Part shown: positions 1 through 55,622 of the stretch, piece by piece | Layout of the letters: each line of letters starts with the position of its first letter | Position numbering within the stretch: position 1 is the first letter of the stretch | Source of the DNA: Candidatus Gastranaerophilales bacterium | Lineage (GTDB): Bacteria; Cyanobacteriota; Vampirovibrionia; Gastranaerophilales; Gastranaerophilaceae | Length of the DNA: 55,622 nucleotides | Direction: 5' to 3' | Assembly (NCBI GenBank): GCA_944326605.1 | Contig: CALVEM010000015.1 | Span: 1 to 55,622, forward strand | The notes under the pieces: generated by a model | What the model was told of the DNA's origin: nothing | The model's input: the letters and a program-made list of their open reading frames with translations, nothing else | Database searches by the model: none | Made by a program: the position numbers and the translations under genes

Positions 1-328
1 GCCGTGTCTCAGTCCCATTGTGGCTGATCATCCTCTCAAACCAGCTACTGATCGTCGCCTTGGTGGTCCATTACACCGCCAACTAGCTAATCAGATGCAG
101 ACTCATCCTTGAGCACCGGAGTTTTCAAGATTGGTATTTCAACCAAGCTCATATGGGGTATTAGCAGAAGTTTCCCTCTGTTGTCCCTCACTCAAGGGCA
201 GATTCTCTACATATTACTCACCCGTCCGCCACTTTCCTCTCTAGCAAGCTAGAGATTCTCGTTCGACTTGCATGTATGAGGCACGCCGCCAGCGTTCGTC
301 CTGAGCCAGGATCAAACTCTCCATTGTC
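1..328 (-). rRNA. rrs: 16S ribosomal RNA, 5' part (cut by window edge)
   Basis: The reverse complement carries the universal 27F site (AGAGTTTGATCCTGGCTCAG, complement at 301-320), followed by the conserved helices of the V1-V2 region. It ends at position 1 just before the 338 region (the TGGGACTGAGACACGGC signature). Only about the first 325 nt of the gene are inside the window. The 5' end is placed by analogy with E. coli, about 8 nt upstream of the 27F site, and is uncertain by a few bases. Transcription runs leftwards out of the window. Confidence 0.97.
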
Positions 329-599
329 AGAAAGTTATTAGTATCTGCTTCCAAAGAAGCAGTTTCTAGCTCATTACTTATCGCTAAGCGTTACGCTTAA
401 CGTGTCCTTATCATTTTGTTTTTTAGAATTAACAAAGTATTGTTTTTCAGCTATTCTGTTGTCAAAGTACAGGTTGTTTCGACCGCTTATTATATAAGCC
501 CTGTTATCACAGGCACAATCTACTTGATTGGGGTTTACTTCCTTTTTTATATTTATATCAGATGCATTTATTTAATTGCTAGTGTCATCTGCATTTCTT
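329..599 (-). other. Pre-rRNA leader of the 16S gene
   Basis: This is the transcribed spacer between the proximal promoter (600-627) and the 16S 5' end. It holds a 7-bp hairpin at 345-362 (CTGCTTC/GAAGCAG) and a second palindrome at about 380-400 (GCTAAGCGT/ACGCTTAAC), both plausible processing or antitermination structures. The short open frame at 416-631 has no ribosome site and a low-complexity product, so I see no protein gene here. Confidence 0.6.
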
Positions 600-627
600 A
601 TCTTATATCATCAATTTTTTTTGTCAA
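600..627 (-). promoter_or_regulatory. rRNA promoter P2 (sigma-70 type)
   Basis: On the minus strand there is a perfect -35 TTGACA (627-622), a 16-base spacer and a -10-like TAAGAT (605-600, 4 of 6 matches). It lies about 270 bases upstream of the 16S 5' end. Confidence 0.55.
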
Positions 628-717
628 GTGATTTATTTTAAAATCTTTAAATTTCTTAACTTAGTCTGATATTTTGAAAGTTCGTTGTGCTTAACCTTTA
701 TTTGGAGCACGTCTTTG

Positions 718-746
718 ATTGTATGCAAAAGAAATTTTAAAGTCAA
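718..746 (-). promoter_or_regulatory. rRNA promoter P1 (sigma-70 type)
   Basis: On the minus strand TTGACT (746-741) is followed by a 17-base spacer and TACAAT (723-718), a near-consensus promoter. With the box at 600-627 it makes a tandem pair, the usual arrangement for rRNA operons. The rest of 747-901 holds no gene I can support. Confidence 0.65.
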
Positions 747-901
747 GCACTTTTTTTCATGTTTTTTTGATAATTTTTTATCTGTTTCTTGTAAAGCCTT
801 ACGATGCAAAGATTTACGGCATTTACAAAAGTTAATAATCCCTCATACACATGCTTTTAGACGCATACTTACATGAAAAGTTCCCTTAATTTTTCATTTT
901 T

Positions 902-930
902 TTGAATGAGTTTTTTTGAACTCTTATAAG
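902..930 (+). promoter_or_regulatory. Promoter of the secreted-protein gene at 994
   Basis: TTGAAT (902-907), a 17-base spacer and TATAAG (925-930). It lies about 60 bases upstream of the start at 994 and diverges from the rRNA promoters. Confidence 0.5.
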
Positions 931-993
931 ATATACTCGTTTATAAATAAGAAAACAAGAAAAGAAAAAAATATATTAATAAGGAGAATTGTC

Positions 994-1425
994 ATGACAA
1001 AAACTTTTAAAAATTTGGTATTATCTCTGGGATTAGTATTGGCATGCTCTGTTGCCGCTTATGCTGACGGCAATGCATTCACTCCGTTAAATTTTGATGA
1101 CACAGTTTACGGAAACCCAGCACCTGTAAGAACTTCTTCAACATTAAATACAATTCAGGCACCGGTTTCTAACATCTCTTCAACTCCAGTTGAAGAACCT
1201 GCAGGCAATACTAAAATGCAAAATGCAATTATCCAGCTTGACAACGCACAGGTAGATGTAAGAAACGAATTGCTAAATTACAAATCAAAATACGCTGACG
1301 TTGATGCTCAGTACAAAGCTGTAAAAGCTGAGAGAAAAGCTCTTGACAAGCAAATTAAATCAATAGAGAAAAGAATTAAAAAAATTGATAAGCAAAAAGA
1401 AAATATCAGAAAAAACATGATGTAG
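994..1425 (+). CDS. Small secreted coiled-coil protein, unknown function
   Basis: A 143-residue protein. I chose the ATG at 994 because AAGGAG lies just upstream and the product then begins with a clean signal peptide: MTKT, a hydrophobic stretch, and a likely cut after AYA, before DGN. An in-frame ATG at 916 would bury that signal and has no ribosome site. The middle is rich in Thr, Ser and Pro. The last 50 residues are Lys/Glu-rich heptad-like helix (around VKAERKALDKQIKSIEKRIK). I recognise no family. It is a single-gene unit between a sigma-70 promoter and a strong terminator, probably exported to the periplasm. Confidence 0.8.
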   Translation: MTKTFKNLVLSLGLVLACSVAAYADGNAFTPLNFDDTVYGNPAPVRTSSTLNTIQAPVSNISSTPVEEPAGNTKMQNAIIQLDNAQVDVRNELLNYKSKYADVDAQYKAVKAERKALDKQIKSIEKRIKKIDKQKENIRKNMM

Positions 1426-1451
1426 ACATGCTTAATTCAAGACAAACTGTA

Positions 1452-1480
1452 AACGGTCTGTTAAATAACAGACCGTTTTT
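1452..1480 (+). terminator. Rho-independent terminator
   Basis: A perfect 11-bp stem (AACGGTCTGTT / AACAGACCGTT) with a 4-base loop, followed by a T run. It ends the gene at 994-1425 and also faces the 3' end of the minus-strand transglycosylase gene. Confidence 0.9.
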
Positions 1481-1495
1481 GTATAAATATAACTG

Positions 1496-3484
1496 TTAGT
1501 TATTTCCGTTATATATTCTTATATAATTCCAGTAGCTTCTGAATACTTTTTTTACATAATTTTTTGTTTCAGGATAAGGAATTTGTTCTACAAACTCATC
1601 TGTATCATTATAATGGAGTGTTGTTTTCCAGCGTTGTATTGAACCTATCCCCCCGTTATATGCGGCTACTGATGAAATGTCATAGCCTTCAAGATTGTTC
1701 CTTAAAAATTCATAGTAGTAGTTCCCGAGTTTAATATTTTTTTCAGGATTAAACAGTGATGAAGGGATAAGCATGCCAAGCTTAAACTTGTTATTAATTT
1801 CGTTTGCCGTAGAAGGCATAAGCTGCATTAATCCGCTTGCTCCGGCAACACTTTGTGCAAGAGGATCAAAATAGCTTTCCTCCCTTGTCAGTGCAAGCAT
1901 TAAGGGCGGATTGTTTCCTGTTTCATCTGCATATTTTTTTATCTCATCATAATAAATTACAGGATATACAAGGCGCCAGCGAAGATCATACTTATCCGGC
2001 TTATCAGCAATTTTGTCCATTGCCTCGCGCGCCACAAGCATTGAATGGGGGTAATCACCTTTTTTATATAACACCCAGCTTTTTATAAATTCATCGCCGC
2101 CGGCAAGCTCATTTACAATATCATAATCTTCCAGATCAACAAGCTTAACTATTATATTATTACGCGTATATTTATACGGATAAATAACTGGTTTCGGGTC
2201 AATAAAACTCGTTATTAAAGGTTCCCTGATACGGCTTAAACGCAAATAAGCTCTGTATGCATAATATGTATCCGGATATCTGTCAATTACACTTTTATAA
2301 AAACCTGTATATTCTTCATAATTATTCGTTTTTTCCGCAATTTTGCCGAGCCAGAACATGACCATCGGTGCGGAATTTGAAGCCGGATATTTTCGTAAAT
2401 GATCCATGCCAATCTTTTTGGCAGCTTCATAATCTCTGGATTTAATTTTTGCAAAAAATATGTTTGACAAGGCATCTGCTGCAAATTTTCCATTTGGATA
2501 TTTTATATAAAGATCAGTGTAACATTTAGCCTTATCATTTTGAGAAGCATTAGCACATTTCAAACTCAAAAGGTAATCCCTGCCTTTTCCCTGAGAAAGA
2601 GAAAGTAACCTTTCAACAGCTTTGTTTTTTGACGGCGCAAGCTGATTATAAATATCAATAGCCTCAATTACTTCATCTTCCGTAACATATTGCGAACGTT
2701 TTTGAAGTCCGTTTTCCGTCAAATACTTTGCTCTTTGATAATTTTTTAATGCAAAAGAATTCTTTACATCAAGAGCCCAGCCTTCTGTTATATCAACTTT
2801 AGCTAACAATTCACGAGCTTTTTCATATTCTCCGAAAAGATAACAGGAATTTGCCATCAATAAATAATCATCTTTGGATATATCATCACCCAATTCTAAC
2901 CAATTATTTATAACATCCAACGCGAGAACACCTGTCGGGGCCTGCTTCAGGTAATGTCTGAAATGATTTTGAATATCGTCTTTTTTTGATGCAGGAAATA
3001 TTCTGGCATTTTTATATTTATCCTTCATGATTAAGCCGAGATAATATTCAGAAGCTATTGCATAATCCGAATCAGGTGCATTATGAATTATAAATTCGAA
3101 ATATTTTTTAGCAAGCTGCGGTCTGTCTTTTAGAAGTTTCTGACCGGCAAGATACCTTGTTCGCAAACTCAGCTTATGTTTAGGATAGTTATTAAACAAA
3201 AGTTGATATTGTTTTAACTCGGATTTATCATCTCCAAGCATCTTTGCGCACTCGCCTCTGTGATAAATCGCAACAGGTTTTAAATTAGAAAACAACGTAA
3301 TTTTTGAAAAGAGATAATATGCGTTTTGATAATCCCCTTCTTTAAAATCCTGCATAGCAGCTTTATATATCTCATCAGTTTTTGAAGGCGTCTGATAAAA
3401 AGCGGCAAAAAGTCCGCCGCCGATGAATATAATTCCGGCTGCAGCCCCTGCCATCACTCTCTTTTTCATATCCCACTCAAACAT
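1496..3484 (-). CDS. Soluble lytic murein transglycosylase (Slt family) with TPR-like repeats
   Basis: 662 residues. An N-terminal membrane anchor or signal (about residues 8-30) is followed by a long helical region of TPR-like repeats (for example EGDYQNAYYLFSKI near 48). The C-terminal SLT domain carries the family signature: REES with catalytic Glu536, then AGASGLMQLMPSTA (residues 548-561) and AAYNGG (607-612). Such enzymes cleave the MurNAc-GlcNAc bond of peptidoglycan, leaving 1,6-anhydro ends, in the periplasm. The start is uncertain: the first ATG has no clear ribosome site, and a Met five codons later (3469) is preceded by GAGTGGG. It is transcribed alone and converges with the small secreted-protein gene. 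Confidence 0.9.
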   Translation of the reverse strand: MFEWDMKKRVMAGAAAGIIFIGGGLFAAFYQTPSKTDEIYKAAMQDFKEGDYQNAYYLFSKITLFSNLKPVAIYHRGECAKMLGDDKSELKQYQLLFNNYPKHKLSLRTRYLAGQKLLKDRPQLAKKYFEFIIHNAPDSDYAIASEYYLGLIMKDKYKNARIFPASKKDDIQNHFRHYLKQAPTGVLALDVINNWLELGDDISKDDYLLMANSCYLFGEYEKARELLAKVDITEGWALDVKNSFALKNYQRAKYLTENGLQKRSQYVTEDEVIEAIDIYNQLAPSKNKAVERLLSLSQGKGRDYLLSLKCANASQNDKAKCYTDLYIKYPNGKFAADALSNIFFAKIKSRDYEAAKKIGMDHLRKYPASNSAPMVMFWLGKIAEKTNNYEEYTGFYKSVIDRYPDTYYAYRAYLRLSRIREPLITSFIDPKPVIYPYKYTRNNIIVKLVDLEDYDIVNELAGGDEFIKSWVLYKKGDYPHSMLVAREAMDKIADKPDKYDLRWRLVYPVIYYDEIKKYADETGNNPPLMLALTREESYFDPLAQSVAGASGLMQLMPSTANEINNKFKLGMLIPSSLFNPEKNIKLGNYYYEFLRNNLEGYDISSVAAYNGGIGSIQRWKTTLHYNDTDEFVEQIPYPETKNYVKKVFRSYWNYIRIYNGNN

Positions 3485-3904
3485 TACAACAACAGCATAG
3501 CAAAAATATGTTTATTATTCAAGAAAATTTTTAAAGAACATATACCGCAGTTTACTCAAAATAATATCTAAATTGTCACTCCTGAAATAAATTCAGAGCA
3601 GGCTCTGAACTCGTTTGACTGCTTTTGCCGAAATCTTTGATTTCGTGCAAAATGTCACAATGCCGGCAGGGTATATTTGCTATAAGATGCTGAAACTCGG
3701 AGGTCAATCGACGTTCAGCATGACGTTTCTTACACATGATTGGAGTAAGTTGCGGGATATATCACATTTTTAAGGTCTCTTTCCTCAATTCCAAAAACGG
3801 ATATGAATTAAGTCAGATTTTATAAAGAAAAGTAACATTAAAAAGTAAGTTATTAGTTCGCATTCTATTTTATAATATAATATTTATTATAACAGGAGGA
3901 TAAA
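3485..3904. other. Intergenic region with dispersed-repeat fragments
   Basis: No gene seen. It holds an 18-base perfect palindrome (TTCAGAGC-AG-GCTCTGAA, 3592-3609) and, at 3685-3725, a degraded copy of the GATGCTGAA...TTCAGCATGAC hairpin that recurs across the window (18392, 48715, 51068). The right end has a TATAAT box at 3871-3876 and an AGGAGG ribosome site serving the gene at 3905. Confidence 0.6.
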
Positions 3905-5293
3905 ATGTACGGAATTATATTAGCAGGGGGTTCAGGCAGCCGATTATGGCCTTTATCAAGAGAACTTTATCCAAAACAATTGTTAAATATTAATTCGGAT
4001 AAAAGTCTTTTACAGTCAACATTTGAAAGACTTAAAACCTGCATTCCGGAAGATAAAATTATAAGTATTACAAATATAAAACATTCATCTAATGTCAGAA
4101 TGCAGCTTTCGGAACTAACTTCAAACCCTGTCGTGTTATCAGAACCGGTTGCGAAAAATACAGCTCCTGCAATTGTACTTGCATCAAAAGTTATAATTCA
4201 AAAATCCAATTCCGATCCTGTTATTATAGTTGTTCCGTCAGATCATTTAATCCAAAATAAAGAAAAATTCTTATCAACAGTTAAAAAAGGTGAAAAACTT
4301 GCCGAAAAGGGCTTTATTGTAACATTCGGTATAAAACCGGACTATCCTGAAACAGGTTATGGTTATATAAATACATCAGCACAACTTGATGAAGGGTATA
4401 GAGTAAAAGAATTTGTTGAAAAACCTGATCTTGAAACAGCAAAAAAATATCTACAAGCCGGAACTTATTTCTGGAACAGCGGAATATTTATGTTTAAAGC
4501 TTCAACTCTTTTTGAAGAAACTTCAAAGCATGCACCGGATATTGCAAGACTTTGCGAAAAATTTGATTTTACAAACAGCAACGAAATTCCGTTTATTGAA
4601 TTTGATAAAATGCCGTCAATTTCTATTGACTATGCAATAATGGAAAAATCCGACAAAATCGCCCTTGTTAAACTTGAAAGCGACTGGAATGATTTAGGTT
4701 CATGGCAATCTATATACGATATAAGCAAAAAAGATGCCAACGGCAACGTCTTTATAGGACATGTTCTGGATAAAGATTCTAAAAATTCTTTTGTATACTC
4801 ATCATCAAAACTCGTTGCAACAATAGGACTTGAAGATACTGTGATTGTTGAAACAGAAGATGCAATTCTTGCGTGTAAAAAAGACAGAACACAGGATGTG
4901 AAACATATATTTGATACTTTAAAGAAACAAAATGACAACACTCATCTTGTTCACAAAACAGTCTACAGACCGTGGGGCTTCTATACCGTAATTGCTCAGG
5001 GAGAAGGCTTTTTAACAAAAATTATACACGTAAACCCGGGGCAAAAACTCTCTGTACAATCTCACAATTTCAGAAGCGAACACTGGGTTATCCTGTCAGG
5101 AACAGCAAAAGTGGTTCTTGAAGGTAAAGAAATGATTTTATCTCCCGGACACAGTGTTGATATACCATTAAAAGCAATTCATTCGCTTCAAAACCCTTAT
5201 AGTGAGGATGTTGAAGTTATTGAAGTTCAAAAAGGCGATCCGCTTATTGAAGAAGATATTATCAGATACGAAGATATGTACGGCAGAGTGTAA
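3905..5293 (+). CDS. manC: Mannose-1-phosphate guanylyltransferase / mannose-6-phosphate isomerase
   Basis: 462 residues, close to the usual 460-480 of bifunctional ManC/CpsB/AlgA. The nucleotidyltransferase signature GGSGSRLWPLSRELYPKQ is at residues 8-25, with the FVEKP motif further on. The C-terminal cupin (about 350-462) includes RPWGFY, HVNPGQKLSVQ and SEHWVILSG, the type II mannose-6-phosphate isomerase signature. It makes GDP-mannose from mannose-1-phosphate and GTP in the cytoplasm, a precursor of surface polysaccharide. A perfect AGGAGG lies 5 bases before the ATG. It stands alone, with no capsule genes next to it. Whether the isomerase half is active cannot be judged here. Confidence 0.93.
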   Translation: MYGIILAGGSGSRLWPLSRELYPKQLLNINSDKSLLQSTFERLKTCIPEDKIISITNIKHSSNVRMQLSELTSNPVVLSEPVAKNTAPAIVLASKVIIQKSNSDPVIIVVPSDHLIQNKEKFLSTVKKGEKLAEKGFIVTFGIKPDYPETGYGYINTSAQLDEGYRVKEFVEKPDLETAKKYLQAGTYFWNSGIFMFKASTLFEETSKHAPDIARLCEKFDFTNSNEIPFIEFDKMPSISIDYAIMEKSDKIALVKLESDWNDLGSWQSIYDISKKDANGNVFIGHVLDKDSKNSFVYSSSKLVATIGLEDTVIVETEDAILACKKDRTQDVKHIFDTLKKQNDNTHLVHKTVYRPWGFYTVIAQGEGFLTKIIHVNPGQKLSVQSHNFRSEHWVILSGTAKVVLEGKEMILSPGHSVDIPLKAIHSLQNPYSEDVEVIEVQKGDPLIEEDIIRYEDMYGRV

Positions 5294-5357
5294 ATAATTT
5301 AGTAACATTTTATTAACCATTAAGCAATTATTTATATTCATCCGTTTTATTTTCAGC

Positions 5358-6131
5358 ATGAGAATTCAATGCAATCAATACAGTTATACCCCCTATAAAA
5401 ATTATGCAACTCCGTCATTTGGCAGAAGCGGCAGAAATTACAAAACCAAAGAAGGACTTGAGATGTCTACGGTTACATGTCCGTTCAGAAGTGACATGGA
5501 ATGGCTTGAACTTGCACAATTTGAAATTGATAATTTTAAAAATAAGAATAAAGTTAATATAATACAATTCGCAGCCTCAGACGGATCTGAAGCTTACACA
5601 CAGATTATGTCGCTATTGGAAAGCGATAATTACAGAAATACGAAAAAGTTTTTTCCGATAAAAGCATACGACATTGACGAAAATGTAGTAAAAGCTGCCC
5701 GGAGCGGTTTAATAAATCTCCATACAGTTGATGAATGCGATATTGCAGAAAATTGCAAAGACTTCAACAGATACTATTTCAATACAAACGAAAAATTACA
5801 TATTCCGGATAATTTTTGCGATAGCATCGACAAATGCTACAAAACATATAAAGTTGCTCCGACTTTGACTAACAAAGTTATATTTAATCAAGGAGATATA
5901 TTCAAAATTGTTCCTCATATAGAAGATAATTCTAACAGTATTGTCTTATGCAGAAACATGCTTGCATATTTTTCCGGACAAAAAATACATGAAATTATTG
6001 ACACACTGTCTCATCGCCTGAAATCTGGAAGTATTATTGTAACAGGAGGATTAGATACTAATAATGTTGATAATTATATAAAACTTTCGGGATTTGACGA
6101 AGTTATAAAACATGTTTTCAGGAAAATATAA
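5358..6131 (+). CDS. CheR-like SAM-dependent methyltransferase domain protein
   Basis: 257 residues with three CheR-type motifs in order: FAASDGSEAYTQIM (71-84, SAM-binding loop), AYDIDENVVKAARSGL (103-118, the 'TDID' motif) and LCRNMLAYFSG (197-207, CheR 'CRNVLIYF'). It lacks the N-terminal CheR helical domain, and its first 35 residues are Tyr/Asn-rich with a PSFGR motif. Chemotaxis CheR methylates receptor glutamates, but no chemotaxis gene is nearby, so the substrate is unknown. The first ATG has no ribosome site; the Met at 5463 follows AAGGACTTGAG and is a credible alternative. It ends one base before the convergent peptidase gene. Confidence 0.75.
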   Translation: MRIQCNQYSYTPYKNYATPSFGRSGRNYKTKEGLEMSTVTCPFRSDMEWLELAQFEIDNFKNKNKVNIIQFAASDGSEAYTQIMSLLESDNYRNTKKFFPIKAYDIDENVVKAARSGLINLHTVDECDIAENCKDFNRYYFNTNEKLHIPDNFCDSIDKCYKTYKVAPTLTNKVIFNQGDIFKIVPHIEDNSNSIVLCRNMLAYFSGQKIHEIIDTLSHRLKSGSIIVTGGLDTNNVDNYIKLSGFDEVIKHVFRKI

Positions 6132-6132
6132 T

Positions 6133-6951
6133 CTACAATTCCAAATTTTTTAATTCCATATAATAACCGCTTTCCAAAAGTTCATAAAATTTTTTTACAG
6201 CAACGGGGGCTAAAGCCTCAGTCCATTCTTTATCAATATAAAGTCCCTCTACAAATCTTGCAAAAAGTTCCGCAGGCTTTTCATAATACTTTTTGTATTT
6301 GTTTATACGAGCGGCTATTCGCGCCTGCTTTCTTGTATAAGATTTTAATCTTATGTATGCTGCAAAGGCTTCAGGCATATCAAAGTCTTTTTCTATATTA
6401 TCAATAGTATAGATTTTTATGTTCCTCTTAAAAAATCCTCTTTCAATAACCTTCACCCTATCGTATTTTAATAGATAACGTGCATTTGATTTTCTAATAA
6501 ATTTATCAAACTCTTTAAACTTTTTTGACCTTTGAAATTTAGGATAATAAAGTTTAATTGTCTTATCGTACTCTTTAATTTTTGCTTTTACCCTGTCTTT
6601 ATGTTCATAAAGCCTTATACATAAAGAATTTTCATCCACAAAATTTGTCACACGCATAAGTTCATCTAAAATAATTGTATCTCCGGATTGAAACAGTGCG
6701 TTCAAAGTCCCGCCTGTTTTTGCCATATCAGGTTCTATTTTGGAATGAATATAATGCGCAAATTCATGCAAAAGAGTAGGTATAATCCTATCCTGCGGAG
6801 TATTCTTTGATATATCAATTCTGTTTTTTAAAAAGAATCCCTGATGTCCGCGCGCTTTTGTCGAGGTATGAACAGAAAGCCCCAGTGATTTGAAATATCT
6901 GATAAGTTCTTTTTTCTCAGGTTTTATGCGTTCCTGCAAATATGTATCCAT
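6133..6951 (-). CDS. Putative zinc metallopeptidase (HEXXH zincin)
   Basis: 272 residues counted from the ATG at 6951; the frame is open back to a TTG at 6966. It has a classic zinc-binding helix LLHEFAHYIH (His62, Glu63, His66) and, near the C terminus, KPAELFARFVEGLY, where Glu228 is a good candidate third ligand. The layout resembles ImmA/IrrE-like or gluzincin peptidases, but I cannot name a family. The rest is Lys- and Arg-rich, with no signal peptide or membrane segment, so it is probably cytoplasmic. It starts 22 bases after the GlcD-like gene and is probably cotranscribed with it. Confidence 0.65.
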   Translation of the reverse strand: MDTYLQERIKPEKKELIRYFKSLGLSVHTSTKARGHQGFFLKNRIDISKNTPQDRIIPTLLHEFAHYIHSKIEPDMAKTGGTLNALFQSGDTIILDELMRVTNFVDENSLCIRLYEHKDRVKAKIKEYDKTIKLYYPKFQRSKKFKEFDKFIRKSNARYLLKYDRVKVIERGFFKRNIKIYTIDNIEKDFDMPEAFAAYIRLKSYTRKQARIAARINKYKKYYEKPAELFARFVEGLYIDKEWTEALAPVAVKKFYELLESGYYMELKNLEL

Positions 6952-6973
6952 AAAAAAATTATACAACGATTTT

Positions 6974-8359
6974 TTAAAATATCTTATACGGATTTAAAAT
7001 ATTATTAGGATCAAATATTCTTTTAATTTTGCGCATATAATCAAGTGCTGTTGAATTTATAACTTTGTGAATATGCGCGCGCTTTTCAGAACCTATTCCG
7101 TGCTCGCCGGATAAAATTCCGCCCAGCTTTGCCGTCAGGTCATAAATTTCACTCTTCGCCAATTTATAACGCCTGTATTCATCTTCGTCTTTATAATTTA
7201 TGGGGATTTGCGGATGGACGCTGCCGTCACCGACATGTCCGACCATGCAGACATCAAGTCTGTATCTTTCACAAATTTCACGTATCCCCAGAACAAGAGC
7301 CTCAAGACTTTCACGCGGGACAATAACATCATCGGTTGTAACATTTGGCTTTAACTTTGCGCATGCTCCCATAGAAGATCTTCGCGCTGTCCAAATTTTT
7401 TCATACTCTTTGTCGTTATGAGAAATTTGAACTGCAGAAGCTTTTGCATTAGCTAAAATTTGAGAAATTACTTTTTCCTGATATTTTATAGCGGATTTAA
7501 ATCCGTCTATTTCTATAACAAGTGCAGCATCTTTATCTGTCAAAAGTCCGGCAGGATAAAATTTTTCAACAGTCTGTATTGCATTTTTATCCATAAAATC
7601 TATTGTTGCTGGAAAAATCTTTTCATCTATTATAGAATTAACCGCATGAACCGCATCTTTTACCGTATCAAAATATGCCATTACGACTTTTTTACTCTCC
7701 GGCTTCGGTATCAATTTTAAAGTTGCTTCAACAACAATACCAAGTGTCCCTTCAGAACCCACAAACAAACTGCCCAGATTATATCCCGTCGCATTTTTAA
7801 TGGTATTTGCACCGGTCTGCAATACTTCGCCGTTTGCCATTACAACTTTCAAATCAATAATATAGTCTTTTGTAGTTCCGTATTTAAAGGATTTAGCACC
7901 GCCCGAAGATTGAGCAATACTTCCCCCGATAGTTGAAACAGCAAGATTTGAAGGATCCGGCGGATAAAAAAGTCCTAATTTCTCAACTTCTCTTTGCAAA
8001 TCTCCTAATACAACACCCGGCTCTACAACAGCTGTCATATTTTCTTTGTTGATTTCTATAATCTTGTTCATTTTAGAAAAATTCAGAATTATACCGCCAT
8101 GCTGAACAATACATGCACCTACGACGTTTGTCCCCGCCCCGCGGCAAATAACGGGAATTCTGTATTTATTGGCAATTTTAATTACTGCCTGAACCTCTTC
8201 AATTGTCTCTACAAAAACGACAGCATCAGGCAGACTTTCTATCTTTCTTACATTTGTCGCATCCTGTGCATAAGCGTAACGTTCTTCCAATGTTCCCAAA
8301 ACGTTGGAAGAGGGTAAATTTTTCTTTAAATCAGAGATTAGTCTATTCTTCATCAACAT
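6974..8359 (-). CDS. FAD-linked oxidase, GlcD / D-lactate dehydrogenase family
   Basis: 461 residues, the usual length. The FAD-binding type 4 domain comes first: ICRGAGTNVVGA, then PDPSNLAVSTIGGSIAQSSG, then LFVGSEGTLGIVVEA. The FAD-oxidase C-terminal domain has VGHVGDGSVHPQIP and LSGEHGIGSEKR, which include the substrate-site histidines of this family. Members oxidise D-2-hydroxyacids such as glycolate or D-lactate. No GlcE or GlcF partner is present, so the electron acceptor and exact substrate are open. The start codon overlaps the end of the giant coiled-coil gene by 17 bases, so translational coupling is likely. Confidence 0.9.
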   Translation of the reverse strand: MLMKNRLISDLKKNLPSSNVLGTLEERYAYAQDATNVRKIESLPDAVVFVETIEEVQAVIKIANKYRIPVICRGAGTNVVGACIVQHGGIILNFSKMNKIIEINKENMTAVVEPGVVLGDLQREVEKLGLFYPPDPSNLAVSTIGGSIAQSSGGAKSFKYGTTKDYIIDLKVVMANGEVLQTGANTIKNATGYNLGSLFVGSEGTLGIVVEATLKLIPKPESKKVVMAYFDTVKDAVHAVNSIIDEKIFPATIDFMDKNAIQTVEKFYPAGLLTDKDAALVIEIDGFKSAIKYQEKVISQILANAKASAVQISHNDKEYEKIWTARRSSMGACAKLKPNVTTDDVIVPRESLEALVLGIREICERYRLDVCMVGHVGDGSVHPQIPINYKDEDEYRRYKLAKSEIYDLTAKLGGILSGEHGIGSEKRAHIHKVINSTALDYMRKIKRIFDPNNILNPYKIF

Positions 8360-11300
8360 AAGATGTCAACTTTTCTATATTACTGCCAAGTCTGGATAAC
8401 ATTTTTTCAATTTTATCCACTTTTCTATTTAACACCATATCATCTTTTTCTTCAAGTGTCGATAAAATTTTGTCCAGTTTCATTTCAAGCTGGTCGATAC
8501 GCTCTTCCTGTTTTTCAAATCTTGACTGCAATTCATCCAGAAGCTGCGACTTTTCAGGAATAATATTTCTTAATTCATCTATATGCTCTTTTATAGTTGA
8601 AATTTCAGAAGTTTTGTCCGTTATACCTGAAATATTTTCTGTTGTTGCATCAATCCATTCACCAAGGTACATCATAACCTGATGGAATACTTTATCAGCA
8701 TTAGCAGATGCTACTGCCATTGAATGAACACTATCTAACTTTCTTTCAAGCCTTTCCGAAACCTGTGTTTTATCCAGTTCATTAATACGATCTTCCAATC
8801 TGTAAATAAGGCTGCTGAAATTATTCAAGCCTTCATTTAATGCTTTGTAAGACTCATCAGAAGTTAACAATAATTTATTTGTTCTTGAACTTATACTTAA
8901 AATATCGTCATTAAGTTTTTCAATATCGCCTTTCAAATCAACTATTTGATCCTGAGTAAGCGACGATTCAAGACCTTCAACGGAACTGACTATTTTTTTA
9001 ATATCTTCGGACAGACCTTCAAAATCGGCGCCGGCTGATATCTGGTTCATCGCAAGTCTTAATTTTGCGATATCGGATTCTACATCCTGCAATGTATATG
9101 AATAATCAAAATCATCATTTGAACTTGCAATCTGATGCAGCTGAGTTTGAACTTTCATCAAGTTCTCTTTGATTTCATCTGTTTTTTCTTCAACAAAATC
9201 TTTAATTTCCTCTGTTTCTTCTACAAATGAAATCTGATCAAAAAGTGATACCAGAGCATTCATTATTGAATCTTTAACATCATCAACACTTTTTTCCATA
9301 TCTATACTGTCAAGTTTCAATAACAAATCACGCAAATATTTATCAATTGCAGCAGATTTTTCATCTGATGAAGCTTCAAAATATTTCCGTTGTTCAAATA
9401 TCAAATCTTTAATATCATCAATTTCGTCCAACAAATCTGCATCATTGCCGCCCATAGCAAGAACATCAACTTTTTCATGTAATGCAGAAAGCATTTCAGA
9501 AACTCTGGTTTCTGTTTTTATAACATTCTCAAGAGAACCTAATACTTCATCATCATTCGAATTTGAAAGAGCAAAAATATCAACTTTTTCATGCAGTGCA
9601 GAAAGCATTTCAGCTACTTTGGCTTCTGATTGTGCAAAACCGGCAAATTTTTCATTAACCCCGGATAACAAGGATTTATTTATGTCTTCATTTCTTTCTG
9701 CAATTTCGTCGATTGAATTTAATATTTCATCAGTTCTGTCAGCAAGAGAAAGAATATCAACTTTATCATTAAGTCCGCGGAGCAATTCTTTTTCTTCATT
9801 ATCCGCCGCAAGAGATTGGACGTAATTTTTTATATTATTATCCAGAACCGAAATTACACCGGTTTGTTCTTCAATTGAGCTTTGAATATCATCAATTTTA
9901 TTAAGCTTAAAAGACATTTCTTTAAGCGCCTGCTCCCCTGAATTATTATTAACTAAATCAAGATGAGCTTTTAAATCACTCAGATATTCCTCTAATTTTT
10001 CATCCAGAGAATGAGTAAATGCAGCGGCACTTTTTTCAAGAGCGGAATTAAGGATTTCCATATCATCTTGAATTTTTGCGCATACTGTATCCTCCACAGC
10101 GCTTATTTTATCAAATGTTTCTTTATATGCCTGTTCAAGTCTTGAAATTGAACCTGCAGCAGCTACAATTTCTCCGTTTACATCCGCACTAAAATTCATA
10201 AACGAAGTTTCTAACTGTGATTTGAGATCATTAAACAATTTCTCAAAATTCAAACCCTGAAATTCTTCTAAACCTGTTTTTACAGGTTCAAAAGCTCTTA
10301 ATATTTCTTCTGATTTACACTGCAGGGCATCTGAAATATCTGTACTCACAAGCCCGATTTCTTGTTTTAAACCTGAAATTTTTTCTTCTATATCAGTTAT
10401 AAAATTATCAGTAACTTGTGAATTATACTCACTTTTTAATGCATTAACCGCATCTAACAGATTTGAGAACTGCTCATCCAGAGGAGTAATTGTTTCTTTT
10501 ATCAAACGTTCAACATTTTGCGTCAAAGAACCGTCAACTGTTTTTATATTATTAATAATATTTTCAATTCCTGTATCAATAACAGACATTGATTCCGTAA
10601 ATTTTTCATCCGCTGAAATTTTAACGGATTTTAAAGCATTACTGAGAGATGAAAGTTCACCTTTTACATCCGTAATTTCTTCCAGTGATGAAGCAATTTT
10701 AGCTTCCGTATCAGATGTACTGTTTTCAACTATCTGAACAAATTCCGACAACTTACCCTGAAGGATTTCCATCTTCTGTTCATATTCATCGGAAATATGA
10801 GAAAGAGCTGTTTCCATATCGAGAAGTTTCTCTGTCAATTTGTTATCAAGTACGGTCTGAGAACTGTTTGCGTTTGCATCCAATTCACTTATATACAGTT
10901 TTAAACTATCTAAAGCATCATTCACCTGACTTTGAAAACTTTCCAAATTTCCTGATAATGCTTTAATCTCTGCATGCTGCAGCTCATTATCATCTTTTAT
11001 CTGCTGTACAGACTCTTCATGAATAACTTTTAAATCATTTGACAATCTTTCAAACATCTCTTTCAAAGACGTCAAATTATTTACAATCTCGCCCGAAAAA
11101 TCCTCAGATAAAGCATCCAGCTTTTCAGAAACAACATTAACGGCATCATATACACGGTCAATATAATTTTCTGAAATATGCTGAATTTCATTTTTTAACT
11201 CGTCAACTCCGGCTGAAATATGCTTCATATCTGCCAGAATACTTTGCGAATTTTCTGCCTGAGAATTTTTCAAATCATCATTTAATGATGTAAATGAAGC

Positions 11301-14300
11301 TAAAATATTTTCCAGAGATGATTTAACGCTGTCAAAACCCAAGGTGATATTAAAAGTATTTGCATCATTTTTCTTTACAAAATCTTCTTTTATAATATTA
11401 ATCTCACTGACAATATCTGATATTGAAAGTTTTAAATCCCCTGCATTTAATTTTAAATTATTTTCTATTTTATTTTCAGTTTCATCCATTATAATATGGA
11501 GTTCTGAAGATATTCTATCAAGGACATCCAGAGAATTTTTAGAAGACAAATCTTTTAACAAATCAATATTTACAGCTAAATCAGACAATTCCGAATTAAG
11601 TTTTTCCAAACTTTCAACACCGGCAGTATCGTGATTTTTAAGATTTTCATCCAGTTGAGCCTTCAGATTATTAATCTCATTTACAATATTTTCATAATTC
11701 ATTTTTGAATTATTTTCAAAAGATGTTTTGATTTCATCTATTCTACCGGCTATATTTTCAAAGTTAGAAGAATTGTCTAACAGATTTAGTCGTTCAAGAA
11801 TAGTTTCAATCTGTTCTTTGTTAGTTTCCGAATTTAAATGTAATATATTAGAATTATCAAGAATTTTTTGAATAAATTCTACAAAATCTTTTCTGAATCC
11901 GTCAAAATCATCCCCAGTCAATGTCTTTGAAAACATCTCCTCAAATTTGGCAAGCTTATCTGCAATAACAGATTTATTTTCATCTGATGAAACTGCAATA
12001 GCATCTTTCAATGAAGAAATAATATTGTTGAAATCATCCATCTTTTGAGAAATACTATCCGAAATATCTGTCTTTTGAATACTTTCATTTATCTCATCCA
12101 TTTTCTGACATAAACCGGAATAATTATTATTTGAAGAAGTTTCAAAAACAGTTGAAAGATCATCTATTTTAGAAGATATTTGAGCCAGATCATACGAGTA
12201 ATCCTGTTTTTCCAATACCTCTAATTTATCAAGAATTTTTTCGGTGTCATCCTTTGATGCGAGAATTTCCTGAATATTTGAAAATAACGCAGCTAATTCA
12301 GCATTTTTGGAAATTATATCGTTTATTGATGACAATATGAAATTAGATGTGGATACAATATTTGAAAGTTCTATTTTAATTTCATTGCTCTGTTCGGAAA
12401 AATCAAGAGAAACAATTTTATCCAGCACATTTTTAACTTCATCGTGGACAGATGAAACAGATGCCTCAAATGCATGTGACAAAACTTCAATAGCCTCAAG
12501 TTTTGTGCTCAATTTAGTTTCACTGTCAGCCTGAGTGGCAGATATAGAGCCGCTGATTTCCGCAATATAATCTCTTATACCGGAAATATTATCTTGAACA
12601 GCATTTTTAAAAGTTTCAATATCGGAAGAAAGTGCCGGTTCTATTGACCTAATATCATCAGATAAATTCTTTAAAGTTTCGAGTTTCTGTTGTTCGCTTA
12701 CGTAATTGGACTGAACAAAAACATCCTGCTGTTTTTGCATGTCATCTGTCATTTTTTGAGAAAGTTCTTCTAGCAAAGATTTTAAACTTTCAAAATTGTT
12801 CATTGCATTTCCTGATAAAGTCTGCTCAACAGAATCAATTTTTGTAGAAACACCATCAACACTGTCGAGAATTTTTGAAGAATTTTCTAAATTTGAAAGT
12901 GCCGACTGCTTAAATTCATCTCTAAAGGCTTCAACAGAAACAGCAACATCAGAAATTCCGGAAATAATCTTATCGGCATTTTGCTGTGCTGTTGTTATAA
13001 ATTCAGTTTGCAGGCTGCTGACAGTCTGTGAAACTTCTTCTATATAACCTTTTACCGCTTCATAATTTGAATTCGCGTCATCTTTCACTTCCGTTAAAAT
13101 AATTGATATGTCTTCATTAACTTTATCTAACGCATCTGTAATCTGTGCAGGTTCAATGCGATTACTTTCAGAAATTAAAGTTTTCAATTCCGCAAGTTCA
13201 CTTATTTGTCCGCTTATCCTACTTTCCAGTTTTGCGGCACTGTTAGAGGAAGAGTTCAAAACTTCCTCATTTTTAGCAATAATTTCATCTTTTAAAGTTT
13301 GAAGAGTTGATATAACATCTCCAAGACCTGCTTTTAAATCACCGTAATCATCCTGAAAATCGGATGATATTCCGCTTCTTAATGACATAACGTCATTTGA
13401 AATATTTATTATGCTGCGCGATATTTCATCCAGTTTTTCCTGAGAATTATTATTGAAAAGGTTAGACAAATTTACCAGAATTTCATCTAATCCGTTTTTC
13501 AATGTAGAATAAGCTTCCTGCCTTTTTTCATCCAGATTTTCAAAACTTCTGTCTAAATTTTGTGTCATGCCGGCAATTTCAGAAGATAAATTTGTATAAT
13601 TGAGTTTTGCGCCTTCTTCAAAAGCGTCTTTCAAATCGTTAACTCTGCTGACAATATTCTCAAAATCATCTCTGAAATCAAGCGATTTAACAGTTGTTAA
13701 AATATTTTCAATTCTTTCTGTACTGTATGAAAGTTCCGAATTTAAAGCAGATGAATTATCAATAATTTTCTGGACAAAATCAGCAAGGTCCTGTTTAAAA
13801 CCTTTAAAATCAGAACCTGTTACAATGTTTTGAAAAGAATTTTCAAGGGTTTCAAACTTTCCGCCCAATTCGGAAGATAAATCTGATGATGACTGCGATA
13901 TTATATTTCTTAAAGCGTCAAATACCTCTTGAAAACGGGAAATAGATGAAGGTAAAACACTTATTTGTGATGAAATGTTACCTATTTCGTTTCTGATATC
14001 AGACAATTGAGAAGAATTATCCAGAGTATTTATGACAGAAACAGTTTCTGCAAGTTTATCTTCAATACTTTTAAATAAACTTTCAAGCTCGGAACTTACT
14101 CCGGAAACATCCAGAGATATTTCGCTGATTAAAGATGCAATTTCATCTTTGTCATAAATTTTATCTTCTATTTGTGAAATTTTGCCGTCTAGTTCATTCA
14201 AAATATTTTTCTGGGAGGAAATATTATTTGAAAAATTGCTGATGTTATTTCCCAGCGCATTAAACAAATCCCGCAGTTCTGAGGTTTTTGCAAGCTGTTC

Positions 14301-14558
14301 ATTACCGGCGGAAAGATTATTAAACGAATTTTCAATTTCATTAAATTTTTCGACCGTAATACTGTGTTTTTCATCAACAGATTTTTTTAATTCGGAAATA
14401 TAAACCCTGATTAAATCAGTAGCCTCGCTATCTTCAGCCATCAAATCAAGTTTATTATTTATACCTGTTAAAACTCTCTCGACACTCTGTACGTTATTTT
14501 CGTTTTCTTCTCGCATTGTGTTTATAATTTCAGCAATTTCATCAACTGTTAAAGCCAT
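8343..14558 (-). CDS. Giant acidic coiled-coil protein (2071 residues), unknown function
   Basis: Almost the whole length is heptad-like helix rich in Glu, Asp, Ser, Asn, Ile and Leu, with almost no Cys, Trp or Pro and no signal peptide or membrane segment. Internal duplications are visible: GFKQDLADFVQKIIDNS near residue 250 matches GFRKDFVEFIQKILDNS near 880, and MLSALHEKVD occurs twice near 1655 and 1690. Candidate roles are a cytoskeletal or scaffold filament, a chromosome or envelope organiser, or a tape-measure-like ruler. No enzymatic domain is visible. The start follows a weak purine-rich site (AAGAAAGTGAAG). It leads a likely operon with the GlcD-like oxidase and the metallopeptidase, and diverges from the oxidoreductase operon. 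Confidence 0.85.
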   Translation of the reverse strand: MALTVDEIAEIINTMREENENNVQSVERVLTGINNKLDLMAEDSEATDLIRVYISELKKSVDEKHSITVEKFNEIENSFNNLSAGNEQLAKTSELRDLFNALGNNISNFSNNISSQKNILNELDGKISQIEDKIYDKDEIASLISEISLDVSGVSSELESLFKSIEDKLAETVSVINTLDNSSQLSDIRNEIGNISSQISVLPSSISRFQEVFDALRNIISQSSSDLSSELGGKFETLENSFQNIVTGSDFKGFKQDLADFVQKIIDNSSALNSELSYSTERIENILTTVKSLDFRDDFENIVSRVNDLKDAFEEGAKLNYTNLSSEIAGMTQNLDRSFENLDEKRQEAYSTLKNGLDEILVNLSNLFNNNSQEKLDEISRSIINISNDVMSLRSGISSDFQDDYGDLKAGLGDVISTLQTLKDEIIAKNEEVLNSSSNSAAKLESRISGQISELAELKTLISESNRIEPAQITDALDKVNEDISIILTEVKDDANSNYEAVKGYIEEVSQTVSSLQTEFITTAQQNADKIISGISDVAVSVEAFRDEFKQSALSNLENSSKILDSVDGVSTKIDSVEQTLSGNAMNNFESLKSLLEELSQKMTDDMQKQQDVFVQSNYVSEQQKLETLKNLSDDIRSIEPALSSDIETFKNAVQDNISGIRDYIAEISGSISATQADSETKLSTKLEAIEVLSHAFEASVSSVHDEVKNVLDKIVSLDFSEQSNEIKIELSNIVSTSNFILSSINDIISKNAELAALFSNIQEILASKDDTEKILDKLEVLEKQDYSYDLAQISSKIDDLSTVFETSSNNNYSGLCQKMDEINESIQKTDISDSISQKMDDFNNIISSLKDAIAVSSDENKSVIADKLAKFEEMFSKTLTGDDFDGFRKDFVEFIQKILDNSNILHLNSETNKEQIETILERLNLLDNSSNFENIAGRIDEIKTSFENNSKMNYENIVNEINNLKAQLDENLKNHDTAGVESLEKLNSELSDLAVNIDLLKDLSSKNSLDVLDRISSELHIIMDETENKIENNLKLNAGDLKLSISDIVSEINIIKEDFVKKNDANTFNITLGFDSVKSSLENILASFTSLNDDLKNSQAENSQSILADMKHISAGVDELKNEIQHISENYIDRVYDAVNVVSEKLDALSEDFSGEIVNNLTSLKEMFERLSNDLKVIHEESVQQIKDDNELQHAEIKALSGNLESFQSQVNDALDSLKLYISELDANANSSQTVLDNKLTEKLLDMETALSHISDEYEQKMEILQGKLSEFVQIVENSTSDTEAKIASSLEEITDVKGELSSLSNALKSVKISADEKFTESMSVIDTGIENIINNIKTVDGSLTQNVERLIKETITPLDEQFSNLLDAVNALKSEYNSQVTDNFITDIEEKISGLKQEIGLVSTDISDALQCKSEEILRAFEPVKTGLEEFQGLNFEKLFNDLKSQLETSFMNFSADVNGEIVAAAGSISRLEQAYKETFDKISAVEDTVCAKIQDDMEILNSALEKSAAAFTHSLDEKLEEYLSDLKAHLDLVNNNSGEQALKEMSFKLNKIDDIQSSIEEQTGVISVLDNNIKNYVQSLAADNEEKELLRGLNDKVDILSLADRTDEILNSIDEIAERNEDINKSLLSGVNEKFAGFAQSEAKVAEMLSALHEKVDIFALSNSNDDEVLGSLENVIKTETRVSEMLSALHEKVDVLAMGGNDADLLDEIDDIKDLIFEQRKYFEASSDEKSAAIDKYLRDLLLKLDSIDMEKSVDDVKDSIMNALVSLFDQISFVEETEEIKDFVEEKTDEIKENLMKVQTQLHQIASSNDDFDYSYTLQDVESDIAKLRLAMNQISAGADFEGLSEDIKKIVSSVEGLESSLTQDQIVDLKGDIEKLNDDILSISSRTNKLLLTSDESYKALNEGLNNFSSLIYRLEDRINELDKTQVSERLERKLDSVHSMAVASANADKVFHQVMMYLGEWIDATTENISGITDKTSEISTIKEHIDELRNIIPEKSQLLDELQSRFEKQEERIDQLEMKLDKILSTLEEKDDMVLNRKVDKIEKMLSRLGSNIEKLTSYVDEE

Positions 14559-14684
14559 TCGTCTTCACTTTCTTAAAAAAAATATCCCTCTGAAATTTAT
14601 TTTAACAGAAGCATAATAAACTATGCAAACTGTTAACTTTTAATATTACAATTGTAAAGATATAATGTTTCTTTTTTTATTAAG

Positions 14685-14693
14685 TGGTATAAT
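14685..14693 (+). promoter_or_regulatory. Extended -10 promoter of the oxidoreductase operon
   Basis: TG-G-TATAAT, with TATAAT at 14688-14693, lies 33 bases before the first ATG. No good -35 box is visible, as is usual for extended -10 promoters. Confidence 0.55.
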
Positions 14694-14726
14694 ATTACTT
14701 AGACAAAAAAAATATAAGAGGTGTAG

Positions 14727-14939
14727 ATGAGCTACATAGTGATTAATAAAGAAAAATGTAAAGCATGCTACTTATGTATTGAAGAATGCCCCAAAAAGCT
14801 GCTAAAAATCAGCCAAGAAACCAACAGTCTGGGCAATCATGTGGTAGAATTTAATGACCCTAACCATGAATGTTTGGGCTGCGCAATGTGCGCAACCAGA
14901 TGTCCTGATCTGGCTATTACGGAAGTCTATAAAGGATAA
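14727..14939 (+). CDS. korD: 2-oxoacid:ferredoxin oxidoreductase, delta (ferredoxin-like) subunit
   Basis: 70 residues with two 4Fe-4S motifs: CKACYLCIEECP and CLGCAMCATRCP. It matches the small iron-sulfur subunit that passes electrons from the catalytic subunits to free ferredoxin. The ribosome site is GAGGTG. It is the first gene of a delta-alpha-beta-gamma operon, ending 7 bases before the alpha gene. Subunit order and motifs fit the 2-oxoglutarate (KOR) or branched-chain 2-oxoacid (VOR) enzymes; sequence inspection alone does not separate them. Confidence 0.9.
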   Translation: MSYIVINKEKCKACYLCIEECPKKLLKISQETNSLGNHVVEFNDPNHECLGCAMCATRCPDLAITEVYKG

Positions 14940-14946
14940 CACGGAA

Positions 14947-16014
14947 ATGAGTACAGAATGTATAACAAATAAAAAAGTTTTAACTAAAGGAAATTACGCA
15001 ATAGCACAGGCTGCAATTCTTGCCGGATGTCAGTGTTATTTCGGCTATCCGATTACACCGCAGAGTGAAATCGGAGAATTTATGAGCGGCAAAATGCAAG
15101 AGCTAAAAAGAGGATATGTTTCCGCAGAAAGCGAACTCGCAGCCATAAATATGACTATAGGCGCCGTATCAACAGGCGTAAAAGCCATGACATCGTCTTC
15201 TTCATGCGCGGTATCATTAATGCAGGAAGGTTTATCCTATGCAACGGCAGACGAACTACCTGTAGTACTGGTCAGCGTAATGAGAGGCGGTCCGGGATTG
15301 GGAAATATTTATCCTTCACAGGGTGATTACTATCAGGCAACAAAAGGCGGCGGAAACGGCGACTACAATCTTATAGTTCTTGCTCCGTCAACCGTTCAGG
15401 AATGTGTAGACTTAACTTATAAGGCATTTTACCTTGCACAAAAATACAGAAATCCGACAGTATTACTTGCCGATGGTCTTTTAGGGCAGATGATGGAACC
15501 TGTTGAATTTTACGATTATTCGTATCCTGAAATTGATACATCTGACTGGGCTTTAACAGGAGCAAAAGACAGAGAAGCAAGAATTATACGTTCATACGCT
15601 CCGCTTGCGGATAACCAATGCGTATTTCTTGAAAAATTATTCAAAAAATATAAAGCAATTGAAGAAAATGAAGTTGAATGGGAAGAAATTAACACACAAG
15701 ATGCAGACATTGTTCTTGTAAGTTTTGGCAGCACATCAAGAAATGTTAAAACAGCAATGAAAATCTTACGTGAAAAAGGTATTAAGGCAGGATTTTTCAG
15801 ACCTGTTACTTTGTACCCGTTCCCTTCAAAAAGGCTGCATGAACTCTCTAAAACAGCAAAAAAATTCATAACTGTCGAAGTAAATATGGGGCAGATGGTT
15901 AATGATGTAAAACTTGCCGTTAACGGAGCATGCCCTGTTGAACTTATACACAAAGGAGTGGGAGTTCCGCCTTCCGCTGCCGAAATTGTAGCTAAAATTG
16001 AGGAATTATTATAA
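14947..16014 (+). CDS. korA: 2-oxoacid:ferredoxin oxidoreductase, alpha subunit
   Basis: 355 residues from the ATG at 14947. The frame is open further upstream into the ferredoxin gene, but this start gives the family N terminus (MSTECITNKKVLTKGNYAIA). The pyrimidine-binding domain carries GYPITPQSEIGEFM, ESELAAINM and GVKAMTSSSSCAVSLM. The C-terminal transketolase-like domain has VSFGSTSRNVKTAM and AGFFRPVTLYPFP. With the beta subunit it forms the thiamine-diphosphate active site that converts a 2-oxoacid plus CoA to acyl-CoA and CO2 and reduces ferredoxin. The stop overlaps the beta start by one base. Confidence 0.9.
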   Translation: MSTECITNKKVLTKGNYAIAQAAILAGCQCYFGYPITPQSEIGEFMSGKMQELKRGYVSAESELAAINMTIGAVSTGVKAMTSSSSCAVSLMQEGLSYATADELPVVLVSVMRGGPGLGNIYPSQGDYYQATKGGGNGDYNLIVLAPSTVQECVDLTYKAFYLAQKYRNPTVLLADGLLGQMMEPVEFYDYSYPEIDTSDWALTGAKDREARIIRSYAPLADNQCVFLEKLFKKYKAIEENEVEWEEINTQDADIVLVSFGSTSRNVKTAMKILREKGIKAGFFRPVTLYPFPSKRLHELSKTAKKFITVEVNMGQMVNDVKLAVNGACPVELIHKGVGVPPSAAEIVAKIEELL

Positions 16015-16781
16015 TGGCAACACAAGTTTTTAAATTACCTGAATCTCTGAAAGGAGATGTAAAATATTCATTCTGTCCGGGATGCGACCACGGTGTTGCA
16101 GTAAGACTTGTAGCAGAGGTTATAGACGAACTGGGCATAAGAGAAAATACAATTCTGGCAGCATCCATCGGATGTTCGGTTACAACATACGATTTTTTAA
16201 ATGTAGATTCGCTGGAAGCTCCGCATGGCAGAGCAATGGCTGAAGCAACTGGAATAAAAAGAGCCAGACCTGACAAAATAGTATTTACATATCAAGGTGA
16301 CGGCGATTTTGCATCAATAGGACTTGCAGAAAGCATGCACGCAGCTTTAAGAGGCGAAAACCTGACAGCCATTTGTATTAATAATACAACCTACGGCATG
16401 ACAGGCGGGCAGCTCGGGCCTACTACACTTCTGGGACAGGTTACAACGACCTCCCCGAAAGGCAGAAATGTCGAATACTACGGATATCCGATAAAGATTG
16501 CCGAACACATTGCACTTTGCGACGGAACTGCATTTTCTGCGAGAGTGTCGCTTGATACAGTTGCAAATATCAGAAGAGCAAAACAGGCTATTAAGAAAGC
16601 ATTTGAAGTTCAGATAAAAGGGCTTGGTTTCGGATTTGTAGAAATTCTGTCGACCTGTCCTACAAACTGGAAAATGTCGCCGCAAAAAGCTCATGAAAGA
16701 GTAAGAAATGAAATGATGCCCGTATTTAAACCGGGGATTTATAAAGATATAACTACAAGTAAAACAGAGATGCCGAACTAA
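16014..16781 (+). CDS. korB: 2-oxoacid:ferredoxin oxidoreductase, beta (TPP-binding) subunit
   Basis: 255 residues. CPGCDHGVAVRL near the N terminus, IGCSVTTYDF, and the thiamine-diphosphate motif GDGDFASIGLAE ending at INNTTYGMTGGQ are all typical of KorB/VorA. The start overlaps the alpha stop (TAATG), implying translational coupling. The nucleotide-binding half of the active site lies here; the alpha subunit gives the other half. After the stop there is a 44-base spacer containing a small piece of the TTCAGCATGAC repeat. Confidence 0.92.
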   Translation: MATQVFKLPESLKGDVKYSFCPGCDHGVAVRLVAEVIDELGIRENTILAASIGCSVTTYDFLNVDSLEAPHGRAMAEATGIKRARPDKIVFTYQGDGDFASIGLAESMHAALRGENLTAICINNTTYGMTGGQLGPTTLLGQVTTTSPKGRNVEYYGYPIKIAEHIALCDGTAFSARVSLDTVANIRRAKQAIKKAFEVQIKGLGFGFVEILSTCPTNWKMSPQKAHERVRNEMMPVFKPGIYKDITTSKTEMPN

Positions 16782-16825
16782 ATTCAGCATGACAGACTGA
16801 ATACAAAACCCACAAAGAGGAAAAA

Positions 16826-17374
16826 ATGAGTGAGAAAAATTTTATAATAGCAGGATTTGGCGGACAAGGCGTATTATTGGCAGGCGAAGTACTGGCTAAT
16901 GCGTTTATGCTCGCAGGAAAACACGTAACATGGTATCCTTCATACGGTGCAGAAATGCGCGGAGGAACAGTAAATTGTGAAGTCGTTATGAGCGATGAAG
17001 AAGTGAGCGAAGTCAATAAATCCGACGCTGATTTTGTTGTTGCGCTTAATCAGGCATCATTTGACAGATTTTTGTCAAAAATTAAAAAAGGCGGCTGGAT
17101 GATAGCGAATTCCACCCTCGCAAAAGAAATCAAAACCAGAACAGATATCAATTATCTTTTTGCGCCTATAACAAGACTTGCGGAAGAAGTCGGAAACATA
17201 AAAATGGCTAATATACTTGCTTTAGGAATTCTTGCAAAAGCAAGCAAATTAGTAAGCCTTGAAAGCTTAAATCAGGCGCTGGATATAGTTATTCCGCCTC
17301 ACAGAAAAAATCTTTTACCGTTAAATATTAAAGCTCTAAAAATCGGTTATGAGTATGATTTATTGCCTGCATAA
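16826..17374 (+). CDS. korC: 2-oxoacid:ferredoxin oxidoreductase, gamma subunit
   Basis: 182 residues, the usual size for the gamma subunit. The signature FGGQGVLLAGEVLANA is near the N terminus, followed by YPSYGAEMRGGTVNCEVVMS. The gamma domain helps bind CoA and stabilises the complex. AAGAGG lies 9 bases before the ATG. It is the last gene of the four-gene operon. I see no clear terminator before the next small ORF. Confidence 0.92.
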   Translation: MSEKNFIIAGFGGQGVLLAGEVLANAFMLAGKHVTWYPSYGAEMRGGTVNCEVVMSDEEVSEVNKSDADFVVALNQASFDRFLSKIKKGGWMIANSTLAKEIKTRTDINYLFAPITRLAEEVGNIKMANILALGILAKASKLVSLESLNQALDIVIPPHRKNLLPLNIKALKIGYEYDLLPA

Positions 17375-17428
17375 TACTAAATCAACTAAAAAAACGATTT
17401 AAAAAAAACAGATTGGCTATATTCTAAT

Positions 17429-17686
17429 ATGGTACAGTTCAAGAGGTCTTTCAAAGTGGAAAAAGAACTAACCCGATTAATAAGAGAAAAAGAAATTCAA
17501 CTGGCTAAATTAAAAGAACATATTGATAAAAGTTCAATATGCTCTGATTTGTATAATAAAGTCGTTTTAGAAAAAGCCATCCTGAAAAAACAATTAGATG
17601 ATTCAAAAAGAAATAAAATCGTAATAAATTTGAGGAATTTTCTTCCTCACAAAAAAACTTTAATCTGCGATTATTTTAAGAAATAG
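17429..17686 (+). CDS. Small basic coiled-coil protein, unknown
   Basis: 85 residues, Lys/Glu/Leu-rich, with a predicted helix across residues 8-65 (around EKELTRLIREKEIQLAKLKE) and a basic tail containing LPHKK. No known domain recognised. No good ribosome site precedes the ATG, and the start could be later. It lies 54 bases after korC on the same strand and ends 6 bases before the convergent prepilin gene. It is probably real because of its helical, low-stop character, but this is not secure. Confidence 0.45.
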   Translation: MVQFKRSFKVEKELTRLIREKEIQLAKLKEHIDKSSICSDLYNKVVLEKAILKKQLDDSKRNKIVINLRNFLPHKKTLICDYFKK

Positions 17687-17692
17687 CTCCTA

Positions 17693-18331
17693 TTATTTTA
17701 TCCATGGATAATCTTTGCTTATCTGCCAGCCGTCATACTGAATAAGAGCGGTACAATAGTGTCTCAGGTGCGGATCCTGGCTTGCACATCCGCTTAGTAG
17801 CACATCTCTGGTATAATAATTATCTGTTGTAATATCGCATCCAGATGCAGCAAACCTGCCATCTGAGCAAATTGCAAACAGGAATGTATGTTTACCGTCA
17901 TAAGAATTATTTATTGAACAATATTTATAATCAATACAATAAAATATATATGCGCTTGCTTTACCTGTTAGCTGACTAAGAGCTGGTATATATGCTGCAA
18001 AACCGCTTCCGTCTGCAAATGCAACATGGTAATAATATCCGTAGTAGTTTTTACTCAATGATTTTATATGTTTGTCAAGATATGTGTTATACCATTTGCC
18101 AAAATCAGCATTGGAATCATTTTCACGTTGCGGCATCCACATTGAAGGTTCACCGTTATCAACTTCTGCAAGCTTTATTGCTTGATTCATTACGGAATAA
18201 AACTTTTGTAATTTTGCGACTGTTGCATTTTTTCTGTAATTTCCGATTAAAACAGGAATTGTCATAGCGGCAACAACACCGATGATGCCGAGGGTGATAA
18301 GAACTTCTGCAAGAGTAAAGGCAGCTTTTTT
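17693..18331 (-). CDS. Type IV prepilin-like protein with repeat-derived 5' end
   Basis: The recognisable part is about 213 residues and starts with a type III signal: KKAAFTLAEVLITLGIIG. The processing site is before Phe, with Ala at -1 where Gly is usual, and Glu is at +5. The C-terminal part is Cys- and Tyr-rich. No ATG start exists: the frame stays open to a TTG at 18739, but codons upstream of 18331 translate dispersed repeats (GTGAATAR units at 18336-18371 and the element at 18392-18751). Repeat insertion has probably displaced the native start, so expression is doubtful. Function if made: a pseudopilin or pilin of a type II/IV system. Confidence 0.7.
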   Translation of the reverse strand, partial: KKAAFTLAEVLITLGIIGVVAAMTIPVLIGNYRKNATVAKLQKFYSVMNQAIKLAEVDNGEPSMWMPQRENDSNADFGKWYNTYLDKHIKSLSKNYYGYYYHVAFADGSGFAAYIPALSQLTGKASAYIFYCIDYKYCSINNSYDGKHTFLFAICSDGRFAASGCDITTDNYYTRDVLLSGCASQDPHLRHYCTALIQYDGWQISKDYPWIK

Positions 18332-18391
18332 ATAAGGTGAATAAGTGAATAGGTTAATATGTGAATAAGTTCGTTTCAGGGAAATATTAAT

Positions 18392-18751
18392 GTCATCCTG
18401 AACTTGTTTCAGGATCTTATGAACGTCAGATTGAACTCCTGACTTCTGAACGTCTTGACATCTGTTAGCACCCTCTCCCGCAGTTGTATGCTCAACTTGT
18501 TCGCACAACTGCTCCCTCTCCCAGAGGGAAAAGGGATTATTCTTTTCTTCTCCCTCTCCTATGGAAGAGGGCTGGGGTGAGGGCTGATTTACACACTCAC
18601 TGAATGGAGAGCGCTCGCTTTGCAGAGGGTATTCATTTATAGTTATTTTGGTAAAATTGTAACATAATTTATTATGGATATTAGCTTTGCATCTTCGCCT
18701 CTTGACATCTTTGTTTCTAGTTAATAGATCCTGAAACAAGTTCAGGATGAC
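18392..18751. mobile_element. MITE-like composite element, non-autonomous
   Basis: A perfect 25-bp inverted repeat bounds it (18392-18416 and 18727-18751). Each arm is itself a hairpin: TCCTGAA and TTCAGGA around a short loop. The interior holds smaller palindromes, such as the CCCTCTCC-type units near 18473-18600, and no convincing gene. It lies across the 5' end of the prepilin gene. Related arms occur at 3685, 48715 and 51068. Confidence 0.6.
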
Positions 18752-18833
18752 ATGAATGATACTTGCTTCGCATCTTTGCCTCTTGGCATCTCTGCTTCTA
18801 GCTGCTTCTTTGCCTCCGGCGGAGCTTACAGTG

Positions 18834-18843
18834 CCCCCCCCCC
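18834..18843 (+). repeat. Homopolymer C10 tract
   Basis: Ten consecutive C bases in an AT-rich spacer, 165 bases before the ppdK start and outside any supported gene. Such tracts slip easily during replication or sequencing. The rest of 18752-18928 holds repeat remnants and no gene. Confidence 0.8.
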
Positions 18844-18928
18844 GAAAATATCTAAATTAGCAAAATCTTTCATATTTTGTCCTCCATGTCATAATCCTAA
18901 AATTTATAATAAAATATTTTTTTTAAAA

Positions 18929-18958
18929 TTGCAATATTATTTTTTTTTATGCTATAGT
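18929..18958 (+). promoter_or_regulatory. Putative ppdK promoter
   Basis: TTGCAA (18929-18934), an 18-base T-rich spacer and TATAGT (18953-18958), about 50 bases upstream of the ppdK start. Confidence 0.5.
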
Positions 18959-19008
18959 TATATCAAGATATTAAGTGTTTATTATACAATAAGAAAGGAG
19001 AATAAACT

Positions 19009-21687
19009 ATGACTGAAAAACGTGTATGGTTGTTTAAAGAAGGCAACGCAGACATGCGTAATCTTCTTGGCGGGAAAGGTGCAAACCTCGCTGAAATGAC
19101 CAATTTGGGACTACCTGTTCCTCCGGGGTTAACAATCACGACTGAAACATGTATGGATTACATCAACCACGGTAACAAAATGCCGGCAGGGCTTATGGAT
19201 GAAGTAAAATACTACCTGAAAGAAGTTGAAGATCAGGCTGGTAAAAAATTCGGAGATGCTGAAAATCCGCTTTTAGTTTCCGTTAGATCAGGCGCAAGAC
19301 TTTCAATGCCGGGTATGATGGAAACTATTTTGAATCTGGGGTTAAACGACAAAACTGTTGAAGGCATGATTAAACTTACCAACAACCCGAGATTTTGCTA
19401 TGACTCTTACAGAAGATTTTTGACAATGTTCGGTTCCGTTGCCTGGGAAATCGACAGACAAAAATTTGAAGATTATCTTGACAAAATTAAAGAAGAAAAA
19501 GGCTACAAATCAGATACTGATTTAACAGCAGAAGATTGGAAATCTTTAATCGAGCCTTATAAAGAATTAATCAAAAAAGAAACAGGCAAAGAATTCCCGC
19601 AGGATCCTTACGTTCAATTGGAAGAAGCAATTGAAGCCGTATTCAGATCATGGAATATTCCGCGTGCCGTTGCATATAGAAACCACTACAAAATTGACCA
19701 CAACTATGGTACAGCAGTAAACGTTCAAACAATGGTATTCGGAAACATGGGTGATGACTGTGCAACAGGTGTTTCATTCACTAGAAACCCGTCTACCGGT
19801 GAAAATAAATTCTACGGAGAATATTTGACAAACGCTCAGGGTGAAGACGTTGTTGCCGGTATCAGAACTCCAAAACCGATTGCAGAACTTGAACATGAAA
19901 TGCCTGATTTATACAAACAATACGTTGATATTGCAAAAAAACTTGAAAAAGGCTACAAAGATGTTCAGGATATGGAATTTACAATTGAAAGAGGCAAGTT
20001 GTATATCCTCCAGACACGTAACGGCAAAAGAACCGCAAAAGCCTCAGTCAGAATTGCAGTTGAAATGTGCGAAGAAGGTATAATTGACAAAGAAAGAGCA
20101 ATCGAACTTGTTGATGCTAACCAGCTTTATCAAGTATTGCTTCCGGACTTTGACCCTGCTGCTAAAAAAGAAGCACATAAAATTGCTCAAGGTCTTGCAG
20201 CATCTCCCGGCGCTGCAGTAGGTAAAATCGTATTTGATACTGAAGAAGCAGCAGAACGCGGAAAAGCAGGCGAAAAAGTTATATTAGTCAGAATTGAAAC
20301 ATGTCCTGATGATATTCACGGTATGATTCAATCTCAGGGTGTTTTGACACTCAGAGGCGGTATGACATCACACGCTGCCGTTGTTGCAAAAGGTATGGGA
20401 AAACCATGCGTTGCAGGCTGCGAAGATTTATCAATCGATCTAAAAAATGAAACACTGACAGCTTCTGACGGAACTGTTTACCACAAAGATGATATTATAT
20501 CACTTGACGGCGGTACCGGTGAAGTTATGGCAGGTGCGGTACATTTAATTCCGCCTAAAATGGATGAAAACTTCCAGAAGCTTTTCAAATGGGTTGATGA
20601 AACTAAATTGTTAAGCGTAAGAGCTAACGCAGATACACCTGCAGACGTTGCAAAAGCGCTTGAACTCGGTGCAGAAGGCGTTGGACTTTGCAGAACAGAA
20701 CACATGTTCATGGATCCGGACAGACTTCCATGGGTACAAAAAATGATTATTGCAGGTACTCCGGAAGCAAGAAAAGAAGCTCTTGATCACTTATTACCTA
20801 TGCAGTACAGCGACTTCTACGCTATGTTCAAAGCATTAGGCGAAAAATCAATGACTATAAGACTTCTTGATCCGCCGCTTCACGAATTCTTACCTGACAA
20901 AGAAGAATTGATTGCAAAAGTTGCAACTAAAAAAGCTAAAGGCGAAGATTATAAGGAAGAAGAAAAACTTCTGAATATCGTTGAAGCAATGTCAGAATCC
21001 AACCCGATGATGGGCTTAAGAGGCTGCCGTTTAGGTTTAACTTATCCTGAAATCAATGAAATGCAGGTAAGAGCAATCTTTACAGCAGCTTGCGATCTAA
21101 AAAAAGAAGGGTTGGATGTTAAACCTGAAGTTATGATTCCGCTAGTCGGACACGTTAACGAATTAAAAACCGTAAAAGAAGTACTTGAACGTGTTGCAAG
21201 AGAAGTAATGAATGAAAAAGGTGTTACAGTTGACTACATGTTCGGAACAATGATTGAAATTCCGCGTGCTGCATTGACCGCTGATCAAATAGCAGAATAC
21301 GCAGAATTCTTCTCATTCGGAACAAACGACTTGACACAGATGACATTCGGTTATTCAAGAGATGATGCAGAAGGCAAGTTCTTACAAAACTATGTAGAAC
21401 AAAAAATTCTTCCTGCAAACCCGTTTGCAACACTTGATCAAGAAGGTGTCGGACAATTGATGAAAATTGCTCTTGATAAAGCATTAAAAGTCAGACCGCA
21501 CCTGAAACGCGGTATCTGCGGAGAACACGGCGGAGATCCGGCTTCAGTTAAATTCTGTCACAGAATAGGACTGAACTACGTATCCTGTTCACCGTTCAGA
21601 GTTCCTCAGGCTAGACTTGCAGCAGCTCAGGCAGTAATTGAATTCAAACACAGCAAAGAGGAAGAAGGTCCTCTCGGCTGCAAATAG
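19009..21687 (+). CDS. ppdK: Pyruvate, phosphate dikinase
   Basis: 892 residues, full length for the family. The N-terminal ATP-grasp part begins GGKGANLAEMTNLGLPVPPG. The central swivelling domain has RGGMTSHAAVVAKGMGKPC with the phosphoryl-carrier His455. The C-terminal PEP/pyruvate barrel has GLCRTEHMF, SFGTNDLTQM and GICGEHGGDP with the proton-donor Cys837. It interconverts pyruvate, ATP and phosphate with PEP, AMP and PPi in the cytoplasm, serving gluconeogenesis or PPi-linked glycolysis in anaerobes. A strong ribosome site (AAAGGAG) precedes the ATG. It is a single-gene unit ended by the terminator at 21781. Confidence 0.97.
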   Translation: MTEKRVWLFKEGNADMRNLLGGKGANLAEMTNLGLPVPPGLTITTETCMDYINHGNKMPAGLMDEVKYYLKEVEDQAGKKFGDAENPLLVSVRSGARLSMPGMMETILNLGLNDKTVEGMIKLTNNPRFCYDSYRRFLTMFGSVAWEIDRQKFEDYLDKIKEEKGYKSDTDLTAEDWKSLIEPYKELIKKETGKEFPQDPYVQLEEAIEAVFRSWNIPRAVAYRNHYKIDHNYGTAVNVQTMVFGNMGDDCATGVSFTRNPSTGENKFYGEYLTNAQGEDVVAGIRTPKPIAELEHEMPDLYKQYVDIAKKLEKGYKDVQDMEFTIERGKLYILQTRNGKRTAKASVRIAVEMCEEGIIDKERAIELVDANQLYQVLLPDFDPAAKKEAHKIAQGLAASPGAAVGKIVFDTEEAAERGKAGEKVILVRIETCPDDIHGMIQSQGVLTLRGGMTSHAAVVAKGMGKPCVAGCEDLSIDLKNETLTASDGTVYHKDDIISLDGGTGEVMAGAVHLIPPKMDENFQKLFKWVDETKLLSVRANADTPADVAKALELGAEGVGLCRTEHMFMDPDRLPWVQKMIIAGTPEARKEALDHLLPMQYSDFYAMFKALGEKSMTIRLLDPPLHEFLPDKEELIAKVATKKAKGEDYKEEEKLLNIVEAMSESNPMMGLRGCRLGLTYPEINEMQVRAIFTAACDLKKEGLDVKPEVMIPLVGHVNELKTVKEVLERVAREVMNEKGVTVDYMFGTMIEIPRAALTADQIAEYAEFFSFGTNDLTQMTFGYSRDDAEGKFLQNYVEQKILPANPFATLDQEGVGQLMKIALDKALKVRPHLKRGICGEHGGDPASVKFCHRIGLNYVSCSPFRVPQARLAAAQAVIEFKHSKEEEGPLGCK

Positions 21688-21780
21688 GGACAAAGTCCCT
21701 TTCCACATCAGCGGTTGCATAAACTTACACAACTGATACTGAAGAAATGAGCCGCTTAACCCGAACGGGAAATAAAAACA

Positions 21781-21820
21781 ACAGAGAGTTGAATTTTGAA
21801 ATTCAACTCTCTGTTTTATT
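21781..21820 (+). terminator. Strong rho-independent terminator after ppdK
   Basis: A 16-bp perfect stem (ACAGAGAGTTGAATTT and its complement) with a 2-base loop and a TTTTATT tail. A smaller hairpin (AGGGACAAAGTCCCT) lies right after the ppdK stop. Confidence 0.92.
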
Positions 21821-21895
21821 GCCTTAAGAATAAAACAATGATATAATCATTTTATGAACGATAATTTTTGAGAGAAAAAGCAAACTGTTTAAGCA

Positions 21896-22069
21896 ATGTT
21901 CATAACCGGCGGTGGAGCTATCGGATTTGCCGTAATTGAAACGAAAAATTTATGGATATATTGCTTCATGGTATTAGGAGCGTTAATGGCTATAGTTTTT
22001 CTTAATGCTTATATGATGCGAAGAACAGAATTAATGCAAATTGTAAACGAAATTAAAAAAGGAGAATAA
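21896..22069 (+). CDS. Tiny membrane protein (57 residues)
   Basis: The product begins MFITGGGAIGFAVIETKN and continues with one strongly hydrophobic segment (LWIYCFMVLGALMAIVFLNA), then a charged tail ending VNEIKKGE. A TATAAT box at 21842-21847 sits 50 bases upstream. The frame extends back to an ATG at 21854 but is broken by two in-frame stops (TGA, TAA), so either translation starts at 21896 without a good ribosome site or the 5' end has decayed. The stop lies directly before the ribosome site and ATG of the next tiny ORF, which suggests a pair. No family recognised. Confidence 0.45.
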   Translation: MFITGGGAIGFAVIETKNLWIYCFMVLGALMAIVFLNAYMMRRTELMQIVNEIKKGE

Positions 22070-22070
22070 T

Positions 22071-22189
22071 ATGGATTTTGGACAGCTATAGTGCTGATAG
22101 CCGCTATTTACGGAACAATTTATTACTTATATAATATACATAAACAGGACAAAGAATCAGGGGTTATAACTAAAACTCCTAAAAAATAA
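22071..22189 (+). pseudogene. Tiny membrane protein, apparent one-base frameshift
   Basis: GGAGAATAAT gives a very good ribosome site for the ATG at 22071, yet that frame stops after six codons. Adding one T to the T4 run at 22076-22079 restores a 39-residue product starting MDFWTAIVLIAAIYGT, with one membrane segment and a charged tail (HKQDKESG...TPKK). As it stands, only a GTG at 22091 could start the hydrophobic frame. Either a real frameshift or a sequence error in a homopolymer. It ends one base before the convergent ATPase gene. Confidence 0.45.
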
Positions 22190-23821
22190 TTACTGTTTAA
22201 ACTCTTTACCGCCGACTATTCTCAAATGCCTGTTGCTGCCTTCTCCTATTGATGTACTTTTCATGTTATGCTGTTCAACAAGTTCATGCTGCAATTTCCT
22301 TATATGCTGATTTTGCGGGGTAAGTTCAACATGCTCGGCTCCGGCAAGAATTTTATTTATAGCAGCTTTTGCTTCATCAAGGGCACGTTCCGCATCATCA
22401 TAATAACCGCATAAAGTTTCAGATGCTTCCGTAATTTGTAAAGCTTCCTTTAAAACCTTTTGAATTTGCGCCATAGAATTTGTTTTTACATAAAATATCT
22501 GCAGCCTGTAATCGTTTGCAATGCTCAAAACCTTTGCCCCACCCTTAATAAAGTTTTTATGAGCAATCACAATATCTGCTTCATCAAGGTTTCTTGTAAT
22601 CTCTGCATTCAAGTTCAGACGTTCAATCACTTTTTCAACAATTGTTCTTGAAACAGCATATAAATATATCTTTTTAAAGCCTTTCACTTCTTCAACATAT
22701 TTCTGGCGGGAAAAACTAAACTTTAGGCTGTCCGTATTATGTTCAGGAACACTTTTATCCAGCCTGTTGATTTCTCTGGGTATATCGCTTAATGTTGGTT
22801 CTGTTTTTTGCAAAGTTTCCTGAGGCGGCAGTTCACCATCATAAGACTTGTCAACTTTTCTGATCTCCGGTCTGATAGGCCAGCCACGCAAGATGTAATC
22901 AACAGCTTCTGCCGTATTTTTATATACTGCAAGAGTATTTCTATCCAGAATTTCTATAACTACATCAAATGTAGGCTGTTTTTCTCTTTCAAGAACTGTT
23001 TTTTGGGAAGCTCTGCGTTTTGCTTCATCATCCCCGAGAGTTACCGATTGAATTCCGCCGACTAAATCTGATAATGTAGGGTTTTTTATTAAATTCTCTA
23101 AGCTGTTGCCGTGGGCTGTTGCAATAAGCATAACACCGCGTTCAGCAATTGTACGGGCAGCCTGAGCTTCTTCTTCCGTACCTATTTCGTCAACCACAAT
23201 AACTTCCGGAGTATGGTTTTCAACAGCTTCAATCATAATGTCTTTTTGAAACTGCGGCTGTGTAACCTGCATACGTCTGGCATGACCGATTGCAGGGTGA
23301 GGAGTGTCACCGTCGCCTGCTATTTCATTTGAAGTATCAACAATTACAACACGCTTGCCGAGTTCATCAGCAACTAACCTTGAAATTTCTCGTAATTTTG
23401 TAGTTTTGCCAACTCCCGGACGCCCCAGAAACAGAATACTTTTGTTCATCATACAGATATCTTTTATACAGGCAATTGTACCTGTAACAACTCTTCCTAT
23501 ACGGCATGTTAGACCTATAATTTTACCCTGTCTGTTTCTTATCGCACTAATCCTGTGGAGAGTTCCGGGAATTCCTGAACGGTTATCAGATGTAAAATCT
23601 TGAATACGGCTTGTTATATAATTAATATCATCTTCCGTAACAAATTCATCCCCGAGATATTCAATTTTACCGCCGGCATGGCGAATTTCCGGGGTTCTGC
23701 CGATATCAAGGACAATTTCTATCACATCTTCCATTTTTTCATAAGTAATATGTTGTTTAACTTTTTCAGGAAGAACTTCTGTTAACCGGTCTAAATCATT
23801 CTGAAATTGTAGGTTGCTCAT
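22190..23821 (-). CDS. AAA ATPase with R3H domain (Ycf45 / SpoIIIAA-like)
   Basis: 543 residues. The N-terminal part and ATPase core resemble SpoIIIAA and cyanobacterial/plastid Ycf45, with Walker A GRPGVGKTT (133-141) and Walker B VIVVDEIG (207-214), followed by a sensor-like IATAHGNS. A middle segment is variable. The last about 35 residues fit an R3H domain (HIRKLQHELVEQHN...GSNRHLRIV), which binds single-stranded nucleic acid. The precise role in cyanobacteria is unknown; it is probably a cytoplasmic nucleic-acid-linked ATPase. The family supports a cyanobacterial-lineage host. Its leader is about 95 nt. Confidence 0.88.
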   Translation of the reverse strand: MSNLQFQNDLDRLTEVLPEKVKQHITYEKMEDVIEIVLDIGRTPEIRHAGGKIEYLGDEFVTEDDINYITSRIQDFTSDNRSGIPGTLHRISAIRNRQGKIIGLTCRIGRVVTGTIACIKDICMMNKSILFLGRPGVGKTTKLREISRLVADELGKRVVIVDTSNEIAGDGDTPHPAIGHARRMQVTQPQFQKDIMIEAVENHTPEVIVVDEIGTEEEAQAARTIAERGVMLIATAHGNSLENLIKNPTLSDLVGGIQSVTLGDDEAKRRASQKTVLEREKQPTFDVVIEILDRNTLAVYKNTAEAVDYILRGWPIRPEIRKVDKSYDGELPPQETLQKTEPTLSDIPREINRLDKSVPEHNTDSLKFSFSRQKYVEEVKGFKKIYLYAVSRTIVEKVIERLNLNAEITRNLDEADIVIAHKNFIKGGAKVLSIANDYRLQIFYVKTNSMAQIQKVLKEALQITEASETLCGYYDDAERALDEAKAAINKILAGAEHVELTPQNQHIRKLQHELVEQHNMKSTSIGEGSNRHLRIVGGKEFKQ

Positions 23822-23940
23822 TTATCTTTTATACCTTCTTTCTGCAATTTTGTTCATACGACAAAATATGCGGCTGATAAGGTTTTTTCGCACCCGCAGC
23901 GAAAAATTTAAATTTCTAATCAACTTACCTTTCTGTATAT

Positions 23941-23950
23941 ATTATACCAC
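23941..23950 (-). promoter_or_regulatory. Extended -10 promoter of the R3H ATPase gene
   Basis: On the minus strand GTGGTATAAT, a TG-extended -10 box. It lies about 120 bases upstream of the start at 23821. The leader contains a hairpin with TTTTTCGC/GCGAAAAA arms around 23886-23910. The rest of 23822-24154 holds the opposing sigma-28-type box and no gene. Confidence 0.5.
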
Positions 23951-24083
23951 TTTTTCACAAAAACTCATCAACTAAAGATATTAGCCAAAAATCAATTTTA
24001 CATAACTTAATAGATAAAACAATATTAGGTTAGTGTTTAAGATAAATTTTTATTAACAAATGTTACAAAACTAATTATATTTT

Positions 24084-24111
24084 TAAAGTTCCTATAAAAA
24101 AATGTCGTAAA
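24084..24111 (+). promoter_or_regulatory. Sigma-28 (FliA/SigD) type promoter
   Basis: TAAAGTTC (24084-24091), a 12-base spacer, then GTCGTAAA (24104-24111); the consensus is TAAAGTTT, about 11 bases, GCCGATAA. It sits 43 bases before the start of the 24155 gene. Spacing is identical to the boxes at 33385-33412 and 51654-51681. Confidence 0.6.
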
Positions 24112-24154
24112 AAGACATGAACGTTACTAAGTTTGAAAGGAAAATCGTAACAAA

Positions 24155-25792
24155 ATGGGATTGGCAGCAGGACAGGCAAGATTATTAAGCATCACAAGCA
24201 GAAAATCTGATTGTGAATTCCAGTCAATGCGTCTATCGCACCAGAAGATCGCACTGGCTCGTGAGCTTGCTGACCTTTCAAACGAATACCAGAATTCCCT
24301 TGATCAAACAAAACTAATTTACGATTACTATGGCACAGGCGATACAAATACACCGTTAACTTACGGAATATTAATGACACCTTCCGCATTAAACGATTAT
24401 ATGCCTGTAACCTTGACCGACAGTTCAGGGCGTGTCACCTTGAACAGCAAATATGCAGCGGCAGCACGAAGAGCCGGTATCCCGCAGGAAGGTTTAGGCA
24501 CATTACCGTCAGAGACGATGCGTAATGAATTTATTAACGGTCTGGCAGATGCAGGTTTGATAACCAATGCCACCGCAAATACAATGCTAGGTATCCCGTA
24601 TAATCAGGGTGCAGGTTTTGGTGGTGATACGACTACGGCTTTGATTACTGAAAGCGGTAACATTGATGATTTATGTGAATATTTAAACGAAATGGGTGCT
24701 GTTATTGATATAACAATTGACGGAAGCATGGTTAGCGGTAATAGGGCTGACATGTGTCTCTGGAGTAGTGATAAAACTAAAGAAATATCTGCAGATGCAA
24801 ATTCAGAATCAAAGACATCCACATTTAATCTTGGTGATTTACTGAATGGAGACGTAACTGTGGATCTTTACATGTATAACAGAAAGGGGAAAAACCCCAA
24901 TGCAACAATGGCTACAGCGGCACAAACACTGGTGGAAGATATATTAAATCAGACAGGTGAATATTTAGCTCAAGTTTTAGATCTTGGCGATGGTTATACT
25001 CAAGCAGCTTTAGAGTATGCAATGAGTGAAATAAAAAATTTATATGTACCTAAAAAGGAGGACGGAAGCTATTATACTGATTTCCATGATAATAAATCCG
25101 GACAATTTAACCAAACTAATCAAGCAAATGCACCTGAATATATCGGATGGATAAATGACGACTATAAAAGAACTAGTACAGGACATAACCATAACAAAAA
25201 CAGGGTTAGTATAAGCAATATGTTAAAAGCATATTTAACCTATTTTGCAGATTACCTCAACGGTGTGGATGCCGTAGATGCTAATGGTAATGACAAGTAT
25301 AAAGTACAGAAAGGGAAACTTTCAACTAATAGTCTTGTTACTGATGATAAGCTTTACACATTCACGTGGGCAGTAGGTTCAACCGTCTCAAGCGATGATC
25401 TGAGCCAATCTGTATTCTACGATACATTATTCAACCAAATATGTGCTAACGGCTGGACAGAAAACAATAATATAGAAGATAAAGAATACCTGCAGCAAAT
25501 GTTACAAAGCGGTATGTTATATATCTCTAAAATAAAAGATGACGGCTATTACTATCAGGCAAATTACGCAACTGATTCATACATAAAAGAAATCGCAGAC
25601 GATACCTACATTGCACAGGCAGAAGCCAAATATAATACTCAAAAAGCTAAATTGAACGCCAAAGAAGAAACTCTTGACCTTAAGATGAAAAATCTTGATA
25701 CAGAGATATCATCACTCACAACAGAATACGATACTGTAAAGAACACGATATCCAAAAATATAGAAAAATCCTTCAAACGTTATAATGCGTAA
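24155..25792 (+). CDS. Filament-like paralogue A: conserved ends, variable middle
   Basis: 545 residues, no known domain recognised. The N terminus (MGLAAGQARLLSITSRK then CEF, residues 1-21) matches that of the protein at 33458. The C terminus (residues 488-545, including LDLKMKNLDTEISSLTTEYD) is a coiled coil that also matches. The centre is long, Asn/Asp/Tyr-rich and unlike its paralogue. There is no Sec signal or membrane segment. Helical conserved ends around a variable core are the plan of flagellins and hook-associated proteins, and the gene has a sigma-28-type promoter; a filament or secreted role is inferred. AAAGGAAAA lies unusually far (about 12 bases) before the ATG. Confidence 0.85.
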   Translation: MGLAAGQARLLSITSRKSDCEFQSMRLSHQKIALARELADLSNEYQNSLDQTKLIYDYYGTGDTNTPLTYGILMTPSALNDYMPVTLTDSSGRVTLNSKYAAAARRAGIPQEGLGTLPSETMRNEFINGLADAGLITNATANTMLGIPYNQGAGFGGDTTTALITESGNIDDLCEYLNEMGAVIDITIDGSMVSGNRADMCLWSSDKTKEISADANSESKTSTFNLGDLLNGDVTVDLYMYNRKGKNPNATMATAAQTLVEDILNQTGEYLAQVLDLGDGYTQAALEYAMSEIKNLYVPKKEDGSYYTDFHDNKSGQFNQTNQANAPEYIGWINDDYKRTSTGHNHNKNRVSISNMLKAYLTYFADYLNGVDAVDANGNDKYKVQKGKLSTNSLVTDDKLYTFTWAVGSTVSSDDLSQSVFYDTLFNQICANGWTENNNIEDKEYLQQMLQSGMLYISKIKDDGYYYQANYATDSYIKEIADDTYIAQAEAKYNTQKAKLNAKEETLDLKMKNLDTEISSLTTEYDTVKNTISKNIEKSFKRYNA

Positions 25793-25805
25793 ATAAAAAC
25801 CTCAC

Positions 25806-25835
25806 CCCTTCCCTCTCCTTGTCAAGGAGAGGGGG
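25806..25835. repeat. CCCTCTCC-type palindromic repeat
   Basis: CCTCTCCTTG and its complement form a hairpin. The same motif recurs at 18473-18600, 35069-35098, 48520-48540 and 48852-48888. Here it directly follows the 24155 gene and could act as a transcript 3' end. Confidence 0.6.
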
Positions 25836-25841
25836 GATAAA

Positions 25842-26034
25842 AGCCTTCCCAAATGTCATCCTGAGTAGGTTGGGCTTTCAGCACAACAAGTTTGTAGGTC
25901 GGATTTACAATCCGACAACATTTAATCTGGTATAAACCTGTTTGATTTTTCAATAATGCGATTGCGGATCAGCTTCGCTTGGCCGCAATGGCGATGTCAT
26001 TTACAAGTAAATAGCTTACCTTCTTACCAGCTTA
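25842..26034 (+). repeat. 192-bp dispersed repeat, left copy
   Basis: About 193 bases that match the reverse complement of 55431-55622 with only five or so substitutions and one indel, by direct reading. It contains smaller palindromes: GTCGGATTTACAATCCGAC near 25897, and the GCGATTGCGGATCAGCTTCG block near 25968. Related blocks occur at 35014-35157 and 50831-50876. No coding frame. Confidence 0.85.
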
Positions 26035-26056
26035 ACTGCCTAGCATCTTAGAAAGA

Positions 26057-26887
26057 TTATACCCCGGCAACAGGCGGCAAATCAATACTTTTCAAACGCT
26101 GTTCTATTCTTCTGTACCATTTTAGATGCTGCTTGAACAAAATATTATACTTTGAAATATCACCCTGTGACATTTCTTTAAACTGATTATCACAGGTTTC
26201 TTCTAACGCATGCTCAAGATAGTGTGTAAGTTCTTTTCTTGAAAGTTTATCAAGCTCATTGCCTTTAACCAGTTCAATACGTTTACCAAATTCCACAATA
26301 ACTTCAGGTCTGTTATCTCTAAAAAATGCATAATCAACAGCCATCGGTATGAGGTTAACTTTTCCGTATCTTTTTACGGCGTTTTCCGCAATATATGCAA
26401 GCCCGGTCTGAAATTCAATAGGTCTGTAATGCGGAGGTCTTATTATTCCCTGAGGGAAAATACAGAGCATATTTCTTACATCACCGACAACATCAACAGA
26501 ATACTGAAGAGCTTTCATAGCAGATTGAGGCGATTTTTTATTTACGGAATACGCTCCGCCGCGTCTTAATAGCGGGAACCTGTTAAGTTCTTCAACCATT
26601 AAACGAATTTCCTTATGAAAAATTCTGTGAGTAGTGTTATAAAGTACAATACCATCCCACCAGTTGCAATGCGGAGCAAAAAGAATTGTCGGCACATTTG
26701 TGTCTCCGTCAAAATAATTTTCTTCTCCTCTGTATCTAAATGCATAAAAACGATTTTGAAGCATGTTAAAGAAAAACATACTTGCTACCCACAACCAGAA
26801 CTTGCTGGTCTTTGCCGGTTTAAATTTTTCCTCCTTATTCCTTAGCTTTGTAGGGGGGATGTCAGAATATAATTGTTCTTCTACCAT
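26057..26887 (-). CDS. PlsC-like acyltransferase (1-acylglycerol-3-phosphate type)
   Basis: 276 residues. The HX4D catalytic motif appears as HCNWWD (His73, Asp78) in ILFAPHCNWWDG, and the second block FPQGIIRPP corresponds to FPEGTR. A hydrophobic segment at residues 30-45 likely associates it with the membrane. Such enzymes transfer acyl chains from acyl-ACP or acyl-CoA to lysophosphatidate or other acceptors. The acceptor cannot be read from sequence; the Glu to Gln change in the FPEGTR-like block is a mild oddity. No ribosome site visible. It lies 66 bases after nrdG on the same strand. Confidence 0.82.
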   Translation of the reverse strand: MVEEQLYSDIPPTKLRNKEEKFKPAKTSKFWLWVASMFFFNMLQNRFYAFRYRGEENYFDGDTNVPTILFAPHCNWWDGIVLYNTTHRIFHKEIRLMVEELNRFPLLRRGGAYSVNKKSPQSAMKALQYSVDVVGDVRNMLCIFPQGIIRPPHYRPIEFQTGLAYIAENAVKRYGKVNLIPMAVDYAFFRDNRPEVIVEFGKRIELVKGNELDKLSRKELTHYLEHALEETCDNQFKEMSQGDISKYNILFKQHLKWYRRIEQRLKSIDLPPVAGV

Positions 26888-26953
26888 AATATATTAATTG
26901 TACTCTAGTTATTCAAAATACGCAAATAAGAAAGCTTGTTATTTTAAAAAAAC

Positions 26954-27643
26954 TTAACCTCTCAAAAATACATTTTTTATTTTTAGACGTAATTTTGTTG
27001 ATACAAGCTCAAAATCAGAGTCAGAGTAAGTTGATGCAGATATTAATGTCCTATCCAGAGTTTTTGACGGTACAAATTTTTGGAGATAATACCTCTTTGC
27101 ACCTTTTATTAAATCCCCAATTTTATCAAAATCATCAAATGTTAATTGTTCTTTTACAACAGTTGTTCTGAACTCATAATCAACAGGGGATTGCATAATA
27201 ATGTTTATACTTTCCTTAATTTTTTCCGTATCCGCGTCAACTCTTGTAATCGCTTTATATTTATCAAGCGGTGCTTTAATATCCATGGCAATATAATCCA
27301 AATATGGCAAAGACTGCCGTAAAACGTCAGGGAATGTTCCGTTTGTGTCAAGTTTTACCAGAAATTCCATATTTTTTATCTGCTTTATAAAATCAATTAA
27401 TCCCGACTGAATACATGGTTCGCCGCCGGTAATAACAACGCCGTCAAGTTTGCCTTTTCGAGTATTCAAAAATTCAAAAAAGCCGGCACAAGTCCATGCC
27501 GGCTCATTTGTTATTGCAATTAATTCCGGATTGTGGCAATAACCGCATCTGAAATTACACCCACGGGTAAAAACAATTGCACTTATTTTATCAGGATAGT
27601 CCAGAAGAGATGTTTTTTGAACTCCTCCTATTTGCATGGACAT
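26954..27643 (-). CDS. nrdG: Anaerobic ribonucleotide reductase activase (radical SAM)
   Basis: 229 residues. The radical-SAM cluster motif CNFRCGYC (Cys29, Cys33, Cys36) sits in FTRGCNFRCGYCHNPEL, followed by VITGGEPCIQ. It uses S-adenosylmethionine and a 4Fe-4S cluster to put the glycyl radical on NrdD. The start overlaps the nrdD stop by 16 bases, so the two are cotranscribed and probably translationally coupled, under the riboswitch at 29499. Length and motifs are also typical of pyruvate-formate-lyase activases, but the neighbour settles the call. Confidence 0.92.
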   Translation of the reverse strand: MSMQIGGVQKTSLLDYPDKISAIVFTRGCNFRCGYCHNPELIAITNEPAWTCAGFFEFLNTRKGKLDGVVITGGEPCIQSGLIDFIKQIKNMEFLVKLDTNGTFPDVLRQSLPYLDYIAMDIKAPLDKYKAITRVDADTEKIKESINIIMQSPVDYEFRTTVVKEQLTFDDFDKIGDLIKGAKRYYLQKFVPSKTLDRTLISASTYSDSDFELVSTKLRLKIKNVFLRG

Positions 27644-29478
27644 TCCTCTATTTTGAATTCTTTTCTGTCAGCAAATTCTTTCTTTTTACCTTTATTCCAC
27701 TGCTGAACAGGTCTTATGTAACCTACTACACGGGAATAAACCTCACAATTTTCGCCGCATTCAGGACAGGTAAAATGTTCCCCTGAAATATAACCGTGAT
27801 TTGGACATGTGCTAAATGTCGGTGAAAACGTAAAATAAGGTAAACGGTAACTATTACAAATCTTTTTAACCAGATTTTTCATTGTTTCAATGCTTTGAAT
27901 TTTTTCTCCTGCATAAATATGTACAACTGTTCCGCCGGTATATTTGGTTTGCAAGTCATCCTGATGATCAAGCACTTCAAAAATATCATCGGTATAATTT
28001 ACAGGCAATTGGGTTGAATTTGTATAATAAGGATATTTTTCCTTATCAAGTTTTGCCAGCCTGTAAGATGTTCCTTCTCCCGGTGTCGCTTCAAGGTTAT
28101 AGTTATTTCCTGTTTGTTTCTGGAATTCAATAATTCGTGTCCTCATAAAATCCATAACTTCAAGCGCGAACTGTTTTCCTCTAAAACTTCCGATATCCTC
28201 TCCAAGAAGATTTAAACAGGCTTCGTTCATCCCGATTAAACCAATTGTTGAAAAATGGTTCTTCCAATAAACACCAAAACGAGCCTTTATATCCCTCAAA
28301 TAAAATTTTGTATAAGGATATAAATCTTTGTCAGTCAAATCTTCCAACAGGTTACGTTTAATCTCAAGGCTTTCTTTTGCAAGCTCCATTTTTTGCATAA
28401 GTCTTTCAAGAAATTCGCTCTTTGTTTTAGAAATTTCTGCGATTTTCGGAAGATTTATTGTTACAACGCCTACAGAACCGGTGAGGGGATTTGACCCGAA
28501 TAGACCGCCACCTCGATATTCAAGTTCTCTGTTATCAATTCTTAAACGGCAGCACATAGAACGGGCATCTTCCGGCGACATGTCAGAATTAATAAAGTTA
28601 GAGAAGTAAGGAATACCGTATTTAGCAGCCATTTCCCAGAGACCATTAATATTTTCGTTATCCCAGTCAAAATCCTTTGTAATATTATAGGTTGGAATAG
28701 GAAACGTAAATACGCGACCTGAATTGTCGCCTTCCAACATAACTTCAAAGAAAGCTTTATTGAGCATATCCATCTCATTCTGAAACTCTTTATAAGTCCG
28801 ATCCTGAAGTTCACCGCCTATTATAACAGACTGATCAGCATAATAAGAAGGGACTGTTAAATCCATTGTTATATTTGTAAAAGGTGTTTGAAAACCTACA
28901 CGGGTCGGAACATTCATATTAAAAATAAATTCCTGAATTGCCTGTTTAACCTGTTTAAAATCCAGATTATCATAATAGATAAAAGGGGCAAGAAGTGTAT
29001 CAAAATTTGAAAAAGCCTGAGCACCTGCAGCTTCTCCCTGCATAGTATACATAAAATTTACAATTTGCCCTAACGCTGTTCTAAAATGTTTTGCGGGGGC
29101 ACTTTCAATTTTCCCTCTGACACCGGTGAAACCTTCTGTTAACAAATCTTTCAAATCCCAGCCTACACAGTATACAGAAATTATGTTCAAATCGTGAATA
29201 TGAATATTACCGTTAACATGTGCATTTTTAATTTCAACTGGATAAATTTTATTAAGCCAGTATTGTTTGCTTATTTCAGATGAAATATAATTATTCAAAC
29301 CTTGAATTGAATAAGCCATATTAGAATTTTCATTAACCTTCCAATCCAAATTTTTTAAATAACCATCAACAAGATTAATATTTGCATTCCGGTCAGACAA
29401 ATGAGCATCCGACATAAATGCTCTTTTAGCGGTACCTAAATTGACAACTTTGTTGTCATTCAAAATTACATTTTTCAT
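27628..29478 (-). CDS. nrdD: Anaerobic (class III) ribonucleoside-triphosphate reductase
   Basis: 616 residues from the ATG at 29478, which follows GGGAG by 10 bases; an upstream in-frame start at 29520 would lie inside the riboswitch. The C terminus has the zinc-site cysteines (STCPNHG and CPECGENC) and the glycyl-radical loop RVVGYIRP with Gly586. The protein begins almost directly with the catalytic part (NSNMAYSIQGLNNYI), so the N-terminal ATP-cone that sets allosteric control in many NrdD is missing. It reduces ribonucleotides without cobalamin or oxygen. Confidence 0.95.
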   Translation of the reverse strand: MKNVILNDNKVVNLGTAKRAFMSDAHLSDRNANINLVDGYLKNLDWKVNENSNMAYSIQGLNNYISSEISKQYWLNKIYPVEIKNAHVNGNIHIHDLNIISVYCVGWDLKDLLTEGFTGVRGKIESAPAKHFRTALGQIVNFMYTMQGEAAGAQAFSNFDTLLAPFIYYDNLDFKQVKQAIQEFIFNMNVPTRVGFQTPFTNITMDLTVPSYYADQSVIIGGELQDRTYKEFQNEMDMLNKAFFEVMLEGDNSGRVFTFPIPTYNITKDFDWDNENINGLWEMAAKYGIPYFSNFINSDMSPEDARSMCCRLRIDNRELEYRGGGLFGSNPLTGSVGVVTINLPKIAEISKTKSEFLERLMQKMELAKESLEIKRNLLEDLTDKDLYPYTKFYLRDIKARFGVYWKNHFSTIGLIGMNEACLNLLGEDIGSFRGKQFALEVMDFMRTRIIEFQKQTGNNYNLEATPGEGTSYRLAKLDKEKYPYYTNSTQLPVNYTDDIFEVLDHQDDLQTKYTGGTVVHIYAGEKIQSIETMKNLVKKICNSYRLPYFTFSPTFSTCPNHGYISGEHFTCPECGENCEVYSRVVGYIRPVQQWNKGKKKEFADRKEFKIEECPCK

Positions 29479-29498
29479 AACAAAAAATCTCCCAGATT

Positions 29499-29645
29499 TC
29501 CGTGGTAACATCAACTCCAATAAGCATTCCGACTATCTCACCAATTTTGGGAGGTCATGTACAAGTTTTTTAAATATTTGTACAGATGACACGGCTGCGG
29601 TCCAGTGTGGGAATTTCACCCATGCTTTCCTTACAGAAGTACTTT
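29499..29645 (-). promoter_or_regulatory. Cobalamin riboswitch controlling nrdD-nrdG
   Basis: Read on the minus strand it has the conserved cobalamin-aptamer core: GGGTGAAATTCCCAC, then CTGGACCGCAGCCGTGTCA, and later AGTCGGAATGCTTA (complement at 29521-29534). CTCCC within the aptamer (complement of 29549-29553) can pair with the nrdD ribosome site GGGAG (29493-29489), suggesting translational shut-off when B12 is bound. Control of a B12-independent reductase by B12 fits the known logic of such switches. Confidence 0.85.
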
Positions 29646-29689
29646 TTATTTTATAACTTTGTTGAAAATTTGTCAACGCATCCAAAGAC

Positions 29690-30415
29690 TTATATTTTAT
29701 AATCAATACCATGTTTTTCAAATAAGGCATTAAAGTATTCTTTATTTTCTTTGACATTTCTGTAAGTTAATGTCATATCCATCGTCCAATTAAATTTATG
29801 CTGCTTAATACTATTCTGCGACATTGCGCGTTTAATATATTTGCTAAAAAGTTCATTTGCTTTTTTACACAAAAATCTCTGTTTTTCTGCTGACAAAGTA
29901 TTTTGAATTTTTATGGTCATTTCATTAGCCTTTTGCGCTAAATCTTTAAAAGCGGGATTGCGGTCTTCTCTAACGTCTTTTAATAATCTGTCTCTATCCT
30001 TGAAAGAAGTTACTGACGGCTCAAATTTATATTTAGAATGAAAATATATAGCACTGTCTTTCGAGCTTATTGAAAAAGCTTTAACTTTATTTTCAAGCAT
30101 CTGTATTATACTTGTCAGCCTGATTATTTCACCTAAAAAATAATGTTTTTGTCTATATTCGGGTTTTATGTTTATATACAAACCTACCATATTATCATTG
30201 TTATTAAAATGCGAATATTGCTCGTATCCTAAAAGTTTTCCGGATTTATTTTTCAACTCTATAATAAATCTGTGATCGTTCATAACAGAATCTTTTTTGA
30301 CATCAACAAAAAGCATCCCCGTCTTATTTTCAAGAACCTGAAACGAGCACAACTTTCTTGTCTCATCAGGTTTGTATAATCTTAAAACAGGTTTTATCAA
30401 ATTAATTTTATTCAT
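29690..30415 (-). CDS. GNAT-like acetyltransferase fold protein, unknown substrate
   Basis: 241 residues. The central part fits a GNAT layout: beta-strand text FIIELKNKSGKLLGYEQ, then MVGLYINIKPEYRQKHYFLG resembling motif A (family RxxGxG/A, here degenerate), then FSISSKDSAIYFHSKYKFEP like the C-terminal GNAT strand-helix. The last 90 residues are a Lys-rich helical extension. The weak acetyl-CoA loop makes activity uncertain. No ribosome site is visible. It lies upstream of the riboswitch on the same strand, but the aptamer separates it from nrdD. Confidence 0.5.
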   Translation of the reverse strand: MNKINLIKPVLRLYKPDETRKLCSFQVLENKTGMLFVDVKKDSVMNDHRFIIELKNKSGKLLGYEQYSHFNNNDNMVGLYINIKPEYRQKHYFLGEIIRLTSIIQMLENKVKAFSISSKDSAIYFHSKYKFEPSVTSFKDRDRLLKDVREDRNPAFKDLAQKANEMTIKIQNTLSAEKQRFLCKKANELFSKYIKRAMSQNSIKQHKFNWTMDMTLTYRNVKENKEYFNALFEKHGIDYKI

Positions 30416-30487
30416 AATTGTTTTAAAACTAAAAATATAAATTTTTGTTATTTTATTTAAATTTATTTAATATATAGCGGCAAAAAA

Positions 30488-30516
30488 TTGACTTAGAAAT
30501 TTGCTTATTTTACTCT
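30488..30516 (+). promoter_or_regulatory. Putative promoter of the 30669-33348 operon
   Basis: TTGACT (30488-30493), a 17-base spacer and TACTCT (30511-30516). Confidence 0.4.
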
Positions 30517-30578
30517 TAACTTAAGAGGAAATGGAGTGAACATCTCCAGCTGCTGCCGCAGCCGTAAAAGCCGGAACA

Positions 30579-30637
30579 CTCAAAGAATACAACAACCTGC
30601 GTGCAGTTCGGGTTTTTGTAGAATATATTTCTTTGAG
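30579..30637 (+). ncRNA. Structured leader hairpin upstream of the 30669 operon
   Basis: A 9-bp perfect outer stem (CTCAAAGAA 30579-30587 with TTCTTTGAG 30629-30637) and an inner 10-bp stem with one mismatch (TACAACAACC 30588-30597 with GGTTTTTGTA 30611-30620), separated by an 8-base bulge. It ends 31 bases before the start codon. It could be a leader regulator or an RNA-processing site; no known riboswitch recognised. Confidence 0.4.
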
Positions 30638-30668
30638 TCCTCTACTTTGTAAAATTAGAGGATTTTTT

Positions 30669-31379
30669 ATGTCAGTAACAGCCTTACAAACAAATAATAC
30701 GCGTGTAGGAACATGTCCGCATGGCATGCCGCTTGGAGCATGTCCGATATGTAACGGAATGTCAGGCGGAGGCGGGATGAAAAAAAACGATTTTTCCGCA
30801 AAACCAGGTGAAATGAGCTGGAATGAATGTGCTGCAATAGGGGCTTTTCTAAAAGCTCAACAAAATGCAAAACTTCAGCGGGAACAGGACGCTCAAAATT
30901 TTGCTCTAAGGGTTCAGGCATTTCAGAATGCTCTGATGACTTCAAGCCAGAAACTTGCTAATATTGCACGGTTTTTCTCAAATAACACACCCGCAATTAT
31001 TTCAAAACCTGTTAATTTTATATTAAATACGGTTCTCGGCGGAACTTTAAAAACAGTTGCAAATATTCCGGCTGCTATCTCAAATACTATACAAACAATT
31101 CAGCAAAAATTGGCTGACATTTCAGACAAATTAACCGCAATGATAGGCGAAATGAAAGCCGCAATTGAAAAGAAAATATCAGATGCTTTTAATGATTTAA
31201 AAAAGAAAGTAAAATCTCTTTTTTCTATATTTCAGCCAATGGATACTGATAATGACGACAAACAAATTGATGAAACAAAAAAAGCTTTTGAATTAAGAAC
31301 ATTTATACACGAGCTTTATAAAAAACTTACTCAAAACAAAAAGGATTTAGAAGAAGATGACAATCAGCCCGCTTCGTGA
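30669..31379 (+). CDS. Unknown protein with CxH-C-xxC motif and long helical region
   Basis: 236 residues; ATG at 30669 preceded by AGAGGA. The N terminus holds a compact Cys/His motif, CPHGMPLGACPICNGM (Cys16, His18, Cys25, Cys28), a plausible zinc site. The rest is mostly helical: a semi-hydrophobic stretch around residues 100-150 (for example ISKPVNFILNTVLGG), then coiled coil and an acidic tail. No known family. The gene overlaps the next one by 23 bases, so it is the first of a tightly coupled three-gene operon. Confidence 0.75.
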   Translation: MSVTALQTNNTRVGTCPHGMPLGACPICNGMSGGGGMKKNDFSAKPGEMSWNECAAIGAFLKAQQNAKLQREQDAQNFALRVQAFQNALMTSSQKLANIARFFSNNTPAIISKPVNFILNTVLGGTLKTVANIPAAISNTIQTIQQKLADISDKLTAMIGEMKAAIEKKISDAFNDLKKKVKSLFSIFQPMDTDNDDKQIDETKKAFELRTFIHELYKKLTQNKKDLEEDDNQPAS

Positions 31380-32838
31380 CAACGAAACACTAAGACAGCA
31401 AAAAAATTTAACAAATTCTCAAAAACGTGCAAACTCCCAAACCAGGGAAGGTGTTCTTGTTAATAATTTTATCAAGGATTGCCCTGATTGCGCTACTAAT
31501 CTCAACAATACCTGTGATACACTTGTTATATCGGAAAACGTAAATATGCCTCGGGGATTGTATGAAAAAAATAACGATACCAACAAAAGTATTCTTCCGA
31601 TAAGTGCATTGTCAATAGGGATTATGGGGGCTGTTGCTCTAATGTCGGCTTTTATCAGACGCAACACGAGAATTAATCTCAAAATTTCTAATGAAAAACG
31701 GCTTCCTGCAACAACAAGAAATGTTGCTCTTAATGAAGAAACTCATCAGGCGTTATACCAGATGATACAAAGTCCTACAAGAAAAACTATTCACGCGGGT
31801 GTCGGGGTTTTAACTCTTACCGCCATGGCATTTATGGGCAAAACCTTCTTTGACGGATTTAAAGAAGTCTGGGTAAAAAAACGCGAAGCAGATATTCAAA
31901 AAAATATGCAGGAACAGCTTATTAATATAGAAACACGATCTTTTGCAGGCAAAATTCAAATAACAAGAAGCATGCTCTCTGAAAAAGCTAAAGAATTCAG
32001 CAGATTTCTCTCGGATGACAAAGACAAAATTCTTCCTAATTTTGGGAAACACCTGCAATTCACCGGAAATAAAACGTATAGTAAAGAAAAATATAATAAT
32101 ATAAATTATTTTCTTCTGGGAGCTGCAACTGTTGCCGGCATAATAGGACTTGGATTTATTTCCCTGAAAAATTTAAGCAAAAGCAAAAATTATCTTGAAA
32201 AAGCCGTAAAAGAAACTGAAAATAAAATTACCGATATAGTAAAAAATTCAACTGATAAAACAAAAGATAACGACAAAAAGCTGCTTGAAGCATATTTACA
32301 ATCAATTGATGCCAAAGAAGACACTATTAAAAAATATTTGGATAATCTTCACTGGGATAAAACAGAACTAAAAGAATTTATAAATAAATTAGTCAAAAAA
32401 TCAAAAACTTCAACAACAAAAGTTAATGAAACTATAGGCGGAGACGGAACGCCGAAACCAACTTTCTATTCGCACGTTGACGATTACAGGGCGTTTTTTT
32501 ACAACTGGCTTTTAGATACGGATAACAGACAGTTTAAACAGCTATTCTTCGGAATTACAGGCCTTACAGCACTCAGCTACGGAGGGAAACTGGCAGGAGA
32601 AGCAATAAAAGAGGTGCAGGTAAAAAAATTAAACGCTCAAACCGAAGTTGATTTGCAAAACAGACTTGTTTCTACGGAATTAAGGAACTTCAAATCAAAG
32701 AAAGACGCTGCAATTCAGCCGCTTGTTGATGAATTTTACAAACAGGTCGATAACGGAAAGCCAAAAGAAGAATTGAAAGTCATGGCTGAAAATATATTAT
32801 TAGAAATCAAAAACGGTCCGCCGTTTGTATATTCGTAA
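31357..32838 (+). CDS. Multi-pass membrane protein with internal duplication, unknown
   Basis: 493 residues. Likely membrane segments are at about 79-101, 145-165, 250-271 and 394-412. Two halves are related: residues 144-214 (ending in FKEVWVKKREAD and a helical stretch) match 394-464 (IKEVQVKKLNAQ and the same pattern), so the gene grew by duplication. An N-terminal CPDC (Cys42, Cys45) could bind metal. No known transporter or enzyme motif is visible. It overlaps the Cys/His protein gene upstream and lies 9 bases before the next gene. Confidence 0.75.
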   Translation: MTISPLRDNETLRQQKNLTNSQKRANSQTREGVLVNNFIKDCPDCATNLNNTCDTLVISENVNMPRGLYEKNNDTNKSILPISALSIGIMGAVALMSAFIRRNTRINLKISNEKRLPATTRNVALNEETHQALYQMIQSPTRKTIHAGVGVLTLTAMAFMGKTFFDGFKEVWVKKREADIQKNMQEQLINIETRSFAGKIQITRSMLSEKAKEFSRFLSDDKDKILPNFGKHLQFTGNKTYSKEKYNNINYFLLGAATVAGIIGLGFISLKNLSKSKNYLEKAVKETENKITDIVKNSTDKTKDNDKKLLEAYLQSIDAKEDTIKKYLDNLHWDKTELKEFINKLVKKSKTSTTKVNETIGGDGTPKPTFYSHVDDYRAFFYNWLLDTDNRQFKQLFFGITGLTALSYGGKLAGEAIKEVQVKKLNAQTEVDLQNRLVSTELRNFKSKKDAAIQPLVDEFYKQVDNGKPKEELKVMAENILLEIKNGPPFVYS

Positions 32839-32847
32839 AGGGGTAAA

Positions 32848-33348
32848 ATGATTTTAAACAGCATAGATACAAATATACAGAGTTCTTATCAACATAATAA
32901 TTATATACCTTGCGTCTCTGCCTGCCAGCTTCCGCAGGGCAGCAGGAATTATGCAATATTTGACCGGAATAAAGTCGACTGTTTTGTGTCTCAAAAAGAA
33001 GCTGCATTACCTTATCTTGCTGATATTCTAATACATTCCAATAACGAAGCACAGATTACAGAAACTTTATACATTATTGACAGGATGGCTGATGAAGGCG
33101 TAAAAGGAATTGATAAAATGTACCCTGTCCTGTCACGGTTTAATAATACGACATCTCCTAACATTCAAACATTTTTAGCCGGAATTTACAGAAAAACTCA
33201 AATACCTGACGCATTCGGACCTCTTGTTAAAATGCTTATTCAAAATTCTCTGCGTCCGCAATCTTCAAATTTTGATCCAAACGAAGAAATCGGAGGCGCA
33301 ATACTATCCTATATTTCAGACCGTTTCAGAAATAATCCACAAACATAA
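32848..33348 (+). CDS. Small helical-repeat-like protein, unknown
   Basis: 166 residues after a GGGG-containing ribosome site 7 bases upstream. After a polar N-terminal 40 residues it is alpha-helical with HEAT-like spacing (AALPYLADILIHSNNEAQIT, then TLYIIDRMADEGVKGID, then FLAGIYRKTQIPDAFGPLVK). No signal peptide or membrane segment. It is the last gene of the three-gene operon and might be a cytoplasmic partner of the membrane protein before it. Function unknown. Confidence 0.7.
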   Translation: MILNSIDTNIQSSYQHNNYIPCVSACQLPQGSRNYAIFDRNKVDCFVSQKEAALPYLADILIHSNNEAQITETLYIIDRMADEGVKGIDKMYPVLSRFNNTTSPNIQTFLAGIYRKTQIPDAFGPLVKMLIQNSLRPQSSNFDPNEEIGGAILSYISDRFRNNPQT

Positions 33349-33384
33349 CATGTTACAATTTCTTAACATGAATAAGAACATGAT

Positions 33385-33412
33385 TAAAGTTTTTAATCCC
33401 GAATGTCGATAA
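33385..33412 (+). promoter_or_regulatory. Sigma-28 (FliA/SigD) type promoter, near-perfect
   Basis: TAAAGTTT (33385-33392, all eight consensus bases), a 12-base spacer, and GTCGATAA (33405-33412, seven of eight). It lies 45 bases before the start at 33458. Confidence 0.75.
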
Positions 33413-33457
33413 CATGAATACAAGTACTCAACCAAAACGAAAGGAAGATCGACAGCG

Positions 33458-34609
33458 ATGGGAATGGCAGCGTCACAAGCTAGATTTTTAGGGCTGACAG
33501 CCAGAAAAACCAATGTTGAATTTGAAGGTCAGCAAATTAACCAGCAAAGAACAACATTGTCTAACCAGTCTGCAAACTACTACAACGATTTGTTGGGTAT
33601 GTCTGTTCCAGTGCCGCCATCTGTCGATGACTACACTAAAACGGTTTACACTTTTGAAGACGGAGCGTTAACTAATCAGGTTACGGCTATGATTGCACAA
33701 ACTGATGGTTCATATATTGTCAGCTACACAAGACAGTGGAAAGATGATTTCTCTGTTGTCTCTGCTTCTACCAGCATTGTGAACAGAAATAAAAACGGAA
33801 ATGATGATCCGACTGATGACATATACAAAGTGGGAGCGACTACTTTGAGAAATATGTCTGATGCTATTACATATAATATTGACGGCCAAACGGCTTACTA
33901 CAATACCGAGGATAAAAAATATTATTCTACAGCTGATTTTCAACAGGGAACAGATATTGATACTGAAGGAAAAGAAATTAAACTTAACTCAGATGATGAA
34001 TATCTTAACAGTTTATCTACGGATCAGCTAGCTAATTTACAAAAAGAAGAACAGGAATATCTTGAATTACTCAAAGCAAAATACGGAGACGGAGATTATC
34101 TTGTCAGATATATTAAAAACTCTTCTACCGGAGAATATATGCCTTACTTCTACAAATTGAGCGACTTAGAGCAGGCTAACTATGATGATAAAGGTAATTC
34201 GCAATCTAACATTAACTGCTACACTATAGGAGCTGAAACTAAAGCTGAAGAAGTCAAAGCTGTTGAAGGATGCAAACTCGAAAAAGACAGCTCAGGAAGA
34301 TACATTAATATTACTATACCTAGCGCTGACGGACAAACGGAAGTTACTTATGCGCTTACAACAACTACTGTTACTGATCAGGAAGCATACGAAGATGCTA
34401 TGAACCAGTACGAATTCGACAAGCAGGAATACGATCAGGCGATTGATCAGATTAACGCGAAAATTGAAATTATTCAGGCTCAGGATAAAAACCTTGAATT
34501 AAGGTTAAAACAACTCGACACTGAGCAGGATGCTATTCAAACCGAAATGGATGCAGTGCAAAAAGTTATTGAAAAAAACACTGAATCCACTTTCAAAACA
34601 TTCGGGTAA
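33458..34609 (+). CDS. Filament-like paralogue B: conserved ends, variable middle
   Basis: 383 residues. The N terminus MGMAASQARFLGLTARK aligns with MGLAAGQARLLSITSRK of the 24155 protein, and the C-terminal coiled coil (around LELRLKQLDTEQDAIQTEMD, last 45 residues) aligns with its C terminus; the middle, rich in Asp, Tyr and Thr, does not. No Sec signal or membrane segment. Its near-perfect sigma-28 box and the flagellin-like plan point to an exported filament or secreted protein, by inference. The ribosome site (AAGGAAG) is about 12 bases from the ATG, as in its paralogue. A hairpin overlaps the stop codon. Confidence 0.85.
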   Translation: MGMAASQARFLGLTARKTNVEFEGQQINQQRTTLSNQSANYYNDLLGMSVPVPPSVDDYTKTVYTFEDGALTNQVTAMIAQTDGSYIVSYTRQWKDDFSVVSASTSIVNRNKNGNDDPTDDIYKVGATTLRNMSDAITYNIDGQTAYYNTEDKKYYSTADFQQGTDIDTEGKEIKLNSDDEYLNSLSTDQLANLQKEEQEYLELLKAKYGDGDYLVRYIKNSSTGEYMPYFYKLSDLEQANYDDKGNSQSNINCYTIGAETKAEEVKAVEGCKLEKDSSGRYINITIPSADGQTEVTYALTTTTVTDQEAYEDAMNQYEFDKQEYDQAIDQINAKIEIIQAQDKNLELRLKQLDTEQDAIQTEMDAVQKVIEKNTESTFKTFG

Positions 34610-34747
34610 GCGAAGCTTACCACTACACTTAGGACTTTGTAGAAATTATAAAGTCTTAACTAAAGAGGAGCGTAGCCGCTCCACCCGACACCTAGGGCTT
34701 TGTAGAAATTATAAAGTCTTTACTAAAGAAAGGAGCGTAGCCGCTCC
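34605..34747 (+). repeat. Tandem hairpin repeats (two 63-bp units)
   Basis: GGTAAGC-GAA-GCTTACC (34605-34621) covers the stop of the upstream gene. Two near-identical units follow, starting at 34630 and 34693. Each has CTTTGTAGAAATTATAAAG and ends with the hairpin GGAGCGTAGCCGCTCC. A third, decayed unit lies near 34903-34943. Confidence 0.75.
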
Positions 34748-35212
34748 AAACGAAAATGAAAATCTTTGAAAACCTAAATTGGCTAAATATAAAAGGAGCA
34801 CTAACTACAAATTCAAATAATAATAATTTATAATTTTATATGTTTCCTTTCCCTTTTTCCTATTGATTTTCCTACGACAAGCGCAAGTTTGTCGTTTTTT
34901 CTTGCAGCGTGCCGCTGCACCCGACACTTGGATTTTGCATAGACTTGCTTTGTCATAACTAGGAGAATGCGAAGCATTCGACGTAGTAATCCCATCAATA
35001 TTGCAACTATCTTGCGATTGCGGATCAGCTTCGCTGTCAGCAATGACGAGATACTGTTAAGCAACTACCCTCTCCTTGTAAAGGAGAGGGTTAGGGTGAG
35101 ATGATATCAGCTTGTAGATCGGATTTACAAATCAGACAAAATTTAAGTTGATATAGTAATACCACACCATTTACTGACAGCATAATAAAAAATTTTATGC
35201 TAAAATATTTTT
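34748..35212. repeat. Repeat-rich gene-free region
   Basis: No gene seen. At 35014-35035 is the GCGATTGCGGATCAGCTTCG block shared with 25842-26034; at 35069-35098 a CCCTCTCC palindrome; at 35112-35157 a diverged copy of the GTAGGTCGGATTTACAA segment. It reads as a mosaic of broken copies of the 192-bp repeat. Confidence 0.65.
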
Positions 35213-36067
35213 ATGAGTTTTCAGGAAAGATATATTGAAATTACATCTGTTGTTCAAGATGATATAAACAAAATTAAAAACAGTCTTACAAATGATATCT
35301 TTATACAAGAGCCTCTGAAATCAAAACTTTTCGGTATTTTGAATGCCCCGTCGAAACATATCAGAGCAGCTGTTGCTTTTCTGTACCTTAAAGCTACAGG
35401 GAAACAGGTTGATGACAAACAAATTTTACTCCAAACAGCAGTTGAACTGGCTCACAATGCCTCTTTAATTCATGACGATGTAATTGATGAAGGCTTATTA
35501 AGAAGAAACAAAAAAACACTCAACAGCGAATTTGAAAACAAACTTGCAGTTATCTCAGGGGACTATCTTTTGTCTGCAGCTTTAAAAAAAATATGTATGT
35601 TGAATTCTTTTAAACTAACGGAAATGTTTGCCCAAACTCTTGATAATATGTGTCAGGGAGAAATAAGCCAGCATTTTAACAGGTTCAAAATCCCGGAACT
35701 TGATAAATATATAAAAAAATCACAGCAGAAAACAGCTTCCCTTTTTGAAACAGCAATATGCGGTGCCGTACTTTTGTCAGGAGCAGATATTGACGCATAT
35801 GAATTTGCAAAAAATTTCGGAATTGCTTTTCAAATAAGAGATGATTTAATTAATGCTAAAACTACAAAATCGGATATTAAAGACGGCGTTTATACAGCCC
35901 CGATAATATTTTCCGGAGACTCTAGCACTCCCGAAAAAGGTATTGAAAAAACCGTTCTTTTGTTAAATAATTACGTTAACAAAGCAGTTAAAAATCTTGA
36001 AAATCTTGAAAATAATAAATATAAACAAAAATTAACAGAGCTTACGGAGCTTTTAGCTGATGGATAA
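35213..36067 (+). CDS. Polyprenyl (isoprenoid) diphosphate synthase-like protein
   Basis: 284 residues, shorter than the usual 300-350. The first aspartate-rich motif is intact, HDDVID (Asp88, Asp89, Asp92), followed by LLRRNKKT. The second is QIRDDLIN (Asp210, Asp211), where the last Asp of DDxxD is Asn214. These enzymes extend allylic diphosphates with isopentenyl diphosphate to make quinone or undecaprenyl-type precursors. The Asn change may lower activity or alter chain length. No ribosome site is visible. The stop overlaps the lepB start by 8 bases. Confidence 0.85.
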   Translation: MSFQERYIEITSVVQDDINKIKNSLTNDIFIQEPLKSKLFGILNAPSKHIRAAVAFLYLKATGKQVDDKQILLQTAVELAHNASLIHDDVIDEGLLRRNKKTLNSEFENKLAVISGDYLLSAALKKICMLNSFKLTEMFAQTLDNMCQGEISQHFNRFKIPELDKYIKKSQQKTASLFETAICGAVLLSGADIDAYEFAKNFGIAFQIRDDLINAKTTKSDIKDGVYTAPIIFSGDSSTPEKGIEKTVLLLNNYVNKAVKNLENLENNKYKQKLTELTELLADG

Positions 36068-36713
36068 ATTTAAAGAACTAATAAAAAAAATAAAAAATGA
36101 GTACGAAAAAATTAACCCGATGGCAAGAGAAATCATAGAAACCGTTGTTTTTGTCGTTGTTATGGTTATTATAATAAGATTTTTTATCGGAGAAATCCGC
36201 TGGATACCGTCTGCATCAATGCGTCCTACATTAATTGAAGGTGATAGAATTATCGTAGAAAGATTTTCAAGATTTTATACAGTGCCGAAACGCGGAGATA
36301 TAATGGTATTTTATCCGCCGTTTGAAAAGCTTCCCAATACTCCGTGGAGAATTTTTTCAAGACTTACAGGCTTTTTCTGTAAAGATATTGCGTATATCAA
36401 ACGTGTAATAGGGGTTCCCGGTGATAAATTTGAAATAAAAACAGATAACACCGGCAAAAGTACGATTTATATAAACGACAAACCGCTTGAAGAAAACTAC
36501 ATTTTGAGCGAATATTACGATAAACCTTGTACAGATGATATGCTCTGCGGCCCTATGATTATCCCCGAGCATAAATACTTTATGATGGGGGATAACAGAG
36601 GTAATTCTTATGACAGCAGATGGTGGGGATTTTTACCGGAAGACAGATTTATCGGAAGAGCCGTACTCCTTTTCTGGCCGTTCAACAGAGTAAAAGTATT
36701 TGGGGGTAATTGA
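36060..36713 (+). CDS. lepB: Signal peptidase I
   Basis: 217 residues. One N-terminal membrane anchor (about 25-43) is followed by the catalytic Ser53 in PSASMRPT and Lys114 in YIKRVIGVPGD, then the GDNRGNSYDSRWWG box. It cuts Sec and Tat signal peptides at the outer face of the inner membrane. The start overlaps the polyprenyl synthase gene by 8 bases. The stop codon touches the left arm of the inverted repeat 36713-36853. Confidence 0.95.
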   Translation: MDKFKELIKKIKNEYEKINPMAREIIETVVFVVVMVIIIRFFIGEIRWIPSASMRPTLIEGDRIIVERFSRFYTVPKRGDIMVFYPPFEKLPNTPWRIFSRLTGFFCKDIAYIKRVIGVPGDKFEIKTDNTGKSTIYINDKPLEENYILSEYYDKPCTDDMLCGPMIIPEHKYFMMGDNRGNSYDSRWWGFLPEDRFIGRAVLLFWPFNRVKVFGGN

Positions 36714-36853
36714 AGTAAATAGGTGAATAGGTGAATAAGTTAATCCGTGAATAAGTTCTTTACAAAAAAAATGTTATTTAAATTTTAACAATAACCACTT
36801 TATGAAAAGACTTATTGTCCTATTCACTTATTCACCTATTCACCTATTTACTT
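36713..36853. mobile_element. MITE-like element with 28-bp inverted repeats of GTGAATAR units
   Basis: A perfect 28-bp inverted repeat (36713-36740 and 36826-36853) built of 8-base units such as GTGAATAG GTGAATAA. It lies exactly between two convergent genes and could end both transcripts. A close relative of its left part is at 18336-18371, inside the prepilin frame. Confidence 0.7.
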
Positions 36854-36859
36854 TATTCC

Positions 36860-37246
36860 CTACATCAACATGTGATAATACTTCATATAATCAGCCATAA
36901 TCTGTGAACTTGTCGCATTTGCCACAGTAGCTTTTATATCCTGATTTTTATCATTCTCCGTTGACTGCTTAACTTTGTCAGTTTCTTTATTTTCAGGCTG
37001 ATTTTGCTGAATTTTTTCCTGCTGCTGAAGTTCATTTACATATTCTTCTACTGCAAGCTGAATTTCTTGCATTCTTGCTTTGTCACCGGCATAAGATCCT
37101 GTTGATTCAATACCGTTTTCTGCAAACTCCTGCAAAATCTCTGACCACTCATTATAGTTTGTAACGGATGTTCCTTGTGCCTGCGCAGCCGCCTGAGCTT
37201 TTCTTAATTCGTCTTCCGATTCTATACCGTCTACTCTTATAGCCAT
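36860..37246 (-). CDS. Small acidic Gln-rich protein, unknown
   Basis: 128 residues; GGAGAT lies 6 bases before the ATG. It begins MAIRVDGIESEDELRKAQAA, is helical and soluble, with a low-complexity Gln/Asn/Lys segment at residues 75-105 and a Met/Tyr-rich end. No known domain. It is a single-gene unit; the 3' end touches the GTGAATAR inverted-repeat element. The 200 bases upstream hold no other gene. Confidence 0.65.
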   Translation of the reverse strand: MAIRVDGIESEDELRKAQAAAQAQGTSVTNYNEWSEILQEFAENGIESTGSYAGDKARMQEIQLAVEEYVNELQQQEKIQQNQPENKETDKVKQSTENDKNQDIKATVANATSSQIMADYMKYYHMLM

Positions 37247-37446
37247 AAATTATCTCCGAATATTTTATACTCTAAATATATTAAGTATATTATTCCCGCC
37301 GGATTTCAGAAAATAAAAAACTCGTAAAAAAAGTTAACAATTATAATTTAAAATTCAATTTTTCCTGCGAAATATCCCTTTTCATCCGCTCAAGTCTTAT
37401 TTTATTGCCAAGTTCAATAATATGTAATTTATAAAATTTTTGTAAA

Positions 37447-37656
37447 CTAGATTTCATCAGGCTTATATTCTAATAAATCATTTGTAGTACAATTTAGAGC
37501 AAAACATAAATTATTCAAAGTTCTATTTGTTATTATCCTGTTTTTACCATAATAGAAATTATTAAACGTTTTATAAGACATACCGGTAATACATATAATG
37601 TCTCTTTTCGTTAATTTCTTTTCTTTCATTAGAACCTTTAATCTATTTTCAATCAT
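37447..37656 (-). CDS. Small XRE/Cro-type HTH regulator
   Basis: 69 residues, essentially one helix-turn-helix: RLKVLMKEKKLTKRDIICIT, then GMSYKTFNNFYYGKN as the recognition helix, then LNNLCFALNCTTNDLLEYKP, the typical end of XRE domains. It probably acts as a DNA-binding dimer; the target is unknown. It diverges from the infA operon, so it might bind the shared spacer, though nothing in the sequence proves this. No ribosome site is visible upstream of the ATG. Confidence 0.75.
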   Translation of the reverse strand: MIENRLKVLMKEKKLTKRDIICITGMSYKTFNNFYYGKNRIITNRTLNNLCFALNCTTNDLLEYKPDEI

Positions 37657-37988
37657 ACATTAATTTTATTAATTATATTTTTTATAAACAATGAGCTATA
37701 ATGTTCATATATGTGATATACTGCCGGCGAATAAATGTTTAATTAAAAATTAAGTTTTTAAAAATATTAAGAAAAATTTACAAAATAGTGAAAAGTTGCT
37801 CCAATAAAGATTTTTTAAGATGCAAGCAAATATTGTTAGTGTGCCGTTTTTAAAAAAACAATTAAATAATATTTATAGATTATTTTCTTTTAAAACATGT
37901 CAAACCCCTTGCAAATGAATATTTTCCAAGTATGATAATTATAACGCCTGAAATAGGTGTATTATGTACAGCCGAAAAAGAGGAATAT
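37657..37988. other. Divergent spacer between the HTH gene and infA
   Basis: An AT-rich spacer with no gene. It includes a TATAAT near 37694 and the infA promoter at 37909-37936. I found no clear operator palindrome. Confidence 0.5.
37909..37936 (+). promoter_or_regulatory. Promoter of the infA-rpsI ribosomal operon
   Basis: TTGCAA (37909-37914), a 16-base spacer and TATGAT (37931-37936), giving a leader of roughly 45 nt before infA. Confidence 0.5.
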
Positions 37989-38204
37989 ATGTCAAAAGAC
38001 GTCATAGAATTAGAAGGTACCATTTTAGAAGCTATGCCTAACGCAATGTTTCGCGTAAAACTTGAAAATGACCACGAAATCTTAGCCCACATTTCAGGCA
38101 AAATCAGAAAAAATTTCATCAGAATTTTGCCGGGTGACAAAGTAAAAGTTGAAATGACACCTTATGATTTAAGCAGAGGCAGAATTACATTCAGACTTAA
38201 ATAA
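37989..38204 (+). CDS. infA: Translation initiation factor IF-1
   Basis: 71 residues from the ATG at 37989, 5 bases after GAGGA; an in-frame upstream start at 37932 is not needed. [20 protein letters not shown] and GRITFRLK are the usual IF-1 ends of this single OB-fold protein. IF-1 binds the 30S A site during initiation. It is the first gene of the alpha-type ribosomal operon, followed by rpmJ after 32 bases. Confidence 0.96.
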
Positions 38205-38236
38205 TAAATAAAAGTACAAAGATAAAGGAAAAAACA

Positions 38237-38350
38237 ATGAAAGTAAGATCATCAGTAAAACCAATGTGCGACAAATGCAAATGTATTAAAAGAAAAGGCA
38301 GAATCGCTGTAATCTGTGAAAACCCTAAACATAAACAAAGACAAGGCTGA
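38237..38350 (+). CDS. rpmJ: 50S ribosomal protein L36
   Basis: 37 residues, begins [16 protein letters not shown] and contains the zinc ribbon CDKC...C...H. AAAGGAA precedes the ATG. Too short for usual ORF cut-offs but unmistakable. It sits between infA and rpsM as in most bacteria, but a 331-base spacer follows it. Confidence 0.97.
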
Positions 38351-38681
38351 TTTTTGCGTAGAGTGGAGTGAACGCAAGTGAACGAACTCGAAAAAGCGCG
38401 AAACGGAATGAGCGAAAATTTTATGTAATAAAATGAAGCGAATGACAGTGCAGCGTGGAGCAATAAATCAGAGTAGTCGTGAAATAGTTGAATTGACGGA
38501 CTTAAGCGGTCAATGGTGAGGAAGTATTTAAGCCTCATACACAAAAAAATCTAACAACAAGCGGGCGGAAATAAAGGAACCGTGTTAAAAGATGAAAGGC
38601 ATCGCAATAATAAAGAGACGCCGAGTAAAAAATAACAAACCCAAATCCGCACCAGAAGCCAAGAAAAGGAGAAAAATTAAA
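38351..38681 (+). other. Unusually long rpmJ-rpsM spacer
   Basis: No convincing gene. An open frame runs into rpsM from an ATG at 38592, but S13 starts canonically at 38682. The spacer is purine-rich, with repeated GAAC/GAAT and GAGCG-like words. It may hold an RNA element; I cannot identify one. Confidence 0.4.
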
Positions 38682-39053
38682 ATGGCAAGAATTTCAGGGG
38701 TCGATTTACCCCGTAACAAAAGAATGGAAGTAGCATTAACATACATCTACGGCATAGGACCGACCAGAGCAAAAAAAATTCTTGAAGCTACTAAAATCTC
38801 ACCGGATTTGAGAACAGACGATTTAACAGATGAAGATATCAAATTATTAAGAAACGAACTTGCAAACTATCATATTGAAGGTGATTTGCGCCGTGAAGTT
38901 TCATTACACATCAAACGTCTTCAGGAAATCGGTTCTTACAGAGGTTTGAGACACAAACGCAACCTTCCATGCCGCGGTCAGAGAACTAAAACAAACGCAA
39001 GAACAAGACGCGGTAAAAAAGGTTTGGCAATCACTAAAAAGAAAACAGTGTAG
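38682..39053 (+). CDS. rpsM: 30S ribosomal protein S13
   Basis: 123 residues from [20 protein letters not shown], with AAGGAG 12 bases upstream. The helix-two-turn-helix and the C-terminal [19 protein letters not shown] are typical. S13 sits in the 30S head and contacts 5S/L5 and the P-site tRNA. It is followed by an unusually long 232-base spacer before rpsK, in which I see no gene. Confidence 0.97.
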
Positions 39054-39285
39054 CGGATTTTGGTAAGTGCGCCGCGTGAGCTTAAGCGAGCCGTTAAATA
39101 CGAATTAAATTAGTTTAATTTCAACAGCGAGCAACAACAAAGCGAACCCAGCACGTCCTAACGAGAAACTTAATGCAACGGAATAAATTTGCAAAATTTA
39201 TGGAGTGGAATGAAAAGTTTCGAGTTGCCAATAATCCAAGACAAAATGAAAATTCAAAACAACAAAACATAAAGGAAAGTAGAAA

Positions 39286-39672
39286 ATGGCAAGACCAGTA
39301 AAAACTAAGAAAAAAGAAAAAAAGAACGTATTGCAGGGTGTTGTACACATTCAGTCAACATTCAACAATACAATCGTAACTTCAACAGATACTCAGGGTA
39401 ATGCTATTGCCTGGGCAACAGCAGGTGCAACAGGTTTTAAAGGTGCAAGAAAAGGCACACCGTTTGCAGCTCAATCTGCAGCAGAACTTGTGGCTAAAAA
39501 ATCAATCGACCAGGGTATGAAAAAAGTTGAAGTTCACATCAAAGGACCGGGTTCAGGCAGAGAAACTGCAATCCGCGCAATTCAGGCTGCAGGTTTGGAA
39601 ATTACATTGATTAAAGATGTAACTCCTATCCCGCACAACGGATGCCGCCCGCCGAAAAAACGTAGAGTATAA
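39286..39672 (+). CDS. rpsK: 30S ribosomal protein S11
   Basis: 128 residues, family length. [34 protein letters not shown] and the C-terminal [19 protein letters not shown] are diagnostic. It is part of the 30S platform near the Shine-Dalgarno helix. AAAGGAAAG precedes the ATG. A hairpin repeat occupies the spacer to rpsD. Confidence 0.97.
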
Positions 39673-39673
39673 C

Positions 39674-39760
39674 AGAAGGCAGGATGACCGGATGGCAGGA
39701 AGGCAAGCCATTTAATGAAAATTAGCCTGACATCTTGACCTCCAGACTTCCTGACCTCAT
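39674..39760 (+). repeat. Hairpin repeat, copy 1 (rpsK-rpsD spacer)
   Basis: AAGGCAGGATGACCGGATGG, then GCAGGAAGGCAAG, a short AT loop, then TAGCCTGACATCTTGACC and TTCCTGACCTC. Imperfectly self-complementary. Two further copies lie in the next two spacers of the same operon. Confidence 0.75.
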
Positions 39761-39837
39761 AGCAACGCAGGGGCTTGCTTTATAAGCCAAAAAGTAAACC
39801 ATAGACGCCCTGCAAAAGTAAAGGAGAAAATAACAAA

Positions 39838-40440
39838 ATGGCTAGATACACAGGACCATCAAACAAATTATTCAGAAATAAAAAAGTTAAAGATTTGTCT
39901 AACAGAAAATTAACTTCTTCTATGAGACAAACAGCTTCAGGCCAGCACGGCGCTGTCAGAAAAAAACTTTCTGAATATGCAATTCATTTGGCAGAAAAAC
40001 AAAAAATCAGATTTACATATCTGGTAAGTGAAAAACAATTTGCAAAATATTACAACGAAGCAGCAAGAAGAAAAGGCGTAACCGGTACTATTCTTTTGCA
40101 AATTCTTGAATCAAGATTGGATAACGTTCTATACAGAGCAGGATTGGGTATTACACGTAAACAAACAAGACAAATCGTTAATCACGGTCATGTTCTTGTT
40201 AATGACAAAAAAGTTGATATCCCGTCATACCTTGTAAAAGCAGGTGATGTCATTACAATCAGATCAAAAAGCAATGCATTTTTAAAAGGCGTTACAGAAA
40301 TGATTGATATGGCATGTGCTCCAGCTTGGATGACAATCGATAAAGAAGCTCTAAAAATCACTTTCGACAGAATTCCCGAAAGAGAAGAATTAGACCCTGA
40401 CTTTAAAGAACAACTTGTAATTGAGTACTATTCTAAGTAG
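39838..40440 (+). CDS. rpsD: 30S ribosomal protein S4
   Basis: 200 residues. Begins MARYTGPSNKLFRNKKVKDL, has SGQHGAVRKKLSEYAIHLAEKQ-type body text and the S4 RNA-binding domain (LESRLDNVLYRAGLG...QIVNHGHVLVND). The N terminus lacks the zinc cysteines of the C+ form. A primary 16S-binding assembly protein. AAAGGAG precedes the start. Its place inside the operon before rpoA is common in bacteria but not in oxygenic cyanobacteria. Confidence 0.97.
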   Translation: MARYTGPSNKLFRNKKVKDLSNRKLTSSMRQTASGQHGAVRKKLSEYAIHLAEKQKIRFTYLVSEKQFAKYYNEAARRKGVTGTILLQILESRLDNVLYRAGLGITRKQTRQIVNHGHVLVNDKKVDIPSYLVKAGDVITIRSKSNAFLKGVTEMIDMACAPAWMTIDKEALKITFDRIPEREELDPDFKEQLVIEYYSK

Positions 40441-40522
40441 AAGGCAAGAAGTTCGGAAGGCAGGAAGGCAAGTCATATATGTAAATAGCCTGACCTCCTG
40501 ACCTCTGTTCATCTGACCATCT
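40441..40522 (+). repeat. Hairpin repeat, copy 2 (rpsD-rpoA spacer)
   Basis: GGAAGGCAGGAAGGCAAGTC, an AT loop, then TAGCCTGACCTCCTGACCTC and TGTTCATCTGACC. Closely matches copy 3 at 41533-41616. Confidence 0.8.
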
Positions 40523-40562
40523 AAAGAACAAATAGTTAGCAACAACTAGGAGATTTAAAAAT

Positions 40563-41531
40563 ATGGAATTGAAAATTAAATGCGTTAATACAACAACAAG
40601 TTCTGACGGATCACAATACGGTAAATTCGTAATTGAACCGTTAGAAAAAGGTTTTGGTACAACAATCGGGAATTCGTTAAGAAGAGTTCTTCTTTCAAGC
40701 CTTGAAGGTACAGCTGTTACAGCTGCAAGAATAGAAGGTATTACTCACGAATACACAGCTATTCCTGGCGTTTTGGAAGATGTAATCGATGTTATGCTTA
40801 ACCTTAAAGGATTGGTTGTAAAAACTGATTCCAAAGAACCTCAAACATTAAGAATAGACGTTGATCGTCCGGGTGCTGTTCTTGCAAGCGATATTCAGCT
40901 TCCTGCAGGCGTAAAAGTAGTTAACCCTGACTGGTTGATTTGTACTGTTGCTGACGGCGGAAGCTTCCACGCAGATATTACGGTGGAAACCGGTAAAGGT
41001 TACGTTGCACACGATGTACCGAGAGATTCTAAAGGAGTTTCAATTGATGTACTTCCGATAGACGCAACATTTATGCCTATCAAACGTGTAAGCTACAATG
41101 TTGAAAGCACACGTGTCGGAGATTCTATTGATTTTGATAAATTAACTCTTGAAATTTGGTCAAACGGTTCAATTGATGTAACTAATGCATTAAGTCAGGC
41201 TTCAAACCTGCTAATTGAACACTTCATGCAGATTGCAGCAATTGCCGGACAACCGGTTGTTACACCTTCTATGGTTGTTGAAGAAGAAAAAGAAGATGAT
41301 TCAAATGCTCCTACAATGACTATTGAAGAGTTGGAACTTTCAGTCAGAGCATACAACTGCTTGAAACGTGCAAGCATTAATTCAATGGCAGAATTATTGA
41401 AAAAATCAGAACACGATTTACTAAATATTAAAAACTTCGGAAAGAAATCTTCTGACGAAGTAATAGAAAGACTTCACCACTTCGGACTGGATTTGGCTCC
41501 AAACCCTGAAACCGAAGAAGAAGTTGGGTAA
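40563..41531 (+). CDS. rpoA: RNA polymerase alpha subunit
   Basis: 322 residues. The N-terminal dimerisation domain has FGTTIGNSLRRVLLSSLEGT and ITHEYTAIPGVLEDV; after an acidic linker (VEEEKEDDSN) the C-terminal domain carries LKRASINSMAELLKKSEHDL and NFGKKSSDEV, the helix-hairpin-helix that contacts UP elements and regulators. AGGAG precedes the ATG. Normal in size and motifs. Confidence 0.97.
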   Translation: MELKIKCVNTTTSSDGSQYGKFVIEPLEKGFGTTIGNSLRRVLLSSLEGTAVTAARIEGITHEYTAIPGVLEDVIDVMLNLKGLVVKTDSKEPQTLRIDVDRPGAVLASDIQLPAGVKVVNPDWLICTVADGGSFHADITVETGKGYVAHDVPRDSKGVSIDVLPIDATFMPIKRVSYNVESTRVGDSIDFDKLTLEIWSNGSIDVTNALSQASNLLIEHFMQIAAIAGQPVVTPSMVVEEEKEDDSNAPTMTIEELELSVRAYNCLKRASINSMAELLKKSEHDLLNIKNFGKKSSDEVIERLHHFGLDLAPNPETEEEVG

Positions 41532-41532
41532 T

Positions 41533-41616
41533 CGGAAGGCAGGAAGACCGGAGGGCAAGAAGGCAAGTCTTTTACTGTAAATAGCCTGACCTCCTGACCT
41601 CTGTTCATCCGGACTT
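41533..41616 (+). repeat. Hairpin repeat, copy 3 (rpoA-rplQ spacer)
   Basis: GGAAGGCAGGAAGACCGGAG, then GGCAAGAAGGCAAGTC, TTTTACTGTAAAT, and AGCCTGACCTCCTGACCTCT ending TTCATCCGGAC. GACCGGA and TCCGGAC can close the stem. Shorter relatives occur at 26008-26030, 48829-48850, 50795-50820 and 55438-55465. Confidence 0.8.
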
Positions 41617-41657
41617 CAAAATAAAAAATAATTTACAAAAAATAAAGGATAAAAAAA

Positions 41658-42086
41658 ATGAGACACCAAACTAAAAAACATACGCTCGGTAAAGCAAAGG
41701 ATCAAAGAGATGCTTTGTTACGCTCTTTAGCAACCGAACTTTTTGTACACGGTGAAATCAAAACAACTATGGCAAGAGCAAAAGCTTTAAAGCCGTATGC
41801 TGAAGAAATTATCACCCTTGCAAAAAGAGGCGACCTTCACGCACGCCGTCAAGCTGCTAAATTCATTTTTGACAAAGAAACAGGCAAATATATGGATTTA
41901 GCAACAGGAGAAGTTTTTGAAGCTCCTTCTGCCGACAAAAAATTAGCAGAAGAAACAGTTCTTAGAAAACTTTTTGTAGTAATCGGCAAAAAATATTCAG
42001 ACCGTCAAGGCGGATATACAAGAATATTCAAACTTCCGCCGAGACGCGGAGACGCTTCCGAAATGGCTTTAATCCAACTGGTATAA
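41658..42086 (+). CDS. rplQ: 50S ribosomal protein L17 with internal insertion
   Basis: 142 residues. MRHQTKKHTLGKAKDQRDAL and the C-terminal YSDRQGGYTRIFKLPPRRGD are diagnostic. Between the helix ending FIFDKE and LRKLFVVIGKKY there is an extra run of about 24 residues (TGKYMDLATGEVFEAPSADK) that short L17 proteins lack. L17 lies near the polypeptide exit tunnel. AAAGGAT precedes the ATG. It ends 6 bases before truA. Confidence 0.96.
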   Translation: MRHQTKKHTLGKAKDQRDALLRSLATELFVHGEIKTTMARAKALKPYAEEIITLAKRGDLHARRQAAKFIFDKETGKYMDLATGEVFEAPSADKKLAEETVLRKLFVVIGKKYSDRQGGYTRIFKLPPRRGDASEMALIQLV

Positions 42087-42092
42087 GCTATT

Positions 42093-42860
42093 ATGCGTTA
42101 CGCAATTCAAGTTCAGTATATCGGCAAAAACTATGCCGGAAGCCAGATACAGTTTAGAAATGGCAGAGAAATAGAAACTCCGACTATACAGGGCGAACTT
42201 GAAAAAGCAATCAGTACATTGATATTCGGTGATACCGACAATAATAACCGGCGATTTAAAACAGTCTTTTCCGGAAGAACTGACAGAGGCGTCAATTCCA
42301 CAGGGCAGACAGTTCACTTTGATACTGATAAACCGATTGTTGCTTCAAAGTTTGTCTATCAACTGAACGAAATACTACCAAAAGATATCTCTGTCAGTAA
42401 TTTGAGACTTGTCGATGACAATTTTCATGCGCAAAAATCGGCTAAATGCAGGCATTACAGATACGTTTTTATTAATCGTAAATGCAAAAATGCATTTGAC
42501 GGCGATTTAATGAGAATAAAATTCGACATCAACATTGAAAGAATGCAAAAGGCTCTAAATTACCTTTTAGGCGAACATGATTTCTCAAGTTTCAAAAGTT
42601 CCGGTACGCTGAACCCGAGCACAGTCTGTTTTATAGAAAAAGCCGAATGTAAAAAAGACGATAATAAGGTAATTATTGATATTGCGGGGAACAGGTTTCT
42701 CTACAATATGGTAAGAACAATCGTCGGCACTCTTCTTGAAATAGAAGGGCATAATCTTCCTGCAGAACACATGAAACAGGTTCTTGAAGCCTGCGACAGG
42801 CGTAAAGCAGGACAAACCGTCAGTCCGTACGGATTGACTTTAATTGAAGTAACATATTAA
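42093..42860 (+). CDS. truA: tRNA pseudouridine synthase A
   Basis: 255 residues, family length. The catalytic Asp64 is in FSGRTDRGVNSTGQ (family GRTDAGVHA; Arg replaces the usual Ala). RHYRYVFINR and GNRFLYNMVRTIVGTLLEIE are the other conserved blocks. It makes pseudouridine at positions 38-40 of the tRNA anticodon arm. It starts 6 bases after rplQ, without a strong ribosome site, and is followed by rplM. Confidence 0.94.
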   Translation: MRYAIQVQYIGKNYAGSQIQFRNGREIETPTIQGELEKAISTLIFGDTDNNNRRFKTVFSGRTDRGVNSTGQTVHFDTDKPIVASKFVYQLNEILPKDISVSNLRLVDDNFHAQKSAKCRHYRYVFINRKCKNAFDGDLMRIKFDINIERMQKALNYLLGEHDFSSFKSSGTLNPSTVCFIEKAECKKDDNKVIIDIAGNRFLYNMVRTIVGTLLEIEGHNLPAEHMKQVLEACDRRKAGQTVSPYGLTLIEVTY

Positions 42861-42896
42861 CCCTGATAAAACAGGGATAAACAACGGAGACTAAGC

Positions 42897-43334
42897 ATGA
42901 AAACATATTCAGCAAAACCTCTTGAAGTAGAAAGAAAATGGTATTTAATCGATGCTGAAGGAGAAATTCTCGGCAGATTGGCTACCAGAGTGGCAAATAT
43001 TTTAAGAGGAAAAAATAAACCTGAATATACACCAAACGTTGACACAGGTGATTTCGTAATCGTAATCAATGCTGACAAAGTTCTGGTTTCAGGTAAAAAA
43101 GAAACAGATAAAATCTATTATCACCATACCGGTTATCCCGGCGGTTTAAAGAGTGCCAGCGTAAAAGAATTACGTGAAAAAGATGCAAGACTTTTAATTG
43201 AAAAAGCAGTTAAAGGAATGCTTCAGCACAACACTTTAGGTGATACACAATTTACAAAATTGAAAGTATACAACGGACCTGAACATCCGCATGCAGCACA
43301 AAAACCGATTGTGCTTGAAAAGGAGGCTAAATAA
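42897..43334 (+). CDS. rplM: 50S ribosomal protein L13
   Basis: 145 residues. [40 protein letters not shown] and [11 protein letters not shown] are typical. An early assembly protein on 23S rRNA. GGAGA lies 8 bases before the ATG. Its stop overlaps the rpsI start (TAATG). Confidence 0.97.
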
Positions 43335-43729
43335 TGGCAGATAAAGAAATTATGGCAACAGGCCGCAGAAAAACCTCTATTGCGGTTGTAAAACTTGTAA
43401 AAGGCAAAGGTAGAATTTTTGTTAACGGTAAAACATTAAAAAATTATATCGGCAACAGACCTGCTATTGAAATGTTAGTATACAGACCTCTGGTTTTAAC
43501 TGATAATCAGGAAAAATACGATGTAAAAGTAAAAGCAGTAGGCGGCGGTGTTGTTGCTCAATGCGGTGCTATCAGACATGGTATTTCAAGAGCATTAGTT
43601 AAAGCTAACGAAGAATACAGAAACGTATTACGTTTGGAAGGACTTTTAACCCGCGATCCGCGTGTTAAAGAACGTAAAAAATACGGTCGCAAACGTGCAA
43701 GAAAACGTTTCCAATTCTCAAAACGTTAA
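43334..43729 (+). CDS. rpsI: 30S ribosomal protein S9
   Basis: 131 residues. ATGRRKTSIAVVKLVKGKG, VKAVGGGVVAQCGAIRHGIS and the basic tail ending RARKRFQFSKR, whose last residues reach the P-site tRNA. AAGGAGG lies inside the end of rplM. It is the last gene of the operon and is followed by a strong terminator. Confidence 0.97.
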   Translation: MADKEIMATGRRKTSIAVVKLVKGKGRIFVNGKTLKNYIGNRPAIEMLVYRPLVLTDNQEKYDVKVKAVGGGVVAQCGAIRHGISRALVKANEEYRNVLRLEGLLTRDPRVKERKKYGRKRARKRFQFSKR

Positions 43730-43746
43730 TATTTCAAACAATATAC

Positions 43747-43779
43747 AAAAAACCGGCTTACAAGCCGGTTTTTTATTTT
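43747..43779 (+). terminator. Terminator of the ribosomal operon
   Basis: A 9-bp perfect stem (AACCGGCTT / AAGCCGGTT) with a 2-base loop and a T-rich tail. The tail overlaps the mfd promoter region. Confidence 0.9.
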
Positions 43780-43795
43780 ATGATAAAATAATATT

Positions 43796-46700
43796 ATGTT
43801 TAAAATTCAAAGTCCCGAAAATGACCCGAATTATGCTTTGTTTGAGATGTATCTTGCAAAGTCGTTTTCGTTCGCGGTAACAGGACTTACAACTCTTTTA
43901 CGCCTATTACTGATACAAAAAATTCAGAAAATTACGGACAAGAAAATTCTTGTAATCACATCAACCGAACAGAATGCACTCAAGTATCAAAATGACTTGA
44001 AAAAAGCATTCGGAGTCGAAGCTGACCTAATTCCGTTTCAGAATATTTCAATGTATGAAAGTGTTCCGCCTAACCGTTATGATTATGCCGAACAGGTAAG
44101 AATTATACTTGAAAAGCCCGGTGTTGTCATTGCACCTGTTAAAACACTGCTTGAAAAATTTCCGGCAGAAGAATTTTACACAAAAAATTCTATAAATATA
44201 AAGGTTGGTGATGAAATTGATGTCAGGGATATCGCTCAAAAATTTCTTGATCTGGGTTATAAGCATTCAACAATGGTTAGCGACATCGGAGAATTCAGTA
44301 TAAGAGGCGACATCATTGATATTTTTTCTCTCGACAAAAATGCTGTCAGAATTGAACTGTGGGGTGATGAAGTTGTTGATATAAGATATTTCAATAACGA
44401 AACCCAAAAATCCATTGAAAAAGTTAAATCAGTAAAAATTATGCCGTTGTATAAATTTACTCTACAAAACGGCATACCTGATATTATAAAAAAAGAGGAC
44501 GAAGACGGCTATTTTGAAGGAATTGATGTCTATCAGAGTTATTTCAATGAGAATTTAGTCGGAATATTAGATTATTTCAAAGACTATATCCTTGTTTATG
44601 ACGAAACCTCGGAGCTTTATGCCAAGTATGAATACGTCGACAAAAATTTTGAAGAACAGCTTCAAGAAAATTTAAAGCTCGGTTTGAATATAGAATTAAA
44701 AGAGCGTAACCACATAACTTTTGAAGAATTCATTCAAAAAAGTGCAGGTTTTGTAAAAGTTGCGTTGAATAATTTTCTGGACAGCGAAATGGAGGAAGTT
44801 ATTGAATTTAACTCGCAGCCTGTACAAAATTTCGGAGCAAATCTTGATGAAATAGCTGGTTTTATCAGAAGATATAAAAATCCATCTCCCGGTTCTGAGA
44901 CACCGTATCCCACAGGGGGCAAGGGATATAAAATTATCATTGCAACCGACTATCAGGAACGCGTTAAAGAAATTCTCTCCGAACGCAACATTTTTGATGT
45001 TGAGTACAACGAAAGTATTTCCTCAGCCGGCTCAATTCTGGAAGATTTTAAGACAATAGTACTCACAGACCGCGAATTATTTAATAAGAGAACAAAAGAG
45101 GTTACCTCAACAAAACGTTCCTATTACAAAGAAAAACCCGAATATATTGAAAATATTAATGACATAAAAGAAGGCGAATATGTTGTTCACAGCGTTCACG
45201 GTGTCGGGATTTACAAAGGGTTATCGCAACAGGAAATCGACGGGCAACTGAAAGACTATCTTACAATAGAATACGCAAACAAAGACAGGCTTCATATTCC
45301 TGCAGAACAGATTAACCTTCTTGTAAGATACCGCGGCTCAGGCTCTATAAAACCAAAACTTTCAAGAATGGGCGGTAAAGATTGGGAAAATACCAAAACA
45401 CGCGTAAAAAAAGAAGTTGAACAGGTTGCTTATGATTTGTTAAGGCTTTACGCCAAACGAAAAATGCAAAAAGGCATCCAATTCCTGCCGGATACAACTT
45501 GGCAGGTTGAGATGGAGGAAGCTTTTGAATACACGGAAACTCCTGATCAGATGAAAGCAATCAACGATGTTAAAGCCGATATGGAAAGCGAACAGCCTAT
45601 GGACAGGCTTATTTGCGGGGATGTAGGATTTGGCAAAACAGAGGTTGCTATGCGCGGAATATTTAAAGCCGTAACCTCGGGCAAACAGGTTGCTGTTGTG
45701 GTTCCGACAACCATTCTTGCTTTCCAGCATTTTCAGACCATTAGCGAAAGATTTAAGCCTTTCGGAGTTAATGTAGAACTTCTATCCCGCTTCCGCTCAC
45801 AAAAAGAACAAAAAGAGACGGTCAAACATCTTGCTACCGGCGAATGTGACGTTGTAATCGGCACCCACAGACTTTTACAGGAAGGAATTGTTTTTAAGGA
45901 TTTAGGACTTCTTGTAATAGATGAGGAACACAGGTTCGGTGTAAGGCATAAGGAAAAATTAAAACAACTGCGTGAAAATATTGATATAATTACGATGTCC
46001 GCAACTCCTATCCCCAGAACCCTTTATATGTCTTTATCAGGGATTAAGGATATGTCAATAATCAACACTCCGCCCAAAAACAGATTGCCTATCAAAACTT
46101 ATGTGGGTGAATGGAATGAGAATATTGTAAAAAATGCGATAATCCATGAATTAGACAGAGAAGGTCAGGTTTTCTACCTTTACAACCGCGTTGAAACAAT
46201 TGACGAATTCAGGATGCAGCTTCAAAAACTCGTTCCAAACGCCAGAATTGCGATAGGTCACGGGCAAATGGATGAAAAGACTCTTGAAAAAGTTATTATT
46301 GATTTCGCAAACCACGAGTATGACGTGCTTCTCGCAACAACAATTATTGAAAACGGGATTGATATCCCGAATGCGAACACAATGATTATTCATAATGCCG
46401 ATAAATTCGGGCTTGCGCAGCTTTACCAGTTGAGAGGACGCGTAGGTCGCTCGCAAAGACAGGCTTACTGCTATTGCCTTTACACAAAATCAAAAGAGAT
46501 TACGCGCGACGCTGTTCAGCGCCTTAAGGCAATTAAAGAATTTACAACACTGGGAAGCGGTTACCAGATTGCCATGCGCGATGTAGAAATCAGAGGTGTG
46601 GGCAACATCTTAGGTACAAAGCAGCACGGACACATGGTAAATGTAGGTTTTGATACCTATTGCCAGCTTCTGGAGGAAACTGTACATGAGCTTCAAGGTG

Positions 46701-47197
46701 AAGTTGTAGACAAAACACAGCCGACAATTGTTGATATTAATGTTACAGCTTACATACCTGATGAATGGGTCGGATCTTCAGACCAAAAAATGATTGAATA
46801 CAAGCGGCTTGCAGATGTAAAATCTGAGGTTGAACTTGACTACATAACGGAAGAATGGAAAGATCGTTTTGCCAAACCGCCTGAAAGCGTTGAAAATCTC
46901 ATAAAACTTATAAGATTGCGGCTTGCTGCAACAGAGGCAAAAATTTCACTTATCCGTGAAACAGAAAGCAATATAAGAATCTACACTCCATACCTGCAGG
47001 CAGAATGGAAGCTCATCCAGCACAAACTCCCCGGAGAAATTCTCAAACGGATAAAATACACGATTGCACCTGCTTCGTGTGTTGAGGGGAATTCTATACT
47101 GCTTTTGAATAATGCTTATATGAACTTTAATGAAGTATTTAACATTTTAACGGATTTGTTCTATTATATAAATAAAACCCGCAATGAATTTGCATAA
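43796..47197 (+). CDS. mfd: Transcription-repair coupling factor
   Basis: 1133 residues, full length. The UvrB-like N terminus includes SMYESVPPNRYDYAEQ; the RNA-polymerase-interacting domain begins GEYVVHSVHGVGIYKGLSQQ; the translocase has Walker A GDVGFGKTE (about 608-616), DEEH (709-712) and the TRG motif region near GRVGRSQRQAYCY. It removes stalled RNA polymerase and recruits UvrA to template-strand damage. The start has no obvious ribosome site and sits 26 bases after the ribosomal terminator stem. Its 3' end lies 28 bases before the next start. Confidence 0.96.
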   Translation: MFKIQSPENDPNYALFEMYLAKSFSFAVTGLTTLLRLLLIQKIQKITDKKILVITSTEQNALKYQNDLKKAFGVEADLIPFQNISMYESVPPNRYDYAEQVRIILEKPGVVIAPVKTLLEKFPAEEFYTKNSINIKVGDEIDVRDIAQKFLDLGYKHSTMVSDIGEFSIRGDIIDIFSLDKNAVRIELWGDEVVDIRYFNNETQKSIEKVKSVKIMPLYKFTLQNGIPDIIKKEDEDGYFEGIDVYQSYFNENLVGILDYFKDYILVYDETSELYAKYEYVDKNFEEQLQENLKLGLNIELKERNHITFEEFIQKSAGFVKVALNNFLDSEMEEVIEFNSQPVQNFGANLDEIAGFIRRYKNPSPGSETPYPTGGKGYKIIIATDYQERVKEILSERNIFDVEYNESISSAGSILEDFKTIVLTDRELFNKRTKEVTSTKRSYYKEKPEYIENINDIKEGEYVVHSVHGVGIYKGLSQQEIDGQLKDYLTIEYANKDRLHIPAEQINLLVRYRGSGSIKPKLSRMGGKDWENTKTRVKKEVEQVAYDLLRLYAKRKMQKGIQFLPDTTWQVEMEEAFEYTETPDQMKAINDVKADMESEQPMDRLICGDVGFGKTEVAMRGIFKAVTSGKQVAVVVPTTILAFQHFQTISERFKPFGVNVELLSRFRSQKEQKETVKHLATGECDVVIGTHRLLQEGIVFKDLGLLVIDEEHRFGVRHKEKLKQLRENIDIITMSATPIPRTLYMSLSGIKDMSIINTPPKNRLPIKTYVGEWNENIVKNAIIHELDREGQVFYLYNRVETIDEFRMQLQKLVPNARIAIGHGQMDEKTLEKVIIDFANHEYDVLLATTIIENGIDIPNANTMIIHNADKFGLAQLYQLRGRVGRSQRQAYCYCLYTKSKEITRDAVQRLKAIKEFTTLGSGYQIAMRDVEIRGVGNILGTKQHGHMVNVGFDTYCQLLEETVHELQGEVVDKTQPTIVDINVTAYIPDEWVGSSDQKMIEYKRLADVKSEVELDYITEEWKDRFAKPPESVENLIKLIRLRLAATEAKISLIRETESNIRIYTPYLQAEWKLIQHKLPGEILKRIKYTIAPASCVEGNSILLLNNAYMNFNEVFNILTDLFYYINKTRNEFA

Positions 47198-47225
47198 AAT
47201 ACGATATAGTAAAAAAGGAGAAATT

Positions 47226-48377
47226 ATGAGAGGGAAAAAATTATTAGCCGTACTAGCTGTGTCTGCCGTTATGTTTGCAGGATGCGGTTTAAAATCACAC
47301 GAAGCAATTATAAAAGTTAATGACAAAGCAATTACTCAGGCTCAATTTGATCAAATGATGGATAAACAGGCAGGCAGCGGAATGCTTGCAGCTATGGGTG
47401 TTGATGTAAAAAAAGATAAGAACAGCTTTATTTATCTTCTTTTAAAAGACCGTATAATTAATGAACTGATTGTTAAATCACTGCTTGATGAAGAAATTCA
47501 AAAACGGGGGATTAAGGTAACTAACAAAGATGTTGATGAAGCAATTAAAACTATTATTGATAAAGTCGGTTCCAAAGAACAATTAGATGCAATCTTAAAA
47601 GAAAATGGCATTTCAAATTCACAGTTCAAGGATGATTTGAAAGAAGAAGTGAAAATGAAAAAACTTGCGCAGCAATTAGGCAATTCATCAGTGTCTGATG
47701 CTGAAGCAAAAAAATTCTATAATGACAATATTAATAAATTCAAATACCCTGATAAAGTAAGAGCATCGCACATTTTAATTTCCGTTAATCCTGTTGAGAT
47801 TACAGAAATCGTTAAATCTGATGCAAAAAACAAAAATCTTGATGAAGCAGGCATAAAAGCTAAAGTTAATGAAGAAATTAAAGCAAGAGAAGCAAAAGTT
47901 AACAAACTTCTTGCAGAAGCAAAAAAAGATCCGACACAGTTTGCCAAATTGGCTAAAGAAAACTCAGACGATACTGCATCAGCAGTTAAAGGCGGAGATT
48001 TAGGCTTCTTTACGGCAAAAGAAATGGTTCCTGAATTTTCAAAAGCAGCCTTTGCCATGAAACCGAACACAGTTTCAGACAAACCTGTACAAACACAATT
48101 CGGCTATCATATCATCATGGTAACAGACAGAGCAGCAGCAGGTCAGACACCTTATGAAAAAGTAAAAAATGATATCAAAGGTTATCTCGAAAATCAAAAA
48201 CAAATCGAAATGATTGATAATTTAACCGAATCATTAAAGAAAAATGCAAAAATTGAATATGTAAATCAGGAGTTTGATCCTTCTTATGTAAAAAAAGAAG
48301 TGAAGAAAACTATTGACAACAGCGCAGAACTTGCAAAACAGGCAAAGCAAGAAGCTGAAGCAAAAAATAAAAAATAA
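47226..48377 (+). CDS. Lipoprotein parvulin-type peptidyl-prolyl isomerase (PrsA/SurA-like)
   Basis: 383 residues from the ATG at 47226, which follows AAGGAG; an upstream in-frame start at 47184 overlaps mfd and spoils the signal peptide. A lipoprotein signal ends FAGC with Cys20. A SurA-N-like helical part is followed by the rotamase domain: KVRASHILISV, then SAVKGGDLGFFTAKEMVPEF and QFGYHIIMVTDR. The C-terminal tail is Lys/Ala-rich helix. It assists folding of exported proteins, anchored by lipid at a membrane. Confidence 0.92.
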   Translation: MRGKKLLAVLAVSAVMFAGCGLKSHEAIIKVNDKAITQAQFDQMMDKQAGSGMLAAMGVDVKKDKNSFIYLLLKDRIINELIVKSLLDEEIQKRGIKVTNKDVDEAIKTIIDKVGSKEQLDAILKENGISNSQFKDDLKEEVKMKKLAQQLGNSSVSDAEAKKFYNDNINKFKYPDKVRASHILISVNPVEITEIVKSDAKNKNLDEAGIKAKVNEEIKAREAKVNKLLAEAKKDPTQFAKLAKENSDDTASAVKGGDLGFFTAKEMVPEFSKAAFAMKPNTVSDKPVQTQFGYHIIMVTDRAAAGQTPYEKVKNDIKGYLENQKQIEMIDNLTESLKKNAKIEYVNQEFDPSYVKKEVKKTIDNSAELAKQAKQEAEAKNKK

Positions 48378-48391
48378 ATTTTTATTTAACA

Positions 48392-48430
48392 GTAAAAAAG
48401 TACCTCTTTAAAAAGAGGTACTTTTTTACA
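48392..48430 (+). terminator. Terminator after the PPIase gene
   Basis: A long palindrome: AAAAAAGTACCTCTTT, a short A-rich loop, and its complement ending in a T7 run. Confidence 0.9.
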
Positions 48431-48452
48431 TAAAAAAATATTATGTGAAGTC

Positions 48453-48954
48453 AATAAGACTATAGGACGTTAAGACGATAAGTCATTATAGTGCGCTTTA
48501 GCGCACGAAAAAAATCCCTTTCCATCTCTCGGGAGAGGAAGAAAAGAAGAGGGTTTTGTTAAGCGGGAACTGTGCGTCCCCGCACCCCGCACCAAATATT
48601 CTTTTTCTTTTTTGCGATGAAAAGAAAAAGAATATTGGATAAGAAAAAGAAACACGCTGACCGTTTAATCTGCACTAAATTCAACTAGAGCGGATGAACT
48701 CGCTATATATTCGTCATGCTGAACTTGTTTCAGCATCTCTTTACCGCTCAAACAGCATCCGCTTTGCTGCTGTTTCATTAAGTGCAGATTATTGAAATGT
48801 TACGTGTGCTTTGCACATAAAAAATATCCTCTTGCCTTCCTGACCTATCAGCCCCTCTCTCTAACTCTCTCCCCAAAGGGGAGAGAGAAAAAATTTTTTC
48901 GTGCGCTTTAGCGCACTATAATGACTTATCGTCTTAACGTCCTATAGTCTTATT
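48453..48954. mobile_element. MITE-like element with 61-bp terminal inverted repeats
   Basis: The arms 48453-48513 and 48894-48954 are inverted copies with only two mismatches, both in the centre of a nested hairpin (GTGCGCTTTAGCGCAC). A weaker match continues outward on both sides. Inside are further palindromes: TAATCTGCACTAAAT with ATTAAGTGCAGATTA, a GTCATGCTGAA hairpin near 48715, and CTCTCC units. No gene of useful size, so non-autonomous. Confidence 0.75.
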
Positions 48955-48985
48955 CACTTCCTATAATATTTTTTATGTAAAATAA

Positions 48986-49016
48986 AACAATTCTCCCTTT
49001 TAAAGGAGAATTGTTT
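48986..49016 (-). terminator. Terminator of rnpB
   Basis: On the minus strand AACAATTCTCC and its complement form a stem followed by TTTTATTTT, just downstream of the RNase P RNA. Confidence 0.85.
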
Positions 49017-49022
49017 TAAAAA

Positions 49023-49371
49023 TAAAGCAACTCATAAGCCGTGTTCTGTTTCTAAATAATCATCTGTCTGGTATTGAAATTACTTTCAATCTCTAGCGGT
49101 TTTTTCTGAAGTTGGCGGACAGCCTTTATAACCCTCAACTTAACCTTGCATTCGACAGGGGTTTACCTAGCCGGTATCTCTCAATACCGCTGGTGAAGCT
49201 CTTAACTCACCGTTGCACCATCGCTCGTACTCAATTAAGCCGTTAGCAGTATATTTTCTGTGGCACTATCCACCGGCTCACGCCGTCCGGGCTTTCCCCG
49301 GCTGTCTGTCCTTGAATGCACGGACTTTCCTCACCTGAAATTGGTTCAGGCGCGATTATTCGATTGCTTTA
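49023..49371 (-). ncRNA. rnpB: RNase P RNA, bacterial type A
   Basis: The minus strand shows the conserved cores GAGGAAAGTCCGTGC near the 5' end, AGTGCCACAGAAAATA, and ACAGAACACGGCTTATGAG near the 3' end. P1 is seen as TAAAGCAA (49371-49364) pairing with TTGCTTTA (complement of 49023-49030), which sets both ends. It is the ribozyme that matures tRNA 5' ends. The 5' end overlaps the stop codon of the upstream prepilin gene, so it may be processed from that transcript. Confidence 0.95.
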
Positions 49372-50037
49372 ATTATCTCTTATTGATGTATTTATTGTTG
49401 CATACTTGATAGCTTCGGTATCATCTTCGTGAATACGCATTTTACCGTTAGCAAGAACTTCTATACGGTACTGATCAAAATTCTCAGCATCGCATCCATC
49501 ATCGGTCTGCAAACAATCAGGACCGTCACCACCTTCGGCTTCAGTACCGTTAACATCAATTAATATAGTACCGATACCTGCATCTTCAACGCTATCTCTA
49601 TGCCCCGGTTCCCAGGCTCCTAAAGTACCGGTTAAATCCCAGGTTACACCGTCATTTGTTGTAAACACATAATCGTCATCATCTGAATTTGATTTAACGT
49701 TTAACATACTTTTAAACAATCCTGCAAACTTATCATCACCAACATAAGTTTCGCCTTCGTGCCGTACTTCGCTGTCATAGTCAAATCCCCAGGCACATGC
49801 ATAATCTACTGCACCATCATCGAGATCGCAGGCAAGATGAAAATCAGGATACATTCTTGAATCATTTATCAGAGTGCTTACAATCTGTTCCGTAGTGTAA
49901 AACGTTTTCTTTACCATCATTTTATTTTTATTCGGTCTCATACGAACAATAGCCGGAGTAACAACCGCTACGATAATACCAATGACTGCCAGAGCAACCA
50001 TTAATTCTGTAAGAGTAAAACCTTTAAATCTTCTCAT
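49369..50037 (-). CDS. Type IV prepilin / pseudopilin
   Basis: 222 residues. The N terminus MRRFKGFTLTELMVALAVIG is a textbook prepilin signal: cleavage after Gly6, Glu at +5, then a hydrophobic helix to about residue 28. The mature part is acidic, with four or five Cys and a DSNDDDD-like loop (SNSDDDDYV). It may be a pilus or pseudopilus subunit of a type IV/II system, assembled after prepilin peptidase cleavage at the inner membrane. GGAAGGAT precedes the ATG, with a good promoter upstream. Its stop codon lies within the 5' edge of rnpB. Confidence 0.9.
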   Translation of the reverse strand: MRRFKGFTLTELMVALAVIGIIVAVVTPAIVRMRPNKNKMMVKKTFYTTEQIVSTLINDSRMYPDFHLACDLDDGAVDYACAWGFDYDSEVRHEGETYVGDDKFAGLFKSMLNVKSNSDDDDYVFTTNDGVTWDLTGTLGAWEPGHRDSVEDAGIGTILIDVNGTEAEGGDGPDCLQTDDGCDAENFDQYRIEVLANGKMRIHEDDTEAIKYATINTSIRDN

Positions 50038-50076
50038 AAATATCCTTCCCTGATGTTTTTTTCAAAATATAATACC

Positions 50077-50105
50077 ATAATAACATATATTACTCATTTT
50101 TTCAA
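50077..50105 (-). promoter_or_regulatory. Promoter of the prepilin (and perhaps rnpB)
   Basis: On the minus strand TTGAAA (50105-50100), a 17-base spacer and TATTAT (50082-50077), 40 bases before the prepilin ATG. Confidence 0.6.
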
Positions 50106-50273
50106 GATGACAAAGACACCATATATACAATATTAAAACAATAAAAATTTTGTAAAAATAATGTAACATTTTGTTAATACCATAGCAAAATAATCCGTTC
50201 AGACGAGTTAATATACTATTAAATCTGATATTATTTATCAGTAATTTAATAAACACACATAGAGGGTTAGATT

Positions 50274-50666
50274 ATGGTCGATAACAGATCAGCAGGGTTC
50301 TTCGGAATCGGCGGTTCCTTCAATTTCAAAAGCGGAGATATCTCCGGTACAGCAGCCAAAACTCAAGATGACAAAATGGGGCAGGGCGGAGAATATTTTG
50401 CGCAGCAAAAACAATCTGAAGAAGACGAAAATCAGGACAGTCAGAGATATACTGACAGAAGCGCACAGCTGAGAGCGACATTGAATTCACTTGCAATGAT
50501 GAATGTTGCAAATGTTATCAATGCAAGAAAAAAAGCCCTTGAAGAACAAAAAGAACGTGAAAAAAATTCATCTAACCCGCTTAAAGATAAACGTAAAAAT
50601 GCCGAAAAAGAGCTTGAACAAGAATTTTACAACCTTACCCATGAACTAAAAGAGGATGAAGAATAA
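50274..50666 (+). CDS. Small charged protein, unknown
   Basis: 130 residues, soluble. The N terminus is Gly/Phe-rich (MVDNRSAGFFGIGGSFNFKS); the rest is polar, becoming a Lys/Glu coiled coil from about residue 75 (ARKKALEEQKEREKN...EKELEQEFYN). No known domain. GAGGG lies 8 bases before the ATG. It is a single-gene unit followed by a repeat-rich region. Confidence 0.7.
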   Translation: MVDNRSAGFFGIGGSFNFKSGDISGTAAKTQDDKMGQGGEYFAQQKQSEEDENQDSQRYTDRSAQLRATLNSLAMMNVANVINARKKALEEQKEREKNSSNPLKDKRKNAEKELEQEFYNLTHELKEDEE

Positions 50667-51121
50667 AATATCATCTCCAAAATGGAGCTCCATCACTGAT
50701 TGGTGATAACGGAGCGGGATGAAGTAGAAAGATAGGCTAATTTCTTTTAAAGATAGGTAAGTAGAATTATTCAAAGTCTTATAACTTGATACTAGCCTGA
50801 CCTCCTGCCTTATTGACCTCTGTCTGCTATAACATCTATGCGATTGTGGATCAGCTTCGCTGTCGCAATGACGAATATCTGCAACATACTTCCCTATCCT
50901 TTACAAAGAGATGATTAGGATGAGGTCTGCTTAGAAGGACAAAAACTCAGAACGCAGTAAGGCAGGCAATTTTCATTTATAGCTGTTTTGATAAAATTAA
51001 AACATTGCAACAAAATTTATTTTGAAAACAGCTTTGCCTCTTAGCATCTTTGCATCTTCACATCTGATGAAGAACTCCTGAAACACAGAGATTAATCCGA
51101 CGTTCAGGATGACATTTTAAA
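50667..51121. repeat. Repeat-rich gene-free region
   Basis: No gene seen. Parts of known families: TAGCCTGACCTCCTGCC at 50795-50820, the GCGATTGTGGATCAGCTTCG block at 50831-50876, a CCCTATCC/GGATGAGG pair near 50891-50930, and a TCCTGAA...TTCAGGATGAC hairpin at about 51071-51112 directly beside the next gene's stop. Confidence 0.65.
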
Positions 51122-51616
51122 TTATACAGATGCGACTTCTTCTTTCTCTTTATCTTTTTTGATAAATAAGAATTCACCTTTATAAGACGGAGCTGAACCG
51201 TTTTTATCTTTTCCGGCAGACATACTTATGATGCTGTTGAACTTCGGTGCGGCATCGTTGTTATGAACATTCCCTACACCCTCATTCAATGCTACGGTAA
51301 TTTTACCTTCAACATTTTTCTGAACATTCTGTGCTGCCTTAGCATTCAAATATTGAATTGATTGTAAAACTTCAGAATTCAACTGAATTTGGAAACCTGA
51401 ATTATTCATTGCAACCTGTCTTGCAACGTTTGTATCAATATTCCCTTTATACAAATCCAAACCCAAATCTGCCGATTTAAAGATATTATTTGTTGACGAA
51501 GTGTTATACTGGCTGTTCTTTTCAGCCGCACGTTTCAAAATTTCCTGTGATACCTGCTTTAATACGCTTGTATCAATCCCTAATTTGTATTGTGCATTAT
51601 AAACACTCATTGCCAT
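51122..51616 (-). CDS. Unknown protein under a sigma-28-type promoter
   Basis: 164 residues, begins MAMSVYNAQYKLGIDTSVLK. Helical, Asn/Gln/Ala-rich to about residue 110 (around QSIQYLNAKAAQNVQKNV), then a less ordered, Lys/Glu-rich C terminus. No Sec signal, membrane segment or known family. A further in-frame Met at codon 3 is possible. The promoter box at 51654-51681 matches sigma-28 consensus and suggests coexpression with the two filament-like paralogues; secretion through a flagellar-type or related apparatus is an inference. Confidence 0.75.
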   Translation of the reverse strand: MAMSVYNAQYKLGIDTSVLKQVSQEILKRAAEKNSQYNTSSTNNIFKSADLGLDLYKGNIDTNVARQVAMNNSGFQIQLNSEVLQSIQYLNAKAAQNVQKNVEGKITVALNEGVGNVHNNDAAPKFNSIISMSAGKDKNGSAPSYKGEFLFIKKDKEKEEVASV

Positions 51617-51653
51617 AATATCAAATCCCTTTTTTATTGTTTCCTTATTATCC

Positions 51654-51681
51654 TAATCGGCTGTTTTATGCATAAACTTTA
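51654..51681 (-). promoter_or_regulatory. Sigma-28 (FliA/SigD) type promoter
   Basis: On the minus strand TAAAGTTT (51681-51674, perfect), a 12-base spacer and GCCGATTA (51661-51654, seven of eight). It lies 37 bases before the start at 51616. Confidence 0.75.
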
Positions 51682-51792
51682 AGATTTTAAAGCATTCTTG
51701 TTACATTACTTAACAAATAAACAATTTTACGCAATTTCTTAATTAAAAAATACTTTTTATATACAGAGTATATATTATAAAGAGAGAAAATT

Positions 51793-52239
51793 ATGAGTTT
51801 AGACAACGCTATATACGCACTTAGTAATGTAAACGCCTTGATGGGAAGCACACTTGGTTATATTGATGCCAAAAAGAACGGCGTTCCGACAGGCGATGCT
51901 TTAATGAATTTCGGTTACAGTGTCATGAACGGCGCATTAAGAAATGAAGCCTCCAGAGAAATTCAGCAGCACACGGGAAGTTATCTGGGGTATGCCGTAA
52001 ACAGTATGGCAGGGTATGGCAATCCTGTCTCCAACTATGCTGGTACTATGGGAACCATCGGTGCGGCAATGGTTTCTTCACCTTTCGGCATCTTCGGATG
52101 TAATCCGTTTATGACTTCTACAATTTACGGCTGCGGGCCATTTGGCGGAGGATTTTTCGGATTTGCTCCTGCATTCAGACCGTTCGGATGCGGTCTTGGA
52201 ATGCCGAGCTTTTTCGGACCATGCGGATTTTATTGTTAA
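51793..52239 (+). CDS. Small Gly/Phe/Cys-rich protein, unknown
   Basis: 148 residues. The N-terminal half is helical (MSLDNAIYALSNVNALMGST, ...ALRNEASREIQQHTG). The C-terminal 60 residues are Gly-, Phe-, Pro- and Cys-rich (GCGPFGGGFFGFAPAFRPFG), like an exposed or aggregating low-complexity tail, with six Cys. No known family. AGAGAG precedes the ATG by 7 bases. The stop overlaps the stop of the convergent binding-protein gene. Confidence 0.7.
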   Translation: MSLDNAIYALSNVNALMGSTLGYIDAKKNGVPTGDALMNFGYSVMNGALRNEASREIQQHTGSYLGYAVNSMAGYGNPVSNYAGTMGTIGAAMVSSPFGIFGCNPFMTSTIYGCGPFGGGFFGFAPAFRPFGCGLGMPSFFGPCGFYC

Positions 52240-53465
52240 TCCGCAATGAGTTTTTTATATTCGACAGAAACATCATCAAGAATATTTTTGGTGGTGTTTT
52301 TGTTTATAAGAATTTGCTGCACAGCGGTGTTAATAAGAGTATTAATCTCTTTTTGATTTTTCTCCGGTTTCATTGCCGGTTCAATATTGTAAAGCTGTTT
52401 GGCACTTATAACCCGTGCCTTAGACATTAAATCATTTTTATCATATCTTTTATAAAAATCATTTTTAAGAGTTTCTTCATTAACAGCAAGAACATTTGCT
52501 AATTTTGCAAGTTCAAGCTGGTTTTCGTTATTTGTAAGAAAAAGAGCAAACTTCAAGGCCTCTTCTTTATGTTTTGCACGCAGCGGAATCACAAAATTCA
52601 TCAATGAAAAGTCATTTTGTCCCAGTTTTCCTGTAATTTGCGGAGCTACATCAGTACTTTTATAGGTAGAGGGTGCATTTTCTTTAATCATTGTCAAAAA
52701 ATTTGCTCCGGCTTGAAAAAATACAATATTTTCTGCCATATATTTTTCAAGAGCTTCTCTGTGGGTTTGAGTAATTGATTCTTTGGGTATCAAATTTTTC
52801 CGGTAAAGCTCTTTAAACATATCAAACACTTCCTGCGACTGAGCTGAATTTATATTTTGCGGCGAATTAACACCGTACTTGTTTAAAATTCTGAGCATTG
52901 TATCATTTTCGGTTATGTTGGGGAGCAAAACATAAGCATTCGTTTTTGATTTAATTACGGGGGCAATTTCAGCAATGTCTTCATAAGTTGCGGGGAGTTT
53001 TGCACCTGATTTTTGAAGCAGTTTTTTATTATATATAGTAACTGCAGAAGTAGCATACCAGGGAAGAGAATAAAGTTTTCCGTTTTGCTTTAATGAATTT
53101 ATTACAGGTTTGTTAAACTGTGTTGTATATTTATCGTCAATTTCATAAAGCGCGCCTCTTTGAGCTAAAAGAGCAGCAAAATCAGGATTAAGATTAATCA
53201 AATCCGGCGGATTGTCACTCAAAACAGAAGCAAGAGTTCTTTTTTCACCTTCAGAAAAAGGAACATCAATCCACTTAATTTTAATTTCAGGATTTTCGGC
53301 TTCAAACTCTTTTATAACCTCAAGCATATAAGGTGAAAAATCACTCATTTGAAGTGTCCAGAAAATAACTTCATTATCAGAAGTTCTATGACGCGCAGGA
53401 AACAAGAATATAATCAAGACTATAGCAATTAATAAAAGAGCGTATTTTAATAATAAACTTTTCAC
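52236..53465 (-). CDS. Extracellular solute-binding protein, family 1 (sugar type)
   Basis: 409 residues with a GTG start at 53465. The N terminus is a hydrophobic signal or anchor (LLLKYALLLIAIVLIIFLF) without a lipobox Cys. EVIFWTLQ, VIKEFEAENPEIKIKWIDVP and DLINLNPDFAALLAQRGALY are typical of the MalE/UgpB-like cluster. It should deliver a sugar-like ligand to an ABC permease, but no permease or ATPase gene is adjacent. It follows the LysM gene by 45 bases on the same strand. Confidence 0.88.
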   Translation of the reverse strand: MKSLLLKYALLLIAIVLIIFLFPARHRTSDNEVIFWTLQMSDFSPYMLEVIKEFEAENPEIKIKWIDVPFSEGEKRTLASVLSDNPPDLINLNPDFAALLAQRGALYEIDDKYTTQFNKPVINSLKQNGKLYSLPWYATSAVTIYNKKLLQKSGAKLPATYEDIAEIAPVIKSKTNAYVLLPNITENDTMLRILNKYGVNSPQNINSAQSQEVFDMFKELYRKNLIPKESITQTHREALEKYMAENIVFFQAGANFLTMIKENAPSTYKSTDVAPQITGKLGQNDFSLMNFVIPLRAKHKEEALKFALFLTNNENQLELAKLANVLAVNEETLKNDFYKRYDKNDLMSKARVISAKQLYNIEPAMKPEKNQKEINTLINTAVQQILINKNTTKNILDDVSVEYKKLIAD

Positions 53466-53510
53466 ATCTGCACCACTAATTTACGGGAAACTATTAAGAC
53501 AAAACACAGC

Positions 53511-54074
53511 TTATTGAGGCTGTTCTTCCATAGGAATAATAAGTTTTTGCCCGATAGAAAGTTTATTAGGATTTGTCATATTATTTGTTTTTAAAACAAG
53601 TGCTTCTTTTTCTTTTGAGTATGAACCGTAAAATCTTACGAGAATAGCTTCCATAGTGTCACCGCTCTGAACCGTATACTGTTCATTTGCAACAGCTTGA
53701 TCGTCAATTTTTTCTGAAGATGCGGGTATGAAGTTAAGGCTCAATTTTTCTTTTTTAACAGGAGCCGGCGACGATGAAAGCTTTTCGCTGAAAGAATGTA
53801 TACCGTTAGCGGAAAAACTTATAAGAACAACCAGCAAAAGCATAACTACAGCACCTGTAATAAAACCGGCTGCAAGATAAATATTCGGTGATTTATCATT
53901 TTTTTGATTAATTTTAAAATTCTGCCAGAGCAAATCCAATTCTTTTTCTTTATTCGGTCTTACATAAACGCTTGGTGAATTGTCGTAATATGTAGACTTA
54001 TAATTGGATAAAGCTTCCAAAACAGCCATTTTTTCCTTAGATAAATTTGATCTTCTGATAGTTGAACTTTTCAT
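53511..54074 (-). CDS. Membrane-anchored LysM-domain protein
   Basis: 187 residues from the ATG at 54074; the frame opens at 54125 but this start has a GGAA site. A cytoplasmic N-terminal 60 residues, one membrane segment (66-88), then a linker and a C-terminal LysM domain (132-180: YTVQSGDTMEAILVRFYGSY...NPNKLSIGQKLIIP). The LysM part probably binds peptidoglycan in the periplasm. No catalytic domain. Probably in one unit with the solute-binding protein gene. Confidence 0.88.
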   Translation of the reverse strand: MKSSTIRRSNLSKEKMAVLEALSNYKSTYYDNSPSVYVRPNKEKELDLLWQNFKINQKNDKSPNIYLAAGFITGAVVMLLLVVLISFSANGIHSFSEKLSSSPAPVKKEKLSLNFIPASSEKIDDQAVANEQYTVQSGDTMEAILVRFYGSYSKEKEALVLKTNNMTNPNKLSIGQKLIIPMEEQPQ

Positions 54075-54263
54075 GTTTCCATACCCTAATAAAATTATAA
54101 ATTGTTCACAGATGAAATATAGCATAATAAAAAATTTAATTCAAGTATTTGCAAAATTGTTACAAATCATTCCGACCTTAAACTATTTTAACATGCTGCT
54201 TGATTTTTGATATTTTTCATATATTATGATAATACACTAACCAGCTAGAAAAGGAATTTAATT

Positions 54264-54455
54264 ATGGCAAAAAAATGTGAAATATGCGGTAAAGCACCGA
54301 TTAAAGCAGCGAAATTAACTTTCTCGCATAAACAAATTGTACATACACAGGAACCTAACTTGCAGTCAGTAAAAGTAAATATGAACGGAACTGTTAAAAG
54401 AATTAAAGTTTGCACATCTTGCTTAAGAGCAGGTAAAGTTCAAAAAGCTGTGTAA
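54264..54455 (+). CDS. rpmB: 50S ribosomal protein L28
   Basis: 63 residues, family length. CEICGKAP near the start and VCTSCLRAGKVQK at the end give the CxxC...CxxC zinc-binding form. AAAAGGAAT precedes the ATG. It is transcribed alone and ended by the hairpin at 54473-54509. Confidence 0.95.
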   Translation: MAKKCEICGKAPIKAAKLTFSHKQIVHTQEPNLQSVKVNMNGTVKRIKVCTSCLRAGKVQKAV

Positions 54456-54472
54456 CAATTTTTATCAATTAC

Positions 54473-54509
54473 AAAAAAAGAACCCTTATTTCAGGGTTCT
54501 TTTTTTGTT
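54473..54509. terminator. Bidirectional terminator between rpmB and the TonB/TolA-like gene
   Basis: AAAAAAAGAACCCT and its complement with a 6-base loop give A and T runs on both sides, so it can stop both convergent transcripts. It touches the stop codon of the minus-strand gene. Confidence 0.9.
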
Positions 54510-55328
54510 TTATATAACTGATTTTTTAAATATGCCGTAATCAAATACAAATTGGAAATTGAAATTTCTTACATTTCTCTTCATATTTGGGAATTTCGGG
54601 AAAGGAACAGTTTGTTTCAGAGCACTTATAATTGAACGGTCTGTTGCTTCATCTCCTGATGACTTTGCAAAATGGTATTCATATAAACTTCCGTCTGCGC
54701 CGACGGTAATTATAACAATAGCTTGAGTTTTACGTCCGGAAGCTGGCGGATTCCAATTTTTATCCAGCTCAGAACATACAGAAGCAACATATTCCTGCAT
54801 ATTTACAGATGTCATCTTTGGATGAGCTTCTCTTTTATAGGAGACTTGCTTTGTATTTGAATTTTTAATTTTTTTATCAGTGCTTTTAGCAGGTAACGCT
54901 TGTTCTTCGGCAATATCCGGAGTTACAGCTCCGTTGTCTGCCGATTTAATTCCGCTTTCCGGCAAATCAGCAACATATTTATGAGTAAATGTCAAAAAAG
55001 AACTGTCATTAATCGGCTTCATAAATACATGCGGAGTCGCAAATATCGCAGCCGGATTATAATTTTCTTTTTCAAAGTCACCTGACCGAATTACACCTAT
55101 GTAATTTGTGTCCAAATCTGATTTCAAGTAAGCAACTTTTTCCGGTTTGTCAGCAAATCCGTATTTTATTGCATACAGATATTCTTTATCATTAAGTGAT
55201 TTTATTGAATCCATATCAATATAAAGATTAAAGTTGGGAATATTTGTTTCAACAGCCTGCCAGTCGACAGCACCGACCGGAATAACTGACATTAAAAGAG
55301 TTGCTAAAACTAAAAAACTTTTTTTCAT
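54510..55328 (-). CDS. Secreted protein with TonB/TolA-type C-terminal domain
   Basis: 272 residues. A signal peptide (KKSFLVLATLLMSVIPVGAV, cut after GA or AVD) is followed by a region of about 110 residues resembling surface-exposed beta structure (YAIKYGFADKPEKVAYLKSD), a basic linker, and a TonB/TolA C-terminal-like domain: CSELDKNWNPPASGRKTQAI, VGADGSLYEYHFAKSSGDEA, ALKQTVPFPKFP. It lacks the N-terminal anchor and long Pro linker of true TonB, so it is likely a periplasmic protein of unknown partner. Confidence 0.82.
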   Translation of the reverse strand: MKKSFLVLATLLMSVIPVGAVDWQAVETNIPNFNLYIDMDSIKSLNDKEYLYAIKYGFADKPEKVAYLKSDLDTNYIGVIRSGDFEKENYNPAAIFATPHVFMKPINDSSFLTFTHKYVADLPESGIKSADNGAVTPDIAEEQALPAKSTDKKIKNSNTKQVSYKREAHPKMTSVNMQEYVASVCSELDKNWNPPASGRKTQAIVIITVGADGSLYEYHFAKSSGDEATDRSIISALKQTVPFPKFPNMKRNVRNFNFQFVFDYGIFKKSVI

Positions 55329-55430
55329 ACATAACCGCCTTTTTATTTAATTATACTAAAAAAAAGGAAAATCATGCAAGAGGCGCAAATTTTTGTTTTT
55401 TAGAGTGGGGGTGGAGTTTAGTCAGGGAGC

Positions 55431-55622
55431 TAAGCTGGTAAGAAGGCAAGCTATTTACTGTAAATGACATCGCCATTGCGGCCAAGCGAAGCTGATCCGC
55501 AATCACATTATTGAAAAATCAAACAGGTTTATACCGGATTAAATGTTGTCGGATTGTAAATCCGACCTACAAACTTGTTGGGCTGAAAGCTCAACCTACT
55601 CAGGATGACATTTGGGAAGGCT
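55431..55622 (-). repeat. 192-bp dispersed repeat, right (inverted) copy
   Basis: It is the inverted copy of 25842-26034 and runs to the window end, so it may continue outside. The remaining 55329-55430 shows a GC-rich stretch and no gene. Confidence 0.85.

Follow-up and report, generated by a model that had tools for sequence, protein, structure and literature searches.

What do three tightly linked genes do when their products match no known family, and what decides when they are expressed? Both questions are raised by a locus of Candidatus Gastranaerophilales that lies within the window, by which we mean the whole stretch of 55,622 nucleotides that was analyzed (Table 1). The open reading frames, read from the sequence, fall exactly where an initial annotation had placed them; the end of gene 1 shares 23 bases with the start of gene 2, and gene 3 follows gene 2 after a gap of 9 bases.

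Table 1. Features of the three-gene module and its leader, in window coordinates.
Feature	Position	Strand	Description or basis
AdoCbl-II cobalamin (B12) riboswitch aptamer, RF01689	30512..30588	+	Rfam cmscan
Hairpin CCTCTA/TAGAGG + T6, directly before ATG	30639..30668	+	read from sequence
Gene 1, 236 aa	30669..31379	+	N-terminal Cys/His motif, Gly run, long amphipathic helical C-terminus
Invariant CPHGMPLGACPIC motif, residues 16-28 of gene 1	30714..30752	+	34/34 relatives
Gene 2, 493 aa, membrane protein with two long helices and internal duplication	31357..32838	+	
Repeat copy 1, gene 2 residues about 128-211	31738..31989	+	
Repeat copy 2, gene 2 residues about 376-461	32482..32739	+	
Gene 3, 166 aa, predicted armadillo/HEAT-like helical repeat protein	32848..33348	+	AF2 model and fold matches

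Are these real genes, and do they belong together? Of 146 genomes belonging to the order, 132 have gene 1 and 132 have gene 2, almost always as a single copy, and at least one of the two is found in 133; chance open reading frames are excluded because genes 1 and 2 are conserved across the order. The 146 genomes are a sample of a larger group in which many relatives are metagenome assemblies, so that an isolated absence may reflect a gap. Among named genomes, a scan yielded 377 relatives of gene 2, and the 80 that were kept are metagenome assemblies, many from the gut and most titled Candidatus Gastranaerophilales, Melainabacteria, Scatousia or uncultured bacterium. The order 1-2-3 on one strand is retained in 79 of these 80 loci, the remaining locus being cut by a contig end. 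Across 50 more diverse loci, our own among them, gene 1 neighbors gene 2 without exception and gene 3 adjoins the pair in 43; the overlap between genes 1 and 2 is seen in 45 of 49 loci for which both starts could be called. The initial annotation had suggested checking co-occurrence and gene order across relatives, where genes lying apart in most of them would speak against a common system; the genes instead stay together. What does vary, from genus to genus, is the set of flanking genes. The next gene downstream, gene 4 (33458-34609, plus strand; start MGMAASQARFLGLTARK...), has no Pfam or NCBIfam assignment over the cut-off. It follows the module at 107-193 nt in near relatives, and similar gene 4 starts are seen elsewhere (for example, L050:11291-13006 and L041:2604-3512); with no module-adjacent match in most distant loci, gene 4 was left out of the operon.

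What controls expression? The operon had been credited with its own promoter and a structured leader. The leader is a cobalamin riboswitch, matching the full RF01689 model (positions 1-81) at 43.4 bits, with the gathering cut-off at 36.5; the promoter is unconfirmed, as a promoter scan found no sigma-70 consensus site upstream of the riboswitch. In a search of its own genome (2.05 Mb, 99.9% complete) with the RF01689 model, the aptamer is the only match. The identity of the riboswitch gives the system a physiological context. Taken as a whole, the initial annotation is supported in part: its proposal of an undescribed system survives; it missed the B12 riboswitch and, as described below, made too much of a CPDC pair and of four membrane segments.

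The hairpin at the start codon is probably the expression platform, acting as a terminator and/or as a mask over the ribosome site. Its 3' arm contains a likely ribosome-binding AGAGGA, and a similar CCTC..GAGGATTTTTT(a)ATG hairpin is found at the start codon in most leaders of the same family. A scan for consensus terminators did not flag the hairpin because its loop exceeds the limit of the scan. We also considered switching by pairing between P1 and an antiterminator as a possible mechanism; a complementarity of 10 bp is present in the window, yet it is not conserved. Among 26 leaders, the longest antiterminator run has a mean of 7.4 versus 5.2 in shuffled sequences, and no conserved pairing was found. 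Cobalamin riboswitches in general act as off-switches. Because the terminator is unflagged and an antiterminator is not conserved, it is from this general behavior that the direction of switching is taken.

Is cobalamin control peculiar to this locus? RF01689 matches occur in 133 of the 146 genomes, in 111 of them over the cut-off. Judged from the best 150 matches, at least 107 of the 132 genomes that carry gene 1 have the aptamer immediately before this gene and on the same strand, and the distance from aptamer to gene 1 among the matches listed has a median of 84 nt (range 27-349). When 16 of the 80 named loci were tested, all 16 had RF01689 over the cut-off upstream. Five of the 25 leaders that lack a listed RF01689 match were examined; three have a class-I aptamer, RF00174, over the cut-off (L034, L051 and L045), L032 has a sub-threshold RF01689 match, and L036 has nothing. 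Since RF00174 replaces RF01689 in three leaders, cobalamin control is kept even with a change of aptamer class.

The company kept by the riboswitch is also informative. Other AdoCbl-II copies in relatives, sampled as 20 stretches, precede NrdD/NrdDG, MetE, and a set comprising a TonB receptor, a FecCD permease, an ATPase and a BtuF-like protein; further copies precede a B12-binding radical SAM protein and an OprB porin. The BtuBCDF-like genes stand under AdoCbl-II in genomes G033, G013, G020 and G009, where permease, ATPase and binding protein are BtuC-, BtuD- and BtuF-like by family and setting and score below the NCBI BtuC, BtuD and BtuF cut-offs. According to excerpts of PMC3766115, biosynthesis, transport of B12 and cobalt, and isozymes of B12-dependent enzymes are the standard classes of the cobalamin regulon. 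Because its sister AdoCbl-II copies precede B12 genes, the module is placed in the B12 regulon of Candidatus Gastranaerophilales, and it is by far the commonest AdoCbl-II regulon member in the order (107 of the 150 matches listed). Judged by sequence family, B12 control of the module is near certain.

Several observations on this regulon deserve mention in their own right. NrdD(G) stands under AdoCbl-II in many NrdJ-bearing relatives (L055, L056, L057, L059, L060, L061, L069, L070 and L071), an arrangement predicted to be a B12-gated choice of two ribonucleotide reductases; the NrdDG of the window (26954-29520) has no Rfam riboswitch match. The OprB-family porin (L062:468-1886, plus strand) is directly behind an AdoCbl-II riboswitch in genome G004, which probably synthesizes B12 de novo. 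Genes for the B12-binding radical SAM protein are found directly downstream of BtuBCDF-like genes in two genomes (L194:5365-6762 and L195:5101-6486, both minus strand) and, in a third, directly behind an AdoCbl-II riboswitch of their own (L053:278-1678, plus strand). The L053 and L195 copies are TIGR04190-like, below the cut-off, and a corrinoid-related role is possible for this protein.

Why would these cells need B12, and from where could they obtain it? The genome that contains the window encodes the adenosylcobalamin-dependent ribonucleotide reductase NrdJ (742 bits, cut-off 400), and profile searches of it found neither a FecCD permease nor a TonB plug domain. It has one TP_methylase, in a 279-residue frame, which we take to be RsmI; with this single TP_methylase, the genome is regarded as lacking corrin synthesis. 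Across the 146 genomes, NrdJ is over the cut-off in 105, and fragmentary matches are found in three others. Nine genomes exceed the cut-off for the TonB plug, and all nine also exceed that for FecCD; a tenth FecCD genome, G015, reaches just 28 bits, and we did not treat it as BtuC-like. G002, G004 and G019 alone have five or more TP_methylases, and all three are without the module. A BtuB-like protein is located near BtuCDF-like genes in L054, L058, L064, L068 and L192-L195, with one plug match per genome, and it appears to be the sole type of TonB-dependent receptor in the order as represented by the 146 genomes.

Set against this background, how is the module distributed? We defined an alternative B12 source as BtuBC or corrin synthesis, the two routes that the comparison covers. 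The 108 NrdJ genomes carry the module in 99 of 100 cases without an alternative and in 3 of 8 with one (Fisher p 2.9e-6, a value that ignores shared ancestry). When NrdJ genomes are pooled by genus, and a single member with an alternative is enough to class its genus as having one, the module is found in 31 of 32 genera without and 3 of 8 with an alternative (p 4.7e-4), and such pooling only softens the effect of shared ancestry. The distribution suggests that the module replaces BtuBCDF and corrin synthesis. The sole NrdJ genome with neither module nor alternative, G101, possibly owes the absence of the module to an assembly gap, and of the seven genomes that have neither, six are also without NrdJ. 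The module and BtuBC are found together in six genomes.

Genomes without NrdJ show no such complementarity, with the module present in 28 and absent from 6 where there is no alternative versus 3 and 1 where there is (p 1.0). What might B12 be used for in these organisms? The NrdJ-less genera g2, g14, g15 and g17 keep the module, and their genomes have an RF01689 match; many of them encode a protein with a PF02310 B12-binding domain, which could represent B12 use. In genus g2 (five genomes), where module and riboswitch are both present, neither NrdJ nor QueG is over the cut-off and PF02310 is weak at best. Two other candidates for B12 use, QueG and an RTPR-type class II reductase, were rejected, each being over the cut-off in 0 of 146 genomes, and a 759-aa match in G014 turned out to be an NrdA-type protein. 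Genome G097 of genus g17 encodes a divergent, shortened NrdJ-like protein of 446 aa (L099:331-1668, plus strand) that matches only parts of the NrdJ profile, namely 150-398 and the C-terminal end; similar partial matches are seen in six other g17 genomes.

What do the proteins themselves reveal? In Pfam and NCBIfam, all three proteins stay below the curated cut-offs, and PHROGs and PADLOC returned weak coiled-coil-type matches only. With the PDB searches described below, these results agree with the initial annotation, which recognized no family in any part; with neither a curated family nor a clear relative of gene 2 found, the designation as an undescribed membrane system survives. Nor do the three proteins contain a recognizable cobalamin-binding, transport or energy-coupling domain, or an outer-membrane part. 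Among the papers listed in a literature search, which included excerpts of PMC3766115, PMC4040986 and PMC6072759, none dealt with the module or described a B12 riboswitch of Gastranaerophilales.

The Cys/His motif for which gene 1 had been singled out is conserved, with CPHG-x5-CPxC invariant in every relative compared (Table 1). Inspection of the sequence by eye shows no evident signal peptide. A profile of gene 1 matched apolipoprotein A-IV among PDB sequences at 1.4e-5, over the amphipathic helix only; we took this match as one of composition and rejected kinship. In gene 2, the internal duplication that had been claimed is real: hhalign aligns the two copies with a probability of 98.2 and an E of 5.6e-14 over 84 columns, versus 0.078 for a reversed control. 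Each copy has a weak membrane segment, which is followed by DGFKEVWVKK...LQE.LI.IET.SF.GK in copy 1 and by GEAIKEVQVKK...LQ.RLV.TELRNFKSKK in copy 2. Four membrane segments had been assigned to this protein. Taking a 19-residue Kyte-Doolittle mean of at least 1.6 as a strong segment, we find segments 1 and 3 upheld (35/35 and 34/35 relatives) and segments 2 and 4 not (8/35 and 3/35); the CPDC pair is likewise not conserved, a CxxC being present in 7/35. Modeling of gene 2 gave, at low confidence (pLDDT 65.7), an all-helical fold in which two helices are about 75 residues long. A search with this model gave a best Foldseek E of 0.22 and a VIA Z of 8.7 to a designed protein, matches that we attributed to the generic helices of a low-confidence model, a reading limited to the families listed in that search; no clear relative of gene 2 emerged from PDB sequence or fold searches. 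The AF2 model of gene 3 is confident (pLDDT 84, pTM 0.78), and its top fold matches are of ARM/HEAT type, with VIA Z up to 11.3 and Foldseek E 0.03 at best, scores to be read knowing that repeats score high by chance. A PDB sequence search with gene 3 gave no match; the predicted structure resembles armadillo/HEAT repeats.

How might these pieces fit together? From regulation, linkage and distribution, we infer a role for the module in transport or capture, and from their anatomy, roles for its parts. We propose, with a probability of roughly 0.5 and as the simplest account, that the module is an undescribed cobamide-acquisition system of B12-auxotrophic bacteria. The three genes would make up a single operon that responds to cobalamin inside the cell, with B12 sensing assigned by sequence family. 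When AdoCbl is plentiful, the aptamer would bind it and the start-codon hairpin would shut expression; when AdoCbl is scarce, the operon would be made, and its product would obtain cobamides for cells that have neither synthesis nor BtuB/BtuCDF. Gene 2 may provide the membrane core; gene 1 may be its partner, either soluble or bound to the membrane, with a CPHG..CPxC motif that binds metal or corrinoid cobalt; and gene 3 may serve as an armadillo-type scaffold. A bolder and more tentative proposal, which we would put at somewhat under even odds, is that an unrelated three-protein machine replaced the TonB-receptor/ABC route for B12 in the order, making this the first cobamide-acquisition system of such architecture, recognized through its riboswitch.

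What else might a B12-controlled module do? Two alternatives are the main rivals to acquisition. The module could do a B12-independent job in place of a B12-dependent one, as in the pairs MetE/MetH and NrdDG/NrdJ, and be repressed by AdoCbl for that reason; NrdDG and MetE are indeed under the same riboswitch class in relatives, and NrdDG is close by in the window. We regard this possibility as unlikely if still worth serious thought, given that the proteins look like a membrane and scaffold set rather than an enzyme, that a B12-dependent counterpart is not apparent, and that the link between the module and absent BtuBC and corrin synthesis would be expected for acquisition instead. Alternatively, the module might handle cobamides inside the cell (trafficking, decyanation, or support of lower-ligand or adenosylation chemistry), with import by another route. 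An invariant Cys/His cluster in a protein with no evident signal peptide would suit such handling, and ligation of cobalt by Cys has a precedent in BtuM (excerpts of PMC6072759). However, gene 2 encodes a conserved membrane protein and overlaps gene 1, and the complementarity with importers points to entry, making a purely intracellular role distinctly unlikely.

Two further possibilities carry less weight. A B12-regulated surface, secretion or competition system (a pore, a vesicle or a contact-dependent apparatus) could aid scavenging indirectly, and the long-helix architecture of gene 2 is consistent with this idea, as is the presence of alpha-helical pore formers among many helical proteins matched weakly and without significance. 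We consider it improbable, as no fold match is significant even at its best, no signal peptide was seen, and the module is single copy in nearly every genome, unlike typical effector sets. Cobalt uptake for corrin synthesis would make sense of the metal-binding-like motif in gene 1, and cobalt transporters are a standard class of the cobalamin regulon (excerpts of PMC3766115); because the module genomes are without corrin synthesis, the only genomes with five or more TP_methylases being module-less, this reading is very improbable indeed.

If the module does acquire cobamides, it would represent a new bacterial way to obtain vitamin B12. The order has a B12-dependent ribonucleotide reductase, and most of its members are without a BtuC-like permease, a TonB receptor and corrin synthesis; the existence of a single conserved, riboswitch-controlled three-gene module makes the question of the B12 source directly testable. 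The finding also has a bearing on how gut bacteria compete for B12.

How, then, does the module compare with known systems? BtuB-BtuCDF, a TonB receptor with an ABC importer, is found like the module under AdoCbl-II in relatives and has the same proposed purpose; however, the two have no sequence relation, and the module is without a TonB barrel or plug, a FecCD permease, an ATPase or a TroA-like binding protein. Among small B12 membrane systems, represented by BtuM and ECF-CbrT, BtuM has an invariant Cys that ligates cobalt (excerpts of PMC6072759), and the Cys/His motif in gene 1 might parallel it. The six transmembrane helices of BtuM belong to one protein, and the Cys is in that membrane protein itself, whereas gene 2 appears to differ from both BtuM and ECF systems in its two strong and two weak segments, its internal repeat and its lack of a profile match, a comparison made with the low-confidence model described above. 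BtuG, BtuH and other accessory B12-binding proteins of Bacteroides were first noticed as unknown proteins in gut B12 transport loci (excerpts of PMC6143338 and PMC8941943); they are surface proteins beside BtuB-type transporters, whereas the module has no BtuB and no evident export signal. Finally, the leader does not differ from the AdoCbl-II riboswitch (RF01689), which it matches at full length over the cut-off. The novelty lies in the genes that are controlled, not in the riboswitch that controls them.
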